Of a stretch of 64,000 nucleotides of DNA, positions 1 to 64,000 are shown in pieces. The stretch's first letter is position 1, and every line of letters begins with the position of its first letter. The DNA is taken from contig NZ_AULJ01000013.1 of the NCBI RefSeq assembly GCF_000425225.1, forward strand, positions 107,707 to 171,706. Direction: 5' to 3'. Made by a program: the position numbers and the translations under genes. The notes under the pieces are model-generated. The model worked only from the letters and a program-made list of their open reading frames with translations, was not told the origin of the DNA and searched no databases. Source of the DNA: Pontibacillus marinus BH030004 = DSM 16465 (lineage in GTDB: Bacteria; Bacillota; Bacilli; Bacillales; BH030062).

Positions 1-352
1 CAGATAAGGTCTTTCCACCATCAGTACTTTTTTGGATTCCTAGAGGGTTAGGTAGTTTGGATCCTTTACCGGGGTGTCCACTTGTATAAAAACCCTTATC
101 CACTACATTAAAACCCATATAATCATTGTTTTGCTTAGTTGTCGCATTCCATTTCTTATCTTTATAAAACTTTAAGCCATCGTGGGAAGCGAAAGCGATG
201 CCTTTCTCACCCATATACCCTATTCCATGAACGTGTTCTAATTTTCCATCAAACTCTGTCAAGAACTCTTCATCACTTTGATTAGATTGACCACATGCTC
301 CTAATAGTAAGATGCTTAGTAGAACACTAAGTAAAGTTATTTTTTGTCGCAA
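1..352 (-). CDS. Lipoprotein, F510_1955-type BNR/glycosylhydrolase-like, 3' end outside window
   Basis: This is the N-terminal part of a secreted lipoprotein; the rest lies beyond base 1. Translation from TTG at 352 (AGAAGGG upstream) gives a hydrophobic leader and a lipobox LLGAC with the lipidated Cys at residue 20. A Ser/Gln/Asp-rich linker and a segment with HVHGIGY, ASHDGL, YMGFN, TSGHPGKGS and KSTDGGKT follow. The last motif looks like an Asp-box from a beta-propeller, and the whole segment resembles the family annotated F510_1955 glycosylhydrolase (from memory, not searched). It is divergent from the copper-binding Csp-like gene, a pairing that suggests a role in metal stress. Enzyme activity is not shown; it may be a non-catalytic propeller. 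Confidence 0.7.
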   Translation of the reverse strand, partial: MRQKITLLSVLLSILLLGACGQSNQSDEEFLTEFDGKLEHVHGIGYMGEKGIAFASHDGLKFYKDKKWNATTKQNNDYMGFNVVDKGFYTSGHPGKGSKLPNPLGIQKSTDGGKTLS

Positions 353-594
353 TTTTTATACTTCCCTTCTTTTTCTTAAATGGTATCTGCATTATACAAA
401 TCAATTATCAAAAAACTGTGCAAGAAACATGTCTAAATTGTGTACATTTTCATGATTCACAACATTAGAAACCTGTAAACCCTCCAAAAAAGTGATTGGT
501 TGTATAGGAGTCACGTTAGTTTTTTGTTATTGAATAAAGAACAACAATTCTAGACAATATAAGTTTTGTTAAAAAAATTATGGAGGGTTCATTT

Positions 595-939
595 ATGGGA
601 GTATTATCTACATCACCATCGAATATGGATGCTTGTATTGAAGAATGTCTTAAATGTGTTCGAGCATGTGAGGAATGTTACTACGCTTGTATGAATGAGT
701 CGGATGTGCAAAACCGCCTACATTGCATAAGCACACTCAATGATTGCGCTGAAATTTGTGCTCAAGCTACACAATATATGTCACGTAACAGCCAGTTCGC
801 GAAGCAACTGTGTACGCTATGTGCGACTATTTGTGAGCAATGTGCAACGGAATGTGAAAAGTTCGAGGACAAACACTGTCAGGAATGTGCTCAGATTTGC
901 CGTACTTGTGCTGATGAATGCAGAAAGATGTCTGCCTAA
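595..939 (+). CDS. Four-helix bundle copper-binding protein (DUF326/Csp-like)
   Basis: Small cytosolic protein of 114 aa with 19 cysteines, mostly in CxxxC or CxxC spacing along predicted helices (DACIEECLKCVRACEEC, QLCTLCATICEQCATEC). This is the signature of the DUF326/copper storage protein family, in which Cys lining a four-helix bundle bind many Cu(I) ions. No signal peptide is visible, so it resembles the cytosolic Csp3 type. The start is placed at ATG 595 because GGAGGG at 582-587 is its Shine-Dalgarno site; the in-frame ATG at 580 would put that motif inside the gene. It is divergent from the lipoprotein at 1-352 and is followed by a terminator. Copper binding is inferred from the family. 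Confidence 0.85.
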   Translation: MGVLSTSPSNMDACIEECLKCVRACEECYYACMNESDVQNRLHCISTLNDCAEICAQATQYMSRNSQFAKQLCTLCATICEQCATECEKFEDKHCQECAQICRTCADECRKMSA

Positions 940-962
940 ATTAAACACATAAAAATATCGCT

Positions 963-998
963 AAAAATCCGTGTCCTTTTTGGGAGACGGATTTTTGT
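963..998 (+). terminator. Rho-independent terminator after the Csp-like gene
   Basis: AAAAATCCGT pairs with ACGGATTTTT across a 14-nt loop, ending in a T tract. Confidence 0.8.
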
Positions 999-1148
999 GT
1001 CTGATATAATTTAACGCATGCACATCTTATAAATGGGTATAACTTACTAATAAGGAGTATAGATGTACGATACATTCATTATAGAAAGCTATCCCTGTAT
1101 CTGATATTCTAGAGTTTGTGCGTGAAATTGCAGAATAAGAGGTGCTTT

Positions 1149-2093
1149 ATGGAAAGAATAGCAATACTTCTTCCTTGTTATAACGAGGAACAAACCATTG
1201 GGAAAGTGATTGAGGACTTCCGTTCAGAACTTCCTAATGCCGATATTTATGTTTATGACAATAATTCTTCTGACCGTACTTCTGAAGTCGCTGAAGAGCA
1301 TGGTGCTATTGTAAGGAAAGAGTGGCGACAAGGAAAAGGAAATGTAGTCCGTTCTATGTTTCGTGAGGTTGAGGCAGATATCTATGTCATGGCTGATGGG
1401 GATGATACGTATCCACCTAAGTTTGTTCATGATCTTATTCAACCTATTCGGGAAAAGAAAGCGAATATGACAATTGGTGACCGTCTTAGTAATGGGACGT
1501 ATTATGATGAGAATCAGCGGAGCTTTCATAGTTTTGGCAATAACTTAGTTAAAGGTCTTATTAATCGTTTATATAAAAGCAATATTACAGATATTATGAC
1601 GGGATATCGCGCCTTTGATCAGCTTTTTGTAAAGTCTATGCCAGTTATGAGCTCTGGTTTTGCTATTGAAACAGAAATGAGCATTCATTCTTTAGATAAA
1701 AAATTCCTCATTCAAGAGGTTCCAATCGATTATCGTGATCGTCCTGAAGGTAGTGAATCTAAGCTAAATACGTTTTCAGACGGATTTAAAGTACTGAAAA
1801 TGATTTTTACTTTATTCAAAGAGTATAAGCCTTTTGTGTTTTTCTCCTTATGGACAATGATATTTATCTTATTTGGACTATTAGTAGGAATACCCGTAAT
1901 ATCAGAGTTTATTTATACAGGTTTTGTTTCGAAGGTCCCTTCCGCAATACTTGCAACAGGATTTATGATTCTTGGTGTTCTATCATTTGCTTGCGGCTTA
2001 ATTTTAGACGTTATGTCAGCTACGAACCGAAAACAATATGAACTAGAACTAAATCAACTTTATGATCGAATCAGGAGGAAGGGCGATGAGTAA
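1149..2093 (+). CDS. Family 2 glycosyltransferase, polyprenyl-phosphate sugar synthase type
   Basis: 314 aa. The N-terminal GT-A domain has LLPCYNEEQTIGKV, the acceptor/donor motif DNNSSDRT and the metal-binding MADGDDTYPP, then TGYRAFD. The last ~90 residues contain two membrane helices (starting at PFVFFSLWTMIFILFG and AILATGFMILGVL). This matches DPM1/CsbB/GtrB-like enzymes that load a sugar onto a polyprenyl phosphate at the inner membrane face. ATG 1149 is chosen because AAGAGGTG precedes it and the conserved domain starts at once; the upstream start at 1116 has no such support. The gene overlaps the next by 8 bp (ATGAGTAA), so the two are translationally coupled. The sugar cannot be predicted. 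Confidence 0.87.
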   Translation: MERIAILLPCYNEEQTIGKVIEDFRSELPNADIYVYDNNSSDRTSEVAEEHGAIVRKEWRQGKGNVVRSMFREVEADIYVMADGDDTYPPKFVHDLIQPIREKKANMTIGDRLSNGTYYDENQRSFHSFGNNLVKGLINRLYKSNITDIMTGYRAFDQLFVKSMPVMSSGFAIETEMSIHSLDKKFLIQEVPIDYRDRPEGSESKLNTFSDGFKVLKMIFTLFKEYKPFVFFSLWTMIFILFGLLVGIPVISEFIYTGFVSKVPSAILATGFMILGVLSFACGLILDVMSATNRKQYELELNQLYDRIRRKGDE

Positions 2094-3819
2094 CTCAAAT
2101 GTTCTCATACGTGGAATGGTATCTGTTGTAGCAAGTTTCATAGCTACAGCAGGTATCATTTCTTTCTATGAGCCTTTTTATAAATTCACTATGATTATCG
2201 GATTCATTATGTTTTGTCTATTTGCAGTGACAATCTATTTTGTCTCGAATAAATATGACCGATTTGAAATCTTAAAAGAGTCGCATAACCTATGGAGTCT
2301 TCTATTTATTCTCCTTTTCCCAATACTTATTATGATTAGTACAGCCCCTGATCAATCTCATATTGAGACCACAATCATGCAGATTGTGACCTATTTGATT
2401 ACATATGTTGTCTATGTAGGGTTATTACTTGGTTTAATAGAAATTATATTTAGACTTAATGTTAAGGGAAGTTCTCTAAAGTTCAGTTTTTTGATTTATT
2501 TTATGATCCCTGTTATTGGGTGGGCTCTTTACTTGATCGCTTTTTATCCAGGTACAATGACTCCGGATTCCTTAGCCCAATGGGGGCAAGCTCACTCCTA
2601 CGAATGGAATAATTGGCATCCTATTGTTCATACCTGGTTACTAACTGCTTTGCTGCAACTTTGGGATTCACCAGCGATTATTTCATCCTTTCAAATCTTG
2701 ATTATGGCTTTAATTTGGGCATACAGTATGAAATCAATAGAGAAAAAAGGTGTTTCTTTTCTGGCCTTAGCTCTATTTAGTATTGTAGCTGCAGCCTGGC
2801 CTGTACTTGGCATCTTCTCTATCACACTTTGGAAAGATATTTTATATAGCTTTGTCCTATTCCTTTTTTGTGTACTCATATTTAACATGGTTTTCACAAG
2901 AGGACTTTGGTTAGACAAAAAGCGAAACTTAATCCTTCTATTGATCACTTCATTAGCTGTGGTCTTCTTTCGTCATAATGGATTCCCTGTTTTTCTTGTA
3001 ACAGGTGTGTTTCTCTTTATTGTGTTCAGGAAACATTGGAAGCCTTTGTTATTGAATTTCGTAGCAATTATTGGGATCTATTTAATCGTAACAGGTCCAG
3101 TCTTTTCAGCGTTCAATGTGGAACCTACTGAACTTAAAGAAGCACTGGGTATCCCAACACAACAAATAGCTAATATTGTGGAAAATGGAGAAATGACGCA
3201 AGAACAAAAAGAATATATAAATGAAGTTATGCCACTTGAGATATGGAAAAAATATTATCACCCTTACAAAGTTGATCCACTTAAGTTTTCAGGTGAATAT
3301 GATGATGTCTACATTTCAGAGACTTTTGGTCAATTTCTGAAGGTCTGGTCTGGAATGGTTATTCAAAATCCTGGCCTGGCTATAGAGGCGTTTTTAAGAG
3401 AAACATCTGTTGTATGGCAAATGCATGAACCCGAAGAACCTGGTTACACATCGAAATACGTAACAAACATTTATTTAAACAATGAATTTGGTTTAGAAAA
3501 TAAAGTGATTGACGAAAAACTCACGAAAGATATGCGGGAGTATTTAGAGGATAGCCAAGAGAACTTTCTAACAACGATATGGCGACCAGCTAGTTATTTA
3601 TTAACGATCCTATTTCTAACGTTTGCTGCCGTTATGAAACACGGTAAAAGTGGTAGCATCTGGTTGATTGCCTTACCTGTTCTGTTAAATGTAGGTTCTG
3701 TTGCAGCTAGCCTCCCTGCGCAAGAATTTAGATATTTATTCTCCAATGTACCACTAGCCCTATTCTTAATTGCAGTGATGTGGATTGGACGAGATGACAA
3801 GAGGGTTTTATATGAGTAG
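2086..3819 (+). CDS. Polytopic membrane protein, DUF6020-like (putative GT-C glycosyltransferase)
   Basis: 577 aa with roughly 12 hydrophobic segments and an extracytoplasmic region at about residues 350-500. The conserved stretch YPGTMTPDSLAQWGQ plus NNWHPIVHTW is typical of the DUF6020 family and resembles the acidic and WHP-containing first loop of GT-C enzymes, which use lipid-linked sugar donors on the outer face. Start ATG 2086 lies 9 bases after AGGAGG (2071-2076) and overlaps the GT2 stop codon. The operon context (GT2 before it, two small flippase-like proteins after it) supports a final transferase step. GT-C activity is inferred, and the acceptor is unknown. Confidence 0.7.
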   Translation: MSNSNVLIRGMVSVVASFIATAGIISFYEPFYKFTMIIGFIMFCLFAVTIYFVSNKYDRFEILKESHNLWSLLFILLFPILIMISTAPDQSHIETTIMQIVTYLITYVVYVGLLLGLIEIIFRLNVKGSSLKFSFLIYFMIPVIGWALYLIAFYPGTMTPDSLAQWGQAHSYEWNNWHPIVHTWLLTALLQLWDSPAIISSFQILIMALIWAYSMKSIEKKGVSFLALALFSIVAAAWPVLGIFSITLWKDILYSFVLFLFCVLIFNMVFTRGLWLDKKRNLILLLITSLAVVFFRHNGFPVFLVTGVFLFIVFRKHWKPLLLNFVAIIGIYLIVTGPVFSAFNVEPTELKEALGIPTQQIANIVENGEMTQEQKEYINEVMPLEIWKKYYHPYKVDPLKFSGEYDDVYISETFGQFLKVWSGMVIQNPGLAIEAFLRETSVVWQMHEPEEPGYTSKYVTNIYLNNEFGLENKVIDEKLTKDMREYLEDSQENFLTTIWRPASYLLTILFLTFAAVMKHGKSGSIWLIALPVLLNVGSVAASLPAQEFRYLFSNVPLALFLIAVMWIGRDDKRVLYE

Positions 3820-4159
3820 ATTTACAAAATCCATTAAAGAAAATCGAACAGGTATTATTCTCATGACACTAGCAGCCTTTCTAATATCTCTTGGTCAAAT
3901 GTATTGGAAGCTTTCAGGCGCTGGTATTAACTTGGAGTTAATAGGAGGCTTTATCTTTTACTTCCTTGGTGCTGTACTAATGATTGTATCTTTCCGGTTC
4001 GGAAGCTTGTCGGTCCTCCACCCTTTGCTTAGTTTAGGGTATGTATTCGCTCTTTTCCTTGGGGTGTTTTTTATCGGCGAAAGCATCGGTCTATTACACT
4101 TACTTGGGATGTTACTCATTATTATAGGAGTTATTCTCATAGGGGGTGGAGATCATTAA
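3812..4159 (+). CDS. Small DMT/SMR-type membrane protein, subunit 1
   Basis: 115 aa with four predicted transmembrane helices: GIILMTLAAFLISLGQMYW, LIGGFIFYFLGAVLMIV, SVLHPLLSLGYVFALFLGVFF and LHLLGMLLIIIGVILIG. The pattern matches one half of an EamA transporter or an SMR/ArnE-like protein, including the HPLLSLGYVFALFLG helix common in these half-units. ATG 3812 overlaps the DUF6020 stop by 8 bp and has AAGAGGG upstream. With the next gene it probably forms a heterodimer. In a glycolipid operon the likely cargo is a polyprenyl-phosphate sugar rather than a drug; this is an inference. Confidence 0.75.
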   Translation: MSRFTKSIKENRTGIILMTLAAFLISLGQMYWKLSGAGINLELIGGFIFYFLGAVLMIVSFRFGSLSVLHPLLSLGYVFALFLGVFFIGESIGLLHLLGMLLIIIGVILIGGGDH

Positions 4160-4478
4160 GCTATTACTCATCATTTTTATGACATTGTTCGGTTCTCTTG
4201 GCGGCTTTTTCTTTAAAAAAGCTAGTGATCACCCACTGGGATTCAATGTTCCGTTTATTACAAAGCTGGGCATCGGAGGAACGTTTTATATGACAGGTGC
4301 ACTACTTAATATCTATTTATTAACGTTACTCCCCTATACTGTTGTCTACCCTATTACATCAGTCACCTATATATGGACCATGATTTTATCAGCTTATTTC
4401 TTACATGAGAAAATTACGATTAAGAAAATGATTGGAGTTCTTCTAATATCATTAGGTTCAGTATTGTTAGTATTATAA
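4146..4478 (+). CDS. Small DMT/SMR-type membrane protein, subunit 2
   Basis: 110 aa, four predicted helices, with SLGGFFFKKASDHPLG near the N-terminus and YPITSVTYIWTMILSAYFLHEKIT in the third and fourth helices, as in ArnF/EmrE-like half-transporters. It overlaps the previous gene by 14 bp in another frame, suggesting tight coupling and a 1:1 heteromer. GTG 4146 is the most upstream start but its G-rich SD site is almost adjacent, so initiation a few codons downstream (for example ATG 4179) is possible. Last gene of the operon, followed by a strong terminator. Confidence 0.75.
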   Translation: MEIIKLLLIIFMTLFGSLGGFFFKKASDHPLGFNVPFITKLGIGGTFYMTGALLNIYLLTLLPYTVVYPITSVTYIWTMILSAYFLHEKITIKKMIGVLLISLGSVLLVL

Positions 4479-4507
4479 AAAGCATTCTCCTATTGGAGAG
4501 TGCTTTT
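4477..4507 (+). terminator. Terminator of the GT2-DUF6020-DMT operon
   Basis: AAAAGCATTCTCC tatt GGAGAGTGCTTTT, a perfect hairpin with a T tract directly after the operon. Confidence 0.88.
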
Positions 4508-4604
4508 GTATTGTCATAGCTTTGTAAAAAACGAAAACAAACAATCTCTTATACTTCATGATATAATGCTAGTGGTAAATATAATGGATAAGGGTTGATG
4601 AAAG

Positions 4605-5105
4605 ATGTTACAAAAACTTAAGGTATCTACTCTGCTAGCTGGTCTACTTGTTATGACTATAGCCGCTTCTGGTTGTGGTAAACATGAAGAAAATGCAGAT
4701 CAGGGCTTTAGTGATTCAGCTATTGGAGATATACGTGAAGAAACAAAATCTCACAGTGTACTTCCCTCTTTCTTAGAAGAAAAGCCAGAACAAATGAGTG
4801 TGATTTACGAAGCGGTTGTAAACCACAAAGAAGTTGTTGAACAAATGCCATGTTATTGTGGTTGTGGTGAATCTGTTGATCATAAGAGTAATTATGACTG
4901 TTTTGTATATGATGATACCGAAAAAGATTCTGTCGTTTGGGACGATCATGCAACAAAATGTGGAGTTTGCCTAGAGACAGCTGTTGAGTCTATCAACCAG
5001 TATAATGAAGGAAAATCAATAAAAGAAATAAGAAACATGATAGATGAAACGTATAATAATGGAGACTATGCAAAACCAACACCTACTCCACCTGTTAAAT
5101 CGTAA
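4605..5105 (+). CDS. PCYCGC-motif lipoprotein
   Basis: 166 aa. A Lys-containing leader and lipobox ASGC place the lipidated Cys at residue 24. The signature PCYCGC lies at residues 82-87, followed by an acidic stretch with DCFVYDD and a TKCGVC pair. The family (PCYCGC domain) is extracytoplasmic and Cys-rich; function is unproven, but such spacing often binds metal or heme or takes part in redox chemistry. The gene stands alone between two terminator-like hairpins and converges on the arg operon. I infer membrane anchoring on the outer face. Confidence 0.82.
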   Translation: MLQKLKVSTLLAGLLVMTIAASGCGKHEENADQGFSDSAIGDIREETKSHSVLPSFLEEKPEQMSVIYEAVVNHKEVVEQMPCYCGCGESVDHKSNYDCFVYDDTEKDSVVWDDHATKCGVCLETAVESINQYNEGKSIKEIRNMIDETYNNGDYAKPTPTPPVKS

Positions 5106-5128
5106 CCATTTTACTGACTTGCAAAGAT

Positions 5129-5179
5129 AGTAGTTCAATTAAGGATGCAAATACACTTTGCATCCAAAACTGAACTACT
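5129..5179. terminator. Long imperfect hairpin between convergent genes
   Basis: AGTAGTTCA and GGATGCAAA on one side pair with TTTGCATCC and TGAACTACT on the other, with small internal loops. It lies between the PCYCGC gene and the end of argF. There is no long T tract, so termination in either direction is only likely. Confidence 0.5.
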
Positions 5180-5206
5180 GTTAGAAGATGAGTTAGACTA
5201 ATATAC

Positions 5207-6175
5207 TTATAATAAGTTTTTTAATATTGCCTTTTGAGCATGCAAACGGTTTTCGGCTTCGTCATATACGACTGAGTTTGGTCCGTCTATAATTTCAGAA
5301 GTGACTTCCTCTTCTCTATGTGCTGGTAAACAATGAAGAAAGATGAAGTCTTCTTTGGCAGCTTCACATATAGAGGCGTTAACTTGGTAAGAATGGAATG
5401 CTTCAAGGCGTTGTTTCTCTTCCTCCTCTTGCCCCATGCTTGCCCACACGTCCGTTACAATTATATCAGCCTGTTCAGCGGCTTCCTTAGGTGAAGTTGT
5501 ATAGGTTATTTGGCTCCCCTTACCTAGAGCTTTCTGCTTTGCTTTTTCAAAGATTTCTTCTGCAGGTTGATAACCTTCTGGGGTTGCAATAGATAGATCC
5601 ATACCTACACATGCCGCGCCTTCAAGCAATGAATGGCACATGTTATTATGACCATCACCAACATAACATAATTTAAGGTTAGATAACGTTCCTTTATACT
5701 CATAAATCGTTAATAGATCAGCGAGTACTTGTGTTGGATGATGCATATCCGTTAGCCCATTAATAATCGGTACATCCGCATGATGAGCAAGTTGTTCAAT
5801 GGTTGAATGATCAAACGTCCGAATCATGATGCCATCTACATAGCGGGATAGAACTTTCGCTGTATCCTCAATCGATTCGCCTCTTCCTAATTGAAGGTCG
5901 TTCGCATTTAAGAATATTCCATCACCACCTAACTGTTTCATACCAACTTCAAAAGATACGCGTGTTCGTGTAGATGATTTCTCGAAAATCATTCCTAATA
6001 CCTTACCCTTTAAATAAGGATGTGGTATTCCATTCTTTAGCTGTCTTTTCATTTCCATGGCTTGATCTAATAGTTCATAAATGTCTTTGCTATTAAAATC
6101 ATCAAGAGTTAAAAAGTCTTTATATTTTTTCGTCATTTGAGATGAACTCTTCTCTTGTACAATATTGATACTCAT
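5207..6175 (-). CDS. argF: Ornithine carbamoyltransferase
   Basis: 322 aa, normal for the family. It makes citrulline from ornithine and carbamoyl phosphate. The carbamoyl-phosphate loop STRTR is at 68-72, MHHPTQ in the middle, and the ornithine-binding HCLPAHR near residue 280. ATG 6175 follows the carB stop with no gap; its SD (AAGGAG) lies inside the last carB codons, so the genes are coupled. Last gene of the arginine operon, as in B. subtilis argCJBD-carAB-argF. The N-terminus carries about 15 extra residues before the conserved KYKDFLTL. Confidence 0.95.
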   Translation of the reverse strand: MSINIVQEKSSSQMTKKYKDFLTLDDFNSKDIYELLDQAMEMKRQLKNGIPHPYLKGKVLGMIFEKSSTRTRVSFEVGMKQLGGDGIFLNANDLQLGRGESIEDTAKVLSRYVDGIMIRTFDHSTIEQLAHHADVPIINGLTDMHHPTQVLADLLTIYEYKGTLSNLKLCYVGDGHNNMCHSLLEGAACVGMDLSIATPEGYQPAEEIFEKAKQKALGKGSQITYTTSPKEAAEQADIIVTDVWASMGQEEEEKQRLEAFHSYQVNASICEAAKEDFIFLHCLPAHREEEVTSEIIDGPNSVVYDEAENRLHAQKAILKNLL

Positions 6176-9100
6176 TTACTTCACTCCTTCTTGGATAGAT
6201 GAATTTGCAGCCAAATTTCGATATTCTGTAAGAGTTGCTACGGACAGTACACACTTACGCTCTGAAAGTTTCATAGCCGCTTCAAACGTGTCGATCGCTG
6301 TGAATAATGGGACTTGATAGCGAATGGCAAGTTCTCTTATGTTAGAACCTAATGTTTCATTGTTTCGTCCCTGCTTAGGTATATTTAACACGCCAGCCAC
6401 TTGGCCATTTGACATCCAATGTTTAATAGAATCTATATTTTTTACTGATTCTGATACAGTTATCCCATGGTCGTTAAGGAATTTGGCTGTACCAGGAGTA
6501 GAAATGATCTGAAACCCTTTTTCTTTAATTCTTTTTAATACCTCTATACTTTTTATTTTTTCTCGTTCCGAGATGGTAACAAATATAACATTCTTTTGTT
6601 CAGAAAAGTGTAATGGATTTTTTTCTCCCATAAATAAAGCTTTATCTAGTGCATCTTCTACAACTTCTCCAAGGCCTAAACGTTCGCCTGTCGATTTCAT
6701 TTCTGGTCCTAATACCTGGTCAACATGTCGTAATTTGCTCGTTGAGAAAACAGGGGATTTAACAGCGTAGTAAGAGGTATTGTCATTTAGTCCATCTTTC
6801 AATCCTTGAGATTGTAAATCATCTCCTAGTTGAACCCTTACCGCTGCCTCTATCAACGAGTGGCCTGTTACTTTATTTACAATCGGAACTGTACGGGATG
6901 AACGTGGATTCACTTCAAGGATATATACAATGTCTTCGTGAATAACAAATTGTATGTTCAATAGCCCTCGAATGTTTAATGATCTGCAAATACGCTTGGT
7001 ATAATCAGCGATCGTATCTTTTATATAATCTGAATAAGAAACGGAAGGAAAAATAGTTACACTATCTCCGGAATGTACACCCGCTTTCTCGATGTGCTCA
7101 AAAACTCCTGGTATATAGACATTCTCCCCGTCACAGACAGCATCAATTTCACATTCATCTCCTGGTAGATACCGATCAACTAATAGTGGCCAAGATTCTG
7201 TAGAATGTTCGATTTGACGTTTCATGTAATTCTCCAAATCATGAGCATAATAGAATGTATACATCGATTGCCCACCGATCACATAGGACGGTCTCACGAG
7301 TATCGGAAAACCTAATTTCTTAGCAGCTTCACGTAATTCATGTCTGTTATATACAGTCTCTCCTTGTATATGGGGTATGTTTATTTGTTGTAATAGTTGA
7401 TAGAAATGATTGCGATCTTCCAACTGATCAATTGCATCAGTAGTAGTACCTAAAACCGGTACCCCTTCATCCTTTAATCCGTTGGCAAGATTAATAGCAG
7501 TTTGTCCTCCAAATTGTAAAAGAATCCCATCAACTTTTTCTTTCTCAACAACATTTAAAACGTCTTCTAAAGCCAAGGGTTCAAAATAGAGTCGATCTGC
7601 GGTGGAATAATCTGTGCTAACGGTTTCCGGATTATTATTGATAACAATAGCTTCATATCCTTTCTCTTTCACTGCGAAAGTCGCCTGTACAGAACAATAA
7701 TCAAACTCTACTCCCTGACCAATTCGTATTGGCCCAGACCCAACGATGAGGATTTTCGGTTTCTGATTGATTTCTACTTCATCTTCACCATGCTTAGTTG
7801 AGTAGTAATATGGGGTTTGAGCTATGAATTCAGCTGAACAAGTATCGACAAGCTTGTAACGATGGTGCAAACCTAGTAATCTAATTTTTTCCCTGACCTT
7901 TTCTTCTTCAACTTCATAGATTTGAGCAATCCGATGATCACTCATATTTAGGAGTTTTACTTGCTTAATCAAGGAATCAGGCACTTGATCCCAAGTATAA
8001 TAAGATAACTGGATTTCCAATTCTACAAGGTCTCTTATTTTTTCTAAGAACCATAAATCCATTTTTGTGACCTTTTGAACCTGTACGGTTTCTGTACCAC
8101 GTCTGAATAGTTCAGCAATAGCAAATAAACGTATGTCTGTTGCCTTTTTTAAATGATAATAGAGTGTACTTTCTTCAACATCTTTAAATGATGGATCGTA
8201 TAATCCTGAGATTCCTTTTAGTTCTAATGAACGTATACCTTTATACAGGGCTCCCTCAAAAGTTCTATCAATGGCCATTACCTCACCTGTAGCTTTCATC
8301 TGCGTTCCTAATTCACGGTCTGCTTCCGTGAACTTATCAAAAGGAAAACGAGGTAATTTGACAATGACGTAGTCAAGTGCCGGTTCGAATGCTGCGAATG
8401 TTGTTCCTGTAATCGGATTTGGAATTTCATCTAAATGGAATCCTATAGAGCATTTTGCTGCCATACTGGCAATTGGATAGCCCGTTGCTTTTGAGGCAAG
8501 TGCTGATGATCGGCTGACCCTTGGATTCACTTCAATAATGCAATATTGATCAGAATCAGGGTCAATCGCAAATTGAATATTACACCCTCCGATAATTCCT
8601 AATGCCCGAATAATTTTAACCGAAGCCGTTCTAAGTTTTTGATATTGAATATCTGTAAGGGTCTGTGATGGTGCAACTACTATGGAATCTCCTGTATGCA
8701 CGCCAACTGGATCTATATTTTCCATATTACAAACCGTCAAGCAAGTATCATTGGAGTCTCGCATAACTTCATATTCGATTTCCTTCCAACCTTTAATACT
8801 TTTTTCTATTAATACTTGATTGATCGGACTTAAATGCAATCCATTTTTTAAAATGGAGTCTAACTCTTCTTCATTTGAAGCTACTCCTCCGCCTGAGCCA
8901 CCTAACGTATAGGCAGGACGAATGATGATTGGAAAGCCAATGTTTTGAACAAACTCATATCCTTCTTCATACGTATGAATGATTTTCGATTCAGCGATCG
9001 GTTCCTCAATATCCAGCATTAGCTTTCTAAACTTTTCTCTGTCTTCTCCCTTCTGTATGGATTGAATTGGAGTTCCTAGAACATCAACGTCATACTGATC

Positions 9101-9424
9101 TAGAATTCCATTTTCATATAATTGTACGGTTAGATTTAAGCCTGTTTGGCCGCCGAGTGTTCCAATAATTCCATCAGGCTTTTCTTTTTTGATTACTTGT
9201 TCAATGGTAGATACGGTTAATGGTTCCATATATACCTTATCTGCCATTGATTCATCGGTCATGATGGTTGCCGGATTATTATTAATAAGGACTACTTCTA
9301 TATTTTCTTCTTTTAGTGCTAGACAGGCCTGTGTTCCTGCATAGTCAAATTCAGCTGCCTGACCTATGATGATAGGACCTGAGCCAATCACTAAAACTTT
9401 ATGAATATTCTTTTGCATAGGCAT
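6176..9424 (-). CDS. carB: Carbamoyl-phosphate synthase large subunit, arginine operon copy
   Basis: 1082 aa with the full three-part architecture. The first ATP-grasp half starts VLVIGSGPIIIGQAAEFDYAG; the second starts ILIVGSGPIRIGQGVEFDYC near residue 560; the C-terminal MGS-like allosteric domain (from about VIFVTISER) is present. With CarA it makes carbamoyl phosphate from glutamine, bicarbonate and two ATP. ATG 9424 has AGGTGAG upstream and overlaps carA by 26 bp. Its position between carA and argF marks it as the arginine-linked copy rather than the pyrimidine PyrAB; a second pair is expected elsewhere in the genome. Confidence 0.95.
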   Translation of the reverse strand: MPMQKNIHKVLVIGSGPIIIGQAAEFDYAGTQACLALKEENIEVVLINNNPATIMTDESMADKVYMEPLTVSTIEQVIKKEKPDGIIGTLGGQTGLNLTVQLYENGILDQYDVDVLGTPIQSIQKGEDREKFRKLMLDIEEPIAESKIIHTYEEGYEFVQNIGFPIIIRPAYTLGGSGGGVASNEEELDSILKNGLHLSPINQVLIEKSIKGWKEIEYEVMRDSNDTCLTVCNMENIDPVGVHTGDSIVVAPSQTLTDIQYQKLRTASVKIIRALGIIGGCNIQFAIDPDSDQYCIIEVNPRVSRSSALASKATGYPIASMAAKCSIGFHLDEIPNPITGTTFAAFEPALDYVIVKLPRFPFDKFTEADRELGTQMKATGEVMAIDRTFEGALYKGIRSLELKGISGLYDPSFKDVEESTLYYHLKKATDIRLFAIAELFRRGTETVQVQKVTKMDLWFLEKIRDLVELEIQLSYYTWDQVPDSLIKQVKLLNMSDHRIAQIYEVEEEKVREKIRLLGLHHRYKLVDTCSAEFIAQTPYYYSTKHGEDEVEINQKPKILIVGSGPIRIGQGVEFDYCSVQATFAVKEKGYEAIVINNNPETVSTDYSTADRLYFEPLALEDVLNVVEKEKVDGILLQFGGQTAINLANGLKDEGVPVLGTTTDAIDQLEDRNHFYQLLQQINIPHIQGETVYNRHELREAAKKLGFPILVRPSYVIGGQSMYTFYYAHDLENYMKRQIEHSTESWPLLVDRYLPGDECEIDAVCDGENVYIPGVFEHIEKAGVHSGDSVTIFPSVSYSDYIKDTIADYTKRICRSLNIRGLLNIQFVIHEDIVYILEVNPRSSRTVPIVNKVTGHSLIEAAVRVQLGDDLQSQGLKDGLNDNTSYYAVKSPVFSTSKLRHVDQVLGPEMKSTGERLGLGEVVEDALDKALFMGEKNPLHFSEQKNVIFVTISEREKIKSIEVLKRIKEKGFQIISTPGTAKFLNDHGITVSESVKNIDSIKHWMSNGQVAGVLNIPKQGRNNETLGSNIRELAIRYQVPLFTAIDTFEAAMKLSERKCVLSVATLTEYRNLAANSSIQEGVK

Positions 9425-10496
9425 ATGTCATCTCACCTGTTTGATTGATATTTTGTAAAAATTGCTTAAATATGGGATAGGTATCGATCGGCCCTGGGTG
9501 TGCTTCAGGGTGAAACTGCACGCTTTCAATTGGGTACTTACGATGCTTTAACCCTTCAATAGACTGATCATTTACATTTTTATAAGTGATCATAAACTCA
9601 TCATCGTTAATACTTTGTTCGGTCACCACATAGCCGTGGTTTTGTGAAGTAATCCACACCTTTCCTGTTTCAATTTCCTTAATAGGGTGGTTACCTCCTC
9701 TATGACCAAAAGGCAATTGGTCTGTGTTCGCACCGTAAGCCAATGCAATGAGCTGGTGACCAAGGCAAATCCCCAGTGTTGGATACTTTTTTGTTATGCT
9801 TTTAATTTCCGGAAGCCATTTTGATAAAGCTGTTGGATCTCCAGGGCCATTACTAAGCAAGACTCCATCAGGATTGTACTGGCATATTTGTAAATAGGTT
9901 GTACAATACGGCATTACGGTTACTTTACATCCTTCTTCCAGTAGCGCGTTTAATATTGATTTCTTATATCCATAATCAATCAGTGCAACATGAGGACCGT
10001 TTCCCTCATAGGTTTTGACCACGTTTGTAGATACTTGAGGTACTAATGAAGTGTCGAATAGAGAGAGATCATTAAATGATGAAAAGGAGGCAGGATTTTT
10101 TGTTATGACCCCCTTCATCGTTCCGTTATTACGGATTTTTTTCACAAGCTCTCGTGTATCTACCCCAGCTAAGCACGGAACGCCTTCATTTTTGAGGTAA
10201 TCTGCAAAGGTTTGAAATGATGCATAGTGATTCGGCTTACTGCATAAATCGCTTATTATAACCCCGGATACATGCACATTTTGACTTTCGTCATCTAAAT
10301 GATTTACACCATAATTACCGATTAAAGGGTAGCAAAAGGTCATAATTTGGCCTGCATAAGAAGGGTCTGTTAGAATTTCCTGATACCCTGTCATGCTAGT
10401 ATTAAAGACTACTTCCCCTGTAGAGAGATCATCATCCCCAATCAAGATACCTTCAAATCGTTCTCCATCTTCTAATAGTAAATATCCCTTATCCAT
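9399..10496 (-). CDS. carA: Carbamoyl-phosphate synthase small subunit, arginine operon copy
   Basis: 365 aa. The N-terminal CPSase small-chain domain (DGERFEGILIG, FNTSMTGYQEILTDPSYAGQ) is followed by a class I glutamine amidotransferase with nucleophile Cys244 in GICLGHQ and the His/Glu pair in FHPEAHPGP. It releases ammonia from glutamine for CarB. Start ATG 10496 sits behind AGGAGG, which overlaps the end of argD, and the gene overlaps carB by 26 bp. Confidence 0.95.
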   Translation of the reverse strand: MDKGYLLLEDGERFEGILIGDDDLSTGEVVFNTSMTGYQEILTDPSYAGQIMTFCYPLIGNYGVNHLDDESQNVHVSGVIISDLCSKPNHYASFQTFADYLKNEGVPCLAGVDTRELVKKIRNNGTMKGVITKNPASFSSFNDLSLFDTSLVPQVSTNVVKTYEGNGPHVALIDYGYKKSILNALLEEGCKVTVMPYCTTYLQICQYNPDGVLLSNGPGDPTALSKWLPEIKSITKKYPTLGICLGHQLIALAYGANTDQLPFGHRGGNHPIKEIETGKVWITSQNHGYVVTEQSINDDEFMITYKNVNDQSIEGLKHRKYPIESVQFHPEAHPGPIDTYPIFKQFLQNINQTGEMTYAYAKEYS

Positions 10497-10507
10497 ATAC
10501 GACCCTC

Positions 10508-11698
10508 CTAATCTAAGGTTTTAAAAATAGTTCTCATTACATTAATAAATACATCTATTTCACTTTTATCTGTTGTAAGTGGAGGCAAAATTCTAACTAC
10601 ATGCTGACCAGCTGTTAGAATCAAGACATTATGTTCACGTGCTTTATGCACGATATCGATTGCCTGTTGGCTTGTTTCGATCCCTAAAAGGAAGCCTTCC
10701 CCTCGAATGTCATAGATGACCTCTGGAAATTGAGCTTTTAAATCTTCGAGTTGTTGTTTTAAATAGGTACTGTTTTCATTACACTGCTTTAGTACTTCTT
10801 GTTCTTGTATGGTTTCGATCGTAGCTAAAGCCGCTGTAGTAGCAAGAGGGTTTCCGCCAAATGTACTGGCATGGCTACCTGGAACAAAAGCGTTAGCAAC
10901 GTATTCTTTTGCTAGAACAGCACCAATCGGAAATCCTGAACCAAGCCCTTTTGCCAATGTGATCACGTCAGGTTCAATTCCAAATTGCTCATAAGCAAAT
11001 AAAGTCCCTGTTCGACCGATCCCTGTTTGAACTTCATCAACCATAAGTAATATGCCTTTGTCATGACAGATGTTAGCTAATTGTTGAATCCACTCCGGGT
11101 TGGCCGGAATGATTCCACCTTCGCCTTGAATGAGTTCGAGCATAACAGCACTGGTATGTTCTTGGTGAATTTCGTTTAATGCCTCGAAATCATTGTAAGG
11201 AAGATAACGGAAGCCTCCAGGTAACGGAGCAAAACCATCTTGGATTTTTTCCTGACCTGTTGCTGTTAACGTTGCTAATGTCCGACCATGAAATGACTGA
11301 GAAAATGTTACGATTTCACCAGGGTTCTGCTCTTTACATTTTTGTGAATATCTTCTTGCAAGTTTAATAGCTGATTCATTCGCTTCAGCCCCACTATTAC
11401 AAAAAAAGGCTTGATCTGTACAACTTAATTCAGTCAATTTAGATGCGAGCTTTTCCTGAGTAGGGATATGATATAAATTGGAGCAATGCCATAACTTATT
11501 AACCTGTTCTTCAACCTTTTCTTTTACACGTTCTGGAACATGACCAAGGTTACATGTGGCAATGCCTGAGGTATAATCTAGAAAATAATGAGTATGTTCA
11601 TCCCAGACATAACTGCCTTTACCAGAAAGAAGTGTTATAGGAAGGCGATTGTATGTTGACATTACTGAATGATCAGCTATTTCTTGGTTAAGTGGCAT
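10508..11698 (-). CDS. argD: Acetylornithine aminotransferase
   Basis: 396 aa PLP enzyme of the class III aminotransferase family, converting N-acetylglutamate semialdehyde to N-acetylornithine. Visible motifs are FCNSGAEANESAIKLAR (cofactor phosphate loop), FSQSFHGRTLATL, MVDEVQTGIGRTG and LAKGLGSGFPIG with the Schiff-base Lys. ATG 11698 is chosen: it overlaps the argB stop, has AAGGAGG eight bases upstream and starts MPLNQEIADHSVM. The longer reading from 11749 would lie inside argB and is unlikely. Confidence 0.94.
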   Translation of the reverse strand: MPLNQEIADHSVMSTYNRLPITLLSGKGSYVWDEHTHYFLDYTSGIATCNLGHVPERVKEKVEEQVNKLWHCSNLYHIPTQEKLASKLTELSCTDQAFFCNSGAEANESAIKLARRYSQKCKEQNPGEIVTFSQSFHGRTLATLTATGQEKIQDGFAPLPGGFRYLPYNDFEALNEIHQEHTSAVMLELIQGEGGIIPANPEWIQQLANICHDKGILLMVDEVQTGIGRTGTLFAYEQFGIEPDVITLAKGLGSGFPIGAVLAKEYVANAFVPGSHASTFGGNPLATTAALATIETIQEQEVLKQCNENSTYLKQQLEDLKAQFPEVIYDIRGEGFLLGIETSQQAIDIVHKAREHNVLILTAGQHVVRILPPLTTDKSEIDVFINVMRTIFKTLD

Positions 11699-12497
11699 AA
11701 AAAGTTTCCTCCTTATCAAGAGTGATTTTTGTTCCAACCTCTTTTCCATTAAGGTAATCTAGTAAACTATTTGGATCTAAACCATTCAGTATGATGGCTT
11801 CTGATACCCCAAATTTAAGACTTTCTAAAGCGGCATTAACTTTTGGTAGCATTCCCCCACTGATCTTATTCTCAGTAATCATGCTTTCAATTTGGTGGTG
11901 AGATGCTGTTTTTAGTACAGTAGTTAGTCCTTCTTCCTCCAATTGGATACCTGGAACATCACTTATAAAGCAGATGTTTGCATGGAGTTCCTGAGCAATT
12001 GCAGCAGCTGCAACGTCACCATTGATATTATACTTTTGTCCATTATCATCAATGCCAAGAGGTGAAATGACGGGAATGTATCCTTGTTCAGTAAGGTGTT
12101 CCACAATATCTGTTTGGACACGTTGTACTTCACCTACAAACCCAAGTGGATGATTCTCTGAAATGGGGGCAGCTTGAATGAGCTGACCATCAACACCACT
12201 TAAGCCAAATGAATCTCCCTTTACTTTTTTTAAATTGGCGACAATCTGTTTATTAATGGTGCCACTTAATACCATTTCAACAATATCTAGTACTTCAGAG
12301 CTTGTTACCCGCAGCCCTTCATGAAAGGTTGTTTTAACACCGTATTTATTAAGAGCTGTTGTGATGTAAGGACCTCCGCCGTGAACAATTATCGGTTGGC
12401 ATTGACCGCTTCTTTGTAATGTCACAATATCTTCGTAAAAAGAAGCAGGTAATTTTTCATAGATGCTACCACCACATTTAATAATGAGCTTTTTCAT
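11688..12497 (-). CDS. argB: Acetylglutamate kinase
   Basis: 269 aa amino acid kinase. It starts MKKLIIKCGGSIYEK, has the substrate loop VHGGGPYI near residue 40 and INGDVAAAAIAQEL, and ends with the ISGGMLPKV motif. It phosphorylates N-acetylglutamate, the second step of the pathway. It lacks the N-terminal extension typical of arginine-inhibited kinases, as expected for organisms with the ArgJ cycle. It overlaps argD by 11 bp and follows argJ closely. Confidence 0.94.
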   Translation of the reverse strand: MKKLIIKCGGSIYEKLPASFYEDIVTLQRSGQCQPIIVHGGGPYITTALNKYGVKTTFHEGLRVTSSEVLDIVEMVLSGTINKQIVANLKKVKGDSFGLSGVDGQLIQAAPISENHPLGFVGEVQRVQTDIVEHLTEQGYIPVISPLGIDDNGQKYNINGDVAAAAIAQELHANICFISDVPGIQLEEEGLTTVLKTASHHQIESMITENKISGGMLPKVNAALESLKFGVSEAIILNGLDPNSLLDYLNGKEVGTKITLDKEETFYAT

Positions 12498-12511
12498 ATA
12501 AAAATCTCCTT

Positions 12512-13756
12512 TTATGTTCGATATGCTGCATTGATTTTGACGTAATCATAAGTTAAGTCGCATCCCCAAGCCGTTGCGTCACTATCTCCTTGATTTAAAT
12601 CTACAATGATTTGTACATTCTCTTGGTTTAAATAGGATAAAGCGTCTTCTTCATTAAATGAAACTGGGTTTCCGTTCTCTATCACAGTTATATTTCCTAG
12701 GTAGACATTAATTTTTTCAAGTTGAATAGGTTCTCCAGCATAACCGAGAGCGTTGACAATCCTGCCCCAGTTCGCATCGTTCCCAAACACTGCAGATTTG
12801 ACAAGATTAGAACCTACAATCGTTTTACTAATCTTTTGAGCAGCTTCATTTGTAGAAGCTCCTTTAACTTCAACCTCAATGAGTTTAGTCGCCCCCTCTC
12901 CATCCCTTGCAATCATCTTAGAGAGGCTTTCACATACGATTTTGAGTCCCTGTTTAAACACTTGCCATTCTGGATGATCCTTAGTTAGGGGATTATTTTC
13001 AGCCATTCCATTTGCCATTGCCAATACCATATCGTTCGTACTCGTATCCCCATCAACTGTAATCATATTAAATGTGCTCTGTGTGATTTCACTTAAAGCA
13101 TCTGATAAATCATCTTGGTCCACTTTGGCATCTGTTGTAAGAAAACCAAGCATCGTCGCCATATTCGGGTGGACCATACCAGACCCTTTAGCCGCTCCAC
13201 CGATGATTACTTTTTGGCCATCAATGTTCAATTCAATTGCAATATGCTTGATAAATGTATCCGTTGTTAAAATGGACCTCCCAAATTGCTCTGCTTCTTG
13301 TACATGAAAAGGTATTTGATTGATCCCTTGTTTGACTTTCTCCATCGGTATTTGTGTTCCGATAAGACCAGTTGAGACTACGGCTGTATAATGTTCAGGT
13401 AACGAGAAATGCTGTGCGAAAGAGGCTCTCATGTTATAAGCTTTTTGAAGCCCCTCTTCACCAGTACAGGAATTTGCCACACCCGAATTAACAAGGATAG
13501 ATTGAAGCTTTTGTTCAATAGCAAGACTTTCCTGTGTCACTTTTAGAGGGGCGGCCTGAAATTGATTTGTCGTATAAACTCCAGCTGCATCTGCAGGAAC
13601 TTCAGAGTAAATCCAGCCGAGATCCGGTCGCTTTCGTTTGATCCCACAATGAAAACCACCAGCTTGAAAACCTTGAGGTGATATTACACTGCCATCAGAT
13701 ATAACTTTATAATCTTCTGTTTCTAATAAATCAACTTCTGTTACAAAACTTTTCAA
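12512..13756 (-). CDS. argJ: Bifunctional ornithine acetyltransferase / N-acetylglutamate synthase
   Basis: 414 aa. ArgJ transfers the acetyl group from N-acetylornithine to glutamate and may also use acetyl-CoA. The self-cleavage site is visible as KGSGMVHPNMATMLGF: the chain is cut before the Thr, which becomes the nucleophile. TTG 13756 is the start, with GGGAGGG six bases upstream. There are about 10 residues more than usual before the conserved GFQAGG. It sits between argC and argB, as in other Bacilli. Whether it is mono- or bifunctional cannot be told from sequence. Confidence 0.93.
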   Translation of the reverse strand: MKSFVTEVDLLETEDYKVISDGSVISPQGFQAGGFHCGIKRKRPDLGWIYSEVPADAAGVYTTNQFQAAPLKVTQESLAIEQKLQSILVNSGVANSCTGEEGLQKAYNMRASFAQHFSLPEHYTAVVSTGLIGTQIPMEKVKQGINQIPFHVQEAEQFGRSILTTDTFIKHIAIELNIDGQKVIIGGAAKGSGMVHPNMATMLGFLTTDAKVDQDDLSDALSEITQSTFNMITVDGDTSTNDMVLAMANGMAENNPLTKDHPEWQVFKQGLKIVCESLSKMIARDGEGATKLIEVEVKGASTNEAAQKISKTIVGSNLVKSAVFGNDANWGRIVNALGYAGEPIQLEKINVYLGNITVIENGNPVSFNEEDALSYLNQENVQIIVDLNQGDSDATAWGCDLTYDYVKINAAYRT

Positions 13757-13773
13757 CTATATCCCTCCCGTGT

Positions 13774-14811
13774 TTATGGATAAATAGGGGCACCTGTTAG
13801 TCCTGTTGTTTCATCCCATCCGTATAGTAGGTTCATATTTTGTATGGCTTGACCTGATGCACCTTTTACTAGATTGTCAATTACTGAGACGATCGTTAGT
13901 CTGTTTGTTCGTTCATCACAATGAATACCTATGTCACAGTAATTAGAGCCATAAACCTCTTTTGTTTTTGGTAAATCAGCTGTTTCCCTTACTCTTACAA
14001 AAGGATGATGTTCATAAAAAGATTGATATAAAGCCGTTACGGTTTCCGAAGACATTGGCTCTTTTAAATCAGCATATATCGTACACATAATGCCTCGGGT
14101 CATAGGAACAAGATGAGCTGAAAAAGTGATATTTTCTGTGTTTCCAGAAAAAGATTCAATAAGCTGTTCGATCTCTGGTATGTGTTGATGAGTTCCCAAT
14201 TTATAGGCCTTTACATTTTCATTCACTTCACTGAAATGAGTTGCAAGTGAGTTTTTCCTACCTGCTCCCGAAACCCCTGTTTTACCGTCAATGATGATAC
14301 TGTTTGATTTTACCCAATCCTCTTTGATCGCTGGTAAGATCCCAAGTAAAGCAGCTGTTGGATAACATCCAGGATTAGCAATAAGATTAGAATCTTTGAT
14401 TTTTTCTTTATTTGCTTCTGAGAGTCCATAAACTGTTTGATTCAGAAGATTGGATGATGCGGGCTCTTTTTGATACCACTGTGAATATACTTCAGGATCT
14501 TTTAAACGATGGTCTCCTGATAAATCGATGCATAATACGCCCTTTTCTGAAAACTGGGGTAGGAGCTCTAGACTTACTCCAGGTGGGGTAGAGAAAAATA
14601 CTACATCTACACTGTCTGCTATTTGATTTACATTAATTTGAGCCAAATCCATTTCTATTATGGTTGAGAGGTGTGGATAGAGCTCCTTTATATTCGTTCC
14701 ACTTGTTGAATGAGAAACGAGTAACTCAATTTCGGCAAAAGGATGGTTTTGAAGCAACCGTATTAACTCAACCCCCCCATAACCATTAGCACCAATAATC
14801 CCTACTTTCAT
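13774..14811 (-). CDS. argC: N-acetyl-gamma-glutamyl-phosphate reductase
   Basis: 345 aa, first gene of the arginine operon. The NADP-binding GANGYGGVELIRLL is at the N-terminus, the catalytic Cys in ANPGCYPTAALLG, and HQHIPEIEQ and GASGQAIQNMNL follow. It reduces N-acetylglutamyl phosphate to the semialdehyde. ATG 14811 is preferred because GGAGGG lies six bases before it; the in-frame ATG at 14817 would abut the SD. Transcription passes a T-box leader upstream. Confidence 0.94.
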   Translation of the reverse strand: MKVGIIGANGYGGVELIRLLQNHPFAEIELLVSHSTSGTNIKELYPHLSTIIEMDLAQINVNQIADSVDVVFFSTPPGVSLELLPQFSEKGVLCIDLSGDHRLKDPEVYSQWYQKEPASSNLLNQTVYGLSEANKEKIKDSNLIANPGCYPTAALLGILPAIKEDWVKSNSIIIDGKTGVSGAGRKNSLATHFSEVNENVKAYKLGTHQHIPEIEQLIESFSGNTENITFSAHLVPMTRGIMCTIYADLKEPMSSETVTALYQSFYEHHPFVRVRETADLPKTKEVYGSNYCDIGIHCDERTNRLTIVSVIDNLVKGASGQAIQNMNLLYGWDETTGLTGAPIYP

Positions 14812-14887
14812 AGTCATCCCTCCAAGTTTATAAGTTTGATAGGATAATAAGTTGGCAGATCTTCTTATTCAAACTGTAAAAATGTAT

Positions 14888-14934
14888 AAAAAAACACTCG
14901 CCTCTTTTTATTTGAAAGAGGCGAGTGTTTTTTT
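14888..14934 (-). terminator. Regulated T-box terminator
   Basis: ACACTCGCCTCTTT pairs perfectly with AAAGAGGCGAGTGT and is followed on the minus strand by a run of T. It lies just after the T-box sequence and before argC, so it should stop transcription unless the antiterminator is stabilised by uncharged tRNA. Confidence 0.9.
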
Positions 14935-15139
14935 CACCCGCGGTACCACTCTTATTGTTCCATCATAAGGAACCAACTTTTAAGCTTTATAACGGTAGCA
15001 ACCCGGTCAAAATGTATAAACACGAATATTCTATACAACCTGACATCTCCAAAGTGCGGTTCATTACATTTCCTGTCCTGGGCTTCCACCATCCCCAGTT
15101 CGCTGATCACATTCCATGTAACTACTCTCTTCTTCATTA
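14888..15139 (-). promoter_or_regulatory. T-box leader of the arginine operon, candidate specifier CGC (Arg)
   Basis: On the minus strand the leader contains a stem I region (GAAGAAGAGAGTAG, GGATGGTGGAAG), the hallmark AGAGTGGTACCGCGG at about 14938-14952 and a terminator. T-box RNAs sense uncharged tRNA: a specifier codon in stem I pairs with the anticodon and TGGN pairs with the tRNA 3' end. The segment TGAACCGCACTTTGGAG has CGC (an Arg codon) at 15058-15056 where the specifier is expected, which fits the operon. The exact specifier register is my reading and should be folded to confirm. Confidence 0.88.
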
Positions 15140-15156
15140 ATTTTAATTTTGTATTT

Positions 15157-15172
15157 ATGAATAAATATGTAT
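15157..15172. promoter_or_regulatory. Candidate ArgR/AhrC operator (ARG box)
   Basis: ATGAATAAATATGTAT matches the left half of the ARG box (TGAAT-N4-ATTCA type) fully and the right half partly. It begins a few bases after the predicted start of transcription, a place where ArgR/AhrC would block the promoter. This is a motif match by eye. Confidence 0.5.
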
Positions 15173-15183
15173 GTTGTTAAATT

Positions 15184-15211
15184 ATTATACACTACATTTA
15201 TATTGTGTCAA
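15184..15211 (-). promoter_or_regulatory. Consensus sigma-A promoter of the arg operon
   Basis: On the minus strand TTGACA (15211-15206) and TATAAT (15189-15184) are separated by 16 bp. Both hexamers are perfect. The predicted start is near 15177, giving a leader of about 360 nt that contains the T-box. Confidence 0.85.
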
Positions 15212-15327
15212 TAATCTTATTATCAAAAATTGTGAATATTATATATTTTACATAAACTCGTTTGCCTTAAATAAAGGGATTGAGTGTTAGATATGAACCT
15301 AAATATCTAATGTTGTTCGGTTGTATA

Positions 15328-15366
15328 AAAAAGAGACTAAATCAATAGTTTGATTTAGTCTCTTTT
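15328..15366 (-). terminator. Terminator of hmp
   Basis: AAAAGAGACTAAATCA and its inverted copy TGATTTAGTCTCTTTT surround a short loop, about 27 bp after the hmp stop. Confidence 0.85.
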
Positions 15367-15392
15367 TAGTGTTCTTCAAATCGAAGTTTAAA

Positions 15393-16613
15393 TTATACAC
15401 TTACATTTTGTTTTATTTCTAACTGCTTTGCTGGACCAAAGAACTCAAAATGGATTTGTTCTTCAGAAACACCCAATTGATATAATGCATTGTAAACGGT
15501 GTCCATAAAAGGTTCAGGTCCACAGAAGTAAAAGTCCATTTCATTGTGAGGTAAAACCTCTTGTAACCATTCGAAGCTAATTATACCTTCTTTATCATAG
15601 TTTCCATCTTTTCGGTCCGCTTCAGTCGGTTCAGAATACACGATGTGTGACGTGACATTTTCGTTATTGTTTGATAACTGTACTATCTCTTCCTTAAGCC
15701 CATGTACGTTCCCATTACGTGCTGCTTGAATAAATATAATTTCGCGTTCCGGTTGATTTTTAACAACTGTATTAAGCATGGATGTAAGAGGTGTTAGTCC
15801 AACTCCTCCACTTAATAAAACAATAGGTGTATTCTTATTTAAATCGAGTACAAAGTCTCCAGCTGGTGCACTTACTGGGAAAGTATCTCCTTCTTTTATA
15901 TAATCATGTAAGTAGTTGGATACACTACCTTTTCCATCTCGCTTTACACTTATTCGATAATACGGTTTATTTGGTGCATCAGATAAACTATATTGACGAA
16001 TATGACGGTAGGTATCTCCTGGTATGGTAAGTTCTACACCGATGTATTGACCTGGTTGAAACACAGGTAAAGGAGATTCATCGACAGGTTTTAAGTAGAA
16101 AGATGTAATTTCGTCACTTTCTTGAACTTTTTGATCTACAAAGAAAGGCTTATAACCGCTCCATCCACCAATTTGATTTTCTGCTTCTTTATACATATTG
16201 TCTTCAACTTCGATAAATACATCAGCAATGACTTGATAAGCATCCTTCCAAGCATTTAATATGTCGTCCGTTGCTGCTTCACCTAATACATCCTGAATAG
16301 CTAGTAAAAGATGTTCTCCTACGATTGGATAATGTTCAGGTTGAACACCTAAACTTCTGTGTTTATGAGCGATTTGCTTAACGACCGGAAGAATATTTTC
16401 TAACTGATCAATATTATATGCTGCAGCAACAATTGAATTTGCTAGTGCTGTTGGCTGGCGTCCTTTCTTCTGATTGGTTTGATTAAATATATTTAATAGT
16501 TCCGGATGGTTTTGAAAGAGCATTTCATAAAAACGAGATGTAATTTCTGTTCCCTTTTCTTCTAGAATAGGTGCAGTAGACTTAATAATTTCTTTCTGTT
16601 GAGTTGATAGCAT
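15393..16613 (-). CDS. hmp: Flavohemoglobin / nitric oxide dioxygenase
   Basis: 406 aa. A globin domain (1-140; QTNQKKGRQPTALANSI, IAHKHRSLGVQPEHY around the proximal His) is followed by an FAD domain (RHIRQYSLSDAP) and an NAD domain (LSGGVGLTPLTSML, YFCGPEPFM, EFFGPA). It oxidises NO to nitrate in the cytosol. ATG 16613 is used because GGAGG lies eight bases upstream; the reading from 16628 would include that SD. Upstream there is a TGTGA-N6-TCACA site centred at about -41.5 relative to a predicted -10, and the next gene encodes a Crp-family regulator, so oxygen- or NO-dependent activation is likely. Confidence 0.94.
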   Translation of the reverse strand: MLSTQQKEIIKSTAPILEEKGTEITSRFYEMLFQNHPELLNIFNQTNQKKGRQPTALANSIVAAAYNIDQLENILPVVKQIAHKHRSLGVQPEHYPIVGEHLLLAIQDVLGEAATDDILNAWKDAYQVIADVFIEVEDNMYKEAENQIGGWSGYKPFFVDQKVQESDEITSFYLKPVDESPLPVFQPGQYIGVELTIPGDTYRHIRQYSLSDAPNKPYYRISVKRDGKGSVSNYLHDYIKEGDTFPVSAPAGDFVLDLNKNTPIVLLSGGVGLTPLTSMLNTVVKNQPEREIIFIQAARNGNVHGLKEEIVQLSNNNENVTSHIVYSEPTEADRKDGNYDKEGIISFEWLQEVLPHNEMDFYFCGPEPFMDTVYNALYQLGVSEEQIHFEFFGPAKQLEIKQNVSV

Positions 16614-16653
16614 AAAAGCAACCTCCAATGAAGTGTTTTGTTGATCTATCTTT

Positions 16654-16659
16654 ATTTTA
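16654..16659 (-). promoter_or_regulatory. Probable -10 box of hmp
   Basis: TAAAAT on the minus strand puts the transcription start near 16647, 41-42 bp from the centre of the Crp/Fnr site. Confidence 0.45.
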
Positions 16660-16680
16660 ATAAACGAGTCCTGCTAAAAA

Positions 16681-16696
16681 TGTGATATACATCACA
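16681..16696. promoter_or_regulatory. Crp/Fnr-type operator upstream of hmp
   Basis: TGTGATATACATCACA has perfect 6-bp arms (TGTGAT/ATCACA), the consensus for Crp/Fnr regulators with an RExxxR-type recognition helix. It lies between hmp and a gene for such a regulator. Confidence 0.82.
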
Positions 16697-16724
16697 TTTG
16701 CAGTGACAACTTTATGTACATTTT

Positions 16725-16768
16725 AAAAGAGCCAAGGACACCATTTTAGTGGTGAACTTGGCTCTTTT
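16725..16768 (-). terminator. Terminator of the Crp-family regulator gene
   Basis: AAAAGAGCCAAG..CACCA pairs with TGGTG..CTTGGCTCTTTT around a 6-nt loop, immediately after the stop codon. Confidence 0.85.
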
Positions 16769-16772
16769 GTAT

Positions 16773-17456
16773 CTAACGTACATATTCTTTTAGTTGGTTT
16801 ATATCTTTTATATAAATGCCTTTTCGACTGACTTGAATTAAATCGACTTTTTTCAAATGATTGAGTACTCGATTAATTGTCTCTCTCGAAGAGCCAACAA
16901 TGTTAGCAACATCTTGATTTGTAATTGGCATGTCAATAAAGATCTCTTGTTTGTCAAATTGTCCTGATTCTTGCGCCAGACGAATTAATGCATAAACTAC
17001 GCGATGTTGTACGTTTTGCGTGTTCATTTCTTGGATTCGTTGAGTTAATATAGCGATTTTTTGGCCTAAGATTTTCATAACTTTCATAGCGATTTCAGGA
17101 TGATTTAACATAAATTGATTAAAATCATCTATGCGTATCATAAACAATACCGCTTCAGACATCACTTCAGCTGTTGCTGGATAGGGTGTTTCCTCAAAAA
17201 AACCTACATGAGGAAACATATCTCCGGCCTGAAGAAAATTAATGATTTGTTCTTTTCCGTCGTGCTCTACTTTAAAAGTTTTTATGGTACCTGAATGGAT
17301 AAAGAACACAGCCTCTCGCTCTTCCCCTTCCATAAACACGTATTCTTTCTTATGATATGTATGTTTTAATGTAATATCTTGTAATGCAATTAAGTCCGCT
17401 TCATTTAATTCTGCAAATAAGGGGACTTGTTTTAACACCTGAAATTTTTCTGTCAT
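16773..17456 (-). CDS. Crp/Fnr-family transcriptional regulator without iron-sulfur cysteines
   Basis: 227 aa. An N-terminal cyclic-nucleotide-binding-type beta-barrel (YVFMEGEEREAVFFIHSG), a long dimerisation helix (NHPEIAMKVMKILGQKI) and a C-terminal winged HTH with recognition helix GSSRETINRVLNHLKK. There is no cysteine anywhere from this start, so it cannot bind an Fe-S cluster like B. subtilis Fnr. A heme, another ligand or no ligand are possible. ATG 17456 (MTEKFQVLK) is preferred over the 45-codon-longer reading from 17591, whose extra N-terminus is unlike the family. Its likely target is the palindrome at 16681-16696 before hmp. Confidence 0.85.
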   Translation of the reverse strand: MTEKFQVLKQVPLFAELNEADLIALQDITLKHTYHKKEYVFMEGEEREAVFFIHSGTIKTFKVEHDGKEQIINFLQAGDMFPHVGFFEETPYPATAEVMSEAVLFMIRIDDFNQFMLNHPEIAMKVMKILGQKIAILTQRIQEMNTQNVQHRVVYALIRLAQESGQFDKQEIFIDMPITNQDVANIVGSSRETINRVLNHLKKVDLIQVSRKGIYIKDINQLKEYVR

Positions 17457-17538
17457 TCCTTCTCGCTCCTTCGATAACAGTGTACCATTCTTGTGTAATA
17501 TTCTTCTATATGAGTTATGAATCAAATTAGAGGATATA

Positions 17539-17572
17539 ATAAAAAGAAGTACTCTAAAAGAGCACTTCTTAA
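17539..17572 (-). terminator. Terminator of the two-P-loop ATPase gene
   Basis: AAGAAGTACTCT and AGAGCACTTCTT form a hairpin with one mismatch; the minus strand continues with a T tract. Confidence 0.7.
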
Positions 17573-17580
17573 CTCGTTCC

Positions 17581-18675
17581 TTACCGAGCAATCCATTTTT
17601 GTATTTTGTCTATCAAATCATCCCGTATTTCATTCACAATTGAAAAATCAACTGCACCAATGTAATAAGATTCCAGCTCATCTCTTAAGGATTTAACTTC
17701 AGATAAGTAAGAGATCGCTTCTTTCATTTTATTTTTGTATGCTTTTGTTGTTCTCTCTATTTCTTTTGCATACGTTTCATCTGTACCAGGTTTTATGCAC
17801 CGCCCATACATATCCACGATCTCATCCTTATCCCGGTCAGGAAAGTACTCATGAGGGGCAGTTGAATCAAATATAGCTATACTCTGTTCACGAATAATCA
17901 ACATATCCAAACTATTAGGATCAAATCCACAATGATAGACCTCAACATCAAAACCCTTGCTTTCCCCTGCAGCAGCTATCTTCTTAAGCATTGTCGATTT
18001 TCCGGATCCTGCTCGACCTTTGATGAAAAAGCGTTTGTCTATGTCTTCTGTAAGGTTCTGTATAAAATCCTCGGCACCATTTGGCGTTGCAGCACCAAGA
18101 AAGCGATGACGTATGGTAGGTTCTTTCTCCAATTGTTTTTGACCGAAAATGCGTCCTGTCAGCTCTTCTGTTAGTTCATTTGCTTTTGTGAAATCCATGT
18201 TTGAAATATAGACATCTTCTATTTCATCATGTGCACGAAGAGAAGCAGCAAAAGTATCATATGCTGTTTCATACGTATCAGAAATTTTCTTATTCAGGGC
18301 TAAAATATCTTCTTTGTGTAAAGAGAGCTTTTCAGAATCCCAGGCAACTCCTAGATTTATATATTCTTCAATAACTCCAGGTGCCTTTGGTTCAATAACA
18401 TGTGGTGCTGTCCCATCTACTATACCTATTTTATAATCAGTTAGTATCACTCCATCAATGGATCCGTTATCTGAAGCACAATGTAGATATTCAATATTCA
18501 TGTTTTGATCTGTAAACGTTTCTCCAACCGATTTCATTAATGTCGATTTCCCTGTGCCTGGACCACCTTTAAGTATATACAACTTTTCTAAACCTTTTAG
18601 AGCGGAGTCAAAAAGACTATAGAACCCTTTAGCTGTATTACCACCTGCATAATAGTTGCGTATTCTCCCGGTCAT
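17581..18675 (-). CDS. Duplicated P-loop ATPase of unknown role (PRK06851-like)
   Basis: 364 aa made of two similar halves. The first has Walker A GGPGTGKSTLMKSVG near residue 38 with HCASDNGSIDGV; the second has GRAGSGKSTMLKKI with HCGFDPNSLDML. Each half then has a matching DGTAPH or DSTAPH segment. This fits a conserved Bacillota protein family of unknown function (PRK06851, from memory). The internal duplication suggests two nucleotide sites in one chain. Start ATG 18675 has AAGGGTGATAGG upstream. It stands alone, between the Crp regulator and a structured repeat. No function is proposed. Confidence 0.75.
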   Translation of the reverse strand: MTGRIRNYYAGGNTAKGFYSLFDSALKGLEKLYILKGGPGTGKSTLMKSVGETFTDQNMNIEYLHCASDNGSIDGVILTDYKIGIVDGTAPHVIEPKAPGVIEEYINLGVAWDSEKLSLHKEDILALNKKISDTYETAYDTFAASLRAHDEIEDVYISNMDFTKANELTEELTGRIFGQKQLEKEPTIRHRFLGAATPNGAEDFIQNLTEDIDKRFFIKGRAGSGKSTMLKKIAAAGESKGFDVEVYHCGFDPNSLDMLIIREQSIAIFDSTAPHEYFPDRDKDEIVDMYGRCIKPGTDETYAKEIERTTKAYKNKMKEAISYLSEVKSLRDELESYYIGAVDFSIVNEIRDDLIDKIQKWIAR

Positions 18676-18744
18676 CCTATCACCCTTTCATTTCGTTACA
18701 AATATTATATGTAAAGAATAAAAAAGGGTGTTCGCCTATTGAAC

Positions 18745-19075
18745 AAAAGCGTAAGCGCCCGGTTAGCAACGTATATGCTGGACTGAGCTGCAGTAAGATT
18801 AACTAAACTTGCTGATTGGCAAGCCGGTAGGCGCAGACAGAAGCTTAGTTGCCGTGGTACTTTAACCTAGAAATTTTCCCCACGTCGAATCTCTTCGGTG
18901 GTAAAATTTCATATCACCAAACGTGTAAAGGAAACACGAAGAGCAAAGCGATTCGATGTTGACTTATCTTACGGAGAAAGAATGATCGACTAAAACCGTC
19001 ACGTCCTGTGACAACGTCGACCTGACCCACGTCGTGTGGGCCCAAGCATACTAGTTGCTGGGCGCTGGAGCTGGA
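18745..19075 (+). repeat. Structured dispersed element, copy 1 (331 bp, non-coding)
   Basis: GC-richer than its surroundings and without a plausible gene. The ends pair: AGCGCCC (18754-18760) with GGGCGCT (19060-19066), AGCAAC (18765-18770) with GTTGCT (19054-19059), and TATGCT (18774-18779) with AGCATA (19045-19050). Inside are GTAAGAT/ATCTTAC (18793-18799/18966-18972), ACGTCGAATC plus TCTTCG (18882-18897) with CGAAGA and GATTCGATGT (18937-18942, 18950-18959), and hairpins CTTGC/GCAAG, GTCAC/GTGAC and CCCAC/GTGGG. GAAATTTT (18870-18877) can pair with AAAATTTC (18903-18910), crossing the preceding helix. The second copy keeps these helices with changed bases. The remainder of the 18676-19180 gap holds nothing I recognise. 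Confidence 0.88.
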
Positions 19076-19180
19076 TGTGGCCACGCTCTTATTAATGAGT
19101 TATACACAAGCCTCCAATTTTATAATTGCCTATACAAAAAAGAAGCACGTATTTTAAACGTACTCCTTAATTTGAACGTT

Positions 19181-20173
19181 TTAAGATATAGTAAACCCAA
19201 TCTTTCCGAAGTTCTTAGAGTCGCGAATATACCTAAATGCTTCTTCATAATCGGACATAGGGAACATTTTATCAATTTCAGGCTTAATCTTGTTTTCCTC
19301 AACAAAGTGCAGCATGTCTTGTAATTCTTCTCGACTCCCCATTGTTGATCCTAATAAATTATATTGGCCATAGAAGAACTTCCGTATATCGATCTCTACT
19401 TGATCATCAGTGGTGGCACCAAACGTTACAATTGTTCCTCCTCTTCGTATAATACCTAGTGATTTATCAAACGTAGCTTGTCCAATACTCTCTACAAGGA
19501 CATCAATTGACTCACCTGCAAGCTCTTTATTCCAGTCCGACTCTGTATCAATAGCTAAATCTGCACCTAACTGTAAAGCTTCTTGTTGTTTTTCTTTACT
19601 ACGAGAAGAGACGATCACTCGAGAGCCTATTGCTTTGGCAAACTTTAAAGCAAAGGTTAACACGCCACTTCCTATACCAGGCAACATCACTGTATCCTCT
19701 TTTGTAATTCTGGCACGAGAGAATAAGACACGATAGGCAGTAAGAGCAGCTAGTGGAAGTACAGCAGCTTCTTCCCATGAGAGAAATTGTGGCTTTGGCT
19801 CGATGTAATCTTCAGATGAAACATAGTACTCTGCAAATGTACCATGACCAGGTAATCCCACAATTTCAAACCCTTGAGGAGGTGCATCGCTTTTTTCTTT
19901 CCAACCTAATCCTGGATTGATAACCACTTCGTCTCCGGCTTTAAAGCGAGTTACGTCACTTCCGACTTCTTCTACAATTCCTGCTCCATCTGAGCCTAAG
20001 ATCAAATCAGGATCATCTGTTTTATGTCTTGATGTAACAGCAAGATCACGTCGATTCATTCCTGCAGCTTTTAATTTAACCTTTACATCATTTGACTGCA
20101 CAACAGGTTCATCGATTTCTCCAAAACGCAATCCGTCTAACCCAACTTTTCCTTTATGTATAATTGCTTTCAT
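19181..20173 (-). CDS. MDR-family zinc-type alcohol dehydrogenase / quinone oxidoreductase
   Basis: 330 aa, medium-chain dehydrogenase/reductase fold. An N-terminal GroES-like domain (AAGMNRRDLAVTSR, LGSDGAGIVEEVG, FKAGDEVVINPG) precedes a Rossmann domain (LPGIGSGVLTFALKFAKAIG, VSSRSKEKQQEALQLGAD). The structural four-Cys zinc loop is missing, and Asp replaces the usual His in the GSDGAG motif, so it is more like NADPH quinone oxidoreductases than zinc alcohol dehydrogenases. The substrate is unknown. ATG 20173 with AAGGAG. Single gene. A weak hairpin (ACGT..ACGT) followed by T on the minus strand at about 19134-19170 may terminate it. Confidence 0.82.
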   Translation of the reverse strand: MKAIIHKGKVGLDGLRFGEIDEPVVQSNDVKVKLKAAGMNRRDLAVTSRHKTDDPDLILGSDGAGIVEEVGSDVTRFKAGDEVVINPGLGWKEKSDAPPQGFEIVGLPGHGTFAEYYVSSEDYIEPKPQFLSWEEAAVLPLAALTAYRVLFSRARITKEDTVMLPGIGSGVLTFALKFAKAIGSRVIVSSRSKEKQQEALQLGADLAIDTESDWNKELAGESIDVLVESIGQATFDKSLGIIRRGGTIVTFGATTDDQVEIDIRKFFYGQYNLLGSTMGSREELQDMLHFVEENKIKPEIDKMFPMSDYEEAFRYIRDSKNFGKIGFTIS

Positions 20174-20237
20174 TCAAACATCTCCTTACACCTACTAGTG
20201 TTATCGTTTATTGTAACAAGGAATAGTCCCTAACCAA

Positions 20238-20272
20238 ACAAAAAACGCTCACAGTGAATGAGCGTTTACCAA
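20238..20272 (-). terminator. Terminator of the small membrane protein gene
   Basis: AACGCTCA cagtgaa TGAGCGTT, followed on the minus strand by a T tract. Confidence 0.8.
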
Positions 20273-20276
20273 TAAC

Positions 20277-20474
20277 TTATTTTAATATATCAAATATACT
20301 CAAAATCGATACACCAAAAGCGGCTGAAATACCTCCAGCACTAAAAGTAAGAAAGAAGAAGAGCCAACTCATGTTTTCTTTCTTTTTCATATATATAGCA
20401 TAGATAAGTGAAAACAATATACCAATAAGCATGGCACCAGAAGTGGTATAAGGTAATAAAAGGTCCAGATTCAT
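20277..20474 (-). CDS. Small two-helix membrane protein, unknown
   Basis: 65 aa. Two hydrophobic helices (about residues 9-26 and 37-60) are separated by the basic loop YMKKKENM, giving a hairpin topology with the loop inside. ATG 20474 follows AAGGAG at an 8-base distance; the in-frame start 21 bases upstream contains that SD. It has its own terminator and no clear partner. I do not recognise the family. Confidence 0.65.
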   Translation of the reverse strand: MNLDLLLPYTTSGAMLIGILFSLIYAIYMKKKENMSWLFFFLTFSAGGISAAFGVSILSIFDILK

Positions 20475-20558
20475 AGCACGTACTCCTTTAAGCATTGATC
20501 TAGACCGATTGTAACATATTTCCCCTTTGTATTATGTGAAAACTTTACGATATCTCGT

Positions 20559-21002
20559 TTAACGTTTTCGAGTTAAAAAATATAAAAACCAGACTGCATG
20601 ATTTTGTTCATCTGCAGCTGCTCGTCGAAATGCTGCTTGGATATAGGACTCTGTTGCTTGATCTGCAATATCCAGATAAAAATCTGTTGTTTTCTGTTCA
20701 TCCTTAAAGGCTACGTCGATTCCCCTCCGATATGATTTTGGACACTCTTCAATCTGCTTAGGAGTGGGTTGGCGACCAGTTAAATTCATATAAATTTGCG
20801 TGAATTGACGATAATGATTTCTTTCATCTTTACGAATTTCCCTTATTTGTTCTTTTTCTTCTTTAGAATCTGCCTGATCAATCAAAACCTTATAACATTG
20901 AATTGCGCTATATTCTCCATTTATAGCCTGTTCAATGTCTCGGATTAATTGCTGATTTTGACGATCCATTGATTGATAATAGTATGGATAATACACCCTC
21001 AT
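20559..21002 (-). CDS. Ferritin-like di-iron protein
   Basis: 147 aa, helical. It starts with a Tyr-rich tail (YYPYYYQS), then helices carrying GEYSAIQCY, DERNHYRQF, DEQKTTDFY and DEQNHAVWF. The Glu residues and two ExxH-type motifs are arranged as in ferritin-like or rubrerythrin di-iron bundles. The role is probably iron or peroxide handling, inferred from the fold only. ATG 21002 is very close to GGAGGG; GTG 20996, six bases after that motif, is an alternative start. Single gene. Confidence 0.72.
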   Translation of the reverse strand: MRVYYPYYYQSMDRQNQQLIRDIEQAINGEYSAIQCYKVLIDQADSKEEKEQIREIRKDERNHYRQFTQIYMNLTGRQPTPKQIEECPKSYRRGIDVAFKDEQKTTDFYLDIADQATESYIQAAFRRAAADEQNHAVWFLYFLTRKR

Positions 21003-21127
21003 CCCTCCACCTCATGCTGTTATTACATTATATGGCGATACTACGATTTTATGTTTTCCCTTAGATTGACGAGTTCTTCTGTGTTAACTATACTTAAAGA
21101 ATTGAATAGATAGATAAGGGTGAGAAT

Positions 21128-22198
21128 ATGGAGTTTCGAATGAATTACGCTTCCTTTTACGTGATCCAAGTAGATGGAAAAGGTGACGATCTACAAAAAC
21201 AATATAAACACTTTCAAACGATGGATTATGAAGAATACAGTGATAGTGCCCTGAAGGATTTCTTAGATGGGGAACTAAAGAAGATTGTAAACCGCAAAGT
21301 GGAACGTCATCCAAGGTCTGAACAGGTACCCACTAAACTTGGACATTTCATTGTTGAACCTGGACACGAATTGGACTCTAACCCGAATTATAATGTCTTC
21401 CGTCGAGCACAAGTTGCACAATCCAAAGAAGAATTTTATCAGGTTTCTGAAATGTTTGTTGATGCTTATGTGGATGCGAGTGCCATAAGAGGCGGAGCAT
21501 TTCTTGTGATTTCAGCTACATTAGAGAAATATTTTGACGAACCCTTTATTTTCTTGTTGAAATGTGACTTTGAACCAAAAGTTGCCTCTATTTCAGACGA
21601 ATCTACCTTGATCCGTTCTGTAGAAATGGCTATAACGACTAAGAATATGAAATCCATTCAATATCCGTATATGCCTGAAAAAGGGATGCTTGAGCCAAAT
21701 GAGTTAAAAATCCATCAGGCTTCACATGCCCGTTACTTTGAGGATTTCTTAAAGTTCGTCGCATATGGAGAGTCCATGCCTGAAATTCAGAAAACTCAAG
21801 TGAAAAGTATGGTACAAGAACATGTTCAGGAAACCTTTGAGGAAGATAGTGAAGAATTAAAACAATTTGAAGAAGACCTTGAAATATGGGAAGCAAGTGA
21901 AAAACGAGAATTAAAAGAACGTCTCACTACAGAACAAGTAGTTGAAGCAACAAGTCAAATGGTTGAAGAGAATCCTGAGATCGAATTGAATATGAAAATT
22001 GGGGAAACGACCGTAAAAGGAAAACTGGCTGATTATGGTGAGGATATCCATTTAGCTAAAGTCAATGGTCGTTACGTGCTTTTAATTGAATCTGACTTTA
22101 TTCAATTTGATAAAGGCGTTTCTCCAATTGAGTTTCAAAAGCCGAATGAATTACAAGACATCATGAACCACATTATGAACAAGGAGCGTTCGTATTGA
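21128..22198 (+). CDS. DUF3900 family protein
   Basis: 356 aa, soluble. The N-terminus reads FRMNYASFYVIQVDGKG, and the central part has KVERHPRSEQVPTKLGHF, EPGHELDSNPNYN and KCDFEPKVASISDE, which I recognise as the Bacillaceae DUF3900 family. An acidic helical region (QETFEEDSEELKQFEEDLE) follows, then a small C-terminal domain. Function is unknown. ATG 21128 has a weak SD (AAGGGTGAG). It overlaps the VOC gene by 4 bp, so the two are co-translated. Confidence 0.75.
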   Translation: MEFRMNYASFYVIQVDGKGDDLQKQYKHFQTMDYEEYSDSALKDFLDGELKKIVNRKVERHPRSEQVPTKLGHFIVEPGHELDSNPNYNVFRRAQVAQSKEEFYQVSEMFVDAYVDASAIRGGAFLVISATLEKYFDEPFIFLLKCDFEPKVASISDESTLIRSVEMAITTKNMKSIQYPYMPEKGMLEPNELKIHQASHARYFEDFLKFVAYGESMPEIQKTQVKSMVQEHVQETFEEDSEELKQFEEDLEIWEASEKRELKERLTTEQVVEATSQMVEENPEIELNMKIGETTVKGKLADYGEDIHLAKVNGRYVLLIESDFIQFDKGVSPIEFQKPNELQDIMNHIMNKERSY

Positions 22199-22623
22199 AG
22201 CAATTAGCACATAAACAATTTGACCATATGGGGATCGCTGTCCGCCAAATGGAAGAAGCGGTATCATTTTATACAAACATACTAGGTGGCGTAATTGTAG
22301 ATGAATATACAAGTGAAGCACCAGGTGTTGAGACCCATATAACGATTATAGATATTGATGGTTCTAGAGTTGAATTGCTAAGACCAACTAGCAAAACATC
22401 CCCAATCCACCGCTTCATTCAGCAAAAAGGAAAAGGTGTTCATCATATTGCCTATAAAGTTCCTGAACTAGATGAAGCGATCTCAGAACTTAAAGGACAA
22501 GGGATTCGTTTCCTTGAAGATACACGGAGAACAAATATCCATGGTCGCAGATTAATTTATATAAACCCTGCTGATACTGAGGGCACAATTATTGAGTTAT
22601 GTGATTACCCTGATCAAAAATAA
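22195..22623 (+). CDS. VOC-family protein, methylmalonyl-CoA epimerase-like
   Basis: 142 aa with two vicinal-oxygen-chelate repeats. Candidate metal ligands are the His in FDHMGIAV, Glu in SRVELLRP, His in GVHHIAYKV and Glu in GTIIELCDYP. The pattern is that of methylmalonyl-CoA epimerase, but no mutase genes are nearby, so this is only a family-level call. TTG 22195 overlaps the DUF3900 stop and has AAGGAG eight bases upstream. Confidence 0.72.
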   Translation: MKQLAHKQFDHMGIAVRQMEEAVSFYTNILGGVIVDEYTSEAPGVETHITIIDIDGSRVELLRPTSKTSPIHRFIQQKGKGVHHIAYKVPELDEAISELKGQGIRFLEDTRRTNIHGRRLIYINPADTEGTIIELCDYPDQK

Positions 22624-22645
22624 GTATAAACATGCTTAGTAAATT

Positions 22646-22688
22646 AAGAAGCCTAACCCAAATTTTAACCGGACTAGGCTTCTTTTTA
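22646..22688. terminator. Bidirectional terminator between VOC and LLM genes
   Basis: AAGAAGCCTA pairs with TAGGCTTCTT around a 19-nt loop, followed by T on the plus strand; the opposite strand also ends in a T-rich tract. Confidence 0.75.
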
Positions 22689-22696
22689 TTGGTAAC

Positions 22697-23692
22697 TCAT
22701 AAATTTGCAATATTAGCTAGCAATTCATAAGACCTTTTCTTCGCTTCAAAATCATATATGTTCGTAATAATGAGAAACTCATCTGTCTGATACTGCTCAC
22801 TTAAGGATTTTAGTTCTTCATAAACATCTTCAGGTGTGCCGATAATGGCTCGTCGTCTGTTGTTCTTCACTTTCTCAAACTCTCGTGATGAAAATGTATA
22901 CTCCTTTACTTCTTCAATTGAAGGAACACGTGTATCAATAGCCTTCTCAACTTGTAAAAGCCACTTGTCCTGACTTAAAGCTAATGTTTCCGCTTCTTCT
23001 TTCGTTTCGGCACATACAACAAATACACAGGCATTAATCGCTGGTTCCCTTCGTGCTTCCGAAGGCTTAAAATGGTTCAAATAAGTCTGTATAGATTCTT
23101 CAGCTTGATCTGGATTAATGAAATGGCCAAATGTGAATCCAGTCCCGTTTATAGCAGCATGTTTGGCCCCTCTCTCTGTTATGCCTAGAATCCAAGTGTC
23201 TGGATTACTCTTTGTTCGAGGTGTTGCAAGAACCCCTTTATATGCATGGTCCTCTGGAAGTGTATCGTATAAATACCCATGTATTTCTTTTACTTGTCTT
23301 GAAAAAGCACTTAATGTCTTTGAAAGACCATCTGTAAGGGCTAGTCGGGTTTGTTGAGATCCCCCCGGTGAACGACCAAGCCCAAGATCGATTCTTCCTG
23401 GAAAAAAGGCTTCTAGCATTTTAAAAGTTTCCGCTACTTTTAATGGGCTATATTGTGGTAATAGTACTCCACCTGATCCGACTCTAATTTGCCTGGTTTC
23501 AGCAGCAATACGAGAAATTAATACCTCGGGTGACGAACTAGCAAGTCCGTTTGTATTATGATGCTCAGCTACCCAATAACGATGGTATCCAAGTTGTTCA
23601 GTAAAACGAGCTAATTCTAAGGTTTGATGTAAAGCTTCTTCTGCTGTTTGTCCTTTTGAAATGGGAGATTGATCTAATACACTTAACTTCAT
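22697..23692 (-). CDS. LLM-class flavin-dependent oxidoreductase
   Basis: 331 aa bacterial-luciferase-like TIM barrel. It begins LSVLDQSPISKGQTAEEAL, then GYHRYWVAEHHNTNGLASSSPEVLI, RVGSGGVLLPQYSPLKVAE and GRIDLGLGRSPGG, all typical of the family subgroup annotated as a putative monooxygenase. It would use FMNH2 from a separate reductase. The substrate is unknown. Start ATG 23692 with AAAGGAG. It stands alone, divergent from the MFS gene. Confidence 0.83.
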   Translation of the reverse strand: MKLSVLDQSPISKGQTAEEALHQTLELARFTEQLGYHRYWVAEHHNTNGLASSSPEVLISRIAAETRQIRVGSGGVLLPQYSPLKVAETFKMLEAFFPGRIDLGLGRSPGGSQQTRLALTDGLSKTLSAFSRQVKEIHGYLYDTLPEDHAYKGVLATPRTKSNPDTWILGITERGAKHAAINGTGFTFGHFINPDQAEESIQTYLNHFKPSEARREPAINACVFVVCAETKEEAETLALSQDKWLLQVEKAIDTRVPSIEEVKEYTFSSREFEKVKNNRRRAIIGTPEDVYEELKSLSEQYQTDEFLIITNIYDFEAKKRSYELLANIANL

Positions 23693-23872
23693 AATAGCTT
23701 CTCCTTTAATGTGAACTGCCTCTATATACTACATGAAGAATTGGACTTAATTCCAATATCATGTTCATTTCATGCATAACCCCCATTGCTTTGTGAACAT
23801 TAATTATTTGAATTAACCTCCCAAAATTGTTACTTTTATATACACATACCCGTATAGGAAGGTAAGGTAATC

Positions 23873-25105
23873 ATGTTACAACAAACAGGAATCAAACGTA
23901 ATCTAACCTCTTTTATATTGTTAGTGCTTACAAATTTATTTGTTGGCTCTATGGTTGGACTAGAACGGACGGTCCTTCCTATTATAGGCGAAGATGAATT
24001 TGGCTTAACATCCACCTCTGCCACGCTCTCTTTTATTATCACATTTGGCTTTTCAAAAGCATTAATGAACTTTTTTGCAGGGAGTCTTGCTGATCGTTTT
24101 GGTAGAAAGAACGTTTTGATTGCAGGATGGATTGTAGGAGCATTTGTTCCATTATTAATTATTACGGCACCTGCTTGGTGGGTCATTATATTTTCTAACG
24201 TTCTTCTTGGTATTAACCAGGGATTAACATGGTCTATGACCGTAAATATGAAGATCGATTTATCCTCCTCCCATCAAAGAGGACTAGCAGTTGGACTAAA
24301 TGAATTTGCTGGATATATAGGGGTTGCCCTTTTTGCATTCATAACAGGTTACTTAGCTTCCATGTATTCACCAAGACCCGAGCCATTTTTAATAGGCTTC
24401 GGCATAGTCTTAGTCGGACTTATTCTTTCTTTTATGGTTCCAGATACATCCTCATTAGTGAGCAAGAATACATCAAATGACAAACAAGAGACTGAGCCCT
24501 TCAAGAAGGTGTTCTTAAAAACGTCTTTTAAAAACCGTCACTTATCAAGTGTTAGTTTCGCAGGTTTAACAACAAACCTTAAGGATGGTATGGCTTGGGG
24601 ACTATTTCCCTTATTTTTCATAAACACTGGATTGTCAGCAGGACAGATTAGTCTTATTATTGCAATCTATCCAGCAACTTGGGGAATATTTCAGCTCATT
24701 ACAGGTCCATTAAGTGATCGAATAGGAAGAAAAATCCTCATTACTTCCGGCATGTTCATTCAAGCGATAGCACTTATAGGAATTACTTTCGGAAGCGGAT
24801 TTGGCTTTTGGCTAATAGCTTCTATCATCTTAGGACTTGGAACAGCAATGGTATATCCAACTCTTATTGCTTCTATTAGTGATGTTGCACCAACTAAGAC
24901 AAGAGCAACTTCACTTGGGATCTATCGTTTTTGGCGAGATAGCGGTTATGCAATAGGTGCACTATTAGCTGGTAGTATTGCTGACCTTTTAAGTGTACAA
25001 TGGAGCATAGGAATAACAGCCTTATTTCCTTTATTGGCATCAATTTACACATTAGTTTCACTAAGAGATGAAAAAAATAAAGGAACTATAGAAGGAGAAA
25101 GATAA
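23873..25105 (+). CDS. MFS transporter
   Basis: 410 aa with about 12 membrane helices in two halves. The loop-2 motif is visible in each half (GSLADRFGRKNVLIAG and GPLSDRIGRKILITSG). Similar proteins are drug or small-molecule exporters, but the substrate cannot be read from sequence. Start ATG 23873 after AAGGTAAGG. The stop directly abuts the next start, so it forms an operon with the YqxD-like gene. Confidence 0.82.
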   Translation: MLQQTGIKRNLTSFILLVLTNLFVGSMVGLERTVLPIIGEDEFGLTSTSATLSFIITFGFSKALMNFFAGSLADRFGRKNVLIAGWIVGAFVPLLIITAPAWWVIIFSNVLLGINQGLTWSMTVNMKIDLSSSHQRGLAVGLNEFAGYIGVALFAFITGYLASMYSPRPEPFLIGFGIVLVGLILSFMVPDTSSLVSKNTSNDKQETEPFKKVFLKTSFKNRHLSSVSFAGLTTNLKDGMAWGLFPLFFINTGLSAGQISLIIAIYPATWGIFQLITGPLSDRIGRKILITSGMFIQAIALIGITFGSGFGFWLIASIILGLGTAMVYPTLIASISDVAPTKTRATSLGIYRFWRDSGYAIGALLAGSIADLLSVQWSIGITALFPLLASIYTLVSLRDEKNKGTIEGER

Positions 25106-25549
25106 ATGAAGGTTTATGTTGATGCTGATGCATGTCCCGTAAAAGATATCATTATAGAAGAAGCACAAAAAGCAGACGTACCTGTCGTTCTTGTGAAGAG
25201 TTTTTCGCATTTTTCTCTTGAACCTGATCCAACAGGTGTAGAAACGGTTCATGTAGACACAGGTGCCGATGCTGCTGACTATCGTATCATGAAGCTTGCT
25301 AAAAAAGGAGATCTGATCGTAACGCAAGATTATGGTCTCGCAGCACTTGGTTTAGGTAAAGGCTGCAAAGTACTTCATCATAAAGGGTTCATCTTTTCGC
25401 AATCGAATATTGATCAACTTCTTCAAACACGTCATGAAAGTGCTAAAGCAAGAAGAGCCGGAGAAAAAACAAAAGGTCCTAAACCCTTTACCTCAGAAGA
25501 CCGAGAACAGTTTTTAAAAGTCTTTCGTGAGGTATTAGACGAGAACTAA
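25106..25549 (+). CDS. UPF0178 / YqxD-YaiI family protein (DUF188)
   Basis: 147 aa. The family signature [16 protein letters not shown] opens the protein, and [30 protein letters not shown] follows. The Asp pattern is PIN-nuclease-like, but no activity is established. The SD (GAAGGAG) lies in the last MFS codons. A strong terminator follows. Confidence 0.9.
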
Positions 25550-25586
25550 AAATGCTTCGAGCCATTTAAGCTCGAAGCATTTTTTA
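25550..25586. terminator. Terminator between convergent genes
   Basis: AATGCTTCGAGC catttaa GCTCGAAGCATT followed by TTTTT; usable by both the plus-strand operon and the SLH gene. Confidence 0.88.
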
Positions 25587-25593
25587 TTGCTTT

Positions 25594-27900
25594 TTAATAA
25601 CGTTCATCTCTAAATTCTTGGTCCAATTTATCCTGAAGCTTTACCATCCTCATCATTACAACTGCCGCTTCTGCCTTTGTAACACTCTCATTAGGATAGA
25701 ATTTTCCATGATTCCCTTTCATAATGCCAAGTATATCTACTACCTGAATAGCTCCTTTATCAATATTATCCGCTATATCAGAGAAGTTTGATTTCTGTTT
25801 CAAAAAAGTAGCAAACTGATCATATTGAAGAATATTTACAACAGATTTAGCTAGTTGCTCACGTGTAAGTGCTTTTTCAACAGGGACCTGACTTAACTCC
25901 TCGTCTAACCACTCTCTTCCATCTGCAAACAGAAGAGCTGTATAAAACTCATTTTCTTTACTAATGTTTTTTTCTTGATCCATATTTCGTTCCATGTAAC
26001 GTTCATAATTTGGTTCAATGGCTTTTGATATCATTTGTAGCCACTTGCCATATGTGATCGTCTCATTTGGATTGATTTCACCTGCATCATTTACTTGGAG
26101 AATCTTATGTTTCGCCAATGCCATTAGTTCGTCTTTTGCCCAGTGTCCCTCTAGATTAGCTGGCTGATTATATGTTTGTTCTTCTCCATTATTACTATAG
26201 AGTGATCTCCATTTACCCGTTTCGGCATCTAAAACTACATGCTGATGAGGAACATCTTTTAATGTTCTTTTGTAAACAAGCTTCATATCACTTTGTTCCT
26301 TACCATCTTCCCCGATCCCTTCACGGAAAAGGTTGTATTGAAGTTCAGCCATTAAATGTTTCAAATATGCTTCCCTAGCCACATCCTTTGAAATTGTTTC
26401 TTTCAGATCACTTACTTTTTCTTCTAGTTGTGGCGTTTGCTGAACATTATAATGAATAAGTTCACCATCGAGGGAATACGTCATGGTAACTCCATCATTT
26501 TGGACCGGTATGTCATTTAGGTAGCGTTGAAATTGGAAAGAAACCACGTTTTCATGACTTGAATAAAGACTAGCTTCTTTATTCAGTTTCCACTTTAAAT
26601 CTTTCGTTGCATTTGGATATAGCGATTGAATTTTAGAAAGAGCAAGTTGAGTTATTTCTTCATTTGTAAGGGACTCATCTTGTTCTATCTCTAATGAGTT
26701 TGTTCCTGGGCGAAGTGAACGAGTTGTTACTTCAACTAGTTGTCCTGTTTTAGCATCTACATAAGCTCGAACTTCATTTTCATACCCAAATGCTCCTGGC
26801 TCCAACCATTTTAAATGCCATACAGGCTTTTTGTAATTCCAAGAACCATCTTCTCTTAGTGAAGTTCTTTGGAGTTGTTTCCCTTCAGGAATATTTACAG
26901 CATTGGTGACAACATTTGCTGCTTGTTCTGCCGTAATGCGTTCACCCTTTTTAGGTTCCACTGCTTTAAAGGTTTTATCACCTTCTGGTATTACTTTAAA
27001 GGTGGATTGTTTAACATCTAGAGGTTCTCCATTTGCTAAGAGATACTCTCCCGTTTCAGCATCTATAACTTCTGAAAAACCTTGATGATTTGGCTCCCAG
27101 CCTAAATATACTCTAGATTCTTCCTGATTTATTCGATCTGTTATATAACTTAATTGAAGTTTTAAGTCTTGTTTAAATTGTTCTGTAGCTTCAGATAAAG
27201 TTTGCTTCGCATCAGAAGAAGGATATTCATAAGAATCAGATGGTACATTGAAACTTTCTAAATCTCCATCACCTGAGATTTCAACATGATAACGCTCATT
27301 TGGAGATGGCACACCATTAATCTCTGGTTGAAAACTAAAATAATAGGAAATTGGGCCAAACAAAGGGTCATTTGTATAATAAGGCATTTCACCAGTAAGA
27401 AGTGTATCATACTTATGGTTTGGAGCGGCTTTTTTGATGAATTGTTTTGCCTTTTCCTTCGCTTCTTCTTTCGTTACCTCAGGAGGATAATAGGACGGTT
27501 CATCATTTGTAAGAATGGAAGGAATATGAACATTTAGAATATCCCCTGTCATCGCATCTACTTTACTTGAAAAACCATGACTACCATTTTCAATAGCGTA
27601 TCTCCAATCAATTTCCCACACCATTTGATTTTTCGGAATCGGATATCGATTCGTCTGGCCTAATTGTACAGATTCAACTTCTGCCTTTTCCAAAACAGGA
27701 AATAACTCTTTAACTCTATCAATAGCTTGTTCTTTACTAAATTTCACGTTCTCAGGGTTGGCTACATTATGTATAGACTCTTGTTGTTGTTTTGAATCGG
27801 AGGTTTCCGCATAAGCAGGTTGTCCTAATAAAGATAAGCTCAGTATAGGGGCTAATGTGATAACTCCAAGCTTCCCCCATTTTTTAACACGATATGTCAT
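25594..27900 (-). CDS. Secreted surface protein with YcdB/YcdC repeats and SLH domains
   Basis: 768 aa. A signal peptide ends at about residue 31 (GQPAYA-ETSD). The large middle part has PepSY/YcdB-like modules, shown by repeated phrases such as VDAMTGDILNV, IDAETGEYLLA, VDAKTGQLVEV and LDAETGKWRSL. The C-terminus holds S-layer homology repeats (LEGHWAKDELMALAKHKIL, then a segment ending in NPNETITYGKWLQMI, then DKGAIQVVDILGIMKG with FYPNESVTKAEAAVVMMRM). SLH repeats bind pyruvylated cell-wall polymers, so the protein is probably anchored on the wall. The PepSY-type modules suggest protease inhibition or processing, an inference. Single gene. Confidence 0.82.
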   Translation of the reverse strand: MTYRVKKWGKLGVITLAPILSLSLLGQPAYAETSDSKQQQESIHNVANPENVKFSKEQAIDRVKELFPVLEKAEVESVQLGQTNRYPIPKNQMVWEIDWRYAIENGSHGFSSKVDAMTGDILNVHIPSILTNDEPSYYPPEVTKEEAKEKAKQFIKKAAPNHKYDTLLTGEMPYYTNDPLFGPISYYFSFQPEINGVPSPNERYHVEISGDGDLESFNVPSDSYEYPSSDAKQTLSEATEQFKQDLKLQLSYITDRINQEESRVYLGWEPNHQGFSEVIDAETGEYLLANGEPLDVKQSTFKVIPEGDKTFKAVEPKKGERITAEQAANVVTNAVNIPEGKQLQRTSLREDGSWNYKKPVWHLKWLEPGAFGYENEVRAYVDAKTGQLVEVTTRSLRPGTNSLEIEQDESLTNEEITQLALSKIQSLYPNATKDLKWKLNKEASLYSSHENVVSFQFQRYLNDIPVQNDGVTMTYSLDGELIHYNVQQTPQLEEKVSDLKETISKDVAREAYLKHLMAELQYNLFREGIGEDGKEQSDMKLVYKRTLKDVPHQHVVLDAETGKWRSLYSNNGEEQTYNQPANLEGHWAKDELMALAKHKILQVNDAGEINPNETITYGKWLQMISKAIEPNYERYMERNMDQEKNISKENEFYTALLFADGREWLDEELSQVPVEKALTREQLAKSVVNILQYDQFATFLKQKSNFSDIADNIDKGAIQVVDILGIMKGNHGKFYPNESVTKAEAAVVMMRMVKLQDKLDQEFRDERY

Positions 27901-27981
27901 AATCGACTCTCCCTTTTTTTATTCTATTTACTATACGCGCCCGAAAGGAAAATGTTTCAAATATTTTCTGTTTTTTCATAT

Positions 27982-28012
27982 AAAAAGAGCATACACTTAT
28001 GTGCATGCTCTC
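27982..28012 (-). terminator. Terminator of the hpaD-hpaB-hpaE-aldolase operon
   Basis: GAGCATACAC ttat GTGCATGCTC with one mismatch, followed on the minus strand by TTTTT. Confidence 0.78.
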
Positions 28013-28019
28013 CATTAGC

Positions 28020-29003
28020 TTATATAACAAAAGTTGGTTTTCGTTTCTTTAATTTTGGTTCACGAATTTCAAGTGGTTTTCCAGAATCGATATCTAATAC
28101 ATGGGATGCTTCGTTAAACCAGCAATCAGGCGCTTCATGCCCCCAGAAAGTTTGACGACGCTTATCATTAATATCCCAACGAATTGGTTCAAAATCTGGA
28201 TCACTAGTTAAGTAATCACCATTATATAATTCGATTCTATGACCGTCTGGATCTCTTAAATATAGGAAGAATGCATTCGATAACCCATGTCGTCCAGGCC
28301 CTCGTTCAATGCTAGCTGTGTACCCCATAGAGGCTAATACGTCACATGTGTGAATTAGACTCATAGGTTCACCTAGCCAAAAGCCGATATGATGAAGTCT
28401 TGGGCCATTGCCATTCATAAATGCAACATCATGTACACTTGGTTTACGATGCAACCATGCAGCCCAAATTTGATCATCCTCTGCAGCGGTATATTCAGAA
28501 CAAGCAAAGCCAAGTTCATTTATATAAAAATCATATGCTTTTTGAACATCCTCAACCATACAGTTGAAGTGATCAATTCGTTGTACTCGAGCTCCTTTAT
28601 ATAAATCATATCGCTGAAGCATACGCTCAACAACGTCCATTTTTGCGAAAAACTCAACAGGTAAACCAGATACATCCTGGATACGAAGTGTTCGTCCCAT
28701 TGCTTTTTGTTTACCTTTTTCTACCCATTTGGTCTTTAAGCCTTTTTCATCGAAAAATTTAGCCAGTATTTCTAGATCGCCATCAGATTGAACCTTATAG
28801 CTAATCACTTCAATACCTGGTTCCTGTTCTTTTTTTAATACAAGACTATGATGGTTATGTTCCTCTAAACCTCGAAGGTAAATATGCTGATCATCACTCT
28901 CTGTTTCAATAAAGCCTAAGGCATCTACGTAAAACTTACGTGAGGCCTCTAAATCTTGAACATGAAGCACTGCTCGAGCAGCACGAATAATGTTAAAATC
29001 CAT
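28020..29003 (-). CDS. hpaD: Homoprotocatechuate 2,3-dioxygenase (extradiol, VOC type)
   Basis: 327 aa, as in the Brevibacterium and Arthrobacter enzymes. Two VOC modules are present; the catalytic one carries the metal ligands His (IDHFNCMV), His (RLHHIGFW) and Glu (HRIELYNGDY). It opens the ring of 3,4-dihydroxyphenylacetate to 5-carboxymethyl-2-hydroxymuconate semialdehyde using Fe(II) or Mn(II). Last gene of a four-gene minus-strand operon (aldolase, hpaE, hpaB, hpaD). This VOC type is unrelated to the E. coli LigB-type HpaD, so the symbol is functional. Confidence 0.9.
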   Translation of the reverse strand: MDFNIIRAARAVLHVQDLEASRKFYVDALGFIETESDDQHIYLRGLEEHNHHSLVLKKEQEPGIEVISYKVQSDGDLEILAKFFDEKGLKTKWVEKGKQKAMGRTLRIQDVSGLPVEFFAKMDVVERMLQRYDLYKGARVQRIDHFNCMVEDVQKAYDFYINELGFACSEYTAAEDDQIWAAWLHRKPSVHDVAFMNGNGPRLHHIGFWLGEPMSLIHTCDVLASMGYTASIERGPGRHGLSNAFFLYLRDPDGHRIELYNGDYLTSDPDFEPIRWDINDKRRQTFWGHEAPDCWFNEASHVLDIDSGKPLEIREPKLKKRKPTFVI

Positions 29004-29017
29004 AGATTTCTTCCCCC

Positions 29018-30493
29018 TTAGACTTTTTCAAAACTAGGCTTTTCAGAATCTGTTTTAGCTAAGAAATTTTCGACTAGCTGTTTATAAGAATCTTTTTCAT
29101 ATTTATCAAAATAGGTCATGCCCATCTTAATCGGATCTCCGAAGAAGTAGTATTCATAGTGCATTTGACGACTACCAAACGAGCTTAATGTCATATCCCA
29201 AGCTAGACGGAATAGCTGTACACGCTCATATCCTTCAAGATTTTTGCCTTGAAGAGCTCTGTGTAGAATTGGACCAATCTCTTCATGGGAGAAATCTGCT
29301 TCTGTAGGGATACCCATTAATCCTGATGCACCAAGGATTCGGATGATTTCTGTTAATCTAGGGTAGATTCTAGGATACCAGTTTCGAGCAGCATCTAATG
29401 GAGCAAAATCTGGTGTCATGGTTCCGCTCTCATCTAATGTTGCATTATGCTCAGCTCTATAAAGATGAGATTTCATTGTCTCTAAAGCTAGCATGATTTC
29501 AGTTCCTTTATCCTTAACATGCTGGAACTGATCGATTCCAATTGCATCCATCATGTTTAGAGCAACACCTAGTAAAAATTCAGTTTTGACAATGTTCTTG
29601 GAAACTACTTGATGAGCCATGTGTACAACAGCGTTTGTCTCACCAAAAGTACGGTTACATACAGCTGAATCTTCACATACAAATACTCGCTCCCAAGGTA
29701 CAAATACATGATCAAATGTTACGATGGCGTCTCCTTCTTCAAATCGAGAAGACAAAGGATGATCCCACTTACTCTTATCCTGATCAAAGGATTCACGGCA
29801 AATGAATTTTAATCCAGGTGTATTATTTGGAATAGCAAAGGCTAAAGAGTATGGATCATCTTTTTCACCAGAACGTTTTACGGTGGATGGGAAGACAAGG
29901 ATCTCGTCTGTAATACCGCCTTGTGTGGCTAATAGACGTACACCATCTACGATAATCCCTTCCTTATTTTTCTCTACTAAATGTAGAGCAACATTTGCGT
30001 CTTTTTGCTCGTGTTGAGCTTTAGCACGGTTTACCTGAGGATGAATAAGTGTATGAGTTAAGGAAATATCATTTTCCCGTGCATACTCATAGTATTTTCG
30101 AGCATTTTCAGCGAACATTGGGTCTGATTCAGCAAAAAGACCATTGTTCATTCCCATAGCCATAACTTCTGCATTTAGATAATCTGGAGATCGCCCCATC
30201 ATACCTCCTGATGTATGAGCCCATTCCTGTATGGCTTCCCGACGTTCGATAATCTCTTCTACAGAAGTCGGCTGCATAAATGTCTTACCAACTAAGTCAC
30301 CTGTTGTAGGAGACTTGTAGAGCATTTTATCCTTCTTTTCATACTGAAGATCATATAGATGAGCCATGGATTGAATTACATTTTTAAAAGCTGGATGCTC
30401 TGTCACATCATCTACACGTTCTCCGTGAATGTAGACGTTGTTATTGGCTTTCTTTAAACGATCGATATATTCTTGACCTGTTTTTGCTGGCAT
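29018..30493 (-). CDS. hpaB: 4-hydroxyphenylacetate 3-monooxygenase, oxygenase component
   Basis: 491 aa FADH2-dependent hydroxylase of the HpaB family. Recognisable segments are KTGQEYIDRLKKANNNVYI, a HPQVNRAKAQ segment in the middle, WDHPLSSRFEEGDAI and VPWERVFVCED, then the C-terminal four-helix part with GASGLMGIPTEADF. It adds the second hydroxyl to 4-hydroxyphenylacetate and needs reduced FAD from a reductase (HpaC). No hpaC lies in the window, so a reductase from elsewhere must serve. Start ATG 30493 with AAAGGAG. Confidence 0.92.
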   Translation of the reverse strand: MPAKTGQEYIDRLKKANNNVYIHGERVDDVTEHPAFKNVIQSMAHLYDLQYEKKDKMLYKSPTTGDLVGKTFMQPTSVEEIIERREAIQEWAHTSGGMMGRSPDYLNAEVMAMGMNNGLFAESDPMFAENARKYYEYARENDISLTHTLIHPQVNRAKAQHEQKDANVALHLVEKNKEGIIVDGVRLLATQGGITDEILVFPSTVKRSGEKDDPYSLAFAIPNNTPGLKFICRESFDQDKSKWDHPLSSRFEEGDAIVTFDHVFVPWERVFVCEDSAVCNRTFGETNAVVHMAHQVVSKNIVKTEFLLGVALNMMDAIGIDQFQHVKDKGTEIMLALETMKSHLYRAEHNATLDESGTMTPDFAPLDAARNWYPRIYPRLTEIIRILGASGLMGIPTEADFSHEEIGPILHRALQGKNLEGYERVQLFRLAWDMTLSSFGSRQMHYEYYFFGDPIKMGMTYFDKYEKDSYKQLVENFLAKTDSEKPSFEKV

Positions 30494-30513
30494 ATTTTCA
30501 CCTCTCCTTTAGA

Positions 30514-32028
30514 TTACTTTCCAAACTGCGGGATATAATGATCTCCCATCGCCACATGTATAATCTTCGGTTCTGTATAAAATTCAAATGCGTAATGACC
30601 GCCTTCACGACCAATTCCGCTTCCTTTCATACCTCCAAATGGAGTGCGTAAGTCACGTACGTTTTGTGCGTTAATCCAGATCATCCCTGCCTCAACAGCA
30701 TTTGCTACTCGATGACCTTTCTTAATGTCATTGGTCCATACATAGCCTGCTAATCCATATTTAACGTCATTTGCAGCTTCAATGACTTCCTCTTCTGATT
30801 CGAATTCAATCACTGCCATCACTGGACCAAAGATTTCTTCTTGAGAAACACGCATACTATTTTTTGCATTTAAGAGTAATGTAGCCGGGATAAAGTTTCC
30901 TGCACTTACTTCTTCAGGAACAGTACCTTGGACCACTTCACAACCTTCTTCTTTCGCTAACTCAATATAACCGGTAACTTTATCATAGTGCTCTCTATGA
31001 ATTAGTGGACCAAGTTGGGTGGAGGAATCCATCGGGTCACCAATTTTTACTTTGGTCACTCGTTCACGCAGAGCTTTAACAAAGTCATCTTTAATGTTTT
31101 TGTGAACAAATACTCGTGAGTTTGCTGTACAACGCTCTCCATTAAAGGAGAAAATCCCCCAAACGGCAGCGTCTAAAGCACGCTCAAAGTCCGCATCATC
31201 AAAGACAATAAGTGGTGACTTCCCGCCTAGCTCCATCGAGGTTTTCTTTAAGGAATCAGCTGCATTCTTAATAATGGTCGAGCCAGTAACAGTTTCTCCA
31301 GTAAATGAAATCGCTTCCACAATTGGGTTAGAAACAAGCTCTGCCCCAGCCGTTTCCCCAAAACCATGGACAACATTAAACACTCCCGGTGGCATTTCAG
31401 CTTTATCTGCTAATTCAGCTAATTTATTTGCTGTAAGTGGAGATAACTCGGCTGGTTTTAAGATTACCGTGTTCCCTGTGGCAAGAGCAGGTGCTACCTT
31501 CCACGTTTCAAGCATAAATGGTGCATTCCAAGGTGTAATAAGTCCAACAGGTCCTAGTGGCTTATAAACAGTGTAGTTGATAAATTCATCATCTACCGGG
31601 TATGATTCACCGTGAAGTTTAGATTGAACCATACGAGAATAGAATCGGAAATTTTCAGCTGCACGGGAAACCATTTTACGAGTTTGATGGATTGGTAGTC
31701 CTGTATCTAAAGATTCCATCACAGCAATTTCATCCACTTCCTCATCAATTAAATCAGCAAGGCGATGGATATACTCCATCCGATCTTTTACTTTCATTTT
31801 GCCCCAAGGGCCATTACGAAACGCTTTTTGAGCAGCATAAATAGCCTCTTGCATGTCTTCTTTGCGCCCTTCAGCTACGTAATTGGTCACCTCATTCGTA
31901 AAAGGGTTAATGTTTTCGAAGGTTTCACCAGCCTGGCCATCTAAGAATTCACCATTGATATATAACTGGATATTATCTAATTTACGGTGAGCCGCAACTC
32001 CCTTTTCTTGTTCTGTTTTGTTACTCAA
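30514..32028 (-). CDS. hpaE: 5-carboxymethyl-2-hydroxymuconate semialdehyde dehydrogenase
   Basis: 504 aa NAD-dependent aldehyde dehydrogenase. The catalytic Glu is in MELGGKSPLIVF and the catalytic Cys in FNGERCTANSR; SFTGETVTGS and QEEIFGPVMAV are also present. It oxidises the ring-cleavage semialdehyde made by HpaD. The start is TTG 32028, eight bases after AAAGGAG. The specific substrate is assigned from operon context; the fold alone would say only aldehyde dehydrogenase. Confidence 0.9.
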   Translation of the reverse strand: MSNKTEQEKGVAAHRKLDNIQLYINGEFLDGQAGETFENINPFTNEVTNYVAEGRKEDMQEAIYAAQKAFRNGPWGKMKVKDRMEYIHRLADLIDEEVDEIAVMESLDTGLPIHQTRKMVSRAAENFRFYSRMVQSKLHGESYPVDDEFINYTVYKPLGPVGLITPWNAPFMLETWKVAPALATGNTVILKPAELSPLTANKLAELADKAEMPPGVFNVVHGFGETAGAELVSNPIVEAISFTGETVTGSTIIKNAADSLKKTSMELGGKSPLIVFDDADFERALDAAVWGIFSFNGERCTANSRVFVHKNIKDDFVKALRERVTKVKIGDPMDSSTQLGPLIHREHYDKVTGYIELAKEEGCEVVQGTVPEEVSAGNFIPATLLLNAKNSMRVSQEEIFGPVMAVIEFESEEEVIEAANDVKYGLAGYVWTNDIKKGHRVANAVEAGMIWINAQNVRDLRTPFGGMKGSGIGREGGHYAFEFYTEPKIIHVAMGDHYIPQFGK

Positions 32029-32060
32029 TGTATAGGCTCCTTTCTTTTCTAATTTCGAAA

Positions 32061-32987
32061 TTATTTAGCTGTTACCTCATCTGGAAGGTCAACATAGTCG
32101 CGTAATACGTTCCGAATTTCATCTTGAATTTCTTTTGTCGGAACATCCATTGGTAAGCGGAGAACCGGTTCAATTCTTCCCATCATTCCAAGTGCGGCTT
32201 TTAATGGTGCCGGGTTTGTATCTTTAAATAACACATCATTCAAAGGCATGAGGTCATAGTGAAGATCTTGTGCTCGCTTTACATCTCCTTCTTTCCAAGC
32301 ATCATAGATTTCTGCAACTTTACTTGGGACAACATTGGCTGTAGCGCTAATATGTCCTGCTCCTCCAATGGCAAGCATTGGGTAACATAAAAGCTCTATC
32401 CCAGAATAAAGTAAGAAGTCTCTCCCGCAATTCAATAGAACCCGATTCACGTGCTCGAAGTCTTTGTTTGATTCTTTAACACCAATAATATTAGGACAGT
32501 CTTTGCTAAGCTTAGCTAGAGTTTCTACATGTAGATTTGTAGCTGTACGACCTGGAATATTATAAATAATAATCGGCAAGTCTACTGATTCAGCCACACG
32601 TTTGAAATGTTTATATAATGCGTGCTGTGAAGGTTTGTTGTAATAAGGGACAATAACAAGAGCAGCATCTGCTCCGATTTCTTCTGCTTTTTTGGTTAAA
32701 TACATGGTTTCCTCATGATTGGTAGAACCTGTTCCTGGTACAAATGGAACACGATTATCAATAGTTTTAGAAGCTGTTTTCATAACCTCTACTCGCTCTT
32801 CTACAGTTAAGGAACTAGGCTCTCCTGTGGTTCCTGTAACTGAAATAGCATGAGTACCACTATGAATGTGCCAATCAATCAGCTGTTCAAATTTCGAATA
32901 ATCAATTGAACCATCTTCTTTAAATGGGGTAATAATAGGGGCAATTGATCCTCTTAGCTTTTCCTTTGCTGCTTGTAAGTCTGCCAT
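32061..32987 (-). CDS. DapA-family aldolase, probably 2,4-dihydroxyhept-2-ene-1,7-dioate aldolase
   Basis: 308 aa, DHDPS/N-acetylneuraminate lyase fold. It has VTGTTGEPSSLT, the catalytic Tyr region VPYYNKPSQ and the Schiff-base Lys in IGVKESNKD. Its place at the head of the hpaE-hpaB-hpaD operon suggests the last aldol cleavage to pyruvate and succinic semialdehyde, a step done in E. coli by the unrelated metal-dependent HpaI. Diaminopimelate synthesis (true DapA) is less likely here, because no lysine genes are near. The N-terminus is about 10 residues longer than in DapA. Function is inferred. Confidence 0.75.
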   Translation of the reverse strand: MADLQAAKEKLRGSIAPIITPFKEDGSIDYSKFEQLIDWHIHSGTHAISVTGTTGEPSSLTVEERVEVMKTASKTIDNRVPFVPGTGSTNHEETMYLTKKAEEIGADAALVIVPYYNKPSQHALYKHFKRVAESVDLPIIIYNIPGRTATNLHVETLAKLSKDCPNIIGVKESNKDFEHVNRVLLNCGRDFLLYSGIELLCYPMLAIGGAGHISATANVVPSKVAEIYDAWKEGDVKRAQDLHYDLMPLNDVLFKDTNPAPLKAALGMMGRIEPVLRLPMDVPTKEIQDEIRNVLRDYVDLPDEVTAK

Positions 32988-33128
32988 ACCAACACTCCTT
33001 TAAGATTGTAATCCTATTAACCTTTAACTACCGCTCAAGGATTCTTTTCCGAATTATCAGAAATATCCTACGATTTTATTGTATCTTGTGGTAATATATA
33101 TGAAAAATATACAAAACGTTTGGAATCC

Positions 33129-33143
33129 ATATGTAAATCATAT
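33129..33143. promoter_or_regulatory. Candidate LysR-type operator in the divergent hpa promoter region
   Basis: ATATG taaat CATAT is a perfect interrupted palindrome just upstream of the lysR gene. A looser AT-rich repeat (TATATATGAAAAATATACA) lies at about 33096-33114. LysR proteins often bind such sites in the space between themselves and the target operon. Confidence 0.45.
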
Positions 33144-33162
33144 AGATGAGGAGGCGTAACGA

Positions 33163-34062
33163 ATGGACGTCAAACAACTCCTTTACTTTGCAACGATTGC
33201 TGAGGAAGGACAAATAACCCGAGCTGCTAAAAAGCTTTATATGGCCCAGCCCCCATTAAGTCAACAATTAAAATTACTCGAACAAGAATTGGGCGTTTCT
33301 CTATTTGAAAGACATGGTCGTGAGTTAAAGCTAACGGAAGCTGGACACGTACTTTATAATCGATCGAAAGAAATATTATATAAGGTAAATGATACGTTTA
33401 CAGAGGTGACAGAAACAGGTGAAGGTTTGCGTGGGGTTTTATCAATTGGTTCAGTTAAGACATGCTTTTGCTATATTCCTGAGAGAATGAAGCAATTTCG
33501 TAATCAATATCCCAATGTATCATTTAAGTTGATTGAGGGTGATTCTTTCCGTTTAGCTCAATATTTAAAAGATCGTGATATTGAACTAGCTATAGTAAGG
33601 AAACCATTAGATATGAGTGAATTCTCATCTTATCCTTTGCCGAATGATAACTTCGTGGCTGTTGTGTCGGATGAGTGGGGAGTATCTGGACAAGAAACGA
33701 TTAGTATGGATCAGTTATCTGATTTACCATTAATGCTTCTTCACCGGGCTGGTGTTGGTGAGCTAGGCTTATATGAGCTTGTGCTCGATCATTTTAATCA
33801 GCATAATTTGCAGCCAAATGTTATCTGTGAATGTGCAGATGCAGCTATGTTATTATCTTTGGTTAAAGCAGGTGTAGGAGCAACTCTGCTCCCACAGTCT
33901 ACTTTAAAAGCTTTTCCCGCTTATGGATTAAAAGTTTTAGAATTAGAGGATACGATGATTCAATCAGAGTCAGCGATCATTTGGTTAAAAGACCGTCATT
34001 TATCCAAACATGCTACACGTTTTATAGAATCTTTTCAGACTGATTCACTCGTAAGTCCTTAA
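33163..34062 (+). CDS. LysR-family transcriptional regulator of the hpa cluster
   Basis: 299 aa. The N-terminal winged HTH is clear (GQITRAAKKLYMAQPPLSQQ, LEQELGVSLFERHGRELKLT), followed by a two-lobed effector domain (LSIGSVKTCFCYIPERM, VKAGVGATLLPQS). It is divergent from the aldolase-hpaE-hpaB-hpaD operon and convergent with hpaF, which is the usual place for a local activator. The effector is likely an aromatic acid or pathway intermediate (inference). ATG 33163 with GAGGAGG. Its stop is one base from that of hpaF. Confidence 0.88.
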   Translation: MDVKQLLYFATIAEEGQITRAAKKLYMAQPPLSQQLKLLEQELGVSLFERHGRELKLTEAGHVLYNRSKEILYKVNDTFTEVTETGEGLRGVLSIGSVKTCFCYIPERMKQFRNQYPNVSFKLIEGDSFRLAQYLKDRDIELAIVRKPLDMSEFSSYPLPNDNFVAVVSDEWGVSGQETISMDQLSDLPLMLLHRAGVGELGLYELVLDHFNQHNLQPNVICECADAAMLLSLVKAGVGATLLPQSTLKAFPAYGLKVLELEDTMIQSESAIIWLKDRHLSKHATRFIESFQTDSLVSP

Positions 34063-34063
34063 C

Positions 34064-34444
34064 TTATTTATATCTAGTATGAATGTTGTTGTGCTTATAC
34101 GTCTTATTCTCAAATTCAAACCATTCTAATGATAATGCTAAATAACGTTTGTCGAACAGCGGTTGGAAGTGATCTTTAGTAGCTTCAAACAGTTCGTCTA
34201 ACGTTTCTTTTTTTTGTTCTTCAGTCCGTCCACCACCAATTTTTAGTGTAATGTGAACAAATGCATCGTCTTCTTTTCCATCTGCTACAACATAATCGTG
34301 AAGTTCGATTGCCCTTGAACGAATACCTCCCACTGGGAAAACATCTGGTTTTGAAACAAGAACATCATTTAATTTTTGTAATAAAGAGGGCATGGAAACT
34401 TCCTGTTTAATATTATCTGTGTACTCTACAATGATATGAGGCAT
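34064..34444 (-). CDS. hpaF: 5-carboxymethyl-2-hydroxymuconate isomerase
   Basis: 126 aa tautomerase-superfamily protein. Starting at ATG 34444 the mature chain begins PHIIVEYTDNI; the N-terminal Pro is the catalytic base of this family. AGGAG lies seven bases upstream. The longer reading from 34489 would bury the Pro and overlap hpaG2, so it is rejected. GGIRSRAIELHDYVVADG and FVHITLKIGGGRTEEQK match HpaF. It isomerises the dicarboxylate made by HpaE before decarboxylation. Confidence 0.92.
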   Translation of the reverse strand: MPHIIVEYTDNIKQEVSMPSLLQKLNDVLVSKPDVFPVGGIRSRAIELHDYVVADGKEDDAFVHITLKIGGGRTEEQKKETLDELFEATKDHFQPLFDKRYLALSLEWFEFENKTYKHNNIHTRYK

Positions 34445-34463
34445 GTTTATTCTCCTCCCCCAT

Positions 34464-35219
34464 TTAATAGATAAATTCATCGTCTCCAATAATCGTGTTA
34501 TGAAGCGAGCCGATCCCTTCTATCTCTGTAACCACCTCATCCCCTACTTTTGTGTCAACTGTCCCTTTTGGGGTTCCAGTCAAAATCATATCTCCAGGGT
34601 TTAGGGTCATAAATCCACTTAAGTATTCAATTAAAGATGGGATTCCAAAAACCATATCCTTTGTAGATCCTTCTTGCGTCATTTCTCCATTTACATACGT
34701 TCGAAGTTGTAAGTTCATTGGATCAACAATATCAGATGCATCTACAAACCATGGTCCAAGCGGTGTACTATGATCCCTGTTTTTCACACGTAAGTTTGGA
34801 CGATAATAGTTTTCTAGATAGTCACGAAATGCGTAGTCATTACCTATTGTATAACCTGCTACATAGTCATAAGCATCAGATCTTTTCACATTTCTAGCTT
34901 GTTTACCTATGACAACACCTAACTCACATTCATAATGCATATGTGTTACATCAGAAGGTCTGTGTGTTTGGCTACGATGACCCGTAAAGGTGTTTGGCCC
35001 CTTAAGGAATACGAGTGGCTCTTCAGGAGCTTTAAAAGAAAGTTCATTAGCATGATCTGAGTAATTTAATCCCAATGCAAATACAGTCCCTGGCTCAATT
35101 GGTGGTAACCATTCTATATCATCCTCAGAAACAAAAAGCCCATTATGTAGCTTAATGTTCCCTTGTTGTTCTTCTGCTTTGTAGATTGAACCTTTATATA
35201 CGACTCGAGCTCGTTTCAT
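34464..35219 (-). CDS. FAH-family decarboxylase/isomerase subunit, metal-binding (HpaG2)
   Basis: 251 aa fumarylacetoacetate hydrolase fold. The metal-ligand pattern is intact: HYECELGVVIG supplies two Glu and GYTIGNDYAFRDY an Asp, with KSxDxxxPLGPW-like DHSTPLGPWFVD and LTGTPKGT. It corresponds to the C-terminal half of E. coli HpaG (OPET decarboxylase / HHDD isomerase). It overlaps hpaG1 by 26 bp and precedes hpaF by 19 bp. ATG 35219 with GGAGGGG. Confidence 0.88.
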   Translation of the reverse strand: MKRARVVYKGSIYKAEEQQGNIKLHNGLFVSEDDIEWLPPIEPGTVFALGLNYSDHANELSFKAPEEPLVFLKGPNTFTGHRSQTHRPSDVTHMHYECELGVVIGKQARNVKRSDAYDYVAGYTIGNDYAFRDYLENYYRPNLRVKNRDHSTPLGPWFVDASDIVDPMNLQLRTYVNGEMTQEGSTKDMVFGIPSLIEYLSGFMTLNPGDMILTGTPKGTVDTKVGDEVVTEIEGIGSLHNTIIGDDEFIY

Positions 35220-36006
35220 TTGAAACCCCTCCTAACATCCAATCACTTTCATGTTTAATTATATTTTCAAGCACTCCAATCCCTTTAACTGAGATTTTCA
35301 CATGATCTCCAGCCTTCACAAGTGGAGCATTTTCTGGAACTCCAGTTAAAAGCAAATCTCCTTCATTTAAAGTCATAAATTCTGTGATGTCTTGTATCAA
35401 TTTGGGGATAGAACGAACTAGATTCATAGTTGAGTTTTCTTGCCGCAGTTCATCATTTACATAGACTTGTAATTTAAAATCATCAGGATTTTTTATCGAT
35501 TCCTTTTCAACCACCCAAGGACCGATGGGACAAAATCCGTCTCGTGCTTTATATTTAACAGCCGGTCGGTAAACGCTTTCATGAGGGATCGAAATATCAT
35601 TAGCGATTGTATAGCCTTGAACATATTCCATAGCATCTGATTCTGTAACTTTACATGCTGTTTTACCAATAACAATGCCAATAGAAGCTCCAACTTCCAA
35701 TTGAGTTTCCCCACTTGGCATTGGAACAGCACGATTTGGTGCATTCATTGTGTTCGCTGGCTTAATATAAAGAATTGGAGCTTGTGGAGGTTGTTTGTGT
35801 GGGGCTTCATACATCTGGCTGCCTAACTCTTCTAAGGCTCCTTTATAATTTAGAATAACTCCATAAATTGTACCGTCTATAGGAGCATCCAACTGTAAAT
35901 CATTCTGGGAATAAGTAGCTCCATTTACTTCAATCTTGTTATTCGATTGAAGGGTTGCTTCTGTTGGTTTTTTCTGGCCTGATAGGTGCAATTTCACCTG
36001 GCTCAT
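35194..36006 (-). CDS. FAH-family decarboxylase/isomerase subunit lacking metal ligands (HpaG1)
   Basis: 270 aa, same fold as its neighbour and equal to the N-terminal half of fused HpaG. At the place of the two Glu ligands it reads VGASIGIVIG (Gly and Ser instead), while GYTIANDIS keeps the Asp. It is therefore probably unable to bind the metal in the usual way and may act as a partner of HpaG2 or hold a different activity. ATG 36006 with AAGGGGTG is chosen over GTG 36015. First gene of the hpaG1-hpaG2-hpaF operon. Confidence 0.85.
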   Translation of the reverse strand: MSQVKLHLSGQKKPTEATLQSNNKIEVNGATYSQNDLQLDAPIDGTIYGVILNYKGALEELGSQMYEAPHKQPPQAPILYIKPANTMNAPNRAVPMPSGETQLEVGASIGIVIGKTACKVTESDAMEYVQGYTIANDISIPHESVYRPAVKYKARDGFCPIGPWVVEKESIKNPDDFKLQVYVNDELRQENSTMNLVRSIPKLIQDITEFMTLNEGDLLLTGVPENAPLVKAGDHVKISVKGIGVLENIIKHESDWMLGGVSNETSSSRI

Positions 36007-36123
36007 ATGCAACACCCCTTTCTAAAAATAAAGAAATACACTCTTATTCCCTTAATATATCATGTTCGTTTAAATATAAAAAATATTTAAACAATTTTAA
36101 TGGCATATTAAAATCATATAGTT

Positions 36124-37092
36124 TTAATCCTTTAGTTGAAATGTTGCTTCTGTATTGAATTCGATGTTTGACTGTTCTCCTAAAGTTTTTCTTAGAATAA
36201 ACAAAGCATCATCTTTCTTTTTCGCTTCAATCATACAATCGATTTGATCAGTAGATTGATTAACAGATTTAACAAAGTTTAAGAACATTTCTGGATCTAT
36301 ATAATCTGCGTGACTTTTAAATTCTGCTTCGCTTTTTGGACTTGAGATATGCATTTTAACTGGAAGCGGGGAATGTTCCCAAGTGTTCAGTACCCTGTCC
36401 CAGTTTTTCAACCAATTAGAATCCTCATGATTGGCCATATGATGATGGAGATCGAATATAAATGGAATTCCAAGCTTTTCACAAACATATAAGCAATCAT
36501 CCATTGTATAAATCGTGTCATCATTTTCAATCATAATCATTTTTTGAATGCCTCTTGGTACAGAACCCCAATTTTCGATGAAACGTTCCAGAGACTTCGC
36601 TTTATCATCATAGCTCCCTCCAAGATGAAGAACACAGCGATGAGTCGGATCAATGCCCATAGAATGAAGTAACTTATAGTGATATTTTAAGACGTTAATA
36701 GAAGCTTTAAACTTGTCTTCTTTTGGGGAATTAATCACAACAAAGTGATCTGGATGAAAGTCAATACGCATGTTTTCACTTTTGGCATAACTCCCCAACT
36801 CTCTTAGCTCATTTTTTAATGCATGAATGTAATCCCAATCCTTTAAATCCTCATGAGTGGCTAATGGAACAAGTTTAGAGCTTAATCGAAAAAACTCTAT
36901 ATCAAGAGCTTTATTATGTTTCAATAAGCGAAGTGTATTATTAATATTTGATTTAGAAATACGTTCAAGCTTTGCAATTGCTGCTTCCCGATCTTGAAGC
37001 TTTTGAAAACGGCTATAAGTCATCGTCTGTGATGGAGAAGCATTTTGAACATGTACGCTCATTGCTACATAGCCAAGTCGAAAAAGTGTCAT
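36124..37092 (-). CDS. uvsE: UV DNA damage endonuclease
   Basis: 322 aa, of the UVDE/UvsE TIM-barrel family. It starts FRLGYVAMSVHVQNASPSQTMTYSRF and has the metal-binding series DFHPDHFVVINSP, HLGGSYDDKAKSLERFI, MIENDDTIYT, PFIFDLHHHMAN and MHISSPKSE. The enzyme nicks DNA 5' of UV photoproducts and other lesions, independent of UvrABC. ATG 37092 with AGGAG. No LexA box was seen upstream, so it may be expressed outside the SOS response, for example in spores. Confidence 0.92.
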   Translation of the reverse strand: MTLFRLGYVAMSVHVQNASPSQTMTYSRFQKLQDREAAIAKLERISKSNINNTLRLLKHNKALDIEFFRLSSKLVPLATHEDLKDWDYIHALKNELRELGSYAKSENMRIDFHPDHFVVINSPKEDKFKASINVLKYHYKLLHSMGIDPTHRCVLHLGGSYDDKAKSLERFIENWGSVPRGIQKMIMIENDDTIYTMDDCLYVCEKLGIPFIFDLHHHMANHEDSNWLKNWDRVLNTWEHSPLPVKMHISSPKSEAEFKSHADYIDPEMFLNFVKSVNQSTDQIDCMIEAKKKDDALFILRKTLGEQSNIEFNTEATFQLKD

Positions 37093-37156
37093 CCTTTTAC
37101 TCCTAACCTTTTATGGAATAAGCATAGTTTCTGTAAAATAGGAACTTGTATACCAA

Positions 37157-37186
37157 AAAAAGCTACACGTTTATCGTGTAGCTTTT
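37157..37186 (-). terminator. Terminator of the PfpI-family gene
   Basis: AAAAGCTACACG tttat CGTGTAGCTTTTT, a near-perfect hairpin just after the stop codon. Confidence 0.85.
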
Positions 37187-37190
37187 TAAA

Positions 37191-37715
37191 TTACTTTTCT
37201 GCTAAGACTTTAATAAATTCACGCATGTAGTCAGGCAGATCTGGCGGACGACGACTTGAGATAATGTGACCATCGACAACTACAGGTTCGTGAATCCATG
37301 TAGCGCCAGCATTCATCATATCATCCTTAATACCTGGTGTACTTGTCACTTTGCGCCCATTTAAAATATCTGCAGAAATGAGTACCCAACCTGCGTGACA
37401 AATTTGTCCGATTGGTTTTTCCTGCTTGTCCATTTCACGGACCATATTTAAAACATCTTCATATCGACGCAGTTTATCTGGAGACCAACCTCCAGGTACT
37501 AAAATTGCATCATAATCATTTGGATCGATGTCTTGAAAAGTTAGATCAGAAACGACGGGAACACCGTACTTTCCGATATACTCTTCTTCAGGCTTCTCAG
37601 CAACAATGCGAACAGTTGCTCCTTCTTCACGTAACCGCATTACGGGATACCATAGTTCAAGATCTTCAAAATCGTCACTTACTATTTGAATGACCTTTTT
37701 GTCTTGTAATTTCAA
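37191..37715 (-). CDS. DJ-1/PfpI family protein (general stress protein 18-like)
   Basis: 174 aa class I glutamine amidotransferase-like fold. The nucleophile Cys is in IGQICHAGW, with an upstream Glu in FEDLELWYPVMRL; VTSTPGIKDDMMNAGATW follows. Such proteins (YraA/PfpI, YhbO) act in stress defence, with debated protease or deglycase activity. The start is TTG 37715 with GGAGG eight bases upstream; the reading from TTG 37730 would contain the SD. Single gene. Confidence 0.87.
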   Translation of the reverse strand: MKLQDKKVIQIVSDDFEDLELWYPVMRLREEGATVRIVAEKPEEEYIGKYGVPVVSDLTFQDIDPNDYDAILVPGGWSPDKLRRYEDVLNMVREMDKQEKPIGQICHAGWVLISADILNGRKVTSTPGIKDDMMNAGATWIHEPVVVDGHIISSRRPPDLPDYMREFIKVLAEK

Positions 37716-37791
37716 AAGGCTTACCTCCAATATTTAAAGGATTCGCTCCTATTTTGTATGATAAAGCATTAAAATTCAAATGATATATTAG

Positions 37792-38124
37792 AAAAGCGCA
37801 AGCGACCTATTAGTAACGAAGGGACTGGACTGAGCCCGTAGTACGATTAACCAAACTTGCTGATTGGCAAGCCGACAGGCGCAGACAGAAGCTTAGTTGC
37901 CGTGGTACTTTCACCTAGAAATTTTAACTACGTCGATTTTGTTCCTTGTTAAAATTTCATGTCACAAACGTGTAAAGGAAACTCTTTGGGAGTGGAACGA
38001 ATCGATGTTGACTTATCGTACGGAGAAAGTATGATCGACTAAGTTCGTCACGTCCTGTGACAACGCCGATCTGACCCACGTCGTGTGGGCCCAAGTCCAT
38101 TCGTTACTGGGCGCTGGAGCTAGA
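37792..38124 (+). repeat. Structured dispersed element, copy 2 (333 bp, non-coding)
   Basis: Second copy of the element at 18745-19075, in the same orientation. Long blocks are identical (CTTGCTGATTGGCAAGCCG; GGCGCAGACAGAAGCTTAG; GACCCACGTCGTGTGGGCCC). Where the copies differ, paired arms change together: AGTAACG (37812-37818) with CGTTACT (38102-38108); GGACT (37822-37826) with AGTCC (38094-38098); GTACGAT (37841-37847) with ATCGTAC (38015-38021); ACGTCGATT plus GTTCC (37930-37938, 37941-37945) with GGAAC and AATCGATGT (37994-37998, 38000-38008); GAAATTTTAAC (37918-37928) with GTTAAAATTTC (37948-37958). The rest of the 37731-38190 gap holds nothing else I recognise. Confidence 0.88.
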
Positions 38125-38156
38125 CATCTACATCATATAATATTTTTGTAATTTGA

Positions 38157-38184
38157 AAAAGCTACCCATTAGCTGGATAGCTTT
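38157..38184 (-). terminator. Terminator of yfhD
   Basis: AAAGCTACCCA ttagc TGGATAGCTTT, imperfect by one bulge, with a T-rich tail on the minus strand. Confidence 0.6.
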
Positions 38185-38190
38185 CAACAC

Positions 38191-38385
38191 TTATTGTTGT
38201 TGATTTCTTTGCGCTGCTCGTTGATCTGCTTCTTTCTCTCTTTGTTGAGCTTTTAAATCGTCTTGATCAGCAAACTCTTGAGAAAATTCAACGTCCTGTC
38301 CATCTTCTACAATATCTTTTTTAGGGGTTTGAGGTAAGCGGGATTTTGTTTTGTCTGCCCCTTTTTTACTTTGTCCACGAGTCAT
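38191..38385 (-). CDS. yfhD: YfhD family small protein
   Basis: 64 aa, very hydrophilic. It has the family pattern: basic start MTRGQSKKGADKTK, then SRLPQTPKK, DGQDVEFSQEFAD and a Gln/Arg/Ala-rich tail (KEADQRAAQRNQQQ). YfhD proteins are common in spore-forming Bacillaceae and have no assigned function; the composition suggests an intrinsically disordered protein. ATG 38385 with AAAGGAG. Single gene with its own terminator. Confidence 0.82.
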   Translation of the reverse strand: MTRGQSKKGADKTKSRLPQTPKKDIVEDGQDVEFSQEFADQDDLKAQQREKEADQRAAQRNQQQ

Positions 38386-38450
38386 AATGATTCTCCTTTC
38401 AGATTTAGCGATTCATATTTAGAATTCCAAAATCGAAAAAAGATATACAG

Positions 38451-38479
38451 AAGGCTGCCTCATGGATAGAGACAGCCTT
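38451..38479 (-). terminator. Terminator of the LysM-3D gene
   Basis: AAGGCTGCCTC atggata GAGACAGCCTT hairpin directly downstream of the stop codon. Confidence 0.8.
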
Positions 38480-38487
38480 TGTATGTT

Positions 38488-39192
38488 TTATTTTAGAATT
38501 TGAACAGTTACTTGTTTTCTACCCCAGTTCAGCGCTTCTTGTCTTGAAGGGATAAATACATCAATTTTGTTTCCATTTACCGCAGACCCAACGTCCCCTG
38601 CCACAGCATAACCGTATCCGTCAACATACACTTCTGTACCTAGAGGAATAACATCAGGATCCACAGCAATTACTTTTTTATCTGGATTTTCTAAAAGATT
38701 TATACCAGTTGCTGTCACACCTGAACATCCAGCGCAATTTGCTGTATAAGCCGTTGCTGATACTTCTAATTCACGAGCAACATCATTTGTTTCTTTGGTT
38801 TCTACTCCACCTGAAAGGGCTAAAGTTTGTCCAGGATAGATGGTGTTAGATTGTAAACCATTCCATCCTTTAATTTGACTCACACTAGCGCCAGTATTTT
38901 GAGAAATAGCCCAAAGTGTATCACCTGATTGAACGGTGTAGGAGTTTGAATTACTATCCACACGTGTGTTTGTTGTTGCTGGTACTACCTTAAGTTGATC
39001 TCCTGGGTAAATAAGATTTGAATCAAGGTTATTCCAATCTTTTAGATTAGCTACGGAAACATCGTGTGTTTGGGATAATCCCCAAAGTGTGTCTCCAGGA
39101 TCTACTTCTATACTTTCTGCTGCATATACATTTGTTGTTAGTGCTGCAGATAATCCTGCAACTGTTGCTAGACTCATGATTGTTTTTTTCAT
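38488..39192 (-). CDS. LysM and 3D domain cell-wall protein, YocH-like
   Basis: 234 aa secreted protein. The signal peptide ends at VYA-AES (about residue 24). Two LysM repeats follow (DPGDTLWGLSQTH, IYPGDQLKV and QSGDTLWAISQNTG, IYPGQTLAL). The C-terminal 3D domain has VSATAYTANCAGCSG, VIAVDPDVIPLGTEVYV and AGDVGSAVNGNKIDVF, with the three Asp that name it. It is probably a lytic transglycosylase-like peptidoglycan enzyme, as B. subtilis YocH. A WalR-type direct repeat lies about 100 bp upstream. Confidence 0.9.
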   Translation of the reverse strand: MKKTIMSLATVAGLSAALTTNVYAAESIEVDPGDTLWGLSQTHDVSVANLKDWNNLDSNLIYPGDQLKVVPATTNTRVDSNSNSYTVQSGDTLWAISQNTGASVSQIKGWNGLQSNTIYPGQTLALSGGVETKETNDVARELEVSATAYTANCAGCSGVTATGINLLENPDKKVIAVDPDVIPLGTEVYVDGYGYAVAGDVGSAVNGNKIDVFIPSRQEALNWGRKQVTVQILK

Positions 39193-39291
39193 TCGTGATG
39201 CCTCCCCATTGAGCTATTAAGCTACTAAATTCTACTATAACAGAGAATAGATTGAATCAAAGAACAGTCTAGTAACGATTCAATTGCAAGC

Positions 39292-39308
39292 ATTACATCT
39301 ATTTAACA
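39292..39308 (-). promoter_or_regulatory. WalR (YycF) box upstream of the YocH-like gene
   Basis: On the minus strand TGTTAA-ATAGA-TGTAAT fits the WalR consensus (TGTWAH-N5-TGTWAH) at every position. A plausible promoter (TTGATT...TATAGT) lies between it and the gene, so the site is placed for activation. Confidence 0.75.
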
Positions 39309-39338
39309 AAAAGATGACAAATTAGACCTTTTGACATA

Positions 39339-39370
39339 GAAAAAGCGATAAAGCACGGATGCTCTATCGC
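39339..39370 (-). terminator. Terminator of the MBL hydrolase gene
   Basis: GCGATAAAGC acggat GCTCTATCGC, with one mismatch, followed on the minus strand by CTTTTT. It lies about 40 bp past the stop codon. Confidence 0.7.
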
Positions 39371-39410
39371 CTATTGGAAATATTGGGTATCTAATTCAGA
39401 ATGAAGACTC

Positions 39411-40205
39411 TCATATATCCGTTAATATAGATTTAACAATATGTTTTGAATCCCAATCATATCTTGAAAAGGGTGCTATAGGAGGTGTGATGGGAAACAA
39501 CTCTTGGTCAATCTCTTCCAACGACATTCCTTTATTATATCGATTTACTATTTTTTCTTTCAGGTCATGTAAATAGTCTAATTTTTGTTTTAGAAGGATT
39601 CTTCCATTTGGAAGATAGCCTGCGTGACAACAAAATACTTCTTGAAAGTCATATGTGAGAACTCTTTTTAGCGATTGAATCATTTTTGGGATGGATTCAC
39701 TTGCCATAATAACCTTAGGCTTAGGGGTTACAAACAAATCGCCTGAGAAAAGAATCTTTTTCTCTTTATTATATAAAGCCAAGTGATCCTGAGCATGACC
39801 TGGCGTATGAATCGTTTCCCAAGAATCATTACGTGATTGAAAAGAATCCGGAAGCGGTTTTGCTTTAAAAGGTTTTCGAATTCCCCAGACCAATTCTCGA
39901 TATTGAGGGTAATCCGCCTCTCTTTTACTTTCTTCAATACTCATTTGGTGAATAAAAATCGGAACATCCAGATTGTTTTGTAGCCAATTGGCAGTACCAG
40001 TATGATCTTCATGTGCATGTGTAATCACAACAAAATCAACCGGATACTTCTTATAAACTGGGATAAGTTCATCAAGTAACTGAATAGTACTTGTGTCAAT
40101 CAGCATGCCATCGGTTATAAAGTTATAAACTTGTAATGTTACAGAGCTGTATGTGACTGTTCCTTTAATAGCAGTTACGTCTTGATGTTGTATAATATCA
40201 ACCAT
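39411..40205 (-). CDS. MBL-fold metallo-hydrolase
   Basis: 264 aa. The metallo-beta-lactamase motif is ITHAHEDHTG at about residues 60-70, with further ligands in HTPGHAQDH and FSGDLFVTPKP. The C-terminal ~70 residues form a helical extension (LKQKLDYLHDLKEKIVNRY). The substrate is unknown; similar proteins include lactonases and glyoxalase II-like enzymes. ATG 40205 with GGAGGAG. It follows panF by only 27 bp, so it may be co-transcribed with yhdT-panF. Confidence 0.82.
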   Translation of the reverse strand: MVDIIQHQDVTAIKGTVTYSSVTLQVYNFITDGMLIDTSTIQLLDELIPVYKKYPVDFVVITHAHEDHTGTANWLQNNLDVPIFIHQMSIEESKREADYPQYRELVWGIRKPFKAKPLPDSFQSRNDSWETIHTPGHAQDHLALYNKEKKILFSGDLFVTPKPKVIMASESIPKMIQSLKRVLTYDFQEVFCCHAGYLPNGRILLKQKLDYLHDLKEKIVNRYNKGMSLEEIDQELFPITPPIAPFSRYDWDSKHIVKSILTDI

Positions 40206-40232
40206 AAGTACTCCTCCAAAACCTTAAATAGT

Positions 40233-41741
40233 TTATTGCAGAGTTTTATTTTTTGTTAACAAGCTACCAATAACAAAAGCTAGTAAGGACAATAAGACTG
40301 GATATACGACTGTATGAACCTCCATCATACCCGGAAGAATGTTCATAATTGGTTCAAACCATTGATAAATTTCCGTTAATACTGGATGAACGTCAAACTT
40401 TGGATATGCTTTGGAATATTGATCGATAAAGATATAGGATCCAATTCCTACAAGCATGGAAGCTAAAGCTCCGTATTTATTTCCTTTCGACCAATATAAT
40501 CCTAGTACAACAGGCCAAATAAATGCTGCTTCTAAACCACCAAAGGCAAAAAGGTTTAACCAAATTAATAAATCAGGTGGTTGTAGTGCTAGTAAAAACA
40601 CGCTTATTCCTAAAAAAGCTGTTATGCCAATACTTAATCGTTTAACCTTTTTTTCACTTGCTGAAGGCTTAATATAATTCAGATACACATCTTTAACTAC
40701 TGCAGAGCTAACTAAGAGTAGAAGAGAATCTACTGTAGACATAATCGCTGCCATCGGAGCTGCTAGAACTAACCCAGCAAGCCATGGAGGAAGTACTTCT
40801 TGAGCGATAAGCGGCATCACTTTATCGCCAACTTCAATTCCAGGAAGGATCGGTCGAGCAAAAACACCGATTAAATGCATATTCAACATAATGAATCCGA
40901 CAACTATCGTTCCTACGATTAACGCACGATGCATAGACTTAGAGCTTTTATATGACATTGCACGAACCGTTACTTGAGGCAATCCAACAACACCAACCCC
41001 AACTAATATCCAAAAGGAAGACACGTATGTAGCACTAAGGTTGCCTTCTGCTCCATATGGTGTAACTAGGTTCGGGTTTTCGTTAACTAAGTCAGTCATA
41101 ATTTGGTCAATGCCCCCACCTGCGATGATGGTTGCCACTAACAAAATAAATGTTCCAAAAAACATAATCGTACCCTGTACGGCATCCGTAAGTGCAACAG
41201 CACGAAATCCACCAATAATGACATAAAGAAGAACGGATAAAGCAAAAATAAATAGAGCACTTTCATATTCTATTTTCACTAAGGACTCTATTAAACGTGC
41301 TCCACCAACCCATTGAGCTGCCATAGCTGAAAACAGGAAAATCACAATACTAAAGGCTGCAGAAAGAACAACCCATTTACTTTGATAGCGTTCTTTTAAA
41401 AAATCAATAAGAGTAATAGCATTATAGCGTCTTGCCATGATTGCGAATTTTTTCCCTAAAACCATAAGAACAAAGTATCCTGTTACCACTTGAGACATGG
41501 CTAGCAATACCCAACCGAGTCCTTGGGTATAGGCTACCCCTGGACCACCAATAAAACTACTGGCACTCCCATATGTAGCTGTCATGGTCATTGCTAAAAT
41601 AAATCCGCCTAACTGTCTACCACCTAAGAAATATTCTTGAAGGAATGAATTAGAGGATCTTACATAACGACTGGCCCAAAGGCCTACCATAAAAATTGTG
41701 ATTAAGAATACAACCAAGGATATGATAATTGTTAGATTCAT
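40233..41741 (-). CDS. panF: Sodium/pantothenate symporter
   Basis: 502 aa, SSS family, with about 13 membrane helices. It has YFLGGRQLGGFILAMTMTAT and the family motif GGFRAVALTDAVQG, then LAAPMAAIMSTVDSLLLL, which is the sodium-binding region. The PanF call is supported by the gene upstream, a YhdT protein, which pairs with PanF in many bacteria. It imports pantothenate with sodium. It overlaps yhdT by 4 bp (ATGA). Confidence 0.86.
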   Translation of the reverse strand: MNLTIIISLVVFLITIFMVGLWASRYVRSSNSFLQEYFLGGRQLGGFILAMTMTATYGSASSFIGGPGVAYTQGLGWVLLAMSQVVTGYFVLMVLGKKFAIMARRYNAITLIDFLKERYQSKWVVLSAAFSIVIFLFSAMAAQWVGGARLIESLVKIEYESALFIFALSVLLYVIIGGFRAVALTDAVQGTIMFFGTFILLVATIIAGGGIDQIMTDLVNENPNLVTPYGAEGNLSATYVSSFWILVGVGVVGLPQVTVRAMSYKSSKSMHRALIVGTIVVGFIMLNMHLIGVFARPILPGIEVGDKVMPLIAQEVLPPWLAGLVLAAPMAAIMSTVDSLLLLVSSAVVKDVYLNYIKPSASEKKVKRLSIGITAFLGISVFLLALQPPDLLIWLNLFAFGGLEAAFIWPVVLGLYWSKGNKYGALASMLVGIGSYIFIDQYSKAYPKFDVHPVLTEIYQWFEPIMNILPGMMEVHTVVYPVLLSLLAFVIGSLLTKNKTLQ

Positions 41742-42010
41742 TCTAGGTTTCCTCCTTCATCATCGAGAGGAACTTCAGTAAACCAAAACTTTACTGCAAC
41801 AATGACTAAAACGACCATAATTAAGAAACCTAATATACAACTATAAAAAAACCAAGATGGTAATCCCATAATATATGTATAATCTTCTGGTGTTCGATCT
41901 CCCAAACCATAAGCAAGTCCAAACCACCAAACGAAATTAAAAATGGCCAATCCAACACCGATTAAAGCTTCTCTGTTTGCAACTTTAAATCGCAGATCGG
42001 TCTTTTTCAT
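41738..42010 (-). CDS. yhdT: YhdT family small membrane protein (DUF997)
   Basis: 90 aa with two membrane helices (NFVWWFGLAYGLG and WFFYSCILGFLIMVVLVIVAVKFWF). The TPEDYTYIMGLPSWFFYSC stretch is typical of YhdT proteins, which are encoded before sodium symporters of the PanF type. It may help assembly or function of the symporter. The start ATG 42010 has GGAGG upstream and the stop overlaps panF. Confidence 0.83.
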   Translation of the reverse strand: MKKTDLRFKVANREALIGVGLAIFNFVWWFGLAYGLGDRTPEDYTYIMGLPSWFFYSCILGFLIMVVLVIVAVKFWFTEVPLDDEGGNLE

Positions 42011-42148
42011 TTACGTTCCCTCCTTTTTTTTATGCTTCTATTAAAGTAATAAAGAAATAAAGCACTACTACTATACATGAGAAATGTATATATAATCAAT
42101 TCTATCGTATGGCTTCATTTCGAGAAAGCGTAATACTAGAAAAATAAG

Positions 42149-42177
42149 TAAGAGCTTGGGGATTCCCAAGCTCTTCT
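42149..42177 (-). terminator. Terminator of the histidine kinase gene
   Basis: AAGAGCTTGGG gatt CCCAAGCTCTT, perfect stem directly after the stop, with a weak T-rich tail on the minus strand. Confidence 0.75.
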
Positions 42178-42185
42178 AACTACTA

Positions 42186-44348
42186 TCATGCTGAATTTGA
42201 TAAAGTGGGTAATGTTACTTGGAAAGTAGTTCCTTTATGCTGTTCACTTTCCACTAGAACCTTTCCATTATGAGATTGGATAATTTGAAAACTAACCATT
42301 AACCCTAACCCATTTCCACTTTCTTTAGTTGTGTAAAATGGTTCTCCAATCTTGTCTAGTTGTTCTTTTGAAATGCCAACACCAGTATCTTGTATAAAGA
42401 TATGAACCTGATCTGCTTCTAGCTGACATTTCACATTAACTTCCCCACCTTTTGGTGTTGCCTCGATCGCATTTTTAATAAAATTGAGGAATACTTGTTT
42501 CAATCGCCCCTCATCACAATTCACTTTAACTTCATCAAGGGAACAATCGAATTTCACTTGCACTTTGGCTTTTCGTGCCGTGTAATCCAATAGCTGCATA
42601 ACATGTTGAATCATTGGAACGATGTTTTTTGTACCTAATTGAACTTCTTTGGGTTTTGCTAGCATCATGAAGTCTTCCACAATATCATTCACACGTTCAA
42701 TTTCTTCCGTTATGATAGCTAAAAGTTCACTTCGTTCATCTTCTTCCTCATCTAGTTGTAGAAATTCTGCATATCCACGTATGGAAGTTAATGGGTTACG
42801 GATTTCATGAGCCACCCCAGCTGCTAATTGCCCAACTGCACTAAGTTTATCCTGTCTACGAAGTACTTCTTCTGTTTTCTTGCGTTCTGTAATATCATTT
42901 CGTATCGCTAAATATTGATAGGGTTTGCCATTTTGTTTCATAAAAGGAACGATGGTTGTGTCTACCCAATAATAACTGCCATCTTTGGCTTTATTACGAA
43001 TTTCACCTTTCCATACTTCACCAGATCCGATAGTTCTCCATAAATCTTTAAAGAATGCTTTATCATGGAAACCTGAATTTAAAATACGGTGGTCTTCCCC
43101 TAACAATTCTTCTCGACTATATTTTGATATCTCACAAAACTTATCATTTACATTCTGTATGATTCCTTTTTCATCCGTAATAGCTACAATGGTGGATTGA
43201 TCCAATGCAAATTGAATGTCCTGAACTTCTTTTACCGTTTCTTTCAACTGTACTTCTGCTTCTTTTCGATCAGTAATATCCGTTCGAATCGCAATGTACT
43301 GATAGGGTTTGCCTTTTTTATTTAAGAAAGGAACAATTGTTGTGTCTACCCAATAAAAAGACCCATCTTTTTTCTTGTTTTTAATTTCACCTTTCCACAC
43401 TTCTCCTGATCCAATCGTTTTCCATAGATCTTTAAAAAATTCCTTTGAATGGTATCCTGAATTTAACATGTTATGATCTTGACCTATGAGTTCATATTCT
43501 TCATAACCTGTAATGTCTAGTAATTTATCATTCACATACGTGATTTTCCCTTGAGCATTTGTAATCGCAACAATTGAAGATTCATCTAAGGCGAACTTAA
43601 TATCATTGATATAAGAATCACTCGTAGCAAGTCGATTACTGATAAGTGTACTAGACCAAAGCAATCCAGCAATAATTAGGATCGAGATGAATAATACAAG
43701 ATAGAGCACAAAAGAATCTTGTGCTGATGACGAATCACTTAGGATTGAATCCTTAATATCGGTTTGAGCTGCTTGCGTAAGTAAAATATACCCTTCTAAT
43801 ATAGCTCCAGTTACGATGATGGAGCTAAGTGGTTTGATCCATAAATTATTTGCGTTCGTTGCAAAATTATAATAGGTAAGAATCCATAGAACAAATAAAA
43901 ATGAGCCATAAATTAGAAGAGTTGATAAAATAAAGATTCCGATATCATAACGTACACCAACATTGGAAGCGTACATCCCCATAACATGGTTAGAAAACAC
44001 ACTTAATGTTAATAAGAGACTACCTATAAATAGGTAATGTTTCTTCTTGCTGATGACATTATAAAATGCTATCCCTGTAAAGGAAACGCCTAATATGAAC
44101 GAAAGTAATGAGATTGATAGCTGGTTACTAGCTATATTAGACGGCTCTTCAGCAAGCATTGTTAGAAAGTTCATAACCCAAATACCAATTCCCATGGATG
44201 ATATTCCCGCTAAAAACAAAGAACGTTTATGTCGATCTGAAGTATGTAATAATGAGAATAAATCAAGAGACGTATAAGATGTCATTAAAGTTAAAATAAC
44301 TGCGATGAGCATGATTACAGAGCTATATGTATTGAGTAAAACCTCCAC
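42186..44348 (-). CDS. Membrane sensor histidine kinase, MHYT-like sensor plus two near-identical PAS domains
   Basis: 720 aa. The N-terminal ~250 residues span the membrane about seven times and look like an MHYT sensor, although the signature His is missing in WVMNFLTMLA; NHVMGMYA is retained. Two PAS-PAC modules follow and are very alike (each has DLW-TIGSGEVWKGEI, YWVDTTIVPF and GKPYQY-AIR-DIT). HisKA has the phospho-His in GVAHEIRNPLTS, and HATPase has NFIKNAIEATP, DTGVGIS and GNGLGLM. There is no response regulator next to it, so it may feed the sporulation phosphorelay like KinA-E. Start GTG 44348. Confidence 0.88.
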   Translation of the reverse strand: MEVLLNTYSSVIMLIAVILTLMTSYTSLDLFSLLHTSDRHKRSLFLAGISSMGIGIWVMNFLTMLAEEPSNIASNQLSISLLSFILGVSFTGIAFYNVISKKKHYLFIGSLLLTLSVFSNHVMGMYASNVGVRYDIGIFILSTLLIYGSFLFVLWILTYYNFATNANNLWIKPLSSIIVTGAILEGYILLTQAAQTDIKDSILSDSSSAQDSFVLYLVLFISILIIAGLLWSSTLISNRLATSDSYINDIKFALDESSIVAITNAQGKITYVNDKLLDITGYEEYELIGQDHNMLNSGYHSKEFFKDLWKTIGSGEVWKGEIKNKKKDGSFYWVDTTIVPFLNKKGKPYQYIAIRTDITDRKEAEVQLKETVKEVQDIQFALDQSTIVAITDEKGIIQNVNDKFCEISKYSREELLGEDHRILNSGFHDKAFFKDLWRTIGSGEVWKGEIRNKAKDGSYYWVDTTIVPFMKQNGKPYQYLAIRNDITERKKTEEVLRRQDKLSAVGQLAAGVAHEIRNPLTSIRGYAEFLQLDEEEDERSELLAIITEEIERVNDIVEDFMMLAKPKEVQLGTKNIVPMIQHVMQLLDYTARKAKVQVKFDCSLDEVKVNCDEGRLKQVFLNFIKNAIEATPKGGEVNVKCQLEADQVHIFIQDTGVGISKEQLDKIGEPFYTTKESGNGLGLMVSFQIIQSHNGKVLVESEQHKGTTFQVTLPTLSNSA

Positions 44349-44507
44349 TCCTAATTCCTCCCCTCCCTTTTATCTTTATTCAATTGTACTGGAAAAAACA
44401 CATACTTAAAAGGTTATGTTCATTTCCCATTTCCCGGGTAAGCGCACATTTCTCAATATTATAACAGGAAGCGACAATATTCTTTTACTGTTTGGATTAA
44501 ATCGTAA

Positions 44508-44538
44508 AAAAATGTAAGGGGTAATAACCCCTTACACT
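44508..44538 (-). terminator. Terminator of the ABC-F gene
   Basis: TGTAAGGGG taata ACCCCTTACA type hairpin with seven T after it on the minus strand. Confidence 0.85.
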
Positions 44539-44548
44539 TTCATCACTC

Positions 44549-46168
44549 TTATTGAGCTAGTTCTTTTAATTGTTGTTCAACTTTTTCATCATTCACGAAT
44601 TCATCATACGACATATACTTATCAATCATGCCATTTGGCGTGATTTCTATGATACGATTTGCAATTGTATCGATGAACTGGTGGTCGTGTGATGTGAAAA
44701 TCATGGAACCTTTAAAGTTTATTAGACCTTCGTTTAATGCTGTGATCGACTCTAGGTCTAAGTGGTTTGTTGGTTCATCTAGTACAAGTACGTTGGAACC
44801 GCTAAGCATCATCTTAGAAAGCATACAACGTACTTTTTCGCCTCCGGAAAGGACTTTTGCTTTCTTCTTCACTTCTTCACCAGAGAATAACATACGGCCT
44901 AAGAAGCTTCTTAAGAACGTCTCTGTCTCATCATCTGGAGAATATTGACGCAACCATTCAACTAGGTTCTTGTCGTTCTCTTCAAAGAAAGCTGAGTTAT
45001 CTTTAGGGAAATAGCTCTGAGATGTTGTTACGCCCCATTTGTACGTACCAGCATCTGGTTCCATTTCACCCATGATAATTTTAAATAGTGTGGTATATGC
45101 GATTTCGTGGTCCCCCACTAATGCAATTTTGTCATCTTTATTCATTGTAAAGGTTACATTATCGAGAACCTTAACGCCATCAATTGTTTTTGTTAAACCT
45201 TCTACGTGTAAAAGATCATTTCCAATTTCACGATCTGGTTTGAAGGCTACATAAGGATAACGACGTGAAGATGGTTGGATATCATCAAGTGTAATTTGAT
45301 CAAGCATCTTCTTACGAGACGTTGCCTGTTTTGATTTTGATTTGTTTGCGCTGAAGCGCTGAATAAATTCTTTAAGCTCTTTGGCCTTTTGTTCTTTTTT
45401 CTTGTTTTCTTCTTTCGCCATCTTTTGAGCTAACTGACTGGATTCATACCAGAAATCATAGTTACCTACATATATTTGGATTTTACCAAAGTCTAAGTCA
45501 GCAATGTGCGTACAAACATTATTAAGGAAGTGACGATCGTGGGAAACCACAATCACTGTACCTTCAAAGTTAATAAGGAATTCTTCTAACCATTGGATTG
45601 CACGGATATCCAGGTGGTTGGTTGGTTCGTCAAGAAGTAGTACATCTGGATTTCCGAATAAAGCTTGAGCTAGAAGTACTTTTACTTTTTGAGCACCCGT
45701 TAAGTCTGCCATCTTTTTGTTGTGAAGATCTTCTGAAATACCAAGACCTGTTAAAAGGCGTGCTGCATCTGACTCAGCTTCCCAACCATTCATTTCAGCG
45801 AATTCGCCTTCAAGTTCTGCAGCTCTCATACCATCCTCTTCAGAGAAGTCCGCTTTCATATAAATTTCATTCTTTTCGTTCATTACTTCATATAGGCGTT
45901 GGTGTCCCATGATCACAACCTGAAGAACTTCATATTCTTCGTATTCGAAGTGGTTCTGCTTTAATACAGCCATTCGTTTGTCTTTTTCTAGAGATACATC
46001 CCCTGTTTGAGATTCAATCTCTCCAGAAAGAATCTTCAAGAATGTTGATTTTCCGGCACCATTTGCTCCAATTAACCCGTAACAGTTACCAGCAGTAAAT
46101 TTTATATTAACGTCTTCAAAAAGCTTTTGATCGCCAAAGCGTAGGCTCACGTTTTGAACATTAAGCAT
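44549..46168 (-). CDS. ykpA: ABC-F family ATPase, YkpA/YbiT-like
   Basis: 539 aa, two ABC domains joined by a charged linker (KKKEQKAKELKEFIQRFSANKSK) and no membrane part, as in ABC-F ribosome-associated proteins. NBD1 has a normal Walker A GANGAGKSTFLK, signature LTGAQ and LLLDEPTNHLD. NBD2 has LSGGE and VLDEPTNHLDL, but its P-loop reads GDHEIAYTT, without the Gly and Lys residues needed for normal ATP binding. ATG 46168 (MLNVQNVSL) with GGAGG is preferred to TTG 46186. Single gene. Confidence 0.88.
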   Translation of the reverse strand: MLNVQNVSLRFGDQKLFEDVNIKFTAGNCYGLIGANGAGKSTFLKILSGEIESQTGDVSLEKDKRMAVLKQNHFEYEEYEVLQVVIMGHQRLYEVMNEKNEIYMKADFSEEDGMRAAELEGEFAEMNGWEAESDAARLLTGLGISEDLHNKKMADLTGAQKVKVLLAQALFGNPDVLLLDEPTNHLDIRAIQWLEEFLINFEGTVIVVSHDRHFLNNVCTHIADLDFGKIQIYVGNYDFWYESSQLAQKMAKEENKKKEQKAKELKEFIQRFSANKSKSKQATSRKKMLDQITLDDIQPSSRRYPYVAFKPDREIGNDLLHVEGLTKTIDGVKVLDNVTFTMNKDDKIALVGDHEIAYTTLFKIIMGEMEPDAGTYKWGVTTSQSYFPKDNSAFFEENDKNLVEWLRQYSPDDETETFLRSFLGRMLFSGEEVKKKAKVLSGGEKVRCMLSKMMLSGSNVLVLDEPTNHLDLESITALNEGLINFKGSMIFTSHDHQFIDTIANRIIEITPNGMIDKYMSYDEFVNDEKVEQQLKELAQ

Positions 46169-46277
46169 ATAATCATAATCCTCCAATATTGAATTGTTTC
46201 CATCGAAATTATATCAAAAGAGTCTTCAGATAGATAGTGCATGCATACTTTATCTTAAAGTTTTCATTTACAGAACA

Positions 46278-46306
46278 CAAAAAAGGATTGCTCCGAAGAA
46301 CAATCC
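46278..46306 (-). terminator. Terminator of the TSUP gene
   Basis: GGATTG..C and G..CAATCC form a hairpin, and a run of T follows on the minus strand. Confidence 0.75.
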
Positions 46307-46314
46307 CTCCTCTC

Positions 46315-47094
46315 TTATCCGAAAAAGTCTACCCAAATCTTAACAGCACTACCCAGGATGAGTAAAGCCAATATCGTTTGTAAAATTTTTGTATTAATCT
46401 TTTTACCTGCATTTGCACCAAGTGGTGAAGCTAATAAGCTAGCCACGATCATGATTGCAGCTGGTACATATTCAACTTGTCCAGTCGTTACCTTACCGAT
46501 CGTAGAACCGATGGAAGAAATGAATGTGATAGCAAGAGAGCTTGCAATTGTCATCCGAGTTGGGATCTTTAATACAACAAGCATGATTGGAACAAGAATA
46601 AATGCACCTGCTGCCCCTACAATTCCAGCACCTATACCTGTAATGAAAGCAAGAGATGCTGCAATTGTTTTATTAAAGTTTACTTCTTGTAAATTTTGAT
46701 CCTCTAGACCTTTTTTAGGAATAAACATCATTACAGCAGCAATGGTGGCAAGTAATCCGTAAACCAAGTTTACAGCATCATCAGACATTAACTTAGAACC
46801 ATATCCACCAATAAAGCTACCAATAAGGATACTTACACCCATATAAAGAATTAACTGCTTATTTAAATATCCACCTTTACGATATGCCCACACACCACCT
46901 ATTGTGGCGAAAAATACTTGCACTGCACTAATACCAGCTACTTCGTGTGCTGTGAAGGCAGTAAAACCTAATAATGGTGGTATATATAATAACATAGGGT
47001 ACTTAACTATGGAGCCTCCGATCCCTACCATTCCTGAAACGAAGGAACCTGCAAACCCAATTAAAAATATGGTGATCCAAAACATAATATCCAT
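46315..47094 (-). CDS. TSUP family sulfite/organosulfur exporter (TauE/SafE)
   Basis: 259 aa with about eight membrane helices. Both copies of the TSUP repeat are visible ([24 protein letters not shown] cut short: key GxxxGxxGIGG, and [19 protein letters not shown]). The family exports or imports sulfite, thiosulfate or organosulfur anions. ATG 47094 with GGAGGAGG seven bases upstream; the reading from 47133 would include that SD. It is encoded after the DsrE-like and TusA genes, and its upstream region has TACCC-AGTA-GGGTA, so it is probably a sulfur-stress gene. Confidence 0.86.
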
Positions 47095-47152
47095 AAATAT
47101 GCCTCCTCCAGTAAAACCCTTTTCTACGTCCAATAATCATATATTTTATAAT

Positions 47153-47166
47153 TACCCAGTAGGGTA
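47153..47166. promoter_or_regulatory. CsoR/CstR-type operator candidate, site a
   Basis: TACCC-AGTA-GGGTA is a perfect 5-bp inverted repeat, 59 bp before the TSUP start. It has the same 14-bp geometry as three further sites before the DsrE-like and TusA genes. Confidence 0.65.
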
Positions 47167-47184
47167 TTTAAAAATTAAATATTA

Positions 47185-47217
47185 AAGGGACTAGTCCTTA
47201 ATAAGGACTAAATCCCT
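47185..47217 (-). terminator. Terminator of the DsrE-like gene
   Basis: AAGGGA..AGTCCTT aat AAGGACT..TCCCTT hairpin, with a T-rich tail on the minus strand. Confidence 0.7.
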
Positions 47218-47226
47218 TCTATATGC

Positions 47227-47706
47227 TTAGATAAATAAGTTCACATTGCCATCTTCAGCATCAGCTAGATAAGCAGCTACACCTGCATACGTGATATCAT
47301 CTAGAAGCTCTTCTTTTTGGAAACCTAGTAAATCCATAGTCATTTGACATGCAACTAGATTAATATCCTGCATTTGTGCCATTTCAATTAACTCTGGTAC
47401 AGTTTGTGCATTGTGCTTCTTCATAACCTTTTTAATCATTTTTGGTCCCATACCAGCCATATTCATTTTAGAAAGGCCTAGATTATCGGCACCTTTTGGC
47501 ATCATTTTACCAAACATTTTTTCTAAGAATCCTTTTTGTGCTTCTACTTTGCCGTCTTTACGTAAAGCATTTAGTCCCCAGAAAGTGTGGAAAATCGTAA
47601 CCTCGTGATCATAAGCTGCTGCCCCATTCGCAATAATATAAGCAGCCATGGCCTTATCATAATCTCCGCTAAATAAAATAATGTTCGTTTTTTTTGTTTC
47701 AGACAT
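47227..47706 (-). CDS. DsrE/DsrF/DrsH-like sulfur protein
   Basis: 159 aa, DsrE superfamily. The start is IILFSGDYDKAMAAYIIANGAAAYDHEV cut short here: key features are the FSGD-DKAMAA helix and TIFHTFWGLNALR, then LVACQMTMDLLGF with the conserved Cys (CQMT), and GVAAYLADA. Such proteins carry persulfide sulfur in relay with TusA. It lies between tusA and the TSUP gene, with a 14-bp operator candidate just before it. Enzyme partner not shown. Confidence 0.85.
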   Translation of the reverse strand: MSETKKTNIILFSGDYDKAMAAYIIANGAAAYDHEVTIFHTFWGLNALRKDGKVEAQKGFLEKMFGKMMPKGADNLGLSKMNMAGMGPKMIKKVMKKHNAQTVPELIEMAQMQDINLVACQMTMDLLGFQKEELLDDITYAGVAAYLADAEDGNVNLFI

Positions 47707-47732
47707 GTTGATCCTCCTCTAGTTATTACTTA

Positions 47733-47746
47733 TACTTGTAAGGGTA
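47733..47746. promoter_or_regulatory. CsoR/CstR-type operator candidate, site b
   Basis: TACTTGTAAGGGTA keeps the TAC...GGGTA frame of the other sites; the left half has two changes. It lies 27 bp before the DsrE-like start. Confidence 0.5.
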
Positions 47747-47762
47747 TTTTTAAACGTAAAAT

Positions 47763-47990
47763 TTATCCCTTTTGAATCCAGAACGTAAATACACCATTTT
47801 CTTCTTTATCATCTAACAGTGTGTGTCCAGTAGAAGATGTCCAAGCAGTTAGATCTTGCTTTGCACCAGCATCTGTAGTGGCAACTTCAAGAACCTGACC
47901 ACTTTCAATTTCACCGATTGCTTTCTTTGTTTTTACGATTGGCATTGGGCAAGCTAACCCTTTAGCATCTAATTGTTTATCAACATTCAT
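47763..47990 (-). CDS. tusA: TusA-family sulfur carrier
   Basis: 75 aa. It starts VDKQLDAKGLACPMPIVKTKKAI, with the sulfur-carrying Cys in the CPMP motif, and has the short alpha/beta fold ending in FWIQKG. TusA proteins accept persulfide sulfur and pass it on. The operator pair at 48052-48105 and the neighbouring DsrE-like and TSUP genes suggest sulfide or persulfide detoxification rather than tRNA thiolation (inference). ATG 47990 with AAGGAGG. Confidence 0.9.
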   Translation of the reverse strand: MNVDKQLDAKGLACPMPIVKTKKAIGEIESGQVLEVATTDAGAKQDLTAWTSSTGHTLLDDKEENGVFTFWIQKG

Positions 47991-48051
47991 GTTGAGTCCT
48001 CCTTAGAAATTCTTTTCAGTATAATTTAAATATATAATTGCTTTCTTTCAA

Positions 48052-48065
48052 TACCTATATGGGTA
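48052..48065. promoter_or_regulatory. CsoR/CstR-type operator candidate, site c
   Basis: TACCTATATGGGTA, inside the longer ATACCTATATGGGTAT. It lies in the divergent region between tusA and the FAD oxidoreductase gene. Confidence 0.6.
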
Positions 48066-48091
48066 TCATAATACGTATAAGAACTGATGTC

Positions 48092-48105
48092 AACCCCAGA
48101 GGGTA
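48092..48105. promoter_or_regulatory. CsoR/CstR-type operator candidate, site d
   Basis: AACCCCAGAGGGTA keeps the ACCC-N4-GGGT core with the same spacing. It is 27 bp from site c, so the two may bind cooperatively and control both divergent genes. Confidence 0.55.
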
Positions 48106-48214
48106 TATGCCTAATTAAATCCCTGAATAACAATAGATAAAAGGCTTCATTTTCTATTTCTACATTTCTTTTGATATCATAGAAAGCAATTCAAATATGA
48201 GCGAGGGAATCTAA

Positions 48215-49315
48215 ATGCAAAAATTAATTTTAGCCGGAGCAGGGCATGCCCATTTACATATCATTAAAAATTTAATCACTAACCCATTACCTGATGTAGA
48301 GGTAGTCCTTATATCTCCTTCTGAGTATCAATACTATTCTGGTATGTTTAGTGGTTACACAGAAGGAATATATGAACTAGATGAAATACGAGTGAATCTA
48401 GAGGAGTTAAGTAACCAAGCAAACCTATCGTGGTATAAGCAGGCGGTTGTATCCGTAGACCCAGAACAAAAGATTCTACTAACTGATCAAGGGGAAGTGT
48501 TAAGTTATGATGCCTTATCTTTTGACATTGGTTCCTTAACGGCACATACAGATCTTAAAGGGGTTAAGGAATATGCAAGAAGAATTAAACCGAATTATCA
48601 CTTCCCCGAAATGATTGAACAGATGAGAAAAAGTCAAAACCCTATTATTGTAGGCGGTGGAGTAGCGGGGACTGAAATCGCACTATCTCTTCAATCCTGG
48701 CGTTCTAAACATGGTTATGAAACACCTGTTACGTTACTAAGTGGTTCTCCTAGGTTGCTTGAAAACTACCCTGAAACGACTTCTAAAAAGATAACAAATA
48801 TTGTAGAAAATAGTGGTATCGAACTGTATGTAAATGAAAATGTTCAAGAAATGAACTCAACGAAAGTAATAACAGAGAATAACAAATTTAACTACAAAGA
48901 TGTGATGTGGTTAGCAGGTCCCCGAGCTCCAGAACTTTTTCGACTATCTAATTTACCAATTGATGATGAGTGCTACTTACAAGTGGAGTCCACTTTACAA
49001 GTAGAAAAATATCCTTCTATTTTCGGTGCAGGAGACTGTGTGAGTTTAAGTCACGCACCTGACACTCCTAAAAATGGGGTTTTTGCTATACGAGAAGCTC
49101 CTGTACTTTGGGAAAATATCAAGGGTTTCTTATCTACGGGCGAAGGACAATATTATAAACCACAATCTAAGTATTTAGCGATCATGTCTATTGGAAATAA
49201 AGAAGGATTCTTACTGTACGGAGGTATTGCTCTTAAAGGGAAGTTAGCATGGCTACTAAAACACCGAATTGATAAGAAGTTTATGGATACGTATAAAAGT
49301 TTTGAAAATAAGTAA
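48215..49315 (+). CDS. FAD/NAD(P)-dependent oxidoreductase (SelD-associated/NDH-2-like family)
   Basis: 366 aa. The FAD-binding start LILAGAGHAHLHIIKN is followed by a second dinucleotide motif PIIVGGGVAGTEIALSL near residue 145, LAGPRAP, and the FAD C-terminal motif FGAGDCVSL. The GxGHAHxxxI start is typical of a family that in some bacteria is fused to SelD, and it also resembles NDH-2 and sulfide:quinone oxidoreductase. The paired Cys of a classical SQR are not evident. It is divergent from tusA and shares the operator region, so a role in sulfide or persulfide oxidation is possible. ATG 48215 with GAGCGAGG. Confidence 0.72.
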   Translation: MQKLILAGAGHAHLHIIKNLITNPLPDVEVVLISPSEYQYYSGMFSGYTEGIYELDEIRVNLEELSNQANLSWYKQAVVSVDPEQKILLTDQGEVLSYDALSFDIGSLTAHTDLKGVKEYARRIKPNYHFPEMIEQMRKSQNPIIVGGGVAGTEIALSLQSWRSKHGYETPVTLLSGSPRLLENYPETTSKKITNIVENSGIELYVNENVQEMNSTKVITENNKFNYKDVMWLAGPRAPELFRLSNLPIDDECYLQVESTLQVEKYPSIFGAGDCVSLSHAPDTPKNGVFAIREAPVLWENIKGFLSTGEGQYYKPQSKYLAIMSIGNKEGFLLYGGIALKGKLAWLLKHRIDKKFMDTYKSFENK

Positions 49316-49317
49316 GG

Positions 49318-49349
49318 AAAAAAACGCTTGGTGAATCCAAGCGTTTTTT
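49318..49349. terminator. Bidirectional terminator
   Basis: AAAACGCTTGG tgaat CCAAGCGTTTT with A and T tracts on both sides, between convergent genes. Confidence 0.88.
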
Positions 49350-49357
49350 GTGTACAT

Positions 49358-50146
49358 TTAATAGATTTCAGGACGTCGATCCTGAAATATTGGAATTTGT
49401 TTTCGAATTCTTTTCACTTCATCTACATCGATAGTGGCAGTGAGAAAAGTTTCTTCCGTACCAGCCTCGGAGATTACACCCCCCCATGGGTTTATGACCA
49501 TTGAATGACCACCAAATTCTGTTTTAGGATCTTCCCCTACACGATTACATGCAATTACATAACATTGATTTTCTATAGCGCGACTAATCAATAATGACCT
49601 CCAATGATCAATTCTTGCTAAAGGCCATTGAGCTACAACAAACAGAATTTCTGCCCCTTCAGATGTATGGGTTCGAATCCACTCCGGAAAACGTAAGTCA
49701 TAACAAATCATACCTGTACTAGGAACTCCTTCTATTTCAAAGGAACCTTTTTGATCACCGCTATTCAAATAGTGATGTTCATCCATCAATTGAAAAAGGT
49801 GGGCTTTGCTATACTCAACTATCTTTACACCATTTCTGTTATAAGCATACATGGTATTGGTTGAACTTTGTTCGTTAGTTTTGGCGATCGAGCCACCTAT
49901 GAGACTAAAGTCATTTTGTCTTGCTAGTTTAGACAAGAAACTTTGTGCAGTTCTCCCTTCCCAATCACCAATTTGAGATAAGCGGGACAAGTCATACCCT
50001 GTGTCCCATAGTTCAGGGAGAACAAGTATATCGACATTATTTAATTCTTTATGTAAATAATTTATCTTACGTTGAATACTTTCTCTATTTTCTTCAGGAT
50101 TTCCGTAAGTTACATCCATTTGTAAACAGCCAATTTTCAGATTCAT
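49358..50146 (-). CDS. Carbon-nitrogen hydrolase (nitrilase superfamily, omega-amidase-like)
   Basis: 262 aa. The catalytic triad is visible: Glu in VLPELWDTGYDL, Lys in EYSKAHLF and Cys in MICYDLRFPEW. FPEWIRTHTSEGAEILFVVAQWP and ENQCYVIACNRVG match the Nit2/YafV/MtnU-like branch, which hydrolyses omega-amides such as 2-oxoglutaramate. The specific amide is unproven. ATG 50146 (NLKIGCLQMDV) is used because AAGGAGG is seven bases away; the alternative TTG at 50152 abuts the SD. Single gene. Confidence 0.87.
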   Translation of the reverse strand: MNLKIGCLQMDVTYGNPEENRESIQRKINYLHKELNNVDILVLPELWDTGYDLSRLSQIGDWEGRTAQSFLSKLARQNDFSLIGGSIAKTNEQSSTNTMYAYNRNGVKIVEYSKAHLFQLMDEHHYLNSGDQKGSFEIEGVPSTGMICYDLRFPEWIRTHTSEGAEILFVVAQWPLARIDHWRSLLISRAIENQCYVIACNRVGEDPKTEFGGHSMVINPWGGVISEAGTEETFLTATIDVDEVKRIRKQIPIFQDRRPEIY

Positions 50147-50252
50147 GATCAATCCTCCTTATCTTCTTATATATATCTAGCCTATCGAAAAGAAGTCGAA
50201 ACATTCAAATAAAACACATCTGTTTACATAATATTATTATTGTTTAATAAAA

Positions 50253-50282
50253 AATAGGATAAGGCTTATACCCTATCCTATT
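50253..50282 (-). terminator. Terminator of pepF
   Basis: AATAGGATA.GG cttata CC.TATCCTATT hairpin just after the pepF stop; the minus strand continues with a T run. Confidence 0.8.
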
Positions 50283-50289
50283 CCATACA

Positions 50290-52086
50290 TTATTTTTCTG
50301 TTAGCTCAAGAAATTCTTCCACATCTTGCACACAAAGTTTCACTGCATTTTCCCAGAACTCTGGTTGCTCAAGATCTACATCAAGATGTTTCTTCGCCAA
50401 GTCTTCTACTTTCATACGACCCGTATCTTGTAGAAGTGCGATATACTTCTCTTCAAAGTCACTACCCTCTTCTAGTGCCTTCGCATAGATTCCTAGGCTG
50501 AACAAGTAACCAAACGTGTATGGGAAGTTATAGAAAGGTACACCTGTAATATGAAAGTGTAGTTTAGAAGCCCAGAAATAAGGCTCATATTCACTTAAAG
50601 AATCACAATAGGCTTCACGTTGAGCTTCTTCTGTTAGAGTTTTTAATCGATCAACCGAAACAAGTCCTTCTTTTCGCTCATCATAAAAACGAGTTTCAAA
50701 TAAGAAACGAGAATGGATATTCATAAAGAATGCTACACTACGTTGAACTTTATCTTCTAATAAAGATAAGCGTTCCTCTTCTGTGCTGGCGTTTTTTACA
50801 GCTGCATCTGCCACAATCATTTCAGCAAATGTAGAAGCGGTTTCTGCTACATTCATTGCATACCCTTGGTTCATCGTGTGTACATCATCCATCACATGCT
50901 GGTGGAATGCATGACCTAATTCATGAGCAAGTGTCGCAACATTAGATGCTGTACCTGAATAAGTCATGAAGATACGTGTTTGTTTACTATCTGGGAAGCT
51001 TGTGCAGAATCCACCAGGTCGTTTACCACTACGGTCTTCCGCTTCAATCCAGCGTTTTTCAAAAGCCATTTTAGCGAATGAAGCCATTTTTGGTCCGAAT
51101 CGGTTAAATTGCTCGACAATAAAATCAGCACCTTCATCATATGAAACCGTTTGATCTGAATTGACGATTGGAGCACCGACATCATACCAGCTTAATTTCT
51201 CTAACCCCAGCATGTCTGCTTTTCGATGTAAATATTTCACATAGTGATCTTTATACTTATTAATTGCATCCCACATAGCATTTAACGTTTTTTCACTCAT
51301 ACGATTGATGTCCATTGGCTCTTTAAGGACATTATCCCAACCACGGTGTTTATACTTTTGAAGTCTAAAACCTGCTAGGTGATTTAAAGTTTCTCCAAAT
51401 AAATCCTCGTTTTCTCCCCATGCATTTTGGAGCTTTTCAAATACTTCTTTTCGAACAGAACGGTCTGAAGAACTCATTTTATTTGATGCTTGACCAACAG
51501 ATAGTTCTTTCTGTTCGCCGTCTTCTCCAAATTGAATCTTCATTTGACCAACGATTGTGCTGTACATGTTCCCCCAACCTTGATAACCGTCAACGCTTAA
51601 ATCATTGATTAGGGCTTCCTGTTCTAATGAAAGCTTCTCATTAGCTTTTTGTCTCTTTTCATCCAATACAAATGAAATATCTTTAAGTTCAGGTTGAGCC
51701 AGCAGATCTTCCCAAAGGCCATCTTCAATTTTTATAAGCTTTTGATCGAGAGTTGTCATTACAGTTGAATATTGCGCGATCAATTCGCTAATTTTGGCAC
51801 GATGCTGTCCAGCCTTCTTATCGCTTACATCTTGAGCGCTTAAACAGCTTACAAATGCCGAGCTTTCTCTTAGTCCAACTGCAACACCTTCTAGTTTTTC
51901 AATAACATGATATAGTTCTTTAACCTGAGATACATCTGTAGGTAGCTTATACTCTTCTACCACCTTTGAAAGAGCTTCTAATTTCTCTTGTACATCTTGA
52001 AGGTATTGCTGGAAAGCTTCAGAGTCACTTCCACCTTCAAAAATCACATCTAAATCCCATTGTTGATCATATGTAGTTTGTGTCAT
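50290..52086 (-). CDS. pepF: Oligoendopeptidase F family metallopeptidase
   Basis: 598 aa, M3B family, of normal length. The zinc motif HELGH is in ATLAHELGHAFHQHVM, and the third ligand Glu lies in NVAETASTFAEMIV. Typical segments are DPLDINRM-like EPMDINRMSEKTL, FCTSFPDSKQTRIFMTYSG and FYNFPYTFGYLFSLG. It cleaves short peptides in the cytosol. ATG 52086. Single gene with its own terminator. Confidence 0.93.
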   Translation of the reverse strand: MTQTTYDQQWDLDVIFEGGSDSEAFQQYLQDVQEKLEALSKVVEEYKLPTDVSQVKELYHVIEKLEGVAVGLRESSAFVSCLSAQDVSDKKAGQHRAKISELIAQYSTVMTTLDQKLIKIEDGLWEDLLAQPELKDISFVLDEKRQKANEKLSLEQEALINDLSVDGYQGWGNMYSTIVGQMKIQFGEDGEQKELSVGQASNKMSSSDRSVRKEVFEKLQNAWGENEDLFGETLNHLAGFRLQKYKHRGWDNVLKEPMDINRMSEKTLNAMWDAINKYKDHYVKYLHRKADMLGLEKLSWYDVGAPIVNSDQTVSYDEGADFIVEQFNRFGPKMASFAKMAFEKRWIEAEDRSGKRPGGFCTSFPDSKQTRIFMTYSGTASNVATLAHELGHAFHQHVMDDVHTMNQGYAMNVAETASTFAEMIVADAAVKNASTEEERLSLLEDKVQRSVAFFMNIHSRFLFETRFYDERKEGLVSVDRLKTLTEEAQREAYCDSLSEYEPYFWASKLHFHITGVPFYNFPYTFGYLFSLGIYAKALEEGSDFEEKYIALLQDTGRMKVEDLAKKHLDVDLEQPEFWENAVKLCVQDVEEFLELTEK

Positions 52087-52165
52087 GTTCGTTCCTCCTT
52101 TATTTCGTTTCCCTAATTATATAAAATATTTTGACTTTTTACTATAATTTAGGATGATTTGTTAA

Positions 52166-52195
52166 GAAAAAAAGGCTCACCACCTTAGTGAGCTC
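52166..52195 (-). terminator. Terminator of the DUF4397 gene
   Basis: GCTCAC caccttA GTGAGC with a run of seven T on the minus strand. Confidence 0.8.
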
Positions 52196-52212
52196 AGAAT
52201 ATCTACAACCTT

Positions 52213-52977
52213 CTATATAAAAATAGCTTCTAATTGAGGGCTGCCCTGAGCATATCCAACCGCCACAGCATTGTAAATTTGATTTGCATCCAATTTCACA
52301 TTTGGAATGGTTAAAACAACTTGATTAGATCCTGCCGGACGGACCTCCAAGTCTACTGTAGTTGGTGATAATGTTAGATAATCTGTAGACTGCTTGAATC
52401 CTACGTTTGAAAATAAAACATCTCCTCCTTTAACAGCTATATCAACTGCTGGGGCATCAGGAGACAAGTGGATAAACCTTGCTTTGGCTTTCTCTTGAAC
52501 TGGGGTACGATCATCTTGATATGGAACAAGGGTTAAGTCTTCAACATTTCCTGCTGCTGCTAACGTAATAGCTGCATTTGATGGAACCTCTACATCTTGG
52601 GTAAGAACTGCTTGAGATTGACCAGCTGGTGTGATTTTTATTCGGTATGATCCAGGCATAACAGGAATGTAATCACTTGTTTGTTTGTATTGGACATTTT
52701 CTAAAAGCTTTTGGTCATTTACATAAATATCTACTGCTGGGGCATTTGGTGAGGCATGAAACGCACGTACAAAAGATTGTTGTTGAGAAGAGTTATGTTC
52801 TGAGCGAAAATATCCCCCCATCATCTGTTGATTCTGCAAATGAATAAGCTGATTCATACATTGTAAATGCTGATAGTAATACATAACATGCCGTTGTGGA
52901 TCTAAGTACTTGTAGTAATTGGACAACATATTATACATGGATGCCTTTTGGGCAAGCTCCCTCTCATAGGATTGCAT
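52213..52977 (-). CDS. Protein with two DUF4397 repeats
   Basis: 254 aa. The first ~75 residues are rich in Tyr, Met, Gln and His (YYKYLDPQRH, HLQNQQMMGGYFR). Two DUF4397 beta-sandwich repeats follow, marked by RAFHASPNAPAVDIYVN, VMPGSYRIKITPAG and RFIHLSPDAPAVDIAVK, LSPTTVDLEVRPAG. There is no signal peptide or sorting motif, which is unusual because many DUF4397 proteins are exported; it may be a spore-coat or cytosolic structural protein (speculation). ATG 52977. Single gene. Confidence 0.8.
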   Translation of the reverse strand: MQSYERELAQKASMYNMLSNYYKYLDPQRHVMYYYQHLQCMNQLIHLQNQQMMGGYFRSEHNSSQQQSFVRAFHASPNAPAVDIYVNDQKLLENVQYKQTSDYIPVMPGSYRIKITPAGQSQAVLTQDVEVPSNAAITLAAAGNVEDLTLVPYQDDRTPVQEKAKARFIHLSPDAPAVDIAVKGGDVLFSNVGFKQSTDYLTLSPTTVDLEVRPAGSNQVVLTIPNVKLDANQIYNAVAVGYAQGSPQLEAIFI

Positions 52978-53164
52978 AGATTACACATCCTTTTACGAAA
53001 ATTATTTTTTTACATTCATACCTATGCAAAAGACTCCACTATCATGTTGTTATCGCTAATTTAGAGTGCTAATGTACCAAAAATGACACAACAGTTTTAC
53101 AACGGACAACTAGATATGATACAGTCTAACAGAATTGATTTTTCAGCAAGGGAGATGTGTTTCT

Positions 53165-53905
53165 TTGACTATCAAGAAGAAATGGACTGTAGCTTTATCT
53201 GGTTTCGTATTAGCAATCGGAATCGCAGGTTGCAGTAATTCAGAAGATAATGCAAAAGAAAACGAAGATACGAACAAAAAACAAGAAGAACAACAATCTG
53301 AAGAAGGTAACAAGCAAGAAGGTAACAAACAAGAAGCAACTGGCGAAGTAGCAGCGGTTGTAAATGGTGAGGAAATCTCCATGGACAAGTTCAACCAGCA
53401 GCTTGAACGTCAAAAGAGCATGATGAAGCAAAATGGTATGGAAGTTAAAGACAAGCAGTTAAACCAAATGAAATCCAAAATTCTAACTCAGCTAATTAAT
53501 ACTGAGCTTCTTCTACAAAAAGCAAATGAAGCAGGCATTGAAGCTACAGAGAAAAAGGTTAATGAACGTTATGAGAGTATGACAAAAGATTATTCTAAAG
53601 AGGAAATCGATAAGATCCTTAAGCAAAACAACACAACAGTTGAGAAACTGAAGAAAGATCTTGCTAAGCAAATTAAGATTGATGAGTATGTAGCTCAAAA
53701 CACAGAAGACGTTAAAGTAACAGACGAAGAAATTCAGAAGCGCTATGACGCAATGAAGAAAAACAACGATAAGCTTCCAGCTCTTGATAAAGTGAAGCCA
53801 CAATTAAAGCAACAAATCCAGAAATCAAAAGAAGGTCAACAAATTTCTAAGTTGCTAGATAAGCTTCGTAAAGAAAGTGAAATCGAAAAGAAAGTACAAG
53901 TCTAA
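53165..53905 (+). CDS. Lipoprotein with SurA-N-like chaperone domain
   Basis: 246 aa. From TTG 53165 the leader is basic and hydrophobic and ends in the lipobox GIAGC. A low-complexity linker of Glu, Gln, Lys and Asn follows and includes the repeated unit EGNKQ. The folded part has VAAVVNGEEISMDKFNQQL, QLINTELLLQKANEAGIE and KVTDEEIQKRYDAM, matching the SurA N-terminal domain found in PrsA-like foldases. The parvulin isomerase domain is absent, so it is a PrsA relative reduced to the chaperone part. The SD is GGGAG. The reading from 53135 would extend over that SD. Confidence 0.83.
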   Translation: MTIKKKWTVALSGFVLAIGIAGCSNSEDNAKENEDTNKKQEEQQSEEGNKQEGNKQEATGEVAAVVNGEEISMDKFNQQLERQKSMMKQNGMEVKDKQLNQMKSKILTQLINTELLLQKANEAGIEATEKKVNERYESMTKDYSKEEIDKILKQNNTTVEKLKKDLAKQIKIDEYVAQNTEDVKVTDEEIQKRYDAMKKNNDKLPALDKVKPQLKQQIQKSKEGQQISKLLDKLRKESEIEKKVQV

Positions 53906-53913
53906 ATCTTGAT

Positions 53914-53944
53914 TAGGTGGTCTCTTTAAGAGATCACCTTTTTT
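53914..53944 (+). terminator. Terminator of the SurA-N lipoprotein gene
   Basis: AGGTGGTCTCT tta AGAGATCACCT followed by TTTTTT. Confidence 0.87.
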
Positions 53945-53949
53945 GTTTA

Positions 53950-53983
53950 AAAAGAAGCGTGTGAAATCACACGCTTCTTTTAG
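53950..53983 (-). terminator. Terminator of the dynamin-like gene
   Basis: AAAGAAGCGTGTG aaat CACACGCTTCTTT, perfect 13-bp stem; the minus strand continues with T. Confidence 0.85.
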
Positions 53984-53990
53984 TACTTTT

Positions 53991-56900
53991 TTATTTTTTT
54001 GGAGTTAAAGTTCGTAATTTTTCACGTTTGGCTTTTAATTCTTCGATGTTTAATTGATCTCCTAATGCAAATCGAAGTCCTTCATAATACTCTTGCAACG
54101 CTTTCGTTAACGCTTCTTTCTCTCTTTCAACATAGCTATTCCATTGTGGTTCGTAATAATCCTGCAAGTGATGTTTTTGTTCATCAATATAGGTTTGAAT
54201 GATGGGTTTAAAACGCTTTTGTAAATCTTCTTTCATCTGTTCTTTTTCATTTTTCTCAAAGAAGGATTTTGTGTTTTTAAAGCTTGATAAAGGCTTTTCA
54301 ATTTCAGATTTATTAACTTTTTCAAACGGTTTGTTGAAGCCTGGCGTTTCTATATCTATATCTTGTGCATTTGGTAACGATAATTCCTCTTGAACGTTCT
54401 TTCCTTTATCCTGGATGTCTTCATTAAACTCCCGGAGTTTTTCATGCAAATAGGATTCTATTCGCACTGTTACAGCTCTACATTCATTTAAGAGTTCTTC
54501 CCTCAACTGCTCTAAAAGGTCTTGTAAAGCTTGCTTTAATTGTTCTTTAGCTACACCACCAGTTCCATTAATTGTAGATGGGTTAAAAGCTTCCTTGAAG
54601 AAGTCAGAGAATCGTAATAAAACACGTTCGTTCATATAATACATTTGCTTCTCTATTTTTTGATTAATGTCTTGTGAGTATCTTTCGGCAGAGAACGCAT
54701 GAATCATACTTTTTAGCTCTTCTTCTTGTGTTTGGTACTTCTTCAGTTTTTGTTGTTTCTCTTGTTTATTTAGAGATGCAGTGTCAATGTACTGTTCAAG
54801 TGTACGGCTTGCACGTTCTAAGTCATAAATGGCTGCATTCGTAATAATTGAGGTTAGTTCTTCATGAATGAAGGAATAAAAGGATCCTTCAAACTGCTCA
54901 ATTCCAGAGCTACCTAAAATAGGATGATCGGTTTTCTCTTCATTCATTTTCTCTTTAGCAGCCATAAGACTTGAGATGGCAAACATTCTTGGGAAACGAA
55001 TACCAAACTTGCCAAGTTGCTCTGCTAGATAATCCTGGACTAACTCAAGTTCACTTTTACTTTGCGCTAAGTCTGCTGCATTTACAATAAAGAACATTTT
55101 ATCTAAGCTAAATGCATCCTTTACTCGACCTAGTTGTAAAAGAAAATCACGATCCGCTCTAGAAAATGGATGATTGTAATACGTAACAAAAAGAATGGCA
55201 TCAGCCTGCTTGATATATTCAAATGATACTTCAGTGTGACGAGCGTTTACAGAATCTGCACCAGGTGTATCCACTAAAGTAATACCTTCTCGAGTAAAGC
55301 TGCAATCGTAATAAAGCTCCATCCATTCTACATAGCAAGACAGTCTCTCTTCTGCTACATACTCTGCAAAACGATCTAAATCAATATTAATCGTTTCTCC
55401 AATGGATGTAGCCATTTCATCAAATCCATCTACAATTGCTTGTAAGAAGGATAAACGCTTTTGATCCTTGGCATATTTCTCAATTTCATTAGGACTTTGT
55501 TGAATCCAGTCTAGTACGCCATTAAAATCTTTAGGTTGAAAAGGCAACTCATGTAAAGCATGAGTTAAATCTTCAAATAGCTGTGCACTACTTTTTAGTT
55601 TAACCACCACTGTACCATGCTGGTATTGAGTGGTGGGAGGACTAATTTTATTTATTGTAGCTGTTGTCGGATTAGGTGAAACCGGTAATACCTTTTCACC
55701 TAACAGGGCATTGGCAAAAGAAGATTTACCAGCTGAGAACGCTCCGAATAATGCAACTGTAAAATGTCTTGTTTCTAATCGCTTTTTTCTTTCGCGTAAG
55801 TCTTCTAAGATTGATTGAAATCCTGTTAAAGACTCTAATTCTTGTTGAGATTTGTCTATGCGATCAATCATTTCATCGACACTTACATGACTTTTATCCT
55901 CGATGGTTGATTCAATTTCAACTTCTTCTTCCCTTTGTTCTTGTTGAGTAAATTCTAAATCCATGGACTTTCCAGGTTTCACACTTGATGCTCGCTGTAA
56001 CAAAGCTGCCGTAGCCTTTTCATATGATTCAGGCGATACAGATTTCTCAACCAGAATATCTTGTAAGGAGTTCTTTCTATCTACAATAGCTTTTTGAACG
56101 TTATCAACTTGCATCTGAACATCTTCTACTTGTTCAGACTGCTCTTTCACCTTCTTTTTTTCTTGAAGAGCTTCTTTTGATTGAGCTTCTAATATTTCGC
56201 TAACACTTTTCCATTTCTGTTGAGCTTCTTGCTTATATTTTCTTCTAATATCATTCGCAACATCTTCCGTGTAGACGAGTAAATAGTCCCCACCACTACC
56301 TGCTCCTGTTTTGATAAGATTAGCTAGCTCAGAAGCTTCATAACGAACTGAAAAATCTTGCAGTTCTTGCAGGATTTGTTCATCTTGTATTCCATATTCT
56401 TTAGCGAGCGTAACTAATACATTTCGAACGGGCCACTCAATGTTCGCTGATACCTTTTCCATAAGTGCATGATGAAAATCTTGAATGCGATTTTGACGTT
56501 CTTCTTCAGTTTTGGATTTCGTAAAGAACAGACCTACTTTGAAGTTGCTTTGGTAGGCTTCAATCACAAGACGAGCTTTTTCACGTACCTCATGGGGCAT
56601 GATATAAGCATTCTTAAGTGAGGATTGAAGGCGTTCCATTAATGCTTTTTCTGCGTTCTTTGGCCGCTCTTTTAAGTTCTTAATTTCTGACTCAATGTCT
56701 TCTAATGGTTTCGTTTCATTATCGTTTATGGATTGGTTCAGTTCTTCTATTTTCTCTTTCTGTTCATCGTTAAAAGAATCCAAATGTTCATTCACAATTT
56801 GAACGGCGGAATGCTCAATCGTATCGTCAATAAAGCGATCTTTATTGGTAAATAAGTGATTTAACATCTCTTTCAGCTTTTCGAATTGATTATAAGGATG

Positions 56901-57629
56901 ACTCATATTTGTTAGAGATGTATAGAATGTACCTTTAGGTTGAATACCCCATCGTGAAAATGCATCTGTTACACTTTGCTGAAATGCTGAGAAGGAGAGC
57001 TCCTCTTCCTGATGTTTATCAATTTGATTAATTACAATATAAAGTGGTTTACCTCTCTTTTGCATTTCTGATAAAAATGCCAAATTAACCTCAGATTGTA
57101 CATGGTTGTAGTCCATCACATAAAATAACACATCAACTAAATGGAGAGCAGATTCAGTCATAATTTTATCGGCATCATTTGAAGAATCAATGCCAGGAGT
57201 GTCCATAACAGATACACCTGAAGGTAATAATGAGTCTGATTTACTAAGCTCTATTGCTCGAATGGCGTCCCCCTCTTTACAATAGGATTTAATGGTGTCT
57301 AAGTCATAAGGCTCTTCATATTCAACAGGATCTTCTTCAGCAAAGTAAACCCGAGCATACCCTCTACCCTTTTTCACTTTAACGAGATTGGCACTAGTAG
57401 GAATGGGGCTTGAAGGTAAGATCTCCTCTTCTAATACAGTATTGATCATTGTCGATTTCCCTGCAGAAAAGTGGCCAGCAAAACCAACTAAAAATTCTTC
57501 TGATTGTAGTTTCTCTAATAAATCTAACGTCTTTTGAGCTTGCTCTTCATCTTCTAATTCAATTAAACGATTATATAAGGTTGATAATTTATTTATCGTA
57601 TTTTGTTTCTGACTAGTTTCTATACTCAT
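53991..57629 (-). CDS. dynA: Bacterial dynamin-like protein with two GTPase modules, DynA type
   Basis: 1212 aa, close to B. subtilis DynA. Module 1 has G1 GHFSAGKSTMINTV near residue 55, G3 DTPGIDSSND and G4 NQIDK. Module 2, from about residue 600, has G1 GAFSAGKSSFANALLG, G3 DTPGADSVNARH and the G4-like NAADLAQ. Long coiled-coil stalks (QEKKKVKEQSEQVEDV, KQEKQQKLKKYQTQEEE) follow each GTPase. In the family it tethers and fuses membranes at the cytoplasmic face, helping with membrane damage and phage defence. ATG 57629 with AAAGGAG. Single gene. Confidence 0.92.
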   Translation of the reverse strand: MSIETSQKQNTINKLSTLYNRLIELEDEEQAQKTLDLLEKLQSEEFLVGFAGHFSAGKSTMINTVLEEEILPSSPIPTSANLVKVKKGRGYARVYFAEEDPVEYEEPYDLDTIKSYCKEGDAIRAIELSKSDSLLPSGVSVMDTPGIDSSNDADKIMTESALHLVDVLFYVMDYNHVQSEVNLAFLSEMQKRGKPLYIVINQIDKHQEEELSFSAFQQSVTDAFSRWGIQPKGTFYTSLTNMSHPYNQFEKLKEMLNHLFTNKDRFIDDTIEHSAVQIVNEHLDSFNDEQKEKIEELNQSINDNETKPLEDIESEIKNLKERPKNAEKALMERLQSSLKNAYIMPHEVREKARLVIEAYQSNFKVGLFFTKSKTEEERQNRIQDFHHALMEKVSANIEWPVRNVLVTLAKEYGIQDEQILQELQDFSVRYEASELANLIKTGAGSGGDYLLVYTEDVANDIRRKYKQEAQQKWKSVSEILEAQSKEALQEKKKVKEQSEQVEDVQMQVDNVQKAIVDRKNSLQDILVEKSVSPESYEKATAALLQRASSVKPGKSMDLEFTQQEQREEEVEIESTIEDKSHVSVDEMIDRIDKSQQELESLTGFQSILEDLRERKKRLETRHFTVALFGAFSAGKSSFANALLGEKVLPVSPNPTTATINKISPPTTQYQHGTVVVKLKSSAQLFEDLTHALHELPFQPKDFNGVLDWIQQSPNEIEKYAKDQKRLSFLQAIVDGFDEMATSIGETINIDLDRFAEYVAEERLSCYVEWMELYYDCSFTREGITLVDTPGADSVNARHTEVSFEYIKQADAILFVTYYNHPFSRADRDFLLQLGRVKDAFSLDKMFFIVNAADLAQSKSELELVQDYLAEQLGKFGIRFPRMFAISSLMAAKEKMNEEKTDHPILGSSGIEQFEGSFYSFIHEELTSIITNAAIYDLERASRTLEQYIDTASLNKQEKQQKLKKYQTQEEELKSMIHAFSAERYSQDINQKIEKQMYYMNERVLLRFSDFFKEAFNPSTINGTGGVAKEQLKQALQDLLEQLREELLNECRAVTVRIESYLHEKLREFNEDIQDKGKNVQEELSLPNAQDIDIETPGFNKPFEKVNKSEIEKPLSSFKNTKSFFEKNEKEQMKEDLQKRFKPIIQTYIDEQKHHLQDYYEPQWNSYVEREKEALTKALQEYYEGLRFALGDQLNIEELKAKREKLRTLTPKK

Positions 57630-57744
57630 AGATGGTAACTCCTTTTAATTCAGAACCGTAACCGTTTCCAATCTTATATTCTGTAAATATTCACTATGTT
57701 CTATTGTACGAAAAAAAGGTGGTTTATGACAGTCTCTAAAACAG

Positions 57745-57773
57745 AAAAACCTATCAGAATTAGATAGGTTTTT
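57745..57773 (-). terminator. Terminator of the deaminase gene
   Basis: AAAAACCTATC agaatta GATAGGTTTTT, perfect stem just after the stop codon. Confidence 0.87.
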
Positions 57774-57777
57774 CACT

Positions 57778-58431
57778 TTACACTGGACTTTTATTGGTTG
57801 TTAAGCCTTCCACAATTATTGGGAAACTGTCTTTAAAAGGAGTTGAGAAATATGGATCAAGACGTTTGTCTTCTCCCCACTTCCTTGCTAATGAAACTGC
57901 ATTTGGATAATCTTCCGCCAATTCATCATGAAGTTTCACAATTGAAGGCCTCATGTTTTGTCTTGTTAAATCAAAATACACATTAAGAAAAATAGATATT
58001 TCATCTAATACTGGAACAGGTCCATCGATGTTGATTTGTTTTCGACTTAAATAATGAGTTTTTCCTAACATATCAAGACTTCCACCGAATTTATCCTTTG
58101 CAGCATAAGCAAGGTTTTTAATGCTCGACATATATAATGCTCCTGTACATAACGGACACGGTTCTAATGTTGAATATAATGTATAGGGTGCTCGAGAAGT
58201 ATGTACACGATTATCAATTTTCCCTAAAGCATTAACTTCAGCGTGGGCAATTTCATTATAACTAACAGTAGCGCCATAATACTCGCTGTATACAGCATTT
58301 TTTCCTTCAGCAATAATTTCTCCATTCTCATCGATCACCAGAGCAGCAATCGGTTTTGATCCATCTTTCATAGTTTCCCAAGCTAGTTCAAAACATCGTT
58401 GCCAGTTAGTAGAAATCTCATTCCATTCCAT
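57778..58431 (-). CDS. Nucleoside/nucleobase deaminase (cytidine deaminase superfamily)
   Basis: 217 aa. The zinc motif is intact: HAEVNALGKI (His and proton-shuttling Glu) and EPCPLCTGALYMSS (two Cys). The order resembles guanine deaminase or TadA-like proteins, but a ~90-residue C-terminal extension (YFDLTRQNMRPSIVK..) is present, and the substrate is unknown. ATG 58431 (MEWNEI) is used because GGAGG lies seven bases upstream; the reading from 58476 would overlap it. It follows the HTH gene by about 60 bp, probably in one operon. Confidence 0.82.
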   Translation of the reverse strand: MEWNEISTNWQRCFELAWETMKDGSKPIAALVIDENGEIIAEGKNAVYSEYYGATVSYNEIAHAEVNALGKIDNRVHTSRAPYTLYSTLEPCPLCTGALYMSSIKNLAYAAKDKFGGSLDMLGKTHYLSRKQINIDGPVPVLDEISIFLNVYFDLTRQNMRPSIVKLHDELAEDYPNAVSLARKWGEDKRLDPYFSTPFKDSFPIIVEGLTTNKSPV

Positions 58432-58494
58432 CCAATTTCCTCCTTTTATATCGTTTTCCAATAACTGTTTATACAAGAGTTAGTAAAAATCCTG

Positions 58495-59430
58495 CTAATT
58501 TAAATAATTTCTTAGGGCTTTCGTCACGGTTTGATGGATGGACTCATTCTCATTTTCTGATATTTGTTCGATATCCTGCCATAGATCTTTAGGGATTGTT
58601 ATAGTTTTAGTAATTTCGTTTGATTCCAGATGTACTCTCCCATTCTCATAAGTGATCTCTCCATTTGAGAGATATTTTAATAAAAGTTTGTATTCTTCAT
58701 TAGTAGCTGGTATTGACCCGAGACGACAACGAACAAAATAGTCTCCAAAAGAAGTCTCATAAATCTGGATATTGGAATCACCTAAATCTTCAATGAGTTT
58801 ATATAAGATCTTGTATACTGGATGTTGCGGATGTCTTGGAATAGGTATCTCGAATTCAGTATAACCTTTCTGACGAATGTAAGGTTTTTCCGGCCAAGAC
58901 GCTGATTCCACATCAATATCACCCAATTGTATAATTTCTCCTCTATTAGTCATTATCTTTAGAGGCTCAAGACTTACCACACGCGATTCATTCCCGTCAT
59001 AAAGGCATTCTTCAAAAATACGGACTTCTCGTGAAATGAGTTTAACCCTTCGCCCATATTCCCCTATTCGATTTGTCTGACGGTCTTCATTTAAAAACTT
59101 TTTAAATCGCTTAATTTCTTCTTTTTGGAAATAACGCCTTTTCTTTTGGCCAATCCATTTCACTTCACTTTCCAATTCTCCATTTGAAACAAATTGGAGT
59201 AAATATTGAGGCGTAATCTCCAATTCTTGAGCAGCTTCTTTCACTGACAGCCCTGGTAGTTCTAACATTTGTTCAACACGTTCTATTTCTTCTTGTGAAA
59301 AACGATAGCCACCATCCCTTCTGTAGGTATCAGGGTTAACAGGCGTCAATCGTCCTTGGTTTACCATGTATCGAATTTGTCGCTCATTCTTATGTAATCT
59401 TTTACAGATTTGCTCGATTGAGTAATACAT
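58495..59430 (-). CDS. Composite DNA-binding protein: two N-terminal HTH domains and a C-terminal RHH-like segment
   Basis: 311 aa, family not recognised. Residues 1-55 form a MerR/excisionase-like HTH (YSIEQICKRLHKNERQIRYM, GGYRFSQEEIERV); residues 60-120 hold a second one (LSVKEAAQELEITPQYLLQF, KRRYFQKEEIKRF). The middle ~130 residues are a beta-rich unknown domain (VVSLEPLKIMTNRGEIIQ). The end (TKTITIPKDLWQDIEQIS) resembles a ribbon-helix-helix unit. It is divergent from a tyrosine recombinase gene 174 bp away and upstream of the deaminase gene. A role in recombination control is only a suggestion. Confidence 0.6.
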   Translation of the reverse strand: MYYSIEQICKRLHKNERQIRYMVNQGRLTPVNPDTYRRDGGYRFSQEEIERVEQMLELPGLSVKEAAQELEITPQYLLQFVSNGELESEVKWIGQKKRRYFQKEEIKRFKKFLNEDRQTNRIGEYGRRVKLISREVRIFEECLYDGNESRVVSLEPLKIMTNRGEIIQLGDIDVESASWPEKPYIRQKGYTEFEIPIPRHPQHPVYKILYKLIEDLGDSNIQIYETSFGDYFVRCRLGSIPATNEEYKLLLKYLSNGEITYENGRVHLESNEITKTITIPKDLWQDIEQISENENESIHQTVTKALRNYLN

Positions 59431-59604
59431 ATATCGTTATCTCCTAACTTACAACTGACAAATTAAATGAATAGTATTTTATATTTTACATATTTGTTAT
59501 TCAATATAGAATAATGATCAATTTTTCTAGGTTTTATTATACTAGATATGATATGGTTGTTCTAGAATGTTTTGGTATTGTAAATGATAGAAAAGGAGAA
59601 TTTC

Positions 59605-60699
59605 ATGAGTGAACTAATTCAACCTTTAATCCAACAAGAAAATGAACTTAATTGGTTTTCAAAAGATACATATTTGTTGATTGTTCAACAAGGGTTTCGG
59701 AATGTAGATTGGTCGCGAGCTTCAGATGAATTATTGTTGTACTTGTTCTTGCACGATGAACCTTCCATTGGTACGAAACGAAAACAATCTACACTGAAGG
59801 AATACTTTCGTGAAGTGAATCAATTTTTCTCTTACATCCATCAGTGGTATGAATCTGTACGTGAGATTCACCCTGAACTAGTGACACAATATCAATTAGA
59901 CTTAGAGCAAAGAGGATATAAATCAACTACATTACGGCGAAAAAGTACAGTCGTTCAGCAGTTCTTACAATTTTTATATAAATATGAGATGGTCGAACAA
60001 GATTTAACGAAAAGCATGAAGCGGATCTCCCTCCAAAAGGATCAGCTTGTAAATCGAGATTTCTATGAGGAAGAAGTTCAAGCTTTGCTAGAGTATTTTA
60101 AAAAGAATGACTGGTACATGTACACGCTTTTATTTACTCTCGTTTCTACGGGGTTAAGAATTCAAGAATTATGTTCAGCAAAATGGTCCTCGATCACCTA
60201 TCAACCAGAAGCAAACTTGTATTTTGTTTCTGTAGTTGGAAAACGAGATAAATTGCGAGAGGTACCGCTCTTTAATGAAGTGTTAGAGGTTTTACAAGAA
60301 TTCCGAATGCGACGTGGGTTTTCTGGTGAATTAAATGGTCAAAACACTCCACTCTTTCCTAAACCTAATGGGGATCACTACAACTTCAAATATTTAAGTA
60401 ATGAGTTCACGAAACAAATTGAAAACCTCCAGGAACAATTTCCTTTCATTAAAAGGCGTATTGAAATGGAGAAGCAATTTGCTGAGAGTGGCAAGTCTGT
60501 CAGATTTCGAATAACCCCTCATACATGCCGCCACTATACAGCTGCTTATTACTTATCTAAAGGTGCGGACTTGAAAGCTATACAAGACTTACTAGATCAC
60601 GAATCTTCTGTAACAACAGATCAGTACTTACGTCGTACACGTAAGTTTAGTGAACATGCGGCTGTTAAAATCGGAGGTTCTTTTATGAACGCTCAGTAA
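59605..60699 (+). CDS. Tyrosine site-specific recombinase, XerS/XerD-like
   Basis: 364 aa. An N-terminal core-binding SAM-like domain (KQSTLKEYFREVNQFFSYI) precedes the catalytic domain with Arg (STGLRIQELC), Lys (VGKRDKLREVPLF), His-x-x-Arg (TPHTCRHYTAAY), His (LLDHESS) and nucleophile Tyr (TTDQYLR). All catalytic residues are present. The length is close to XerS (about 356 aa) but longer than XerC/D. No att sites, prophage or transposon genes were seen nearby, so it may be a chromosomal recombinase or a remnant. ATG 59605 with AAAGGAG. Confidence 0.85.
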   Translation: MSELIQPLIQQENELNWFSKDTYLLIVQQGFRNVDWSRASDELLLYLFLHDEPSIGTKRKQSTLKEYFREVNQFFSYIHQWYESVREIHPELVTQYQLDLEQRGYKSTTLRRKSTVVQQFLQFLYKYEMVEQDLTKSMKRISLQKDQLVNRDFYEEEVQALLEYFKKNDWYMYTLLFTLVSTGLRIQELCSAKWSSITYQPEANLYFVSVVGKRDKLREVPLFNEVLEVLQEFRMRRGFSGELNGQNTPLFPKPNGDHYNFKYLSNEFTKQIENLQEQFPFIKRRIEMEKQFAESGKSVRFRITPHTCRHYTAAYYLSKGADLKAIQDLLDHESSVTTDQYLRRTRKFSEHAAVKIGGSFMNAQ

Positions 60700-60708
60700 A
60701 AATAGACG

Positions 60709-60752
60709 CAAAAAGTCCCCCACCAAATTATCCACTATGGTGAGGGACTTTT
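60709..60752. terminator. Bidirectional terminator between recombinase and VWA genes
   Basis: AAAAGTCCC.CACCA pairs with TGGTG.GGGACTTTT across a 13-nt loop, with A and T tracts on the two sides. Confidence 0.85.
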
Positions 60753-60774
60753 AATTCCTATAGAAAATGATCGA

Positions 60775-62280
60775 TTATCTCCCTATAGCAATAGCATCTT
60801 TTACAAGCTCAACAAAAGCAAATTGCTCTTCATTTTGTGCAGATGATTGAGCAAGCTCTAATACCGATTCCAAGCTACTTTCTTTAGCCCAATAGCTTTC
60901 CCCCAATATTTCTGCAAATTCAGCAACGGATGCTAAAAACATTAAATTCTTCGATGGATTGACATCTTCAGAAATAGATAGCGGTTTTTGGACCTCTTCT
61001 ACTTCATGTTTATCTTCACTAAAATATCGTAAACTTATTTTCCCGAGCTCGTCTATACCCTCCTTTAATTTCACTTCATAAAGGGCAGTCACAGAATGAC
61101 CAGCTCCTACTTCTCCTCCATCAACCGAATCATCTTTAAAATCTTCATCTTTTACATCACGGTTCTCAAACCCTAGTAATCGATATCGGTCCACTTTCTT
61201 GGGGTCAAATTCAACTTGGATTTTTGCATCTTTAGCGATCGTTTGTAGCGTACCTGTTAGTTCCTCCATAAAAACTCTTCTTGCTTCGGAGAAACTATCA
61301 ATATATGCATAATTCCCATCACCATTATTGGCTAGCTGCTCCATTAATACATCATTATAATTTCCCATTCCAAAACCTAAAGTGCTTAATTTGATATCTT
61401 CTTGTGCGTATTCTTTAATTTCTTTCAATATTTCTTTATGTCCAGTTTTGCCAACATTAGCAACACCATCTGAAGCTAAAACCACGCGATTTATGGATCC
61501 TTCTGTAAAATATTCTCTCGCTAAACTATATCCTAAAGTGAGCCCTTCTTCTGCATTCGTAGAACCTTCAGGCTGTAGCTTCTCGATGGCACGAATAACT
61601 CTATTTTTTTCATCTATACTAGTCGGTTCTAATACTACGCGCCCCTGTGAGCCGTACGTAACAATTCCCACTTTATCTTGTGGCTGAAGTTCATCTACAA
61701 GCATTTTTAGGCTTTTCTTCACTAATCCTAAGCGGCTCTCACGATTCATGGAACCTGACACATCAATAACAAAGGTTAAATTTGCACTTTTTCGCTCCTC
61801 AACTTTTATTTCTTTTCCTTTCATACTTATACGTAATAAATGATAACCGTCACCAAAGGGAGACTTTACTCCGTCTACACCTATTGCAAAGGTATTATTT
61901 GTAGGTGCTTGTAAGTTTGACCCGAAATAATTAACAAACTCTTCAACTCGCACAGCCTCGTCTGGTGGAAGCTCTCCTCTTTTAATATAGTTTCGAGCCA
62001 CGGAATATGATCCAGTATCTACATCCATCGCAAAAGTGGATAACGTATCATCTTCTGTAGAAACAAATGGATTTGTACCATAATCTTCGAAGAACATGTT
62101 ATCATACTCCGCACCATTTGGAGGTGCAGGTCGACTTTGTTGTTCTTCCGACATTTTTGTTTCCATAGACTTGTTTTCTGAAGCTCCATCATAATTAGCC
62201 TCTTGATCACTGCTCCCACTACTACATGCAGCTAAGAACAGTAATAGAACCAAGAGGAATTGCAAAGCTGAGTTTCTCAT
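60775..62280 (-). CDS. VWA-domain lipoprotein, YfbK-like
   Basis: 501 aa. From ATG 62280 the signal ends in a lipobox LAAC (Cys about residue 19), then a linker rich in Ser, Glu and Asn. The N-terminal YfbK-type domain has DVDTGSYSVARNYI and GELPPDEAVRVEEFVNYF. The VWA domain has the MIDAS motif FVIDVSGSMNRES and GSTNAEEGLTLGY. A C-terminal DUF3520-like part ends with QSSAQNEEQFAFVELV. It binds a metal ion and probably a surface ligand; the function is unknown. The longer reading from 62355 lies ahead of the SD (AAGGGGG) and is rejected. Confidence 0.87.
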   Translation of the reverse strand: MRNSALQFLLVLLLFLAACSSGSSDQEANYDGASENKSMETKMSEEQQSRPAPPNGAEYDNMFFEDYGTNPFVSTEDDTLSTFAMDVDTGSYSVARNYIKRGELPPDEAVRVEEFVNYFGSNLQAPTNNTFAIGVDGVKSPFGDGYHLLRISMKGKEIKVEERKSANLTFVIDVSGSMNRESRLGLVKKSLKMLVDELQPQDKVGIVTYGSQGRVVLEPTSIDEKNRVIRAIEKLQPEGSTNAEEGLTLGYSLAREYFTEGSINRVVLASDGVANVGKTGHKEILKEIKEYAQEDIKLSTLGFGMGNYNDVLMEQLANNGDGNYAYIDSFSEARRVFMEELTGTLQTIAKDAKIQVEFDPKKVDRYRLLGFENRDVKDEDFKDDSVDGGEVGAGHSVTALYEVKLKEGIDELGKISLRYFSEDKHEVEEVQKPLSISEDVNPSKNLMFLASVAEFAEILGESYWAKESSLESVLELAQSSAQNEEQFAFVELVKDAIAIGR

Positions 62281-62458
62281 ACTAAAAGCCCCCTTTTCTA
62301 GATTGGACGAAAAGAGGGGTTGTTTTGTTACTGAAAACATGAAAATTTTTACCAAATATTTCAGGGATTTGTCTTTTTTTAATTTTAAATAAACAGAAAC
62401 TCAAACTCATGTTAGAATAAACTAAATAATTTTCACAATGCAATAAGGGGTGGAGGAA

Positions 62459-63079
62459 ATGAATGATTTCTTTACTTTTTTAGTCCTTTCGTTATTTGTT
62501 GTTATGAGCCCTGGTATTGATACCGCACTTATTACGAAAAGGACCATTTCAGACGGAAGAAAAGATGGGTATAAAATGGCTATAGGTATAACAACAGGCT
62601 CATTGGTCCATACGTTCGCTGCTGCTTTCGGACTTTCAGCAATTTTAATGCAATCTGCTCTGGCATTCGAGATTGTAAAATACGTTGGTGCAATCTACTT
62701 AATTTACCTAGGGTTATCCTCATTCATTTCTAGGCAAAAGAAAGATGCAAGTACTCAAGATTACATGAATTCTGAGGAGAAAACCTCAGCTCTTAAACAA
62801 GGGCTTTTCTCAAATGTACTCAATCCAAAGGTGGCCATGTTCTTCCTAACCTTTTTACCCCAATTTGTGAAATCAGGAGAAAACGCAACCCAACAACTCA
62901 TTACTATGGGTGTGATATACACACTTTTATCGATTACTTGGTTTTTTGTTTATGTCTTTTTCATTAACTATTTACGTGAATGGCTGATGTCTCCAAAAGT
63001 ACAAAGAATAATGGACAAAACGACTGGTCTTATTTTAATTGGATTTGGATTAAAGCTAGCCTTTGGTAAGCAACATTAA
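62459..63079 (+). CDS. LysE family amino-acid exporter
   Basis: 206 aa with about six membrane helices. It starts FFTFLVLSLFVVMSPGIDT, has GRKDGYKMAIGITTGSLVHTF (family motif in loop 1) and SNVLNPKVAMFFLTFLPQF, typical of the RhtB/LysE group. It exports amino acids such as threonine or homoserine, but the substrate is not predictable. ATG 62459; AGGGG lies eight bases upstream, and GTG 62450 is an alternative start. Single gene. Confidence 0.85.
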   Translation: MNDFFTFLVLSLFVVMSPGIDTALITKRTISDGRKDGYKMAIGITTGSLVHTFAAAFGLSAILMQSALAFEIVKYVGAIYLIYLGLSSFISRQKKDASTQDYMNSEEKTSALKQGLFSNVLNPKVAMFFLTFLPQFVKSGENATQQLITMGVIYTLLSITWFFVYVFFINYLREWLMSPKVQRIMDKTTGLILIGFGLKLAFGKQH

Positions 63080-63115
63080 TCTAATTTGTTCAGAACAATC
63101 ATACTGTTGGTGAGG

Positions 63116-63986
63116 TTATCTCTTCAATTCCTCTTTGAATCCATATATAGTGTTTTTTATAAAATCCGGTATATCATTTTCAGAAATATGAGCTAATTCA
63201 CTAAATGAATATCCTTGATCTAAAAGGAATTGAACGATTTCCCACCCAGCAAAATAAGCTTCTCTCGTTTGGTTTGTGGTTCCTGTTCCAAATGTAAATT
63301 TCCAAAGTACGTCTGATGAAGACTTATCTAAATAGGGTGAGATCCCTTCTATAATAAGTGTCTTTTTTTGTTTACATTCCTCAAACCAACCAGGTTGATG
63401 CTCAACATAATATGAATCGTTTTCACCTGGAATTATAGCTTTACTTACTTGAGTAGCTAAACCTTCTTCTAATAAAAGTGTGCCTAAACCCTTCTCCCAA
63501 TTAAGTGACAAATTTGCAGTTTTACTATGTACAATGTGGGTTAATTCATGGCAAAGGGTTTTGTCAAAATCAGTTTGAGTTTTCTCATTTTCTATTGGCA
63601 GACATAACGCTATTTCATCTTTTTTATAAGGAGCAACAAATGCATTATTTTCAAAAAAACCAAAAACCTACAAAATAAAAAACAGTAATTCTTATGGGTT
63701 CATTATAGGCTAATAATTGTTTAACTTTAGAAAGTGAGTACTGGATCCTTTCGTTATTTGGCTCCCATTGTTTTATATGATCAATGTGTTCATGATATTT
63801 TTCCCAAGATTGATGAAACATTCTCTTGGCTATTTCTTTTCCTTCATCTCCTGGAGGTATTGCTGCAAAGTTATAATGTTCTTTCCATAGTAACCACCGT
63901 TCTTTATGGTTTAAATCATTATTATTGGCAAGCTCATAAAACTCTAAAAAATCATTCACTTTATTATTAATCCTTATACTATCCAA
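63116..63986 (-). pseudogene. Frameshifted DUF2268-type zinc protease gene
   Basis: Two reading frames together make one protein. The upstream part (to 63651) has a helical region with NHKERWLLWKEHYNF and ends ITVFYFVGFWFF-stop. In the next frame the sequence continues FFENNAFVAPYKKDE, then CHELTHIVHSK, the HExxH-type zinc site, and runs to 63116 (WEKGLGTLLLEEGLATQ, QTREAYFAGWEIV). The break is at seven A (63653-63659) in the plus strand; one base fewer restores the frame. DUF2268 proteins are putative Zn proteases. The start may be TTG 63986 (GGAGG eight bases upstream) or GTG 63992. A sequencing error or a true mutation are both possible. Confidence 0.8.
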
Positions 63987-64000
63987 TTGCACATCCTCCA

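Follow-up and report, generated by a model that had tools for sequence, protein, structure and literature searches.

Probable members of a composite, BOX-like mobile element family of Bacillales in Pontibacillus marinus, with the Bacillaceae-1 RNA motif as a module

The two structured elements of about 331 nt in the window, the whole stretch of 64,000 nucleotides of the Pontibacillus marinus genome analyzed here, are very probably members of a non-autonomous, composite, BOX-like mobile element family of Bacillales. One of their internal modules is the curated sRNA family RF01690 (Bacillaceae-1). Within this genome, and probably more widely, that family is a component of mobile repeats.

Anatomy and consensus fold of the window copies

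The elements, located at 18745-19075 (copy 1) and 37792-38124 (copy 2), are real, as the earlier note had described them, and can be aligned end to end, with 89% mean column identity in an alignment that includes 20-nt flanks. Also in line with its description, neither copy contains an ORF of at least 80 aa, the threshold of the ORF list; an ORF of 89 aa begins at 19055 and exits copy 1. On either strand, each copy has a more stable fold than its dinucleotide-shuffled versions (n = 100), with z scores of -2.84 for copy 1 (one shuffle doing as well) and -4.26 for copy 2 on the plus strand, and of -4.48 and -4.53, respectively, on the minus strand. Comparison with the empty site of the species G002 discloses that 18745-19075 is the core only: the inserted element of copy 1, absent in G002, covers approximately 18741-19134 on the plus strand, with type II ends (GAAC-AAAAGCG at the left and a tail at the right), and a shift by a near-repeat of about 9 nt allows the insertion to be placed equally at 18732-19125.

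The core of copy 1 (18745-19075, plus strand) is an outer stem enclosing nested helices and comprises, all on the plus strand, (i) the 5′ arm AGCGCCC of the outer stem (18754-18760; partner 19060-19066; consensus helix 2); (ii) the 5′ arms AGCAAC and TATGCT (18765-18779; partners 19054-19059 and 19045-19050), which form the covarying helices 3 and 4; (iii) the 5′ arm GTAAGAT of the middle stem (18793-18799; partner 18966-18972), which forms the covarying helix 5; (iv) the nested module B (18800-18912), found elsewhere as a standalone repeat; (v) the covarying central hairpin AAAGGAAACACGA...GATTCGATGTTGACTTATC (18926-18969; helix 10); and (vi) module C (18974-19040), which corresponds to the RF01690 hairpin pair at 71.5 bits. 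The type II 3′ tail, TGTGGCCACGC...TTTTATAATTGCCTATA (19076-19134, plus strand), lies outside the stem, is similar among copies and is absent from the empty site. Copy 2, on the same strand, comprises the core with the type I end CTAGA, module B (37848-37960), module C (38023-38089; RF01690 at 70.9 bits) and a decayed type I tail (38125-38155) whose end is approximate; its site in G002 is empty as well.

Both window copies of module C match positions 1-67 of the 67 positions of the RF01690 model, for which the gathering score is 35 bits. The earlier note could not match the element to a named class; this module, which lies within the 3′ half of the element, does have such a match. RF01690 was the sole Rfam family matched by 18700-19160 at E ≤ 1. 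HEARO, IS605-linked and other large ornate RNAs gave no match there, nor, at gathering level, anywhere in the window. The gathering-level matches in the window comprise the two RF01690 copies and a T-box leader (RF00230, 110 bits) at 14914-15146 on the minus strand.

The consensus structure was derived from 18 full-length copies, ten from this genome and eight from G002, for which RNAalifold predicts 88 pairs in 13 helices, including 16 pairs with double changes. At these 88 pairs, 98.0% of the cells are paired, compared to 95.1% after shuffling, a value that none of 500 shuffles reached; the same holds for the 16 double-change pairs (6.8 shuffled) and for the covariation score (0.114 against 0.061 shuffled). 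Double-change cells amount to 47, compared to 13.9 shuffled, again reached by no shuffle; the number of further pair types was reached by 11 of the 500 shuffles. All these counts refer to sequences and not to events: helix 4 is changed jointly in 5 of the 18 rows. Sliding the consensus structure along the alignment reduces the paired cells to 31-37%. In addition, 10 of 44 pairs of the 145-bp class described below carry double changes (21 of its 22 copies, the inverted copy L055 being excluded). The paired changes proposed from two copies hence persist in the wider alignment rather than vanish, and the pairing of the 5′ and 3′ ends of the whole element (the outer stem) as well as the invariant loops are borne out. 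As for the four helices quoted in the earlier note, AGCAAC/GTTGCT, TATGCT/AGCATA and GTAAGAT/ATCTTAC stand as helices 3, 4 and 5; TCTTCG/CGAAGA is not supported, being fully complementary in 1 of the 18 rows and retaining at least five of its six pairs in 4 of the 18.

The same paired changes could be a mutational by-product, produced without selection as the two arms of an imperfect palindrome exchange sequence by template switching or inversion, an explanation to which we assign a low probability. The changes shared by 5 of the 18 rows in helix 4 are consistent with it, and so is copy L055 (contig C34 of this genome, 38761-38905), whose outer stem arms enclose the entire interior in inverted orientation, so that arm-to-arm exchange does happen. 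Conserved unpaired loops, such as RUCCU in loop 1, are left unexplained by such a process, and module C is kept across genera: its outer stem displays 56 distinct arm pairs in 128 contexts, some of them picked by exact identity to 20 bases of the first hairpin, outside which the arms lie, with 92% of the cells paired over five positions, against 58% when the partners are shuffled (maximum 70% in 1000 shuffles). Compensatory changes could nevertheless stem partly from quasi-palindrome correction and not from selection. Regarding the strand of the fold, the ratio of G-U to A-C cells, at pairs predicted on both strands, is 20:8 in alignment A2 and 8:3 in alignment A3 and favors the plus strand; the ratio for module C across genera (4:15; first five positions of the 56 arm pairs) points in the opposite direction.

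Copies, ends and insertion sites

When the own genome (4.28 Mb in 77 contigs) was searched at the DNA level, at least 69 matches emerged from the best 40 of 149 candidates. Exact copies of the left end AAAAGCGNAAGCG number 59 genome-wide and those of the right end GGCGCTGGAGCTRGA 55, the reversed-pattern control giving 0 in both cases. At least 66 elements with both ends, 2-3 substitutions being allowed, are present in 84 own-genome loci, which fulfils the earlier note's call for many copies; 66 is a lower bound because some end matches fall outside the 84 loci. Three contigs of this genome (C26, C41 and C52) start inside, or within 15 bases of, an element copy; the assembly thus seems to break at the repeats, and the copy number may be underestimated.

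The elements share common ends, display modular interiors and span 38-515 bp, with size classes that differ by entire modules. The shortest class (38-63 bp; n = 5) consists of the ends only, or nearly so, followed by the 145-bp form (143-147 bp; n = 22), made of the outer stem and the central hairpin, and by single elements of 154 and 163 bp. In the 205-bp form (204-206 bp; n = 7) module C replaces GCGAGGG; in the 271-bp form (270-272 bp; n = 12) module B is added between GTACGAT and AAAGG; and the 331-bp form (331-345 bp; n = 10, both window copies included) contains modules B and C. At the point of exchange, GTACGATAAAGG of the 145-bp type becomes GTACGAT, module B and TAAAGG in the 271- and 331-bp types. 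The eight elements of 390-515 bp complete the series, the longest carrying tandem copies of query positions 254-309. The family thereby combines the fixed ends and the variable, tandem inner modules of a composite repeat with the many dispersed copies without coding capacity of a MITE (ORFs were checked in the two window copies).

Among the 66 elements, the end type is CTAGA (type I) in 39, CTGGA (type II) in 25 and of another kind in two. Type I elements are preceded by TAAG in 20 of 39 cases and retain a recognizable CTTATACTTTCTTTA tail in 17, whereas type II elements are preceded by GAAC in 14 of 25. A TTTTATAATTTCCTAGA-like tail is found in 17 of the 25 type II elements, compared to 7 of the 39 of type I.

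Empty sites were identified by searching same-genus genomes with flank-only queries and aligning filled and empty loci at 14 sites, L023 not being among them. The element moves, since G002 lacks it at 13 of these 14 orthologous sites, with a precise junction at nine (L001, L003, L011, L017, L032, L035, L047, L053 and L056). Two of the nine, L001 and L017, are the window copies, L001 displaying an extra gap of 11 nt. At L005, L009, L021 and L026 the element is absent from G002 and the junction is not exactly readable; at the remaining site, L013, which is intergenic, a type I element stands opposite a G002 sequence (L294) that has a type II-like tail and is either a shorter copy or a remnant. 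Of the type I copies whose tail can be read (n = 17), five are flanked by a junction repeat of 7-8 of 8 bases; with the left flanks permuted, the mean is 1.84 and 35 of 2000 permutations reach five. L056 and L011 have none and the type II copies L047 and L053 have 0-2 bp, so no single duplication length fits.

The surroundings of the elements were scored by open frames and not by gene calls. At the left flank, 32 of 62 callable frames end at the element, 27 of these with the stop codon 0-9 nt away, and 30 start from it; at the right flank, 35 end and 23 start. Because flanking frames both end and start there, the strand of the element relative to genes is not fixed. This bears on the reading of the family as repeated structured RNAs, acting in trans or in cis, in which each copy would be an ncRNA gene or a 3′-UTR domain with module C as its protein-binding part, for example a CsrA sponge on the reverse strand. 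The covariation together with the invariant loops argues for such RNAs, and so do the linkage of module C to rRNA operons and its reverse-strand CsrA motifs, both considered below; the insertion polymorphism, the variable content of the copies and the missing strand preference of the neighboring frames argue against them, and on balance we hold this reading to be unlikely. The earlier preference for an ornate non-coding RNA over a MITE holds only in part: the multi-branched covarying fold is borne out, but the family behaves as a mobile composite with at least 66 copies, variable modules and empty sites.

The enzyme responsible was sought through a parent transposon: the type I/B right-end pattern has 24 exact matches in this genome and 8 in G002. 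At 17 of these loci (12 own, five G002) no transposase-bearing copy was found; they contain standalone module B in 10 of the 12 own loci and in all five of G002. One of these 15 standalone elements is internally deleted, L376 has a decayed left end, and all are at most 129 bp long where the left end is readable; at L374 and L375 no left end lies within 2 kb of the right-end match. The other 12 own matches comprise ten type I copies, one standalone B (L018) and the position C6:11125, which was left out. Once one mismatch is tolerated, the pattern does not exceed its control: this genome contains 84 matches to the control's 87, and G002 60 to the control's 77.

The genome encodes three RAYT-like Y1_Tnp genes, L085, L086 and L087, all on contig C4. 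Their presence, the foldback anatomy of the elements and the TAAG and GAAC bases at the left flanks would suit a fold needed as single-stranded DNA, as the substrate of a Y1/RAYT (IS200/IS605-type) transposase after the manner of REP/BIME. On the other side, no pair of element ends lies near L085 or L086, and the 205-bp element nearest to L087 is separated from it by more than 1 kb and adjoins another kind of palindrome, GGTGCCTGACCCC. Moreover, GAAC is missing from the empty site of L047 and is therefore part of the element, unlike an IS605 target, and the junction repeats of some copies misfit the mechanism, which leaves a Y1 substrate an improbable explanation. Nor do the elements flank or adjoin any of the three transposase genes, as would be expected of a REP/RAYT system.

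Within the preferred reading of a non-autonomous composite element, an enzyme supplied in trans by the host or an IS would recognize the left end AAAAGCGNAAGCG and the right end CTTATACTTTCTTTAC or TTTTATAATTTCCTAGA, and insertion would take place into AT-rich, often TAA-containing sites, frequently right behind a stop codon. New forms may arise at a hairpin, by insertion of one folded element into another or by recombination between the two, the composite then being copied whole, and the strongly folded unit would be tolerated, as DNA or RNA, as a neutral or stabilizing 3′-UTR domain.

Modules B and C across Bacillales

The expectation that similar repeats exist beyond the host is confirmed by related pieces in other Bacillales. 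Among the 249 genomes sampled from the order, at least 120 (in 64 of 105 genera) contain RF01690, many genomes being represented by their best ~19 scored candidates; it is also present, among 14 control genomes, in B. subtilis only. Eight Bacillaceae-1 structures are mentioned for B. subtilis in the available part of PMC8208703, and RF01690 is named among abundant sRNA families in that of PMC9029176. Module B, a stretch of ~113 nt, is detected in 69 of the 249 genomes (41 of 105 genera) by a covariance model built from 15 sequences over 113 positions. Both modules occur in 48 genomes, B only in 21, C only in 72 and neither in 108 (Fisher p = 3e-5); B and C co-occur above chance, yet each exists without the other.

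Standalone module B is a repeat of ~128 bp, TAAAGAAAACTTGCC...TTATACTTTCTTAACGTG, in this genome and in G002, with a right end, TTATACTTTCTTAA, that resembles the type I right end, and it occurs in other sampled genomes as well. A standalone locus gave a single Rfam match, far below the family cut-off. Head-to-tail tandem arrays of module B with a spacing of ~124-131 bp were observed in G016 (C84, 27415-27900), G067 (C17, 49742-50119) and G009 (C1, 27330-27812), and at locus L101 of G028 module B is represented just by its inner hairpin, AAATTTTAACTACGTCGATT...GTTAAAATTT, which lies between two apparent tRNA genes, recognized by eye.

The repeats that host module C differ, as judged by eye: (i) the AAAAGCG type in this genome and in G040; (ii) a GCAAAGGTGGGCC...GAGACTCCTGCGGGAG repeat in the same-genus genomes G004-G006, found also in Pontibacillus records; (iii) further distinct repeats in G017; and (iv) other repeats in Domibacillus, Lysinibacillus, Oceanobacillus, Alteribacillus and Paraliobacillus, among the stretches listed, at most 60 of 110. 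Locus L112 of G040 displays the same ends, with module C first and an extra long hairpin-like stretch absent here.

Module C is also found in rRNA operons: of 111 contexts (named records, some from the same genome), 12 are at most 500 nt from a 16S or 5S motif. Six precede the 16S start motif by 54-68 nt, and the other six precede the 5S motif by 56-244 nt. All 12 are on the rRNA strand, which is the strand that reads RUCCU, and this placement constitutes indirect RNA-level evidence for module C. Since the RUCCU strand thereby lies in the rRNA primary transcripts of some species, module C is possibly a conserved two-hairpin RNA recognized by a putative host factor. A general role of module C as a part of rRNA leaders was rejected because, with the pattern used, 1 of 19 16S leaders in three RF01690-carrying genomes contains it (1 of 2 in G015, 0 of 9 in G081 and 0 of 8 in G120), so that its occurrence is sporadic; the 16S motif had no match in G000 (this genome), G002 or G147, whose leaders stand outside this count. 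Within G015, the leader L386 carries the Bacillaceae-1 pair 54 nt before the 16S motif and the leader L383 does not, the two sharing a common sequence farther upstream.

CsrA binding was proposed from motif matches on the reverse complement of RF01690 in PMC4333381, which, in the part available, also mentions that the discoverers of RF01690 were unsure of its strand. Those matches are the source of the CsrA sponge, as the binding part of a structured RNA, and they are joined by the reverse-strand GGA of loop 2, present in 21 of the 30 best hits from other genera of the order. In contrast, none of the 23 readable second loops of own-genome and G002 copies gives GGA on the reverse strand, and the rRNA transcripts carry the RUCCU strand and not AGGA; on account of the 21 loops, CsrA binding may still apply in other genera. 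RF01690 is found in 3 of 14 genomes without CsrA and in 117 of 235 with it (p = 0.053), a co-occurrence that is uninformative because CsrA is present in 235 of the 249 genomes.

We further consider, as an unlikely extension, that B and C are portable RNA domains with conserved host factors, captured repeatedly by unrelated foldback elements of Bacillales because their carriage would aid the survival of the element in transcripts, perhaps through recruitment of antitermination or of rRNA-type processing; in rRNA operons, module C would then be this very domain, either performing that role or providing it to others.

Relation to known repeats and significance

MITEs such as bcr1 are short, ORF-free and dispersed, with empty sites and, in some cases, repeats at the junctions. 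REP/BIME sequences, which are associated with RAYT, are palindromic, extragenic and dispersed. The elements described here resemble the former in being short, ORF-free and dispersed, with empty sites and repeated bases at some junctions; unlike such MITEs, they are modular and multi-branched, display two end types, and no parent transposon was found with the type I/B right end in this genome and G002. An entry for bcr1, of the Bacillus cereus group, is given in PMC2267715. The elements share with REP/BIME the palindromic, extragenic and dispersed nature and a genome with Y1 transposases, but they differ in a far larger multi-helix fold and in that no linkage between element and Y1 gene was found.

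The nearest precedent, by analogy, is the BOX family of Streptococcus pneumoniae and S. suis, described as composite elements of 67-637 bp in the available text of PMC3049150, according to which the boxB of S. suis is wrapped by two different end pairs. Like BOX in that account, the present family is dispersed and combines paired end modules with inner modules that vary in number and include tandem ones, its cores ranging from 38 to 515 bp, and like boxB of S. suis, module C is wrapped by different repeats. The likeness drawn here is one of architecture, and unlike those of BOX, the inner modules here span many genera, one being an Rfam family and one occurring also as a standalone repeat. What is unusual is precisely this order-wide spread of modules, together with the identity of one of them with a curated sRNA family.

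RF01690, described in PMC2864571 (available in part), is entered as a 67-nt family of the type 'Gene; sRNA', in contrast to its place here as one module of a ~331-nt mobile composite, and a search of openly licensed papers on Bacillaceae-1, Bacillus repeats, bcr1 and BOX yielded no description of it within such a composite. Its recognition as a mobile-repeat module would alter the annotation and the counting of its copies, and the copies in rRNA operons point to the transcribed strand, which the available part of PMC4333381 calls uncertain. Dozens of copies per genome, together with sites that are empty in a relative, make the family a natural experiment in the nesting, swapping and compensatory upkeep of folded modules.
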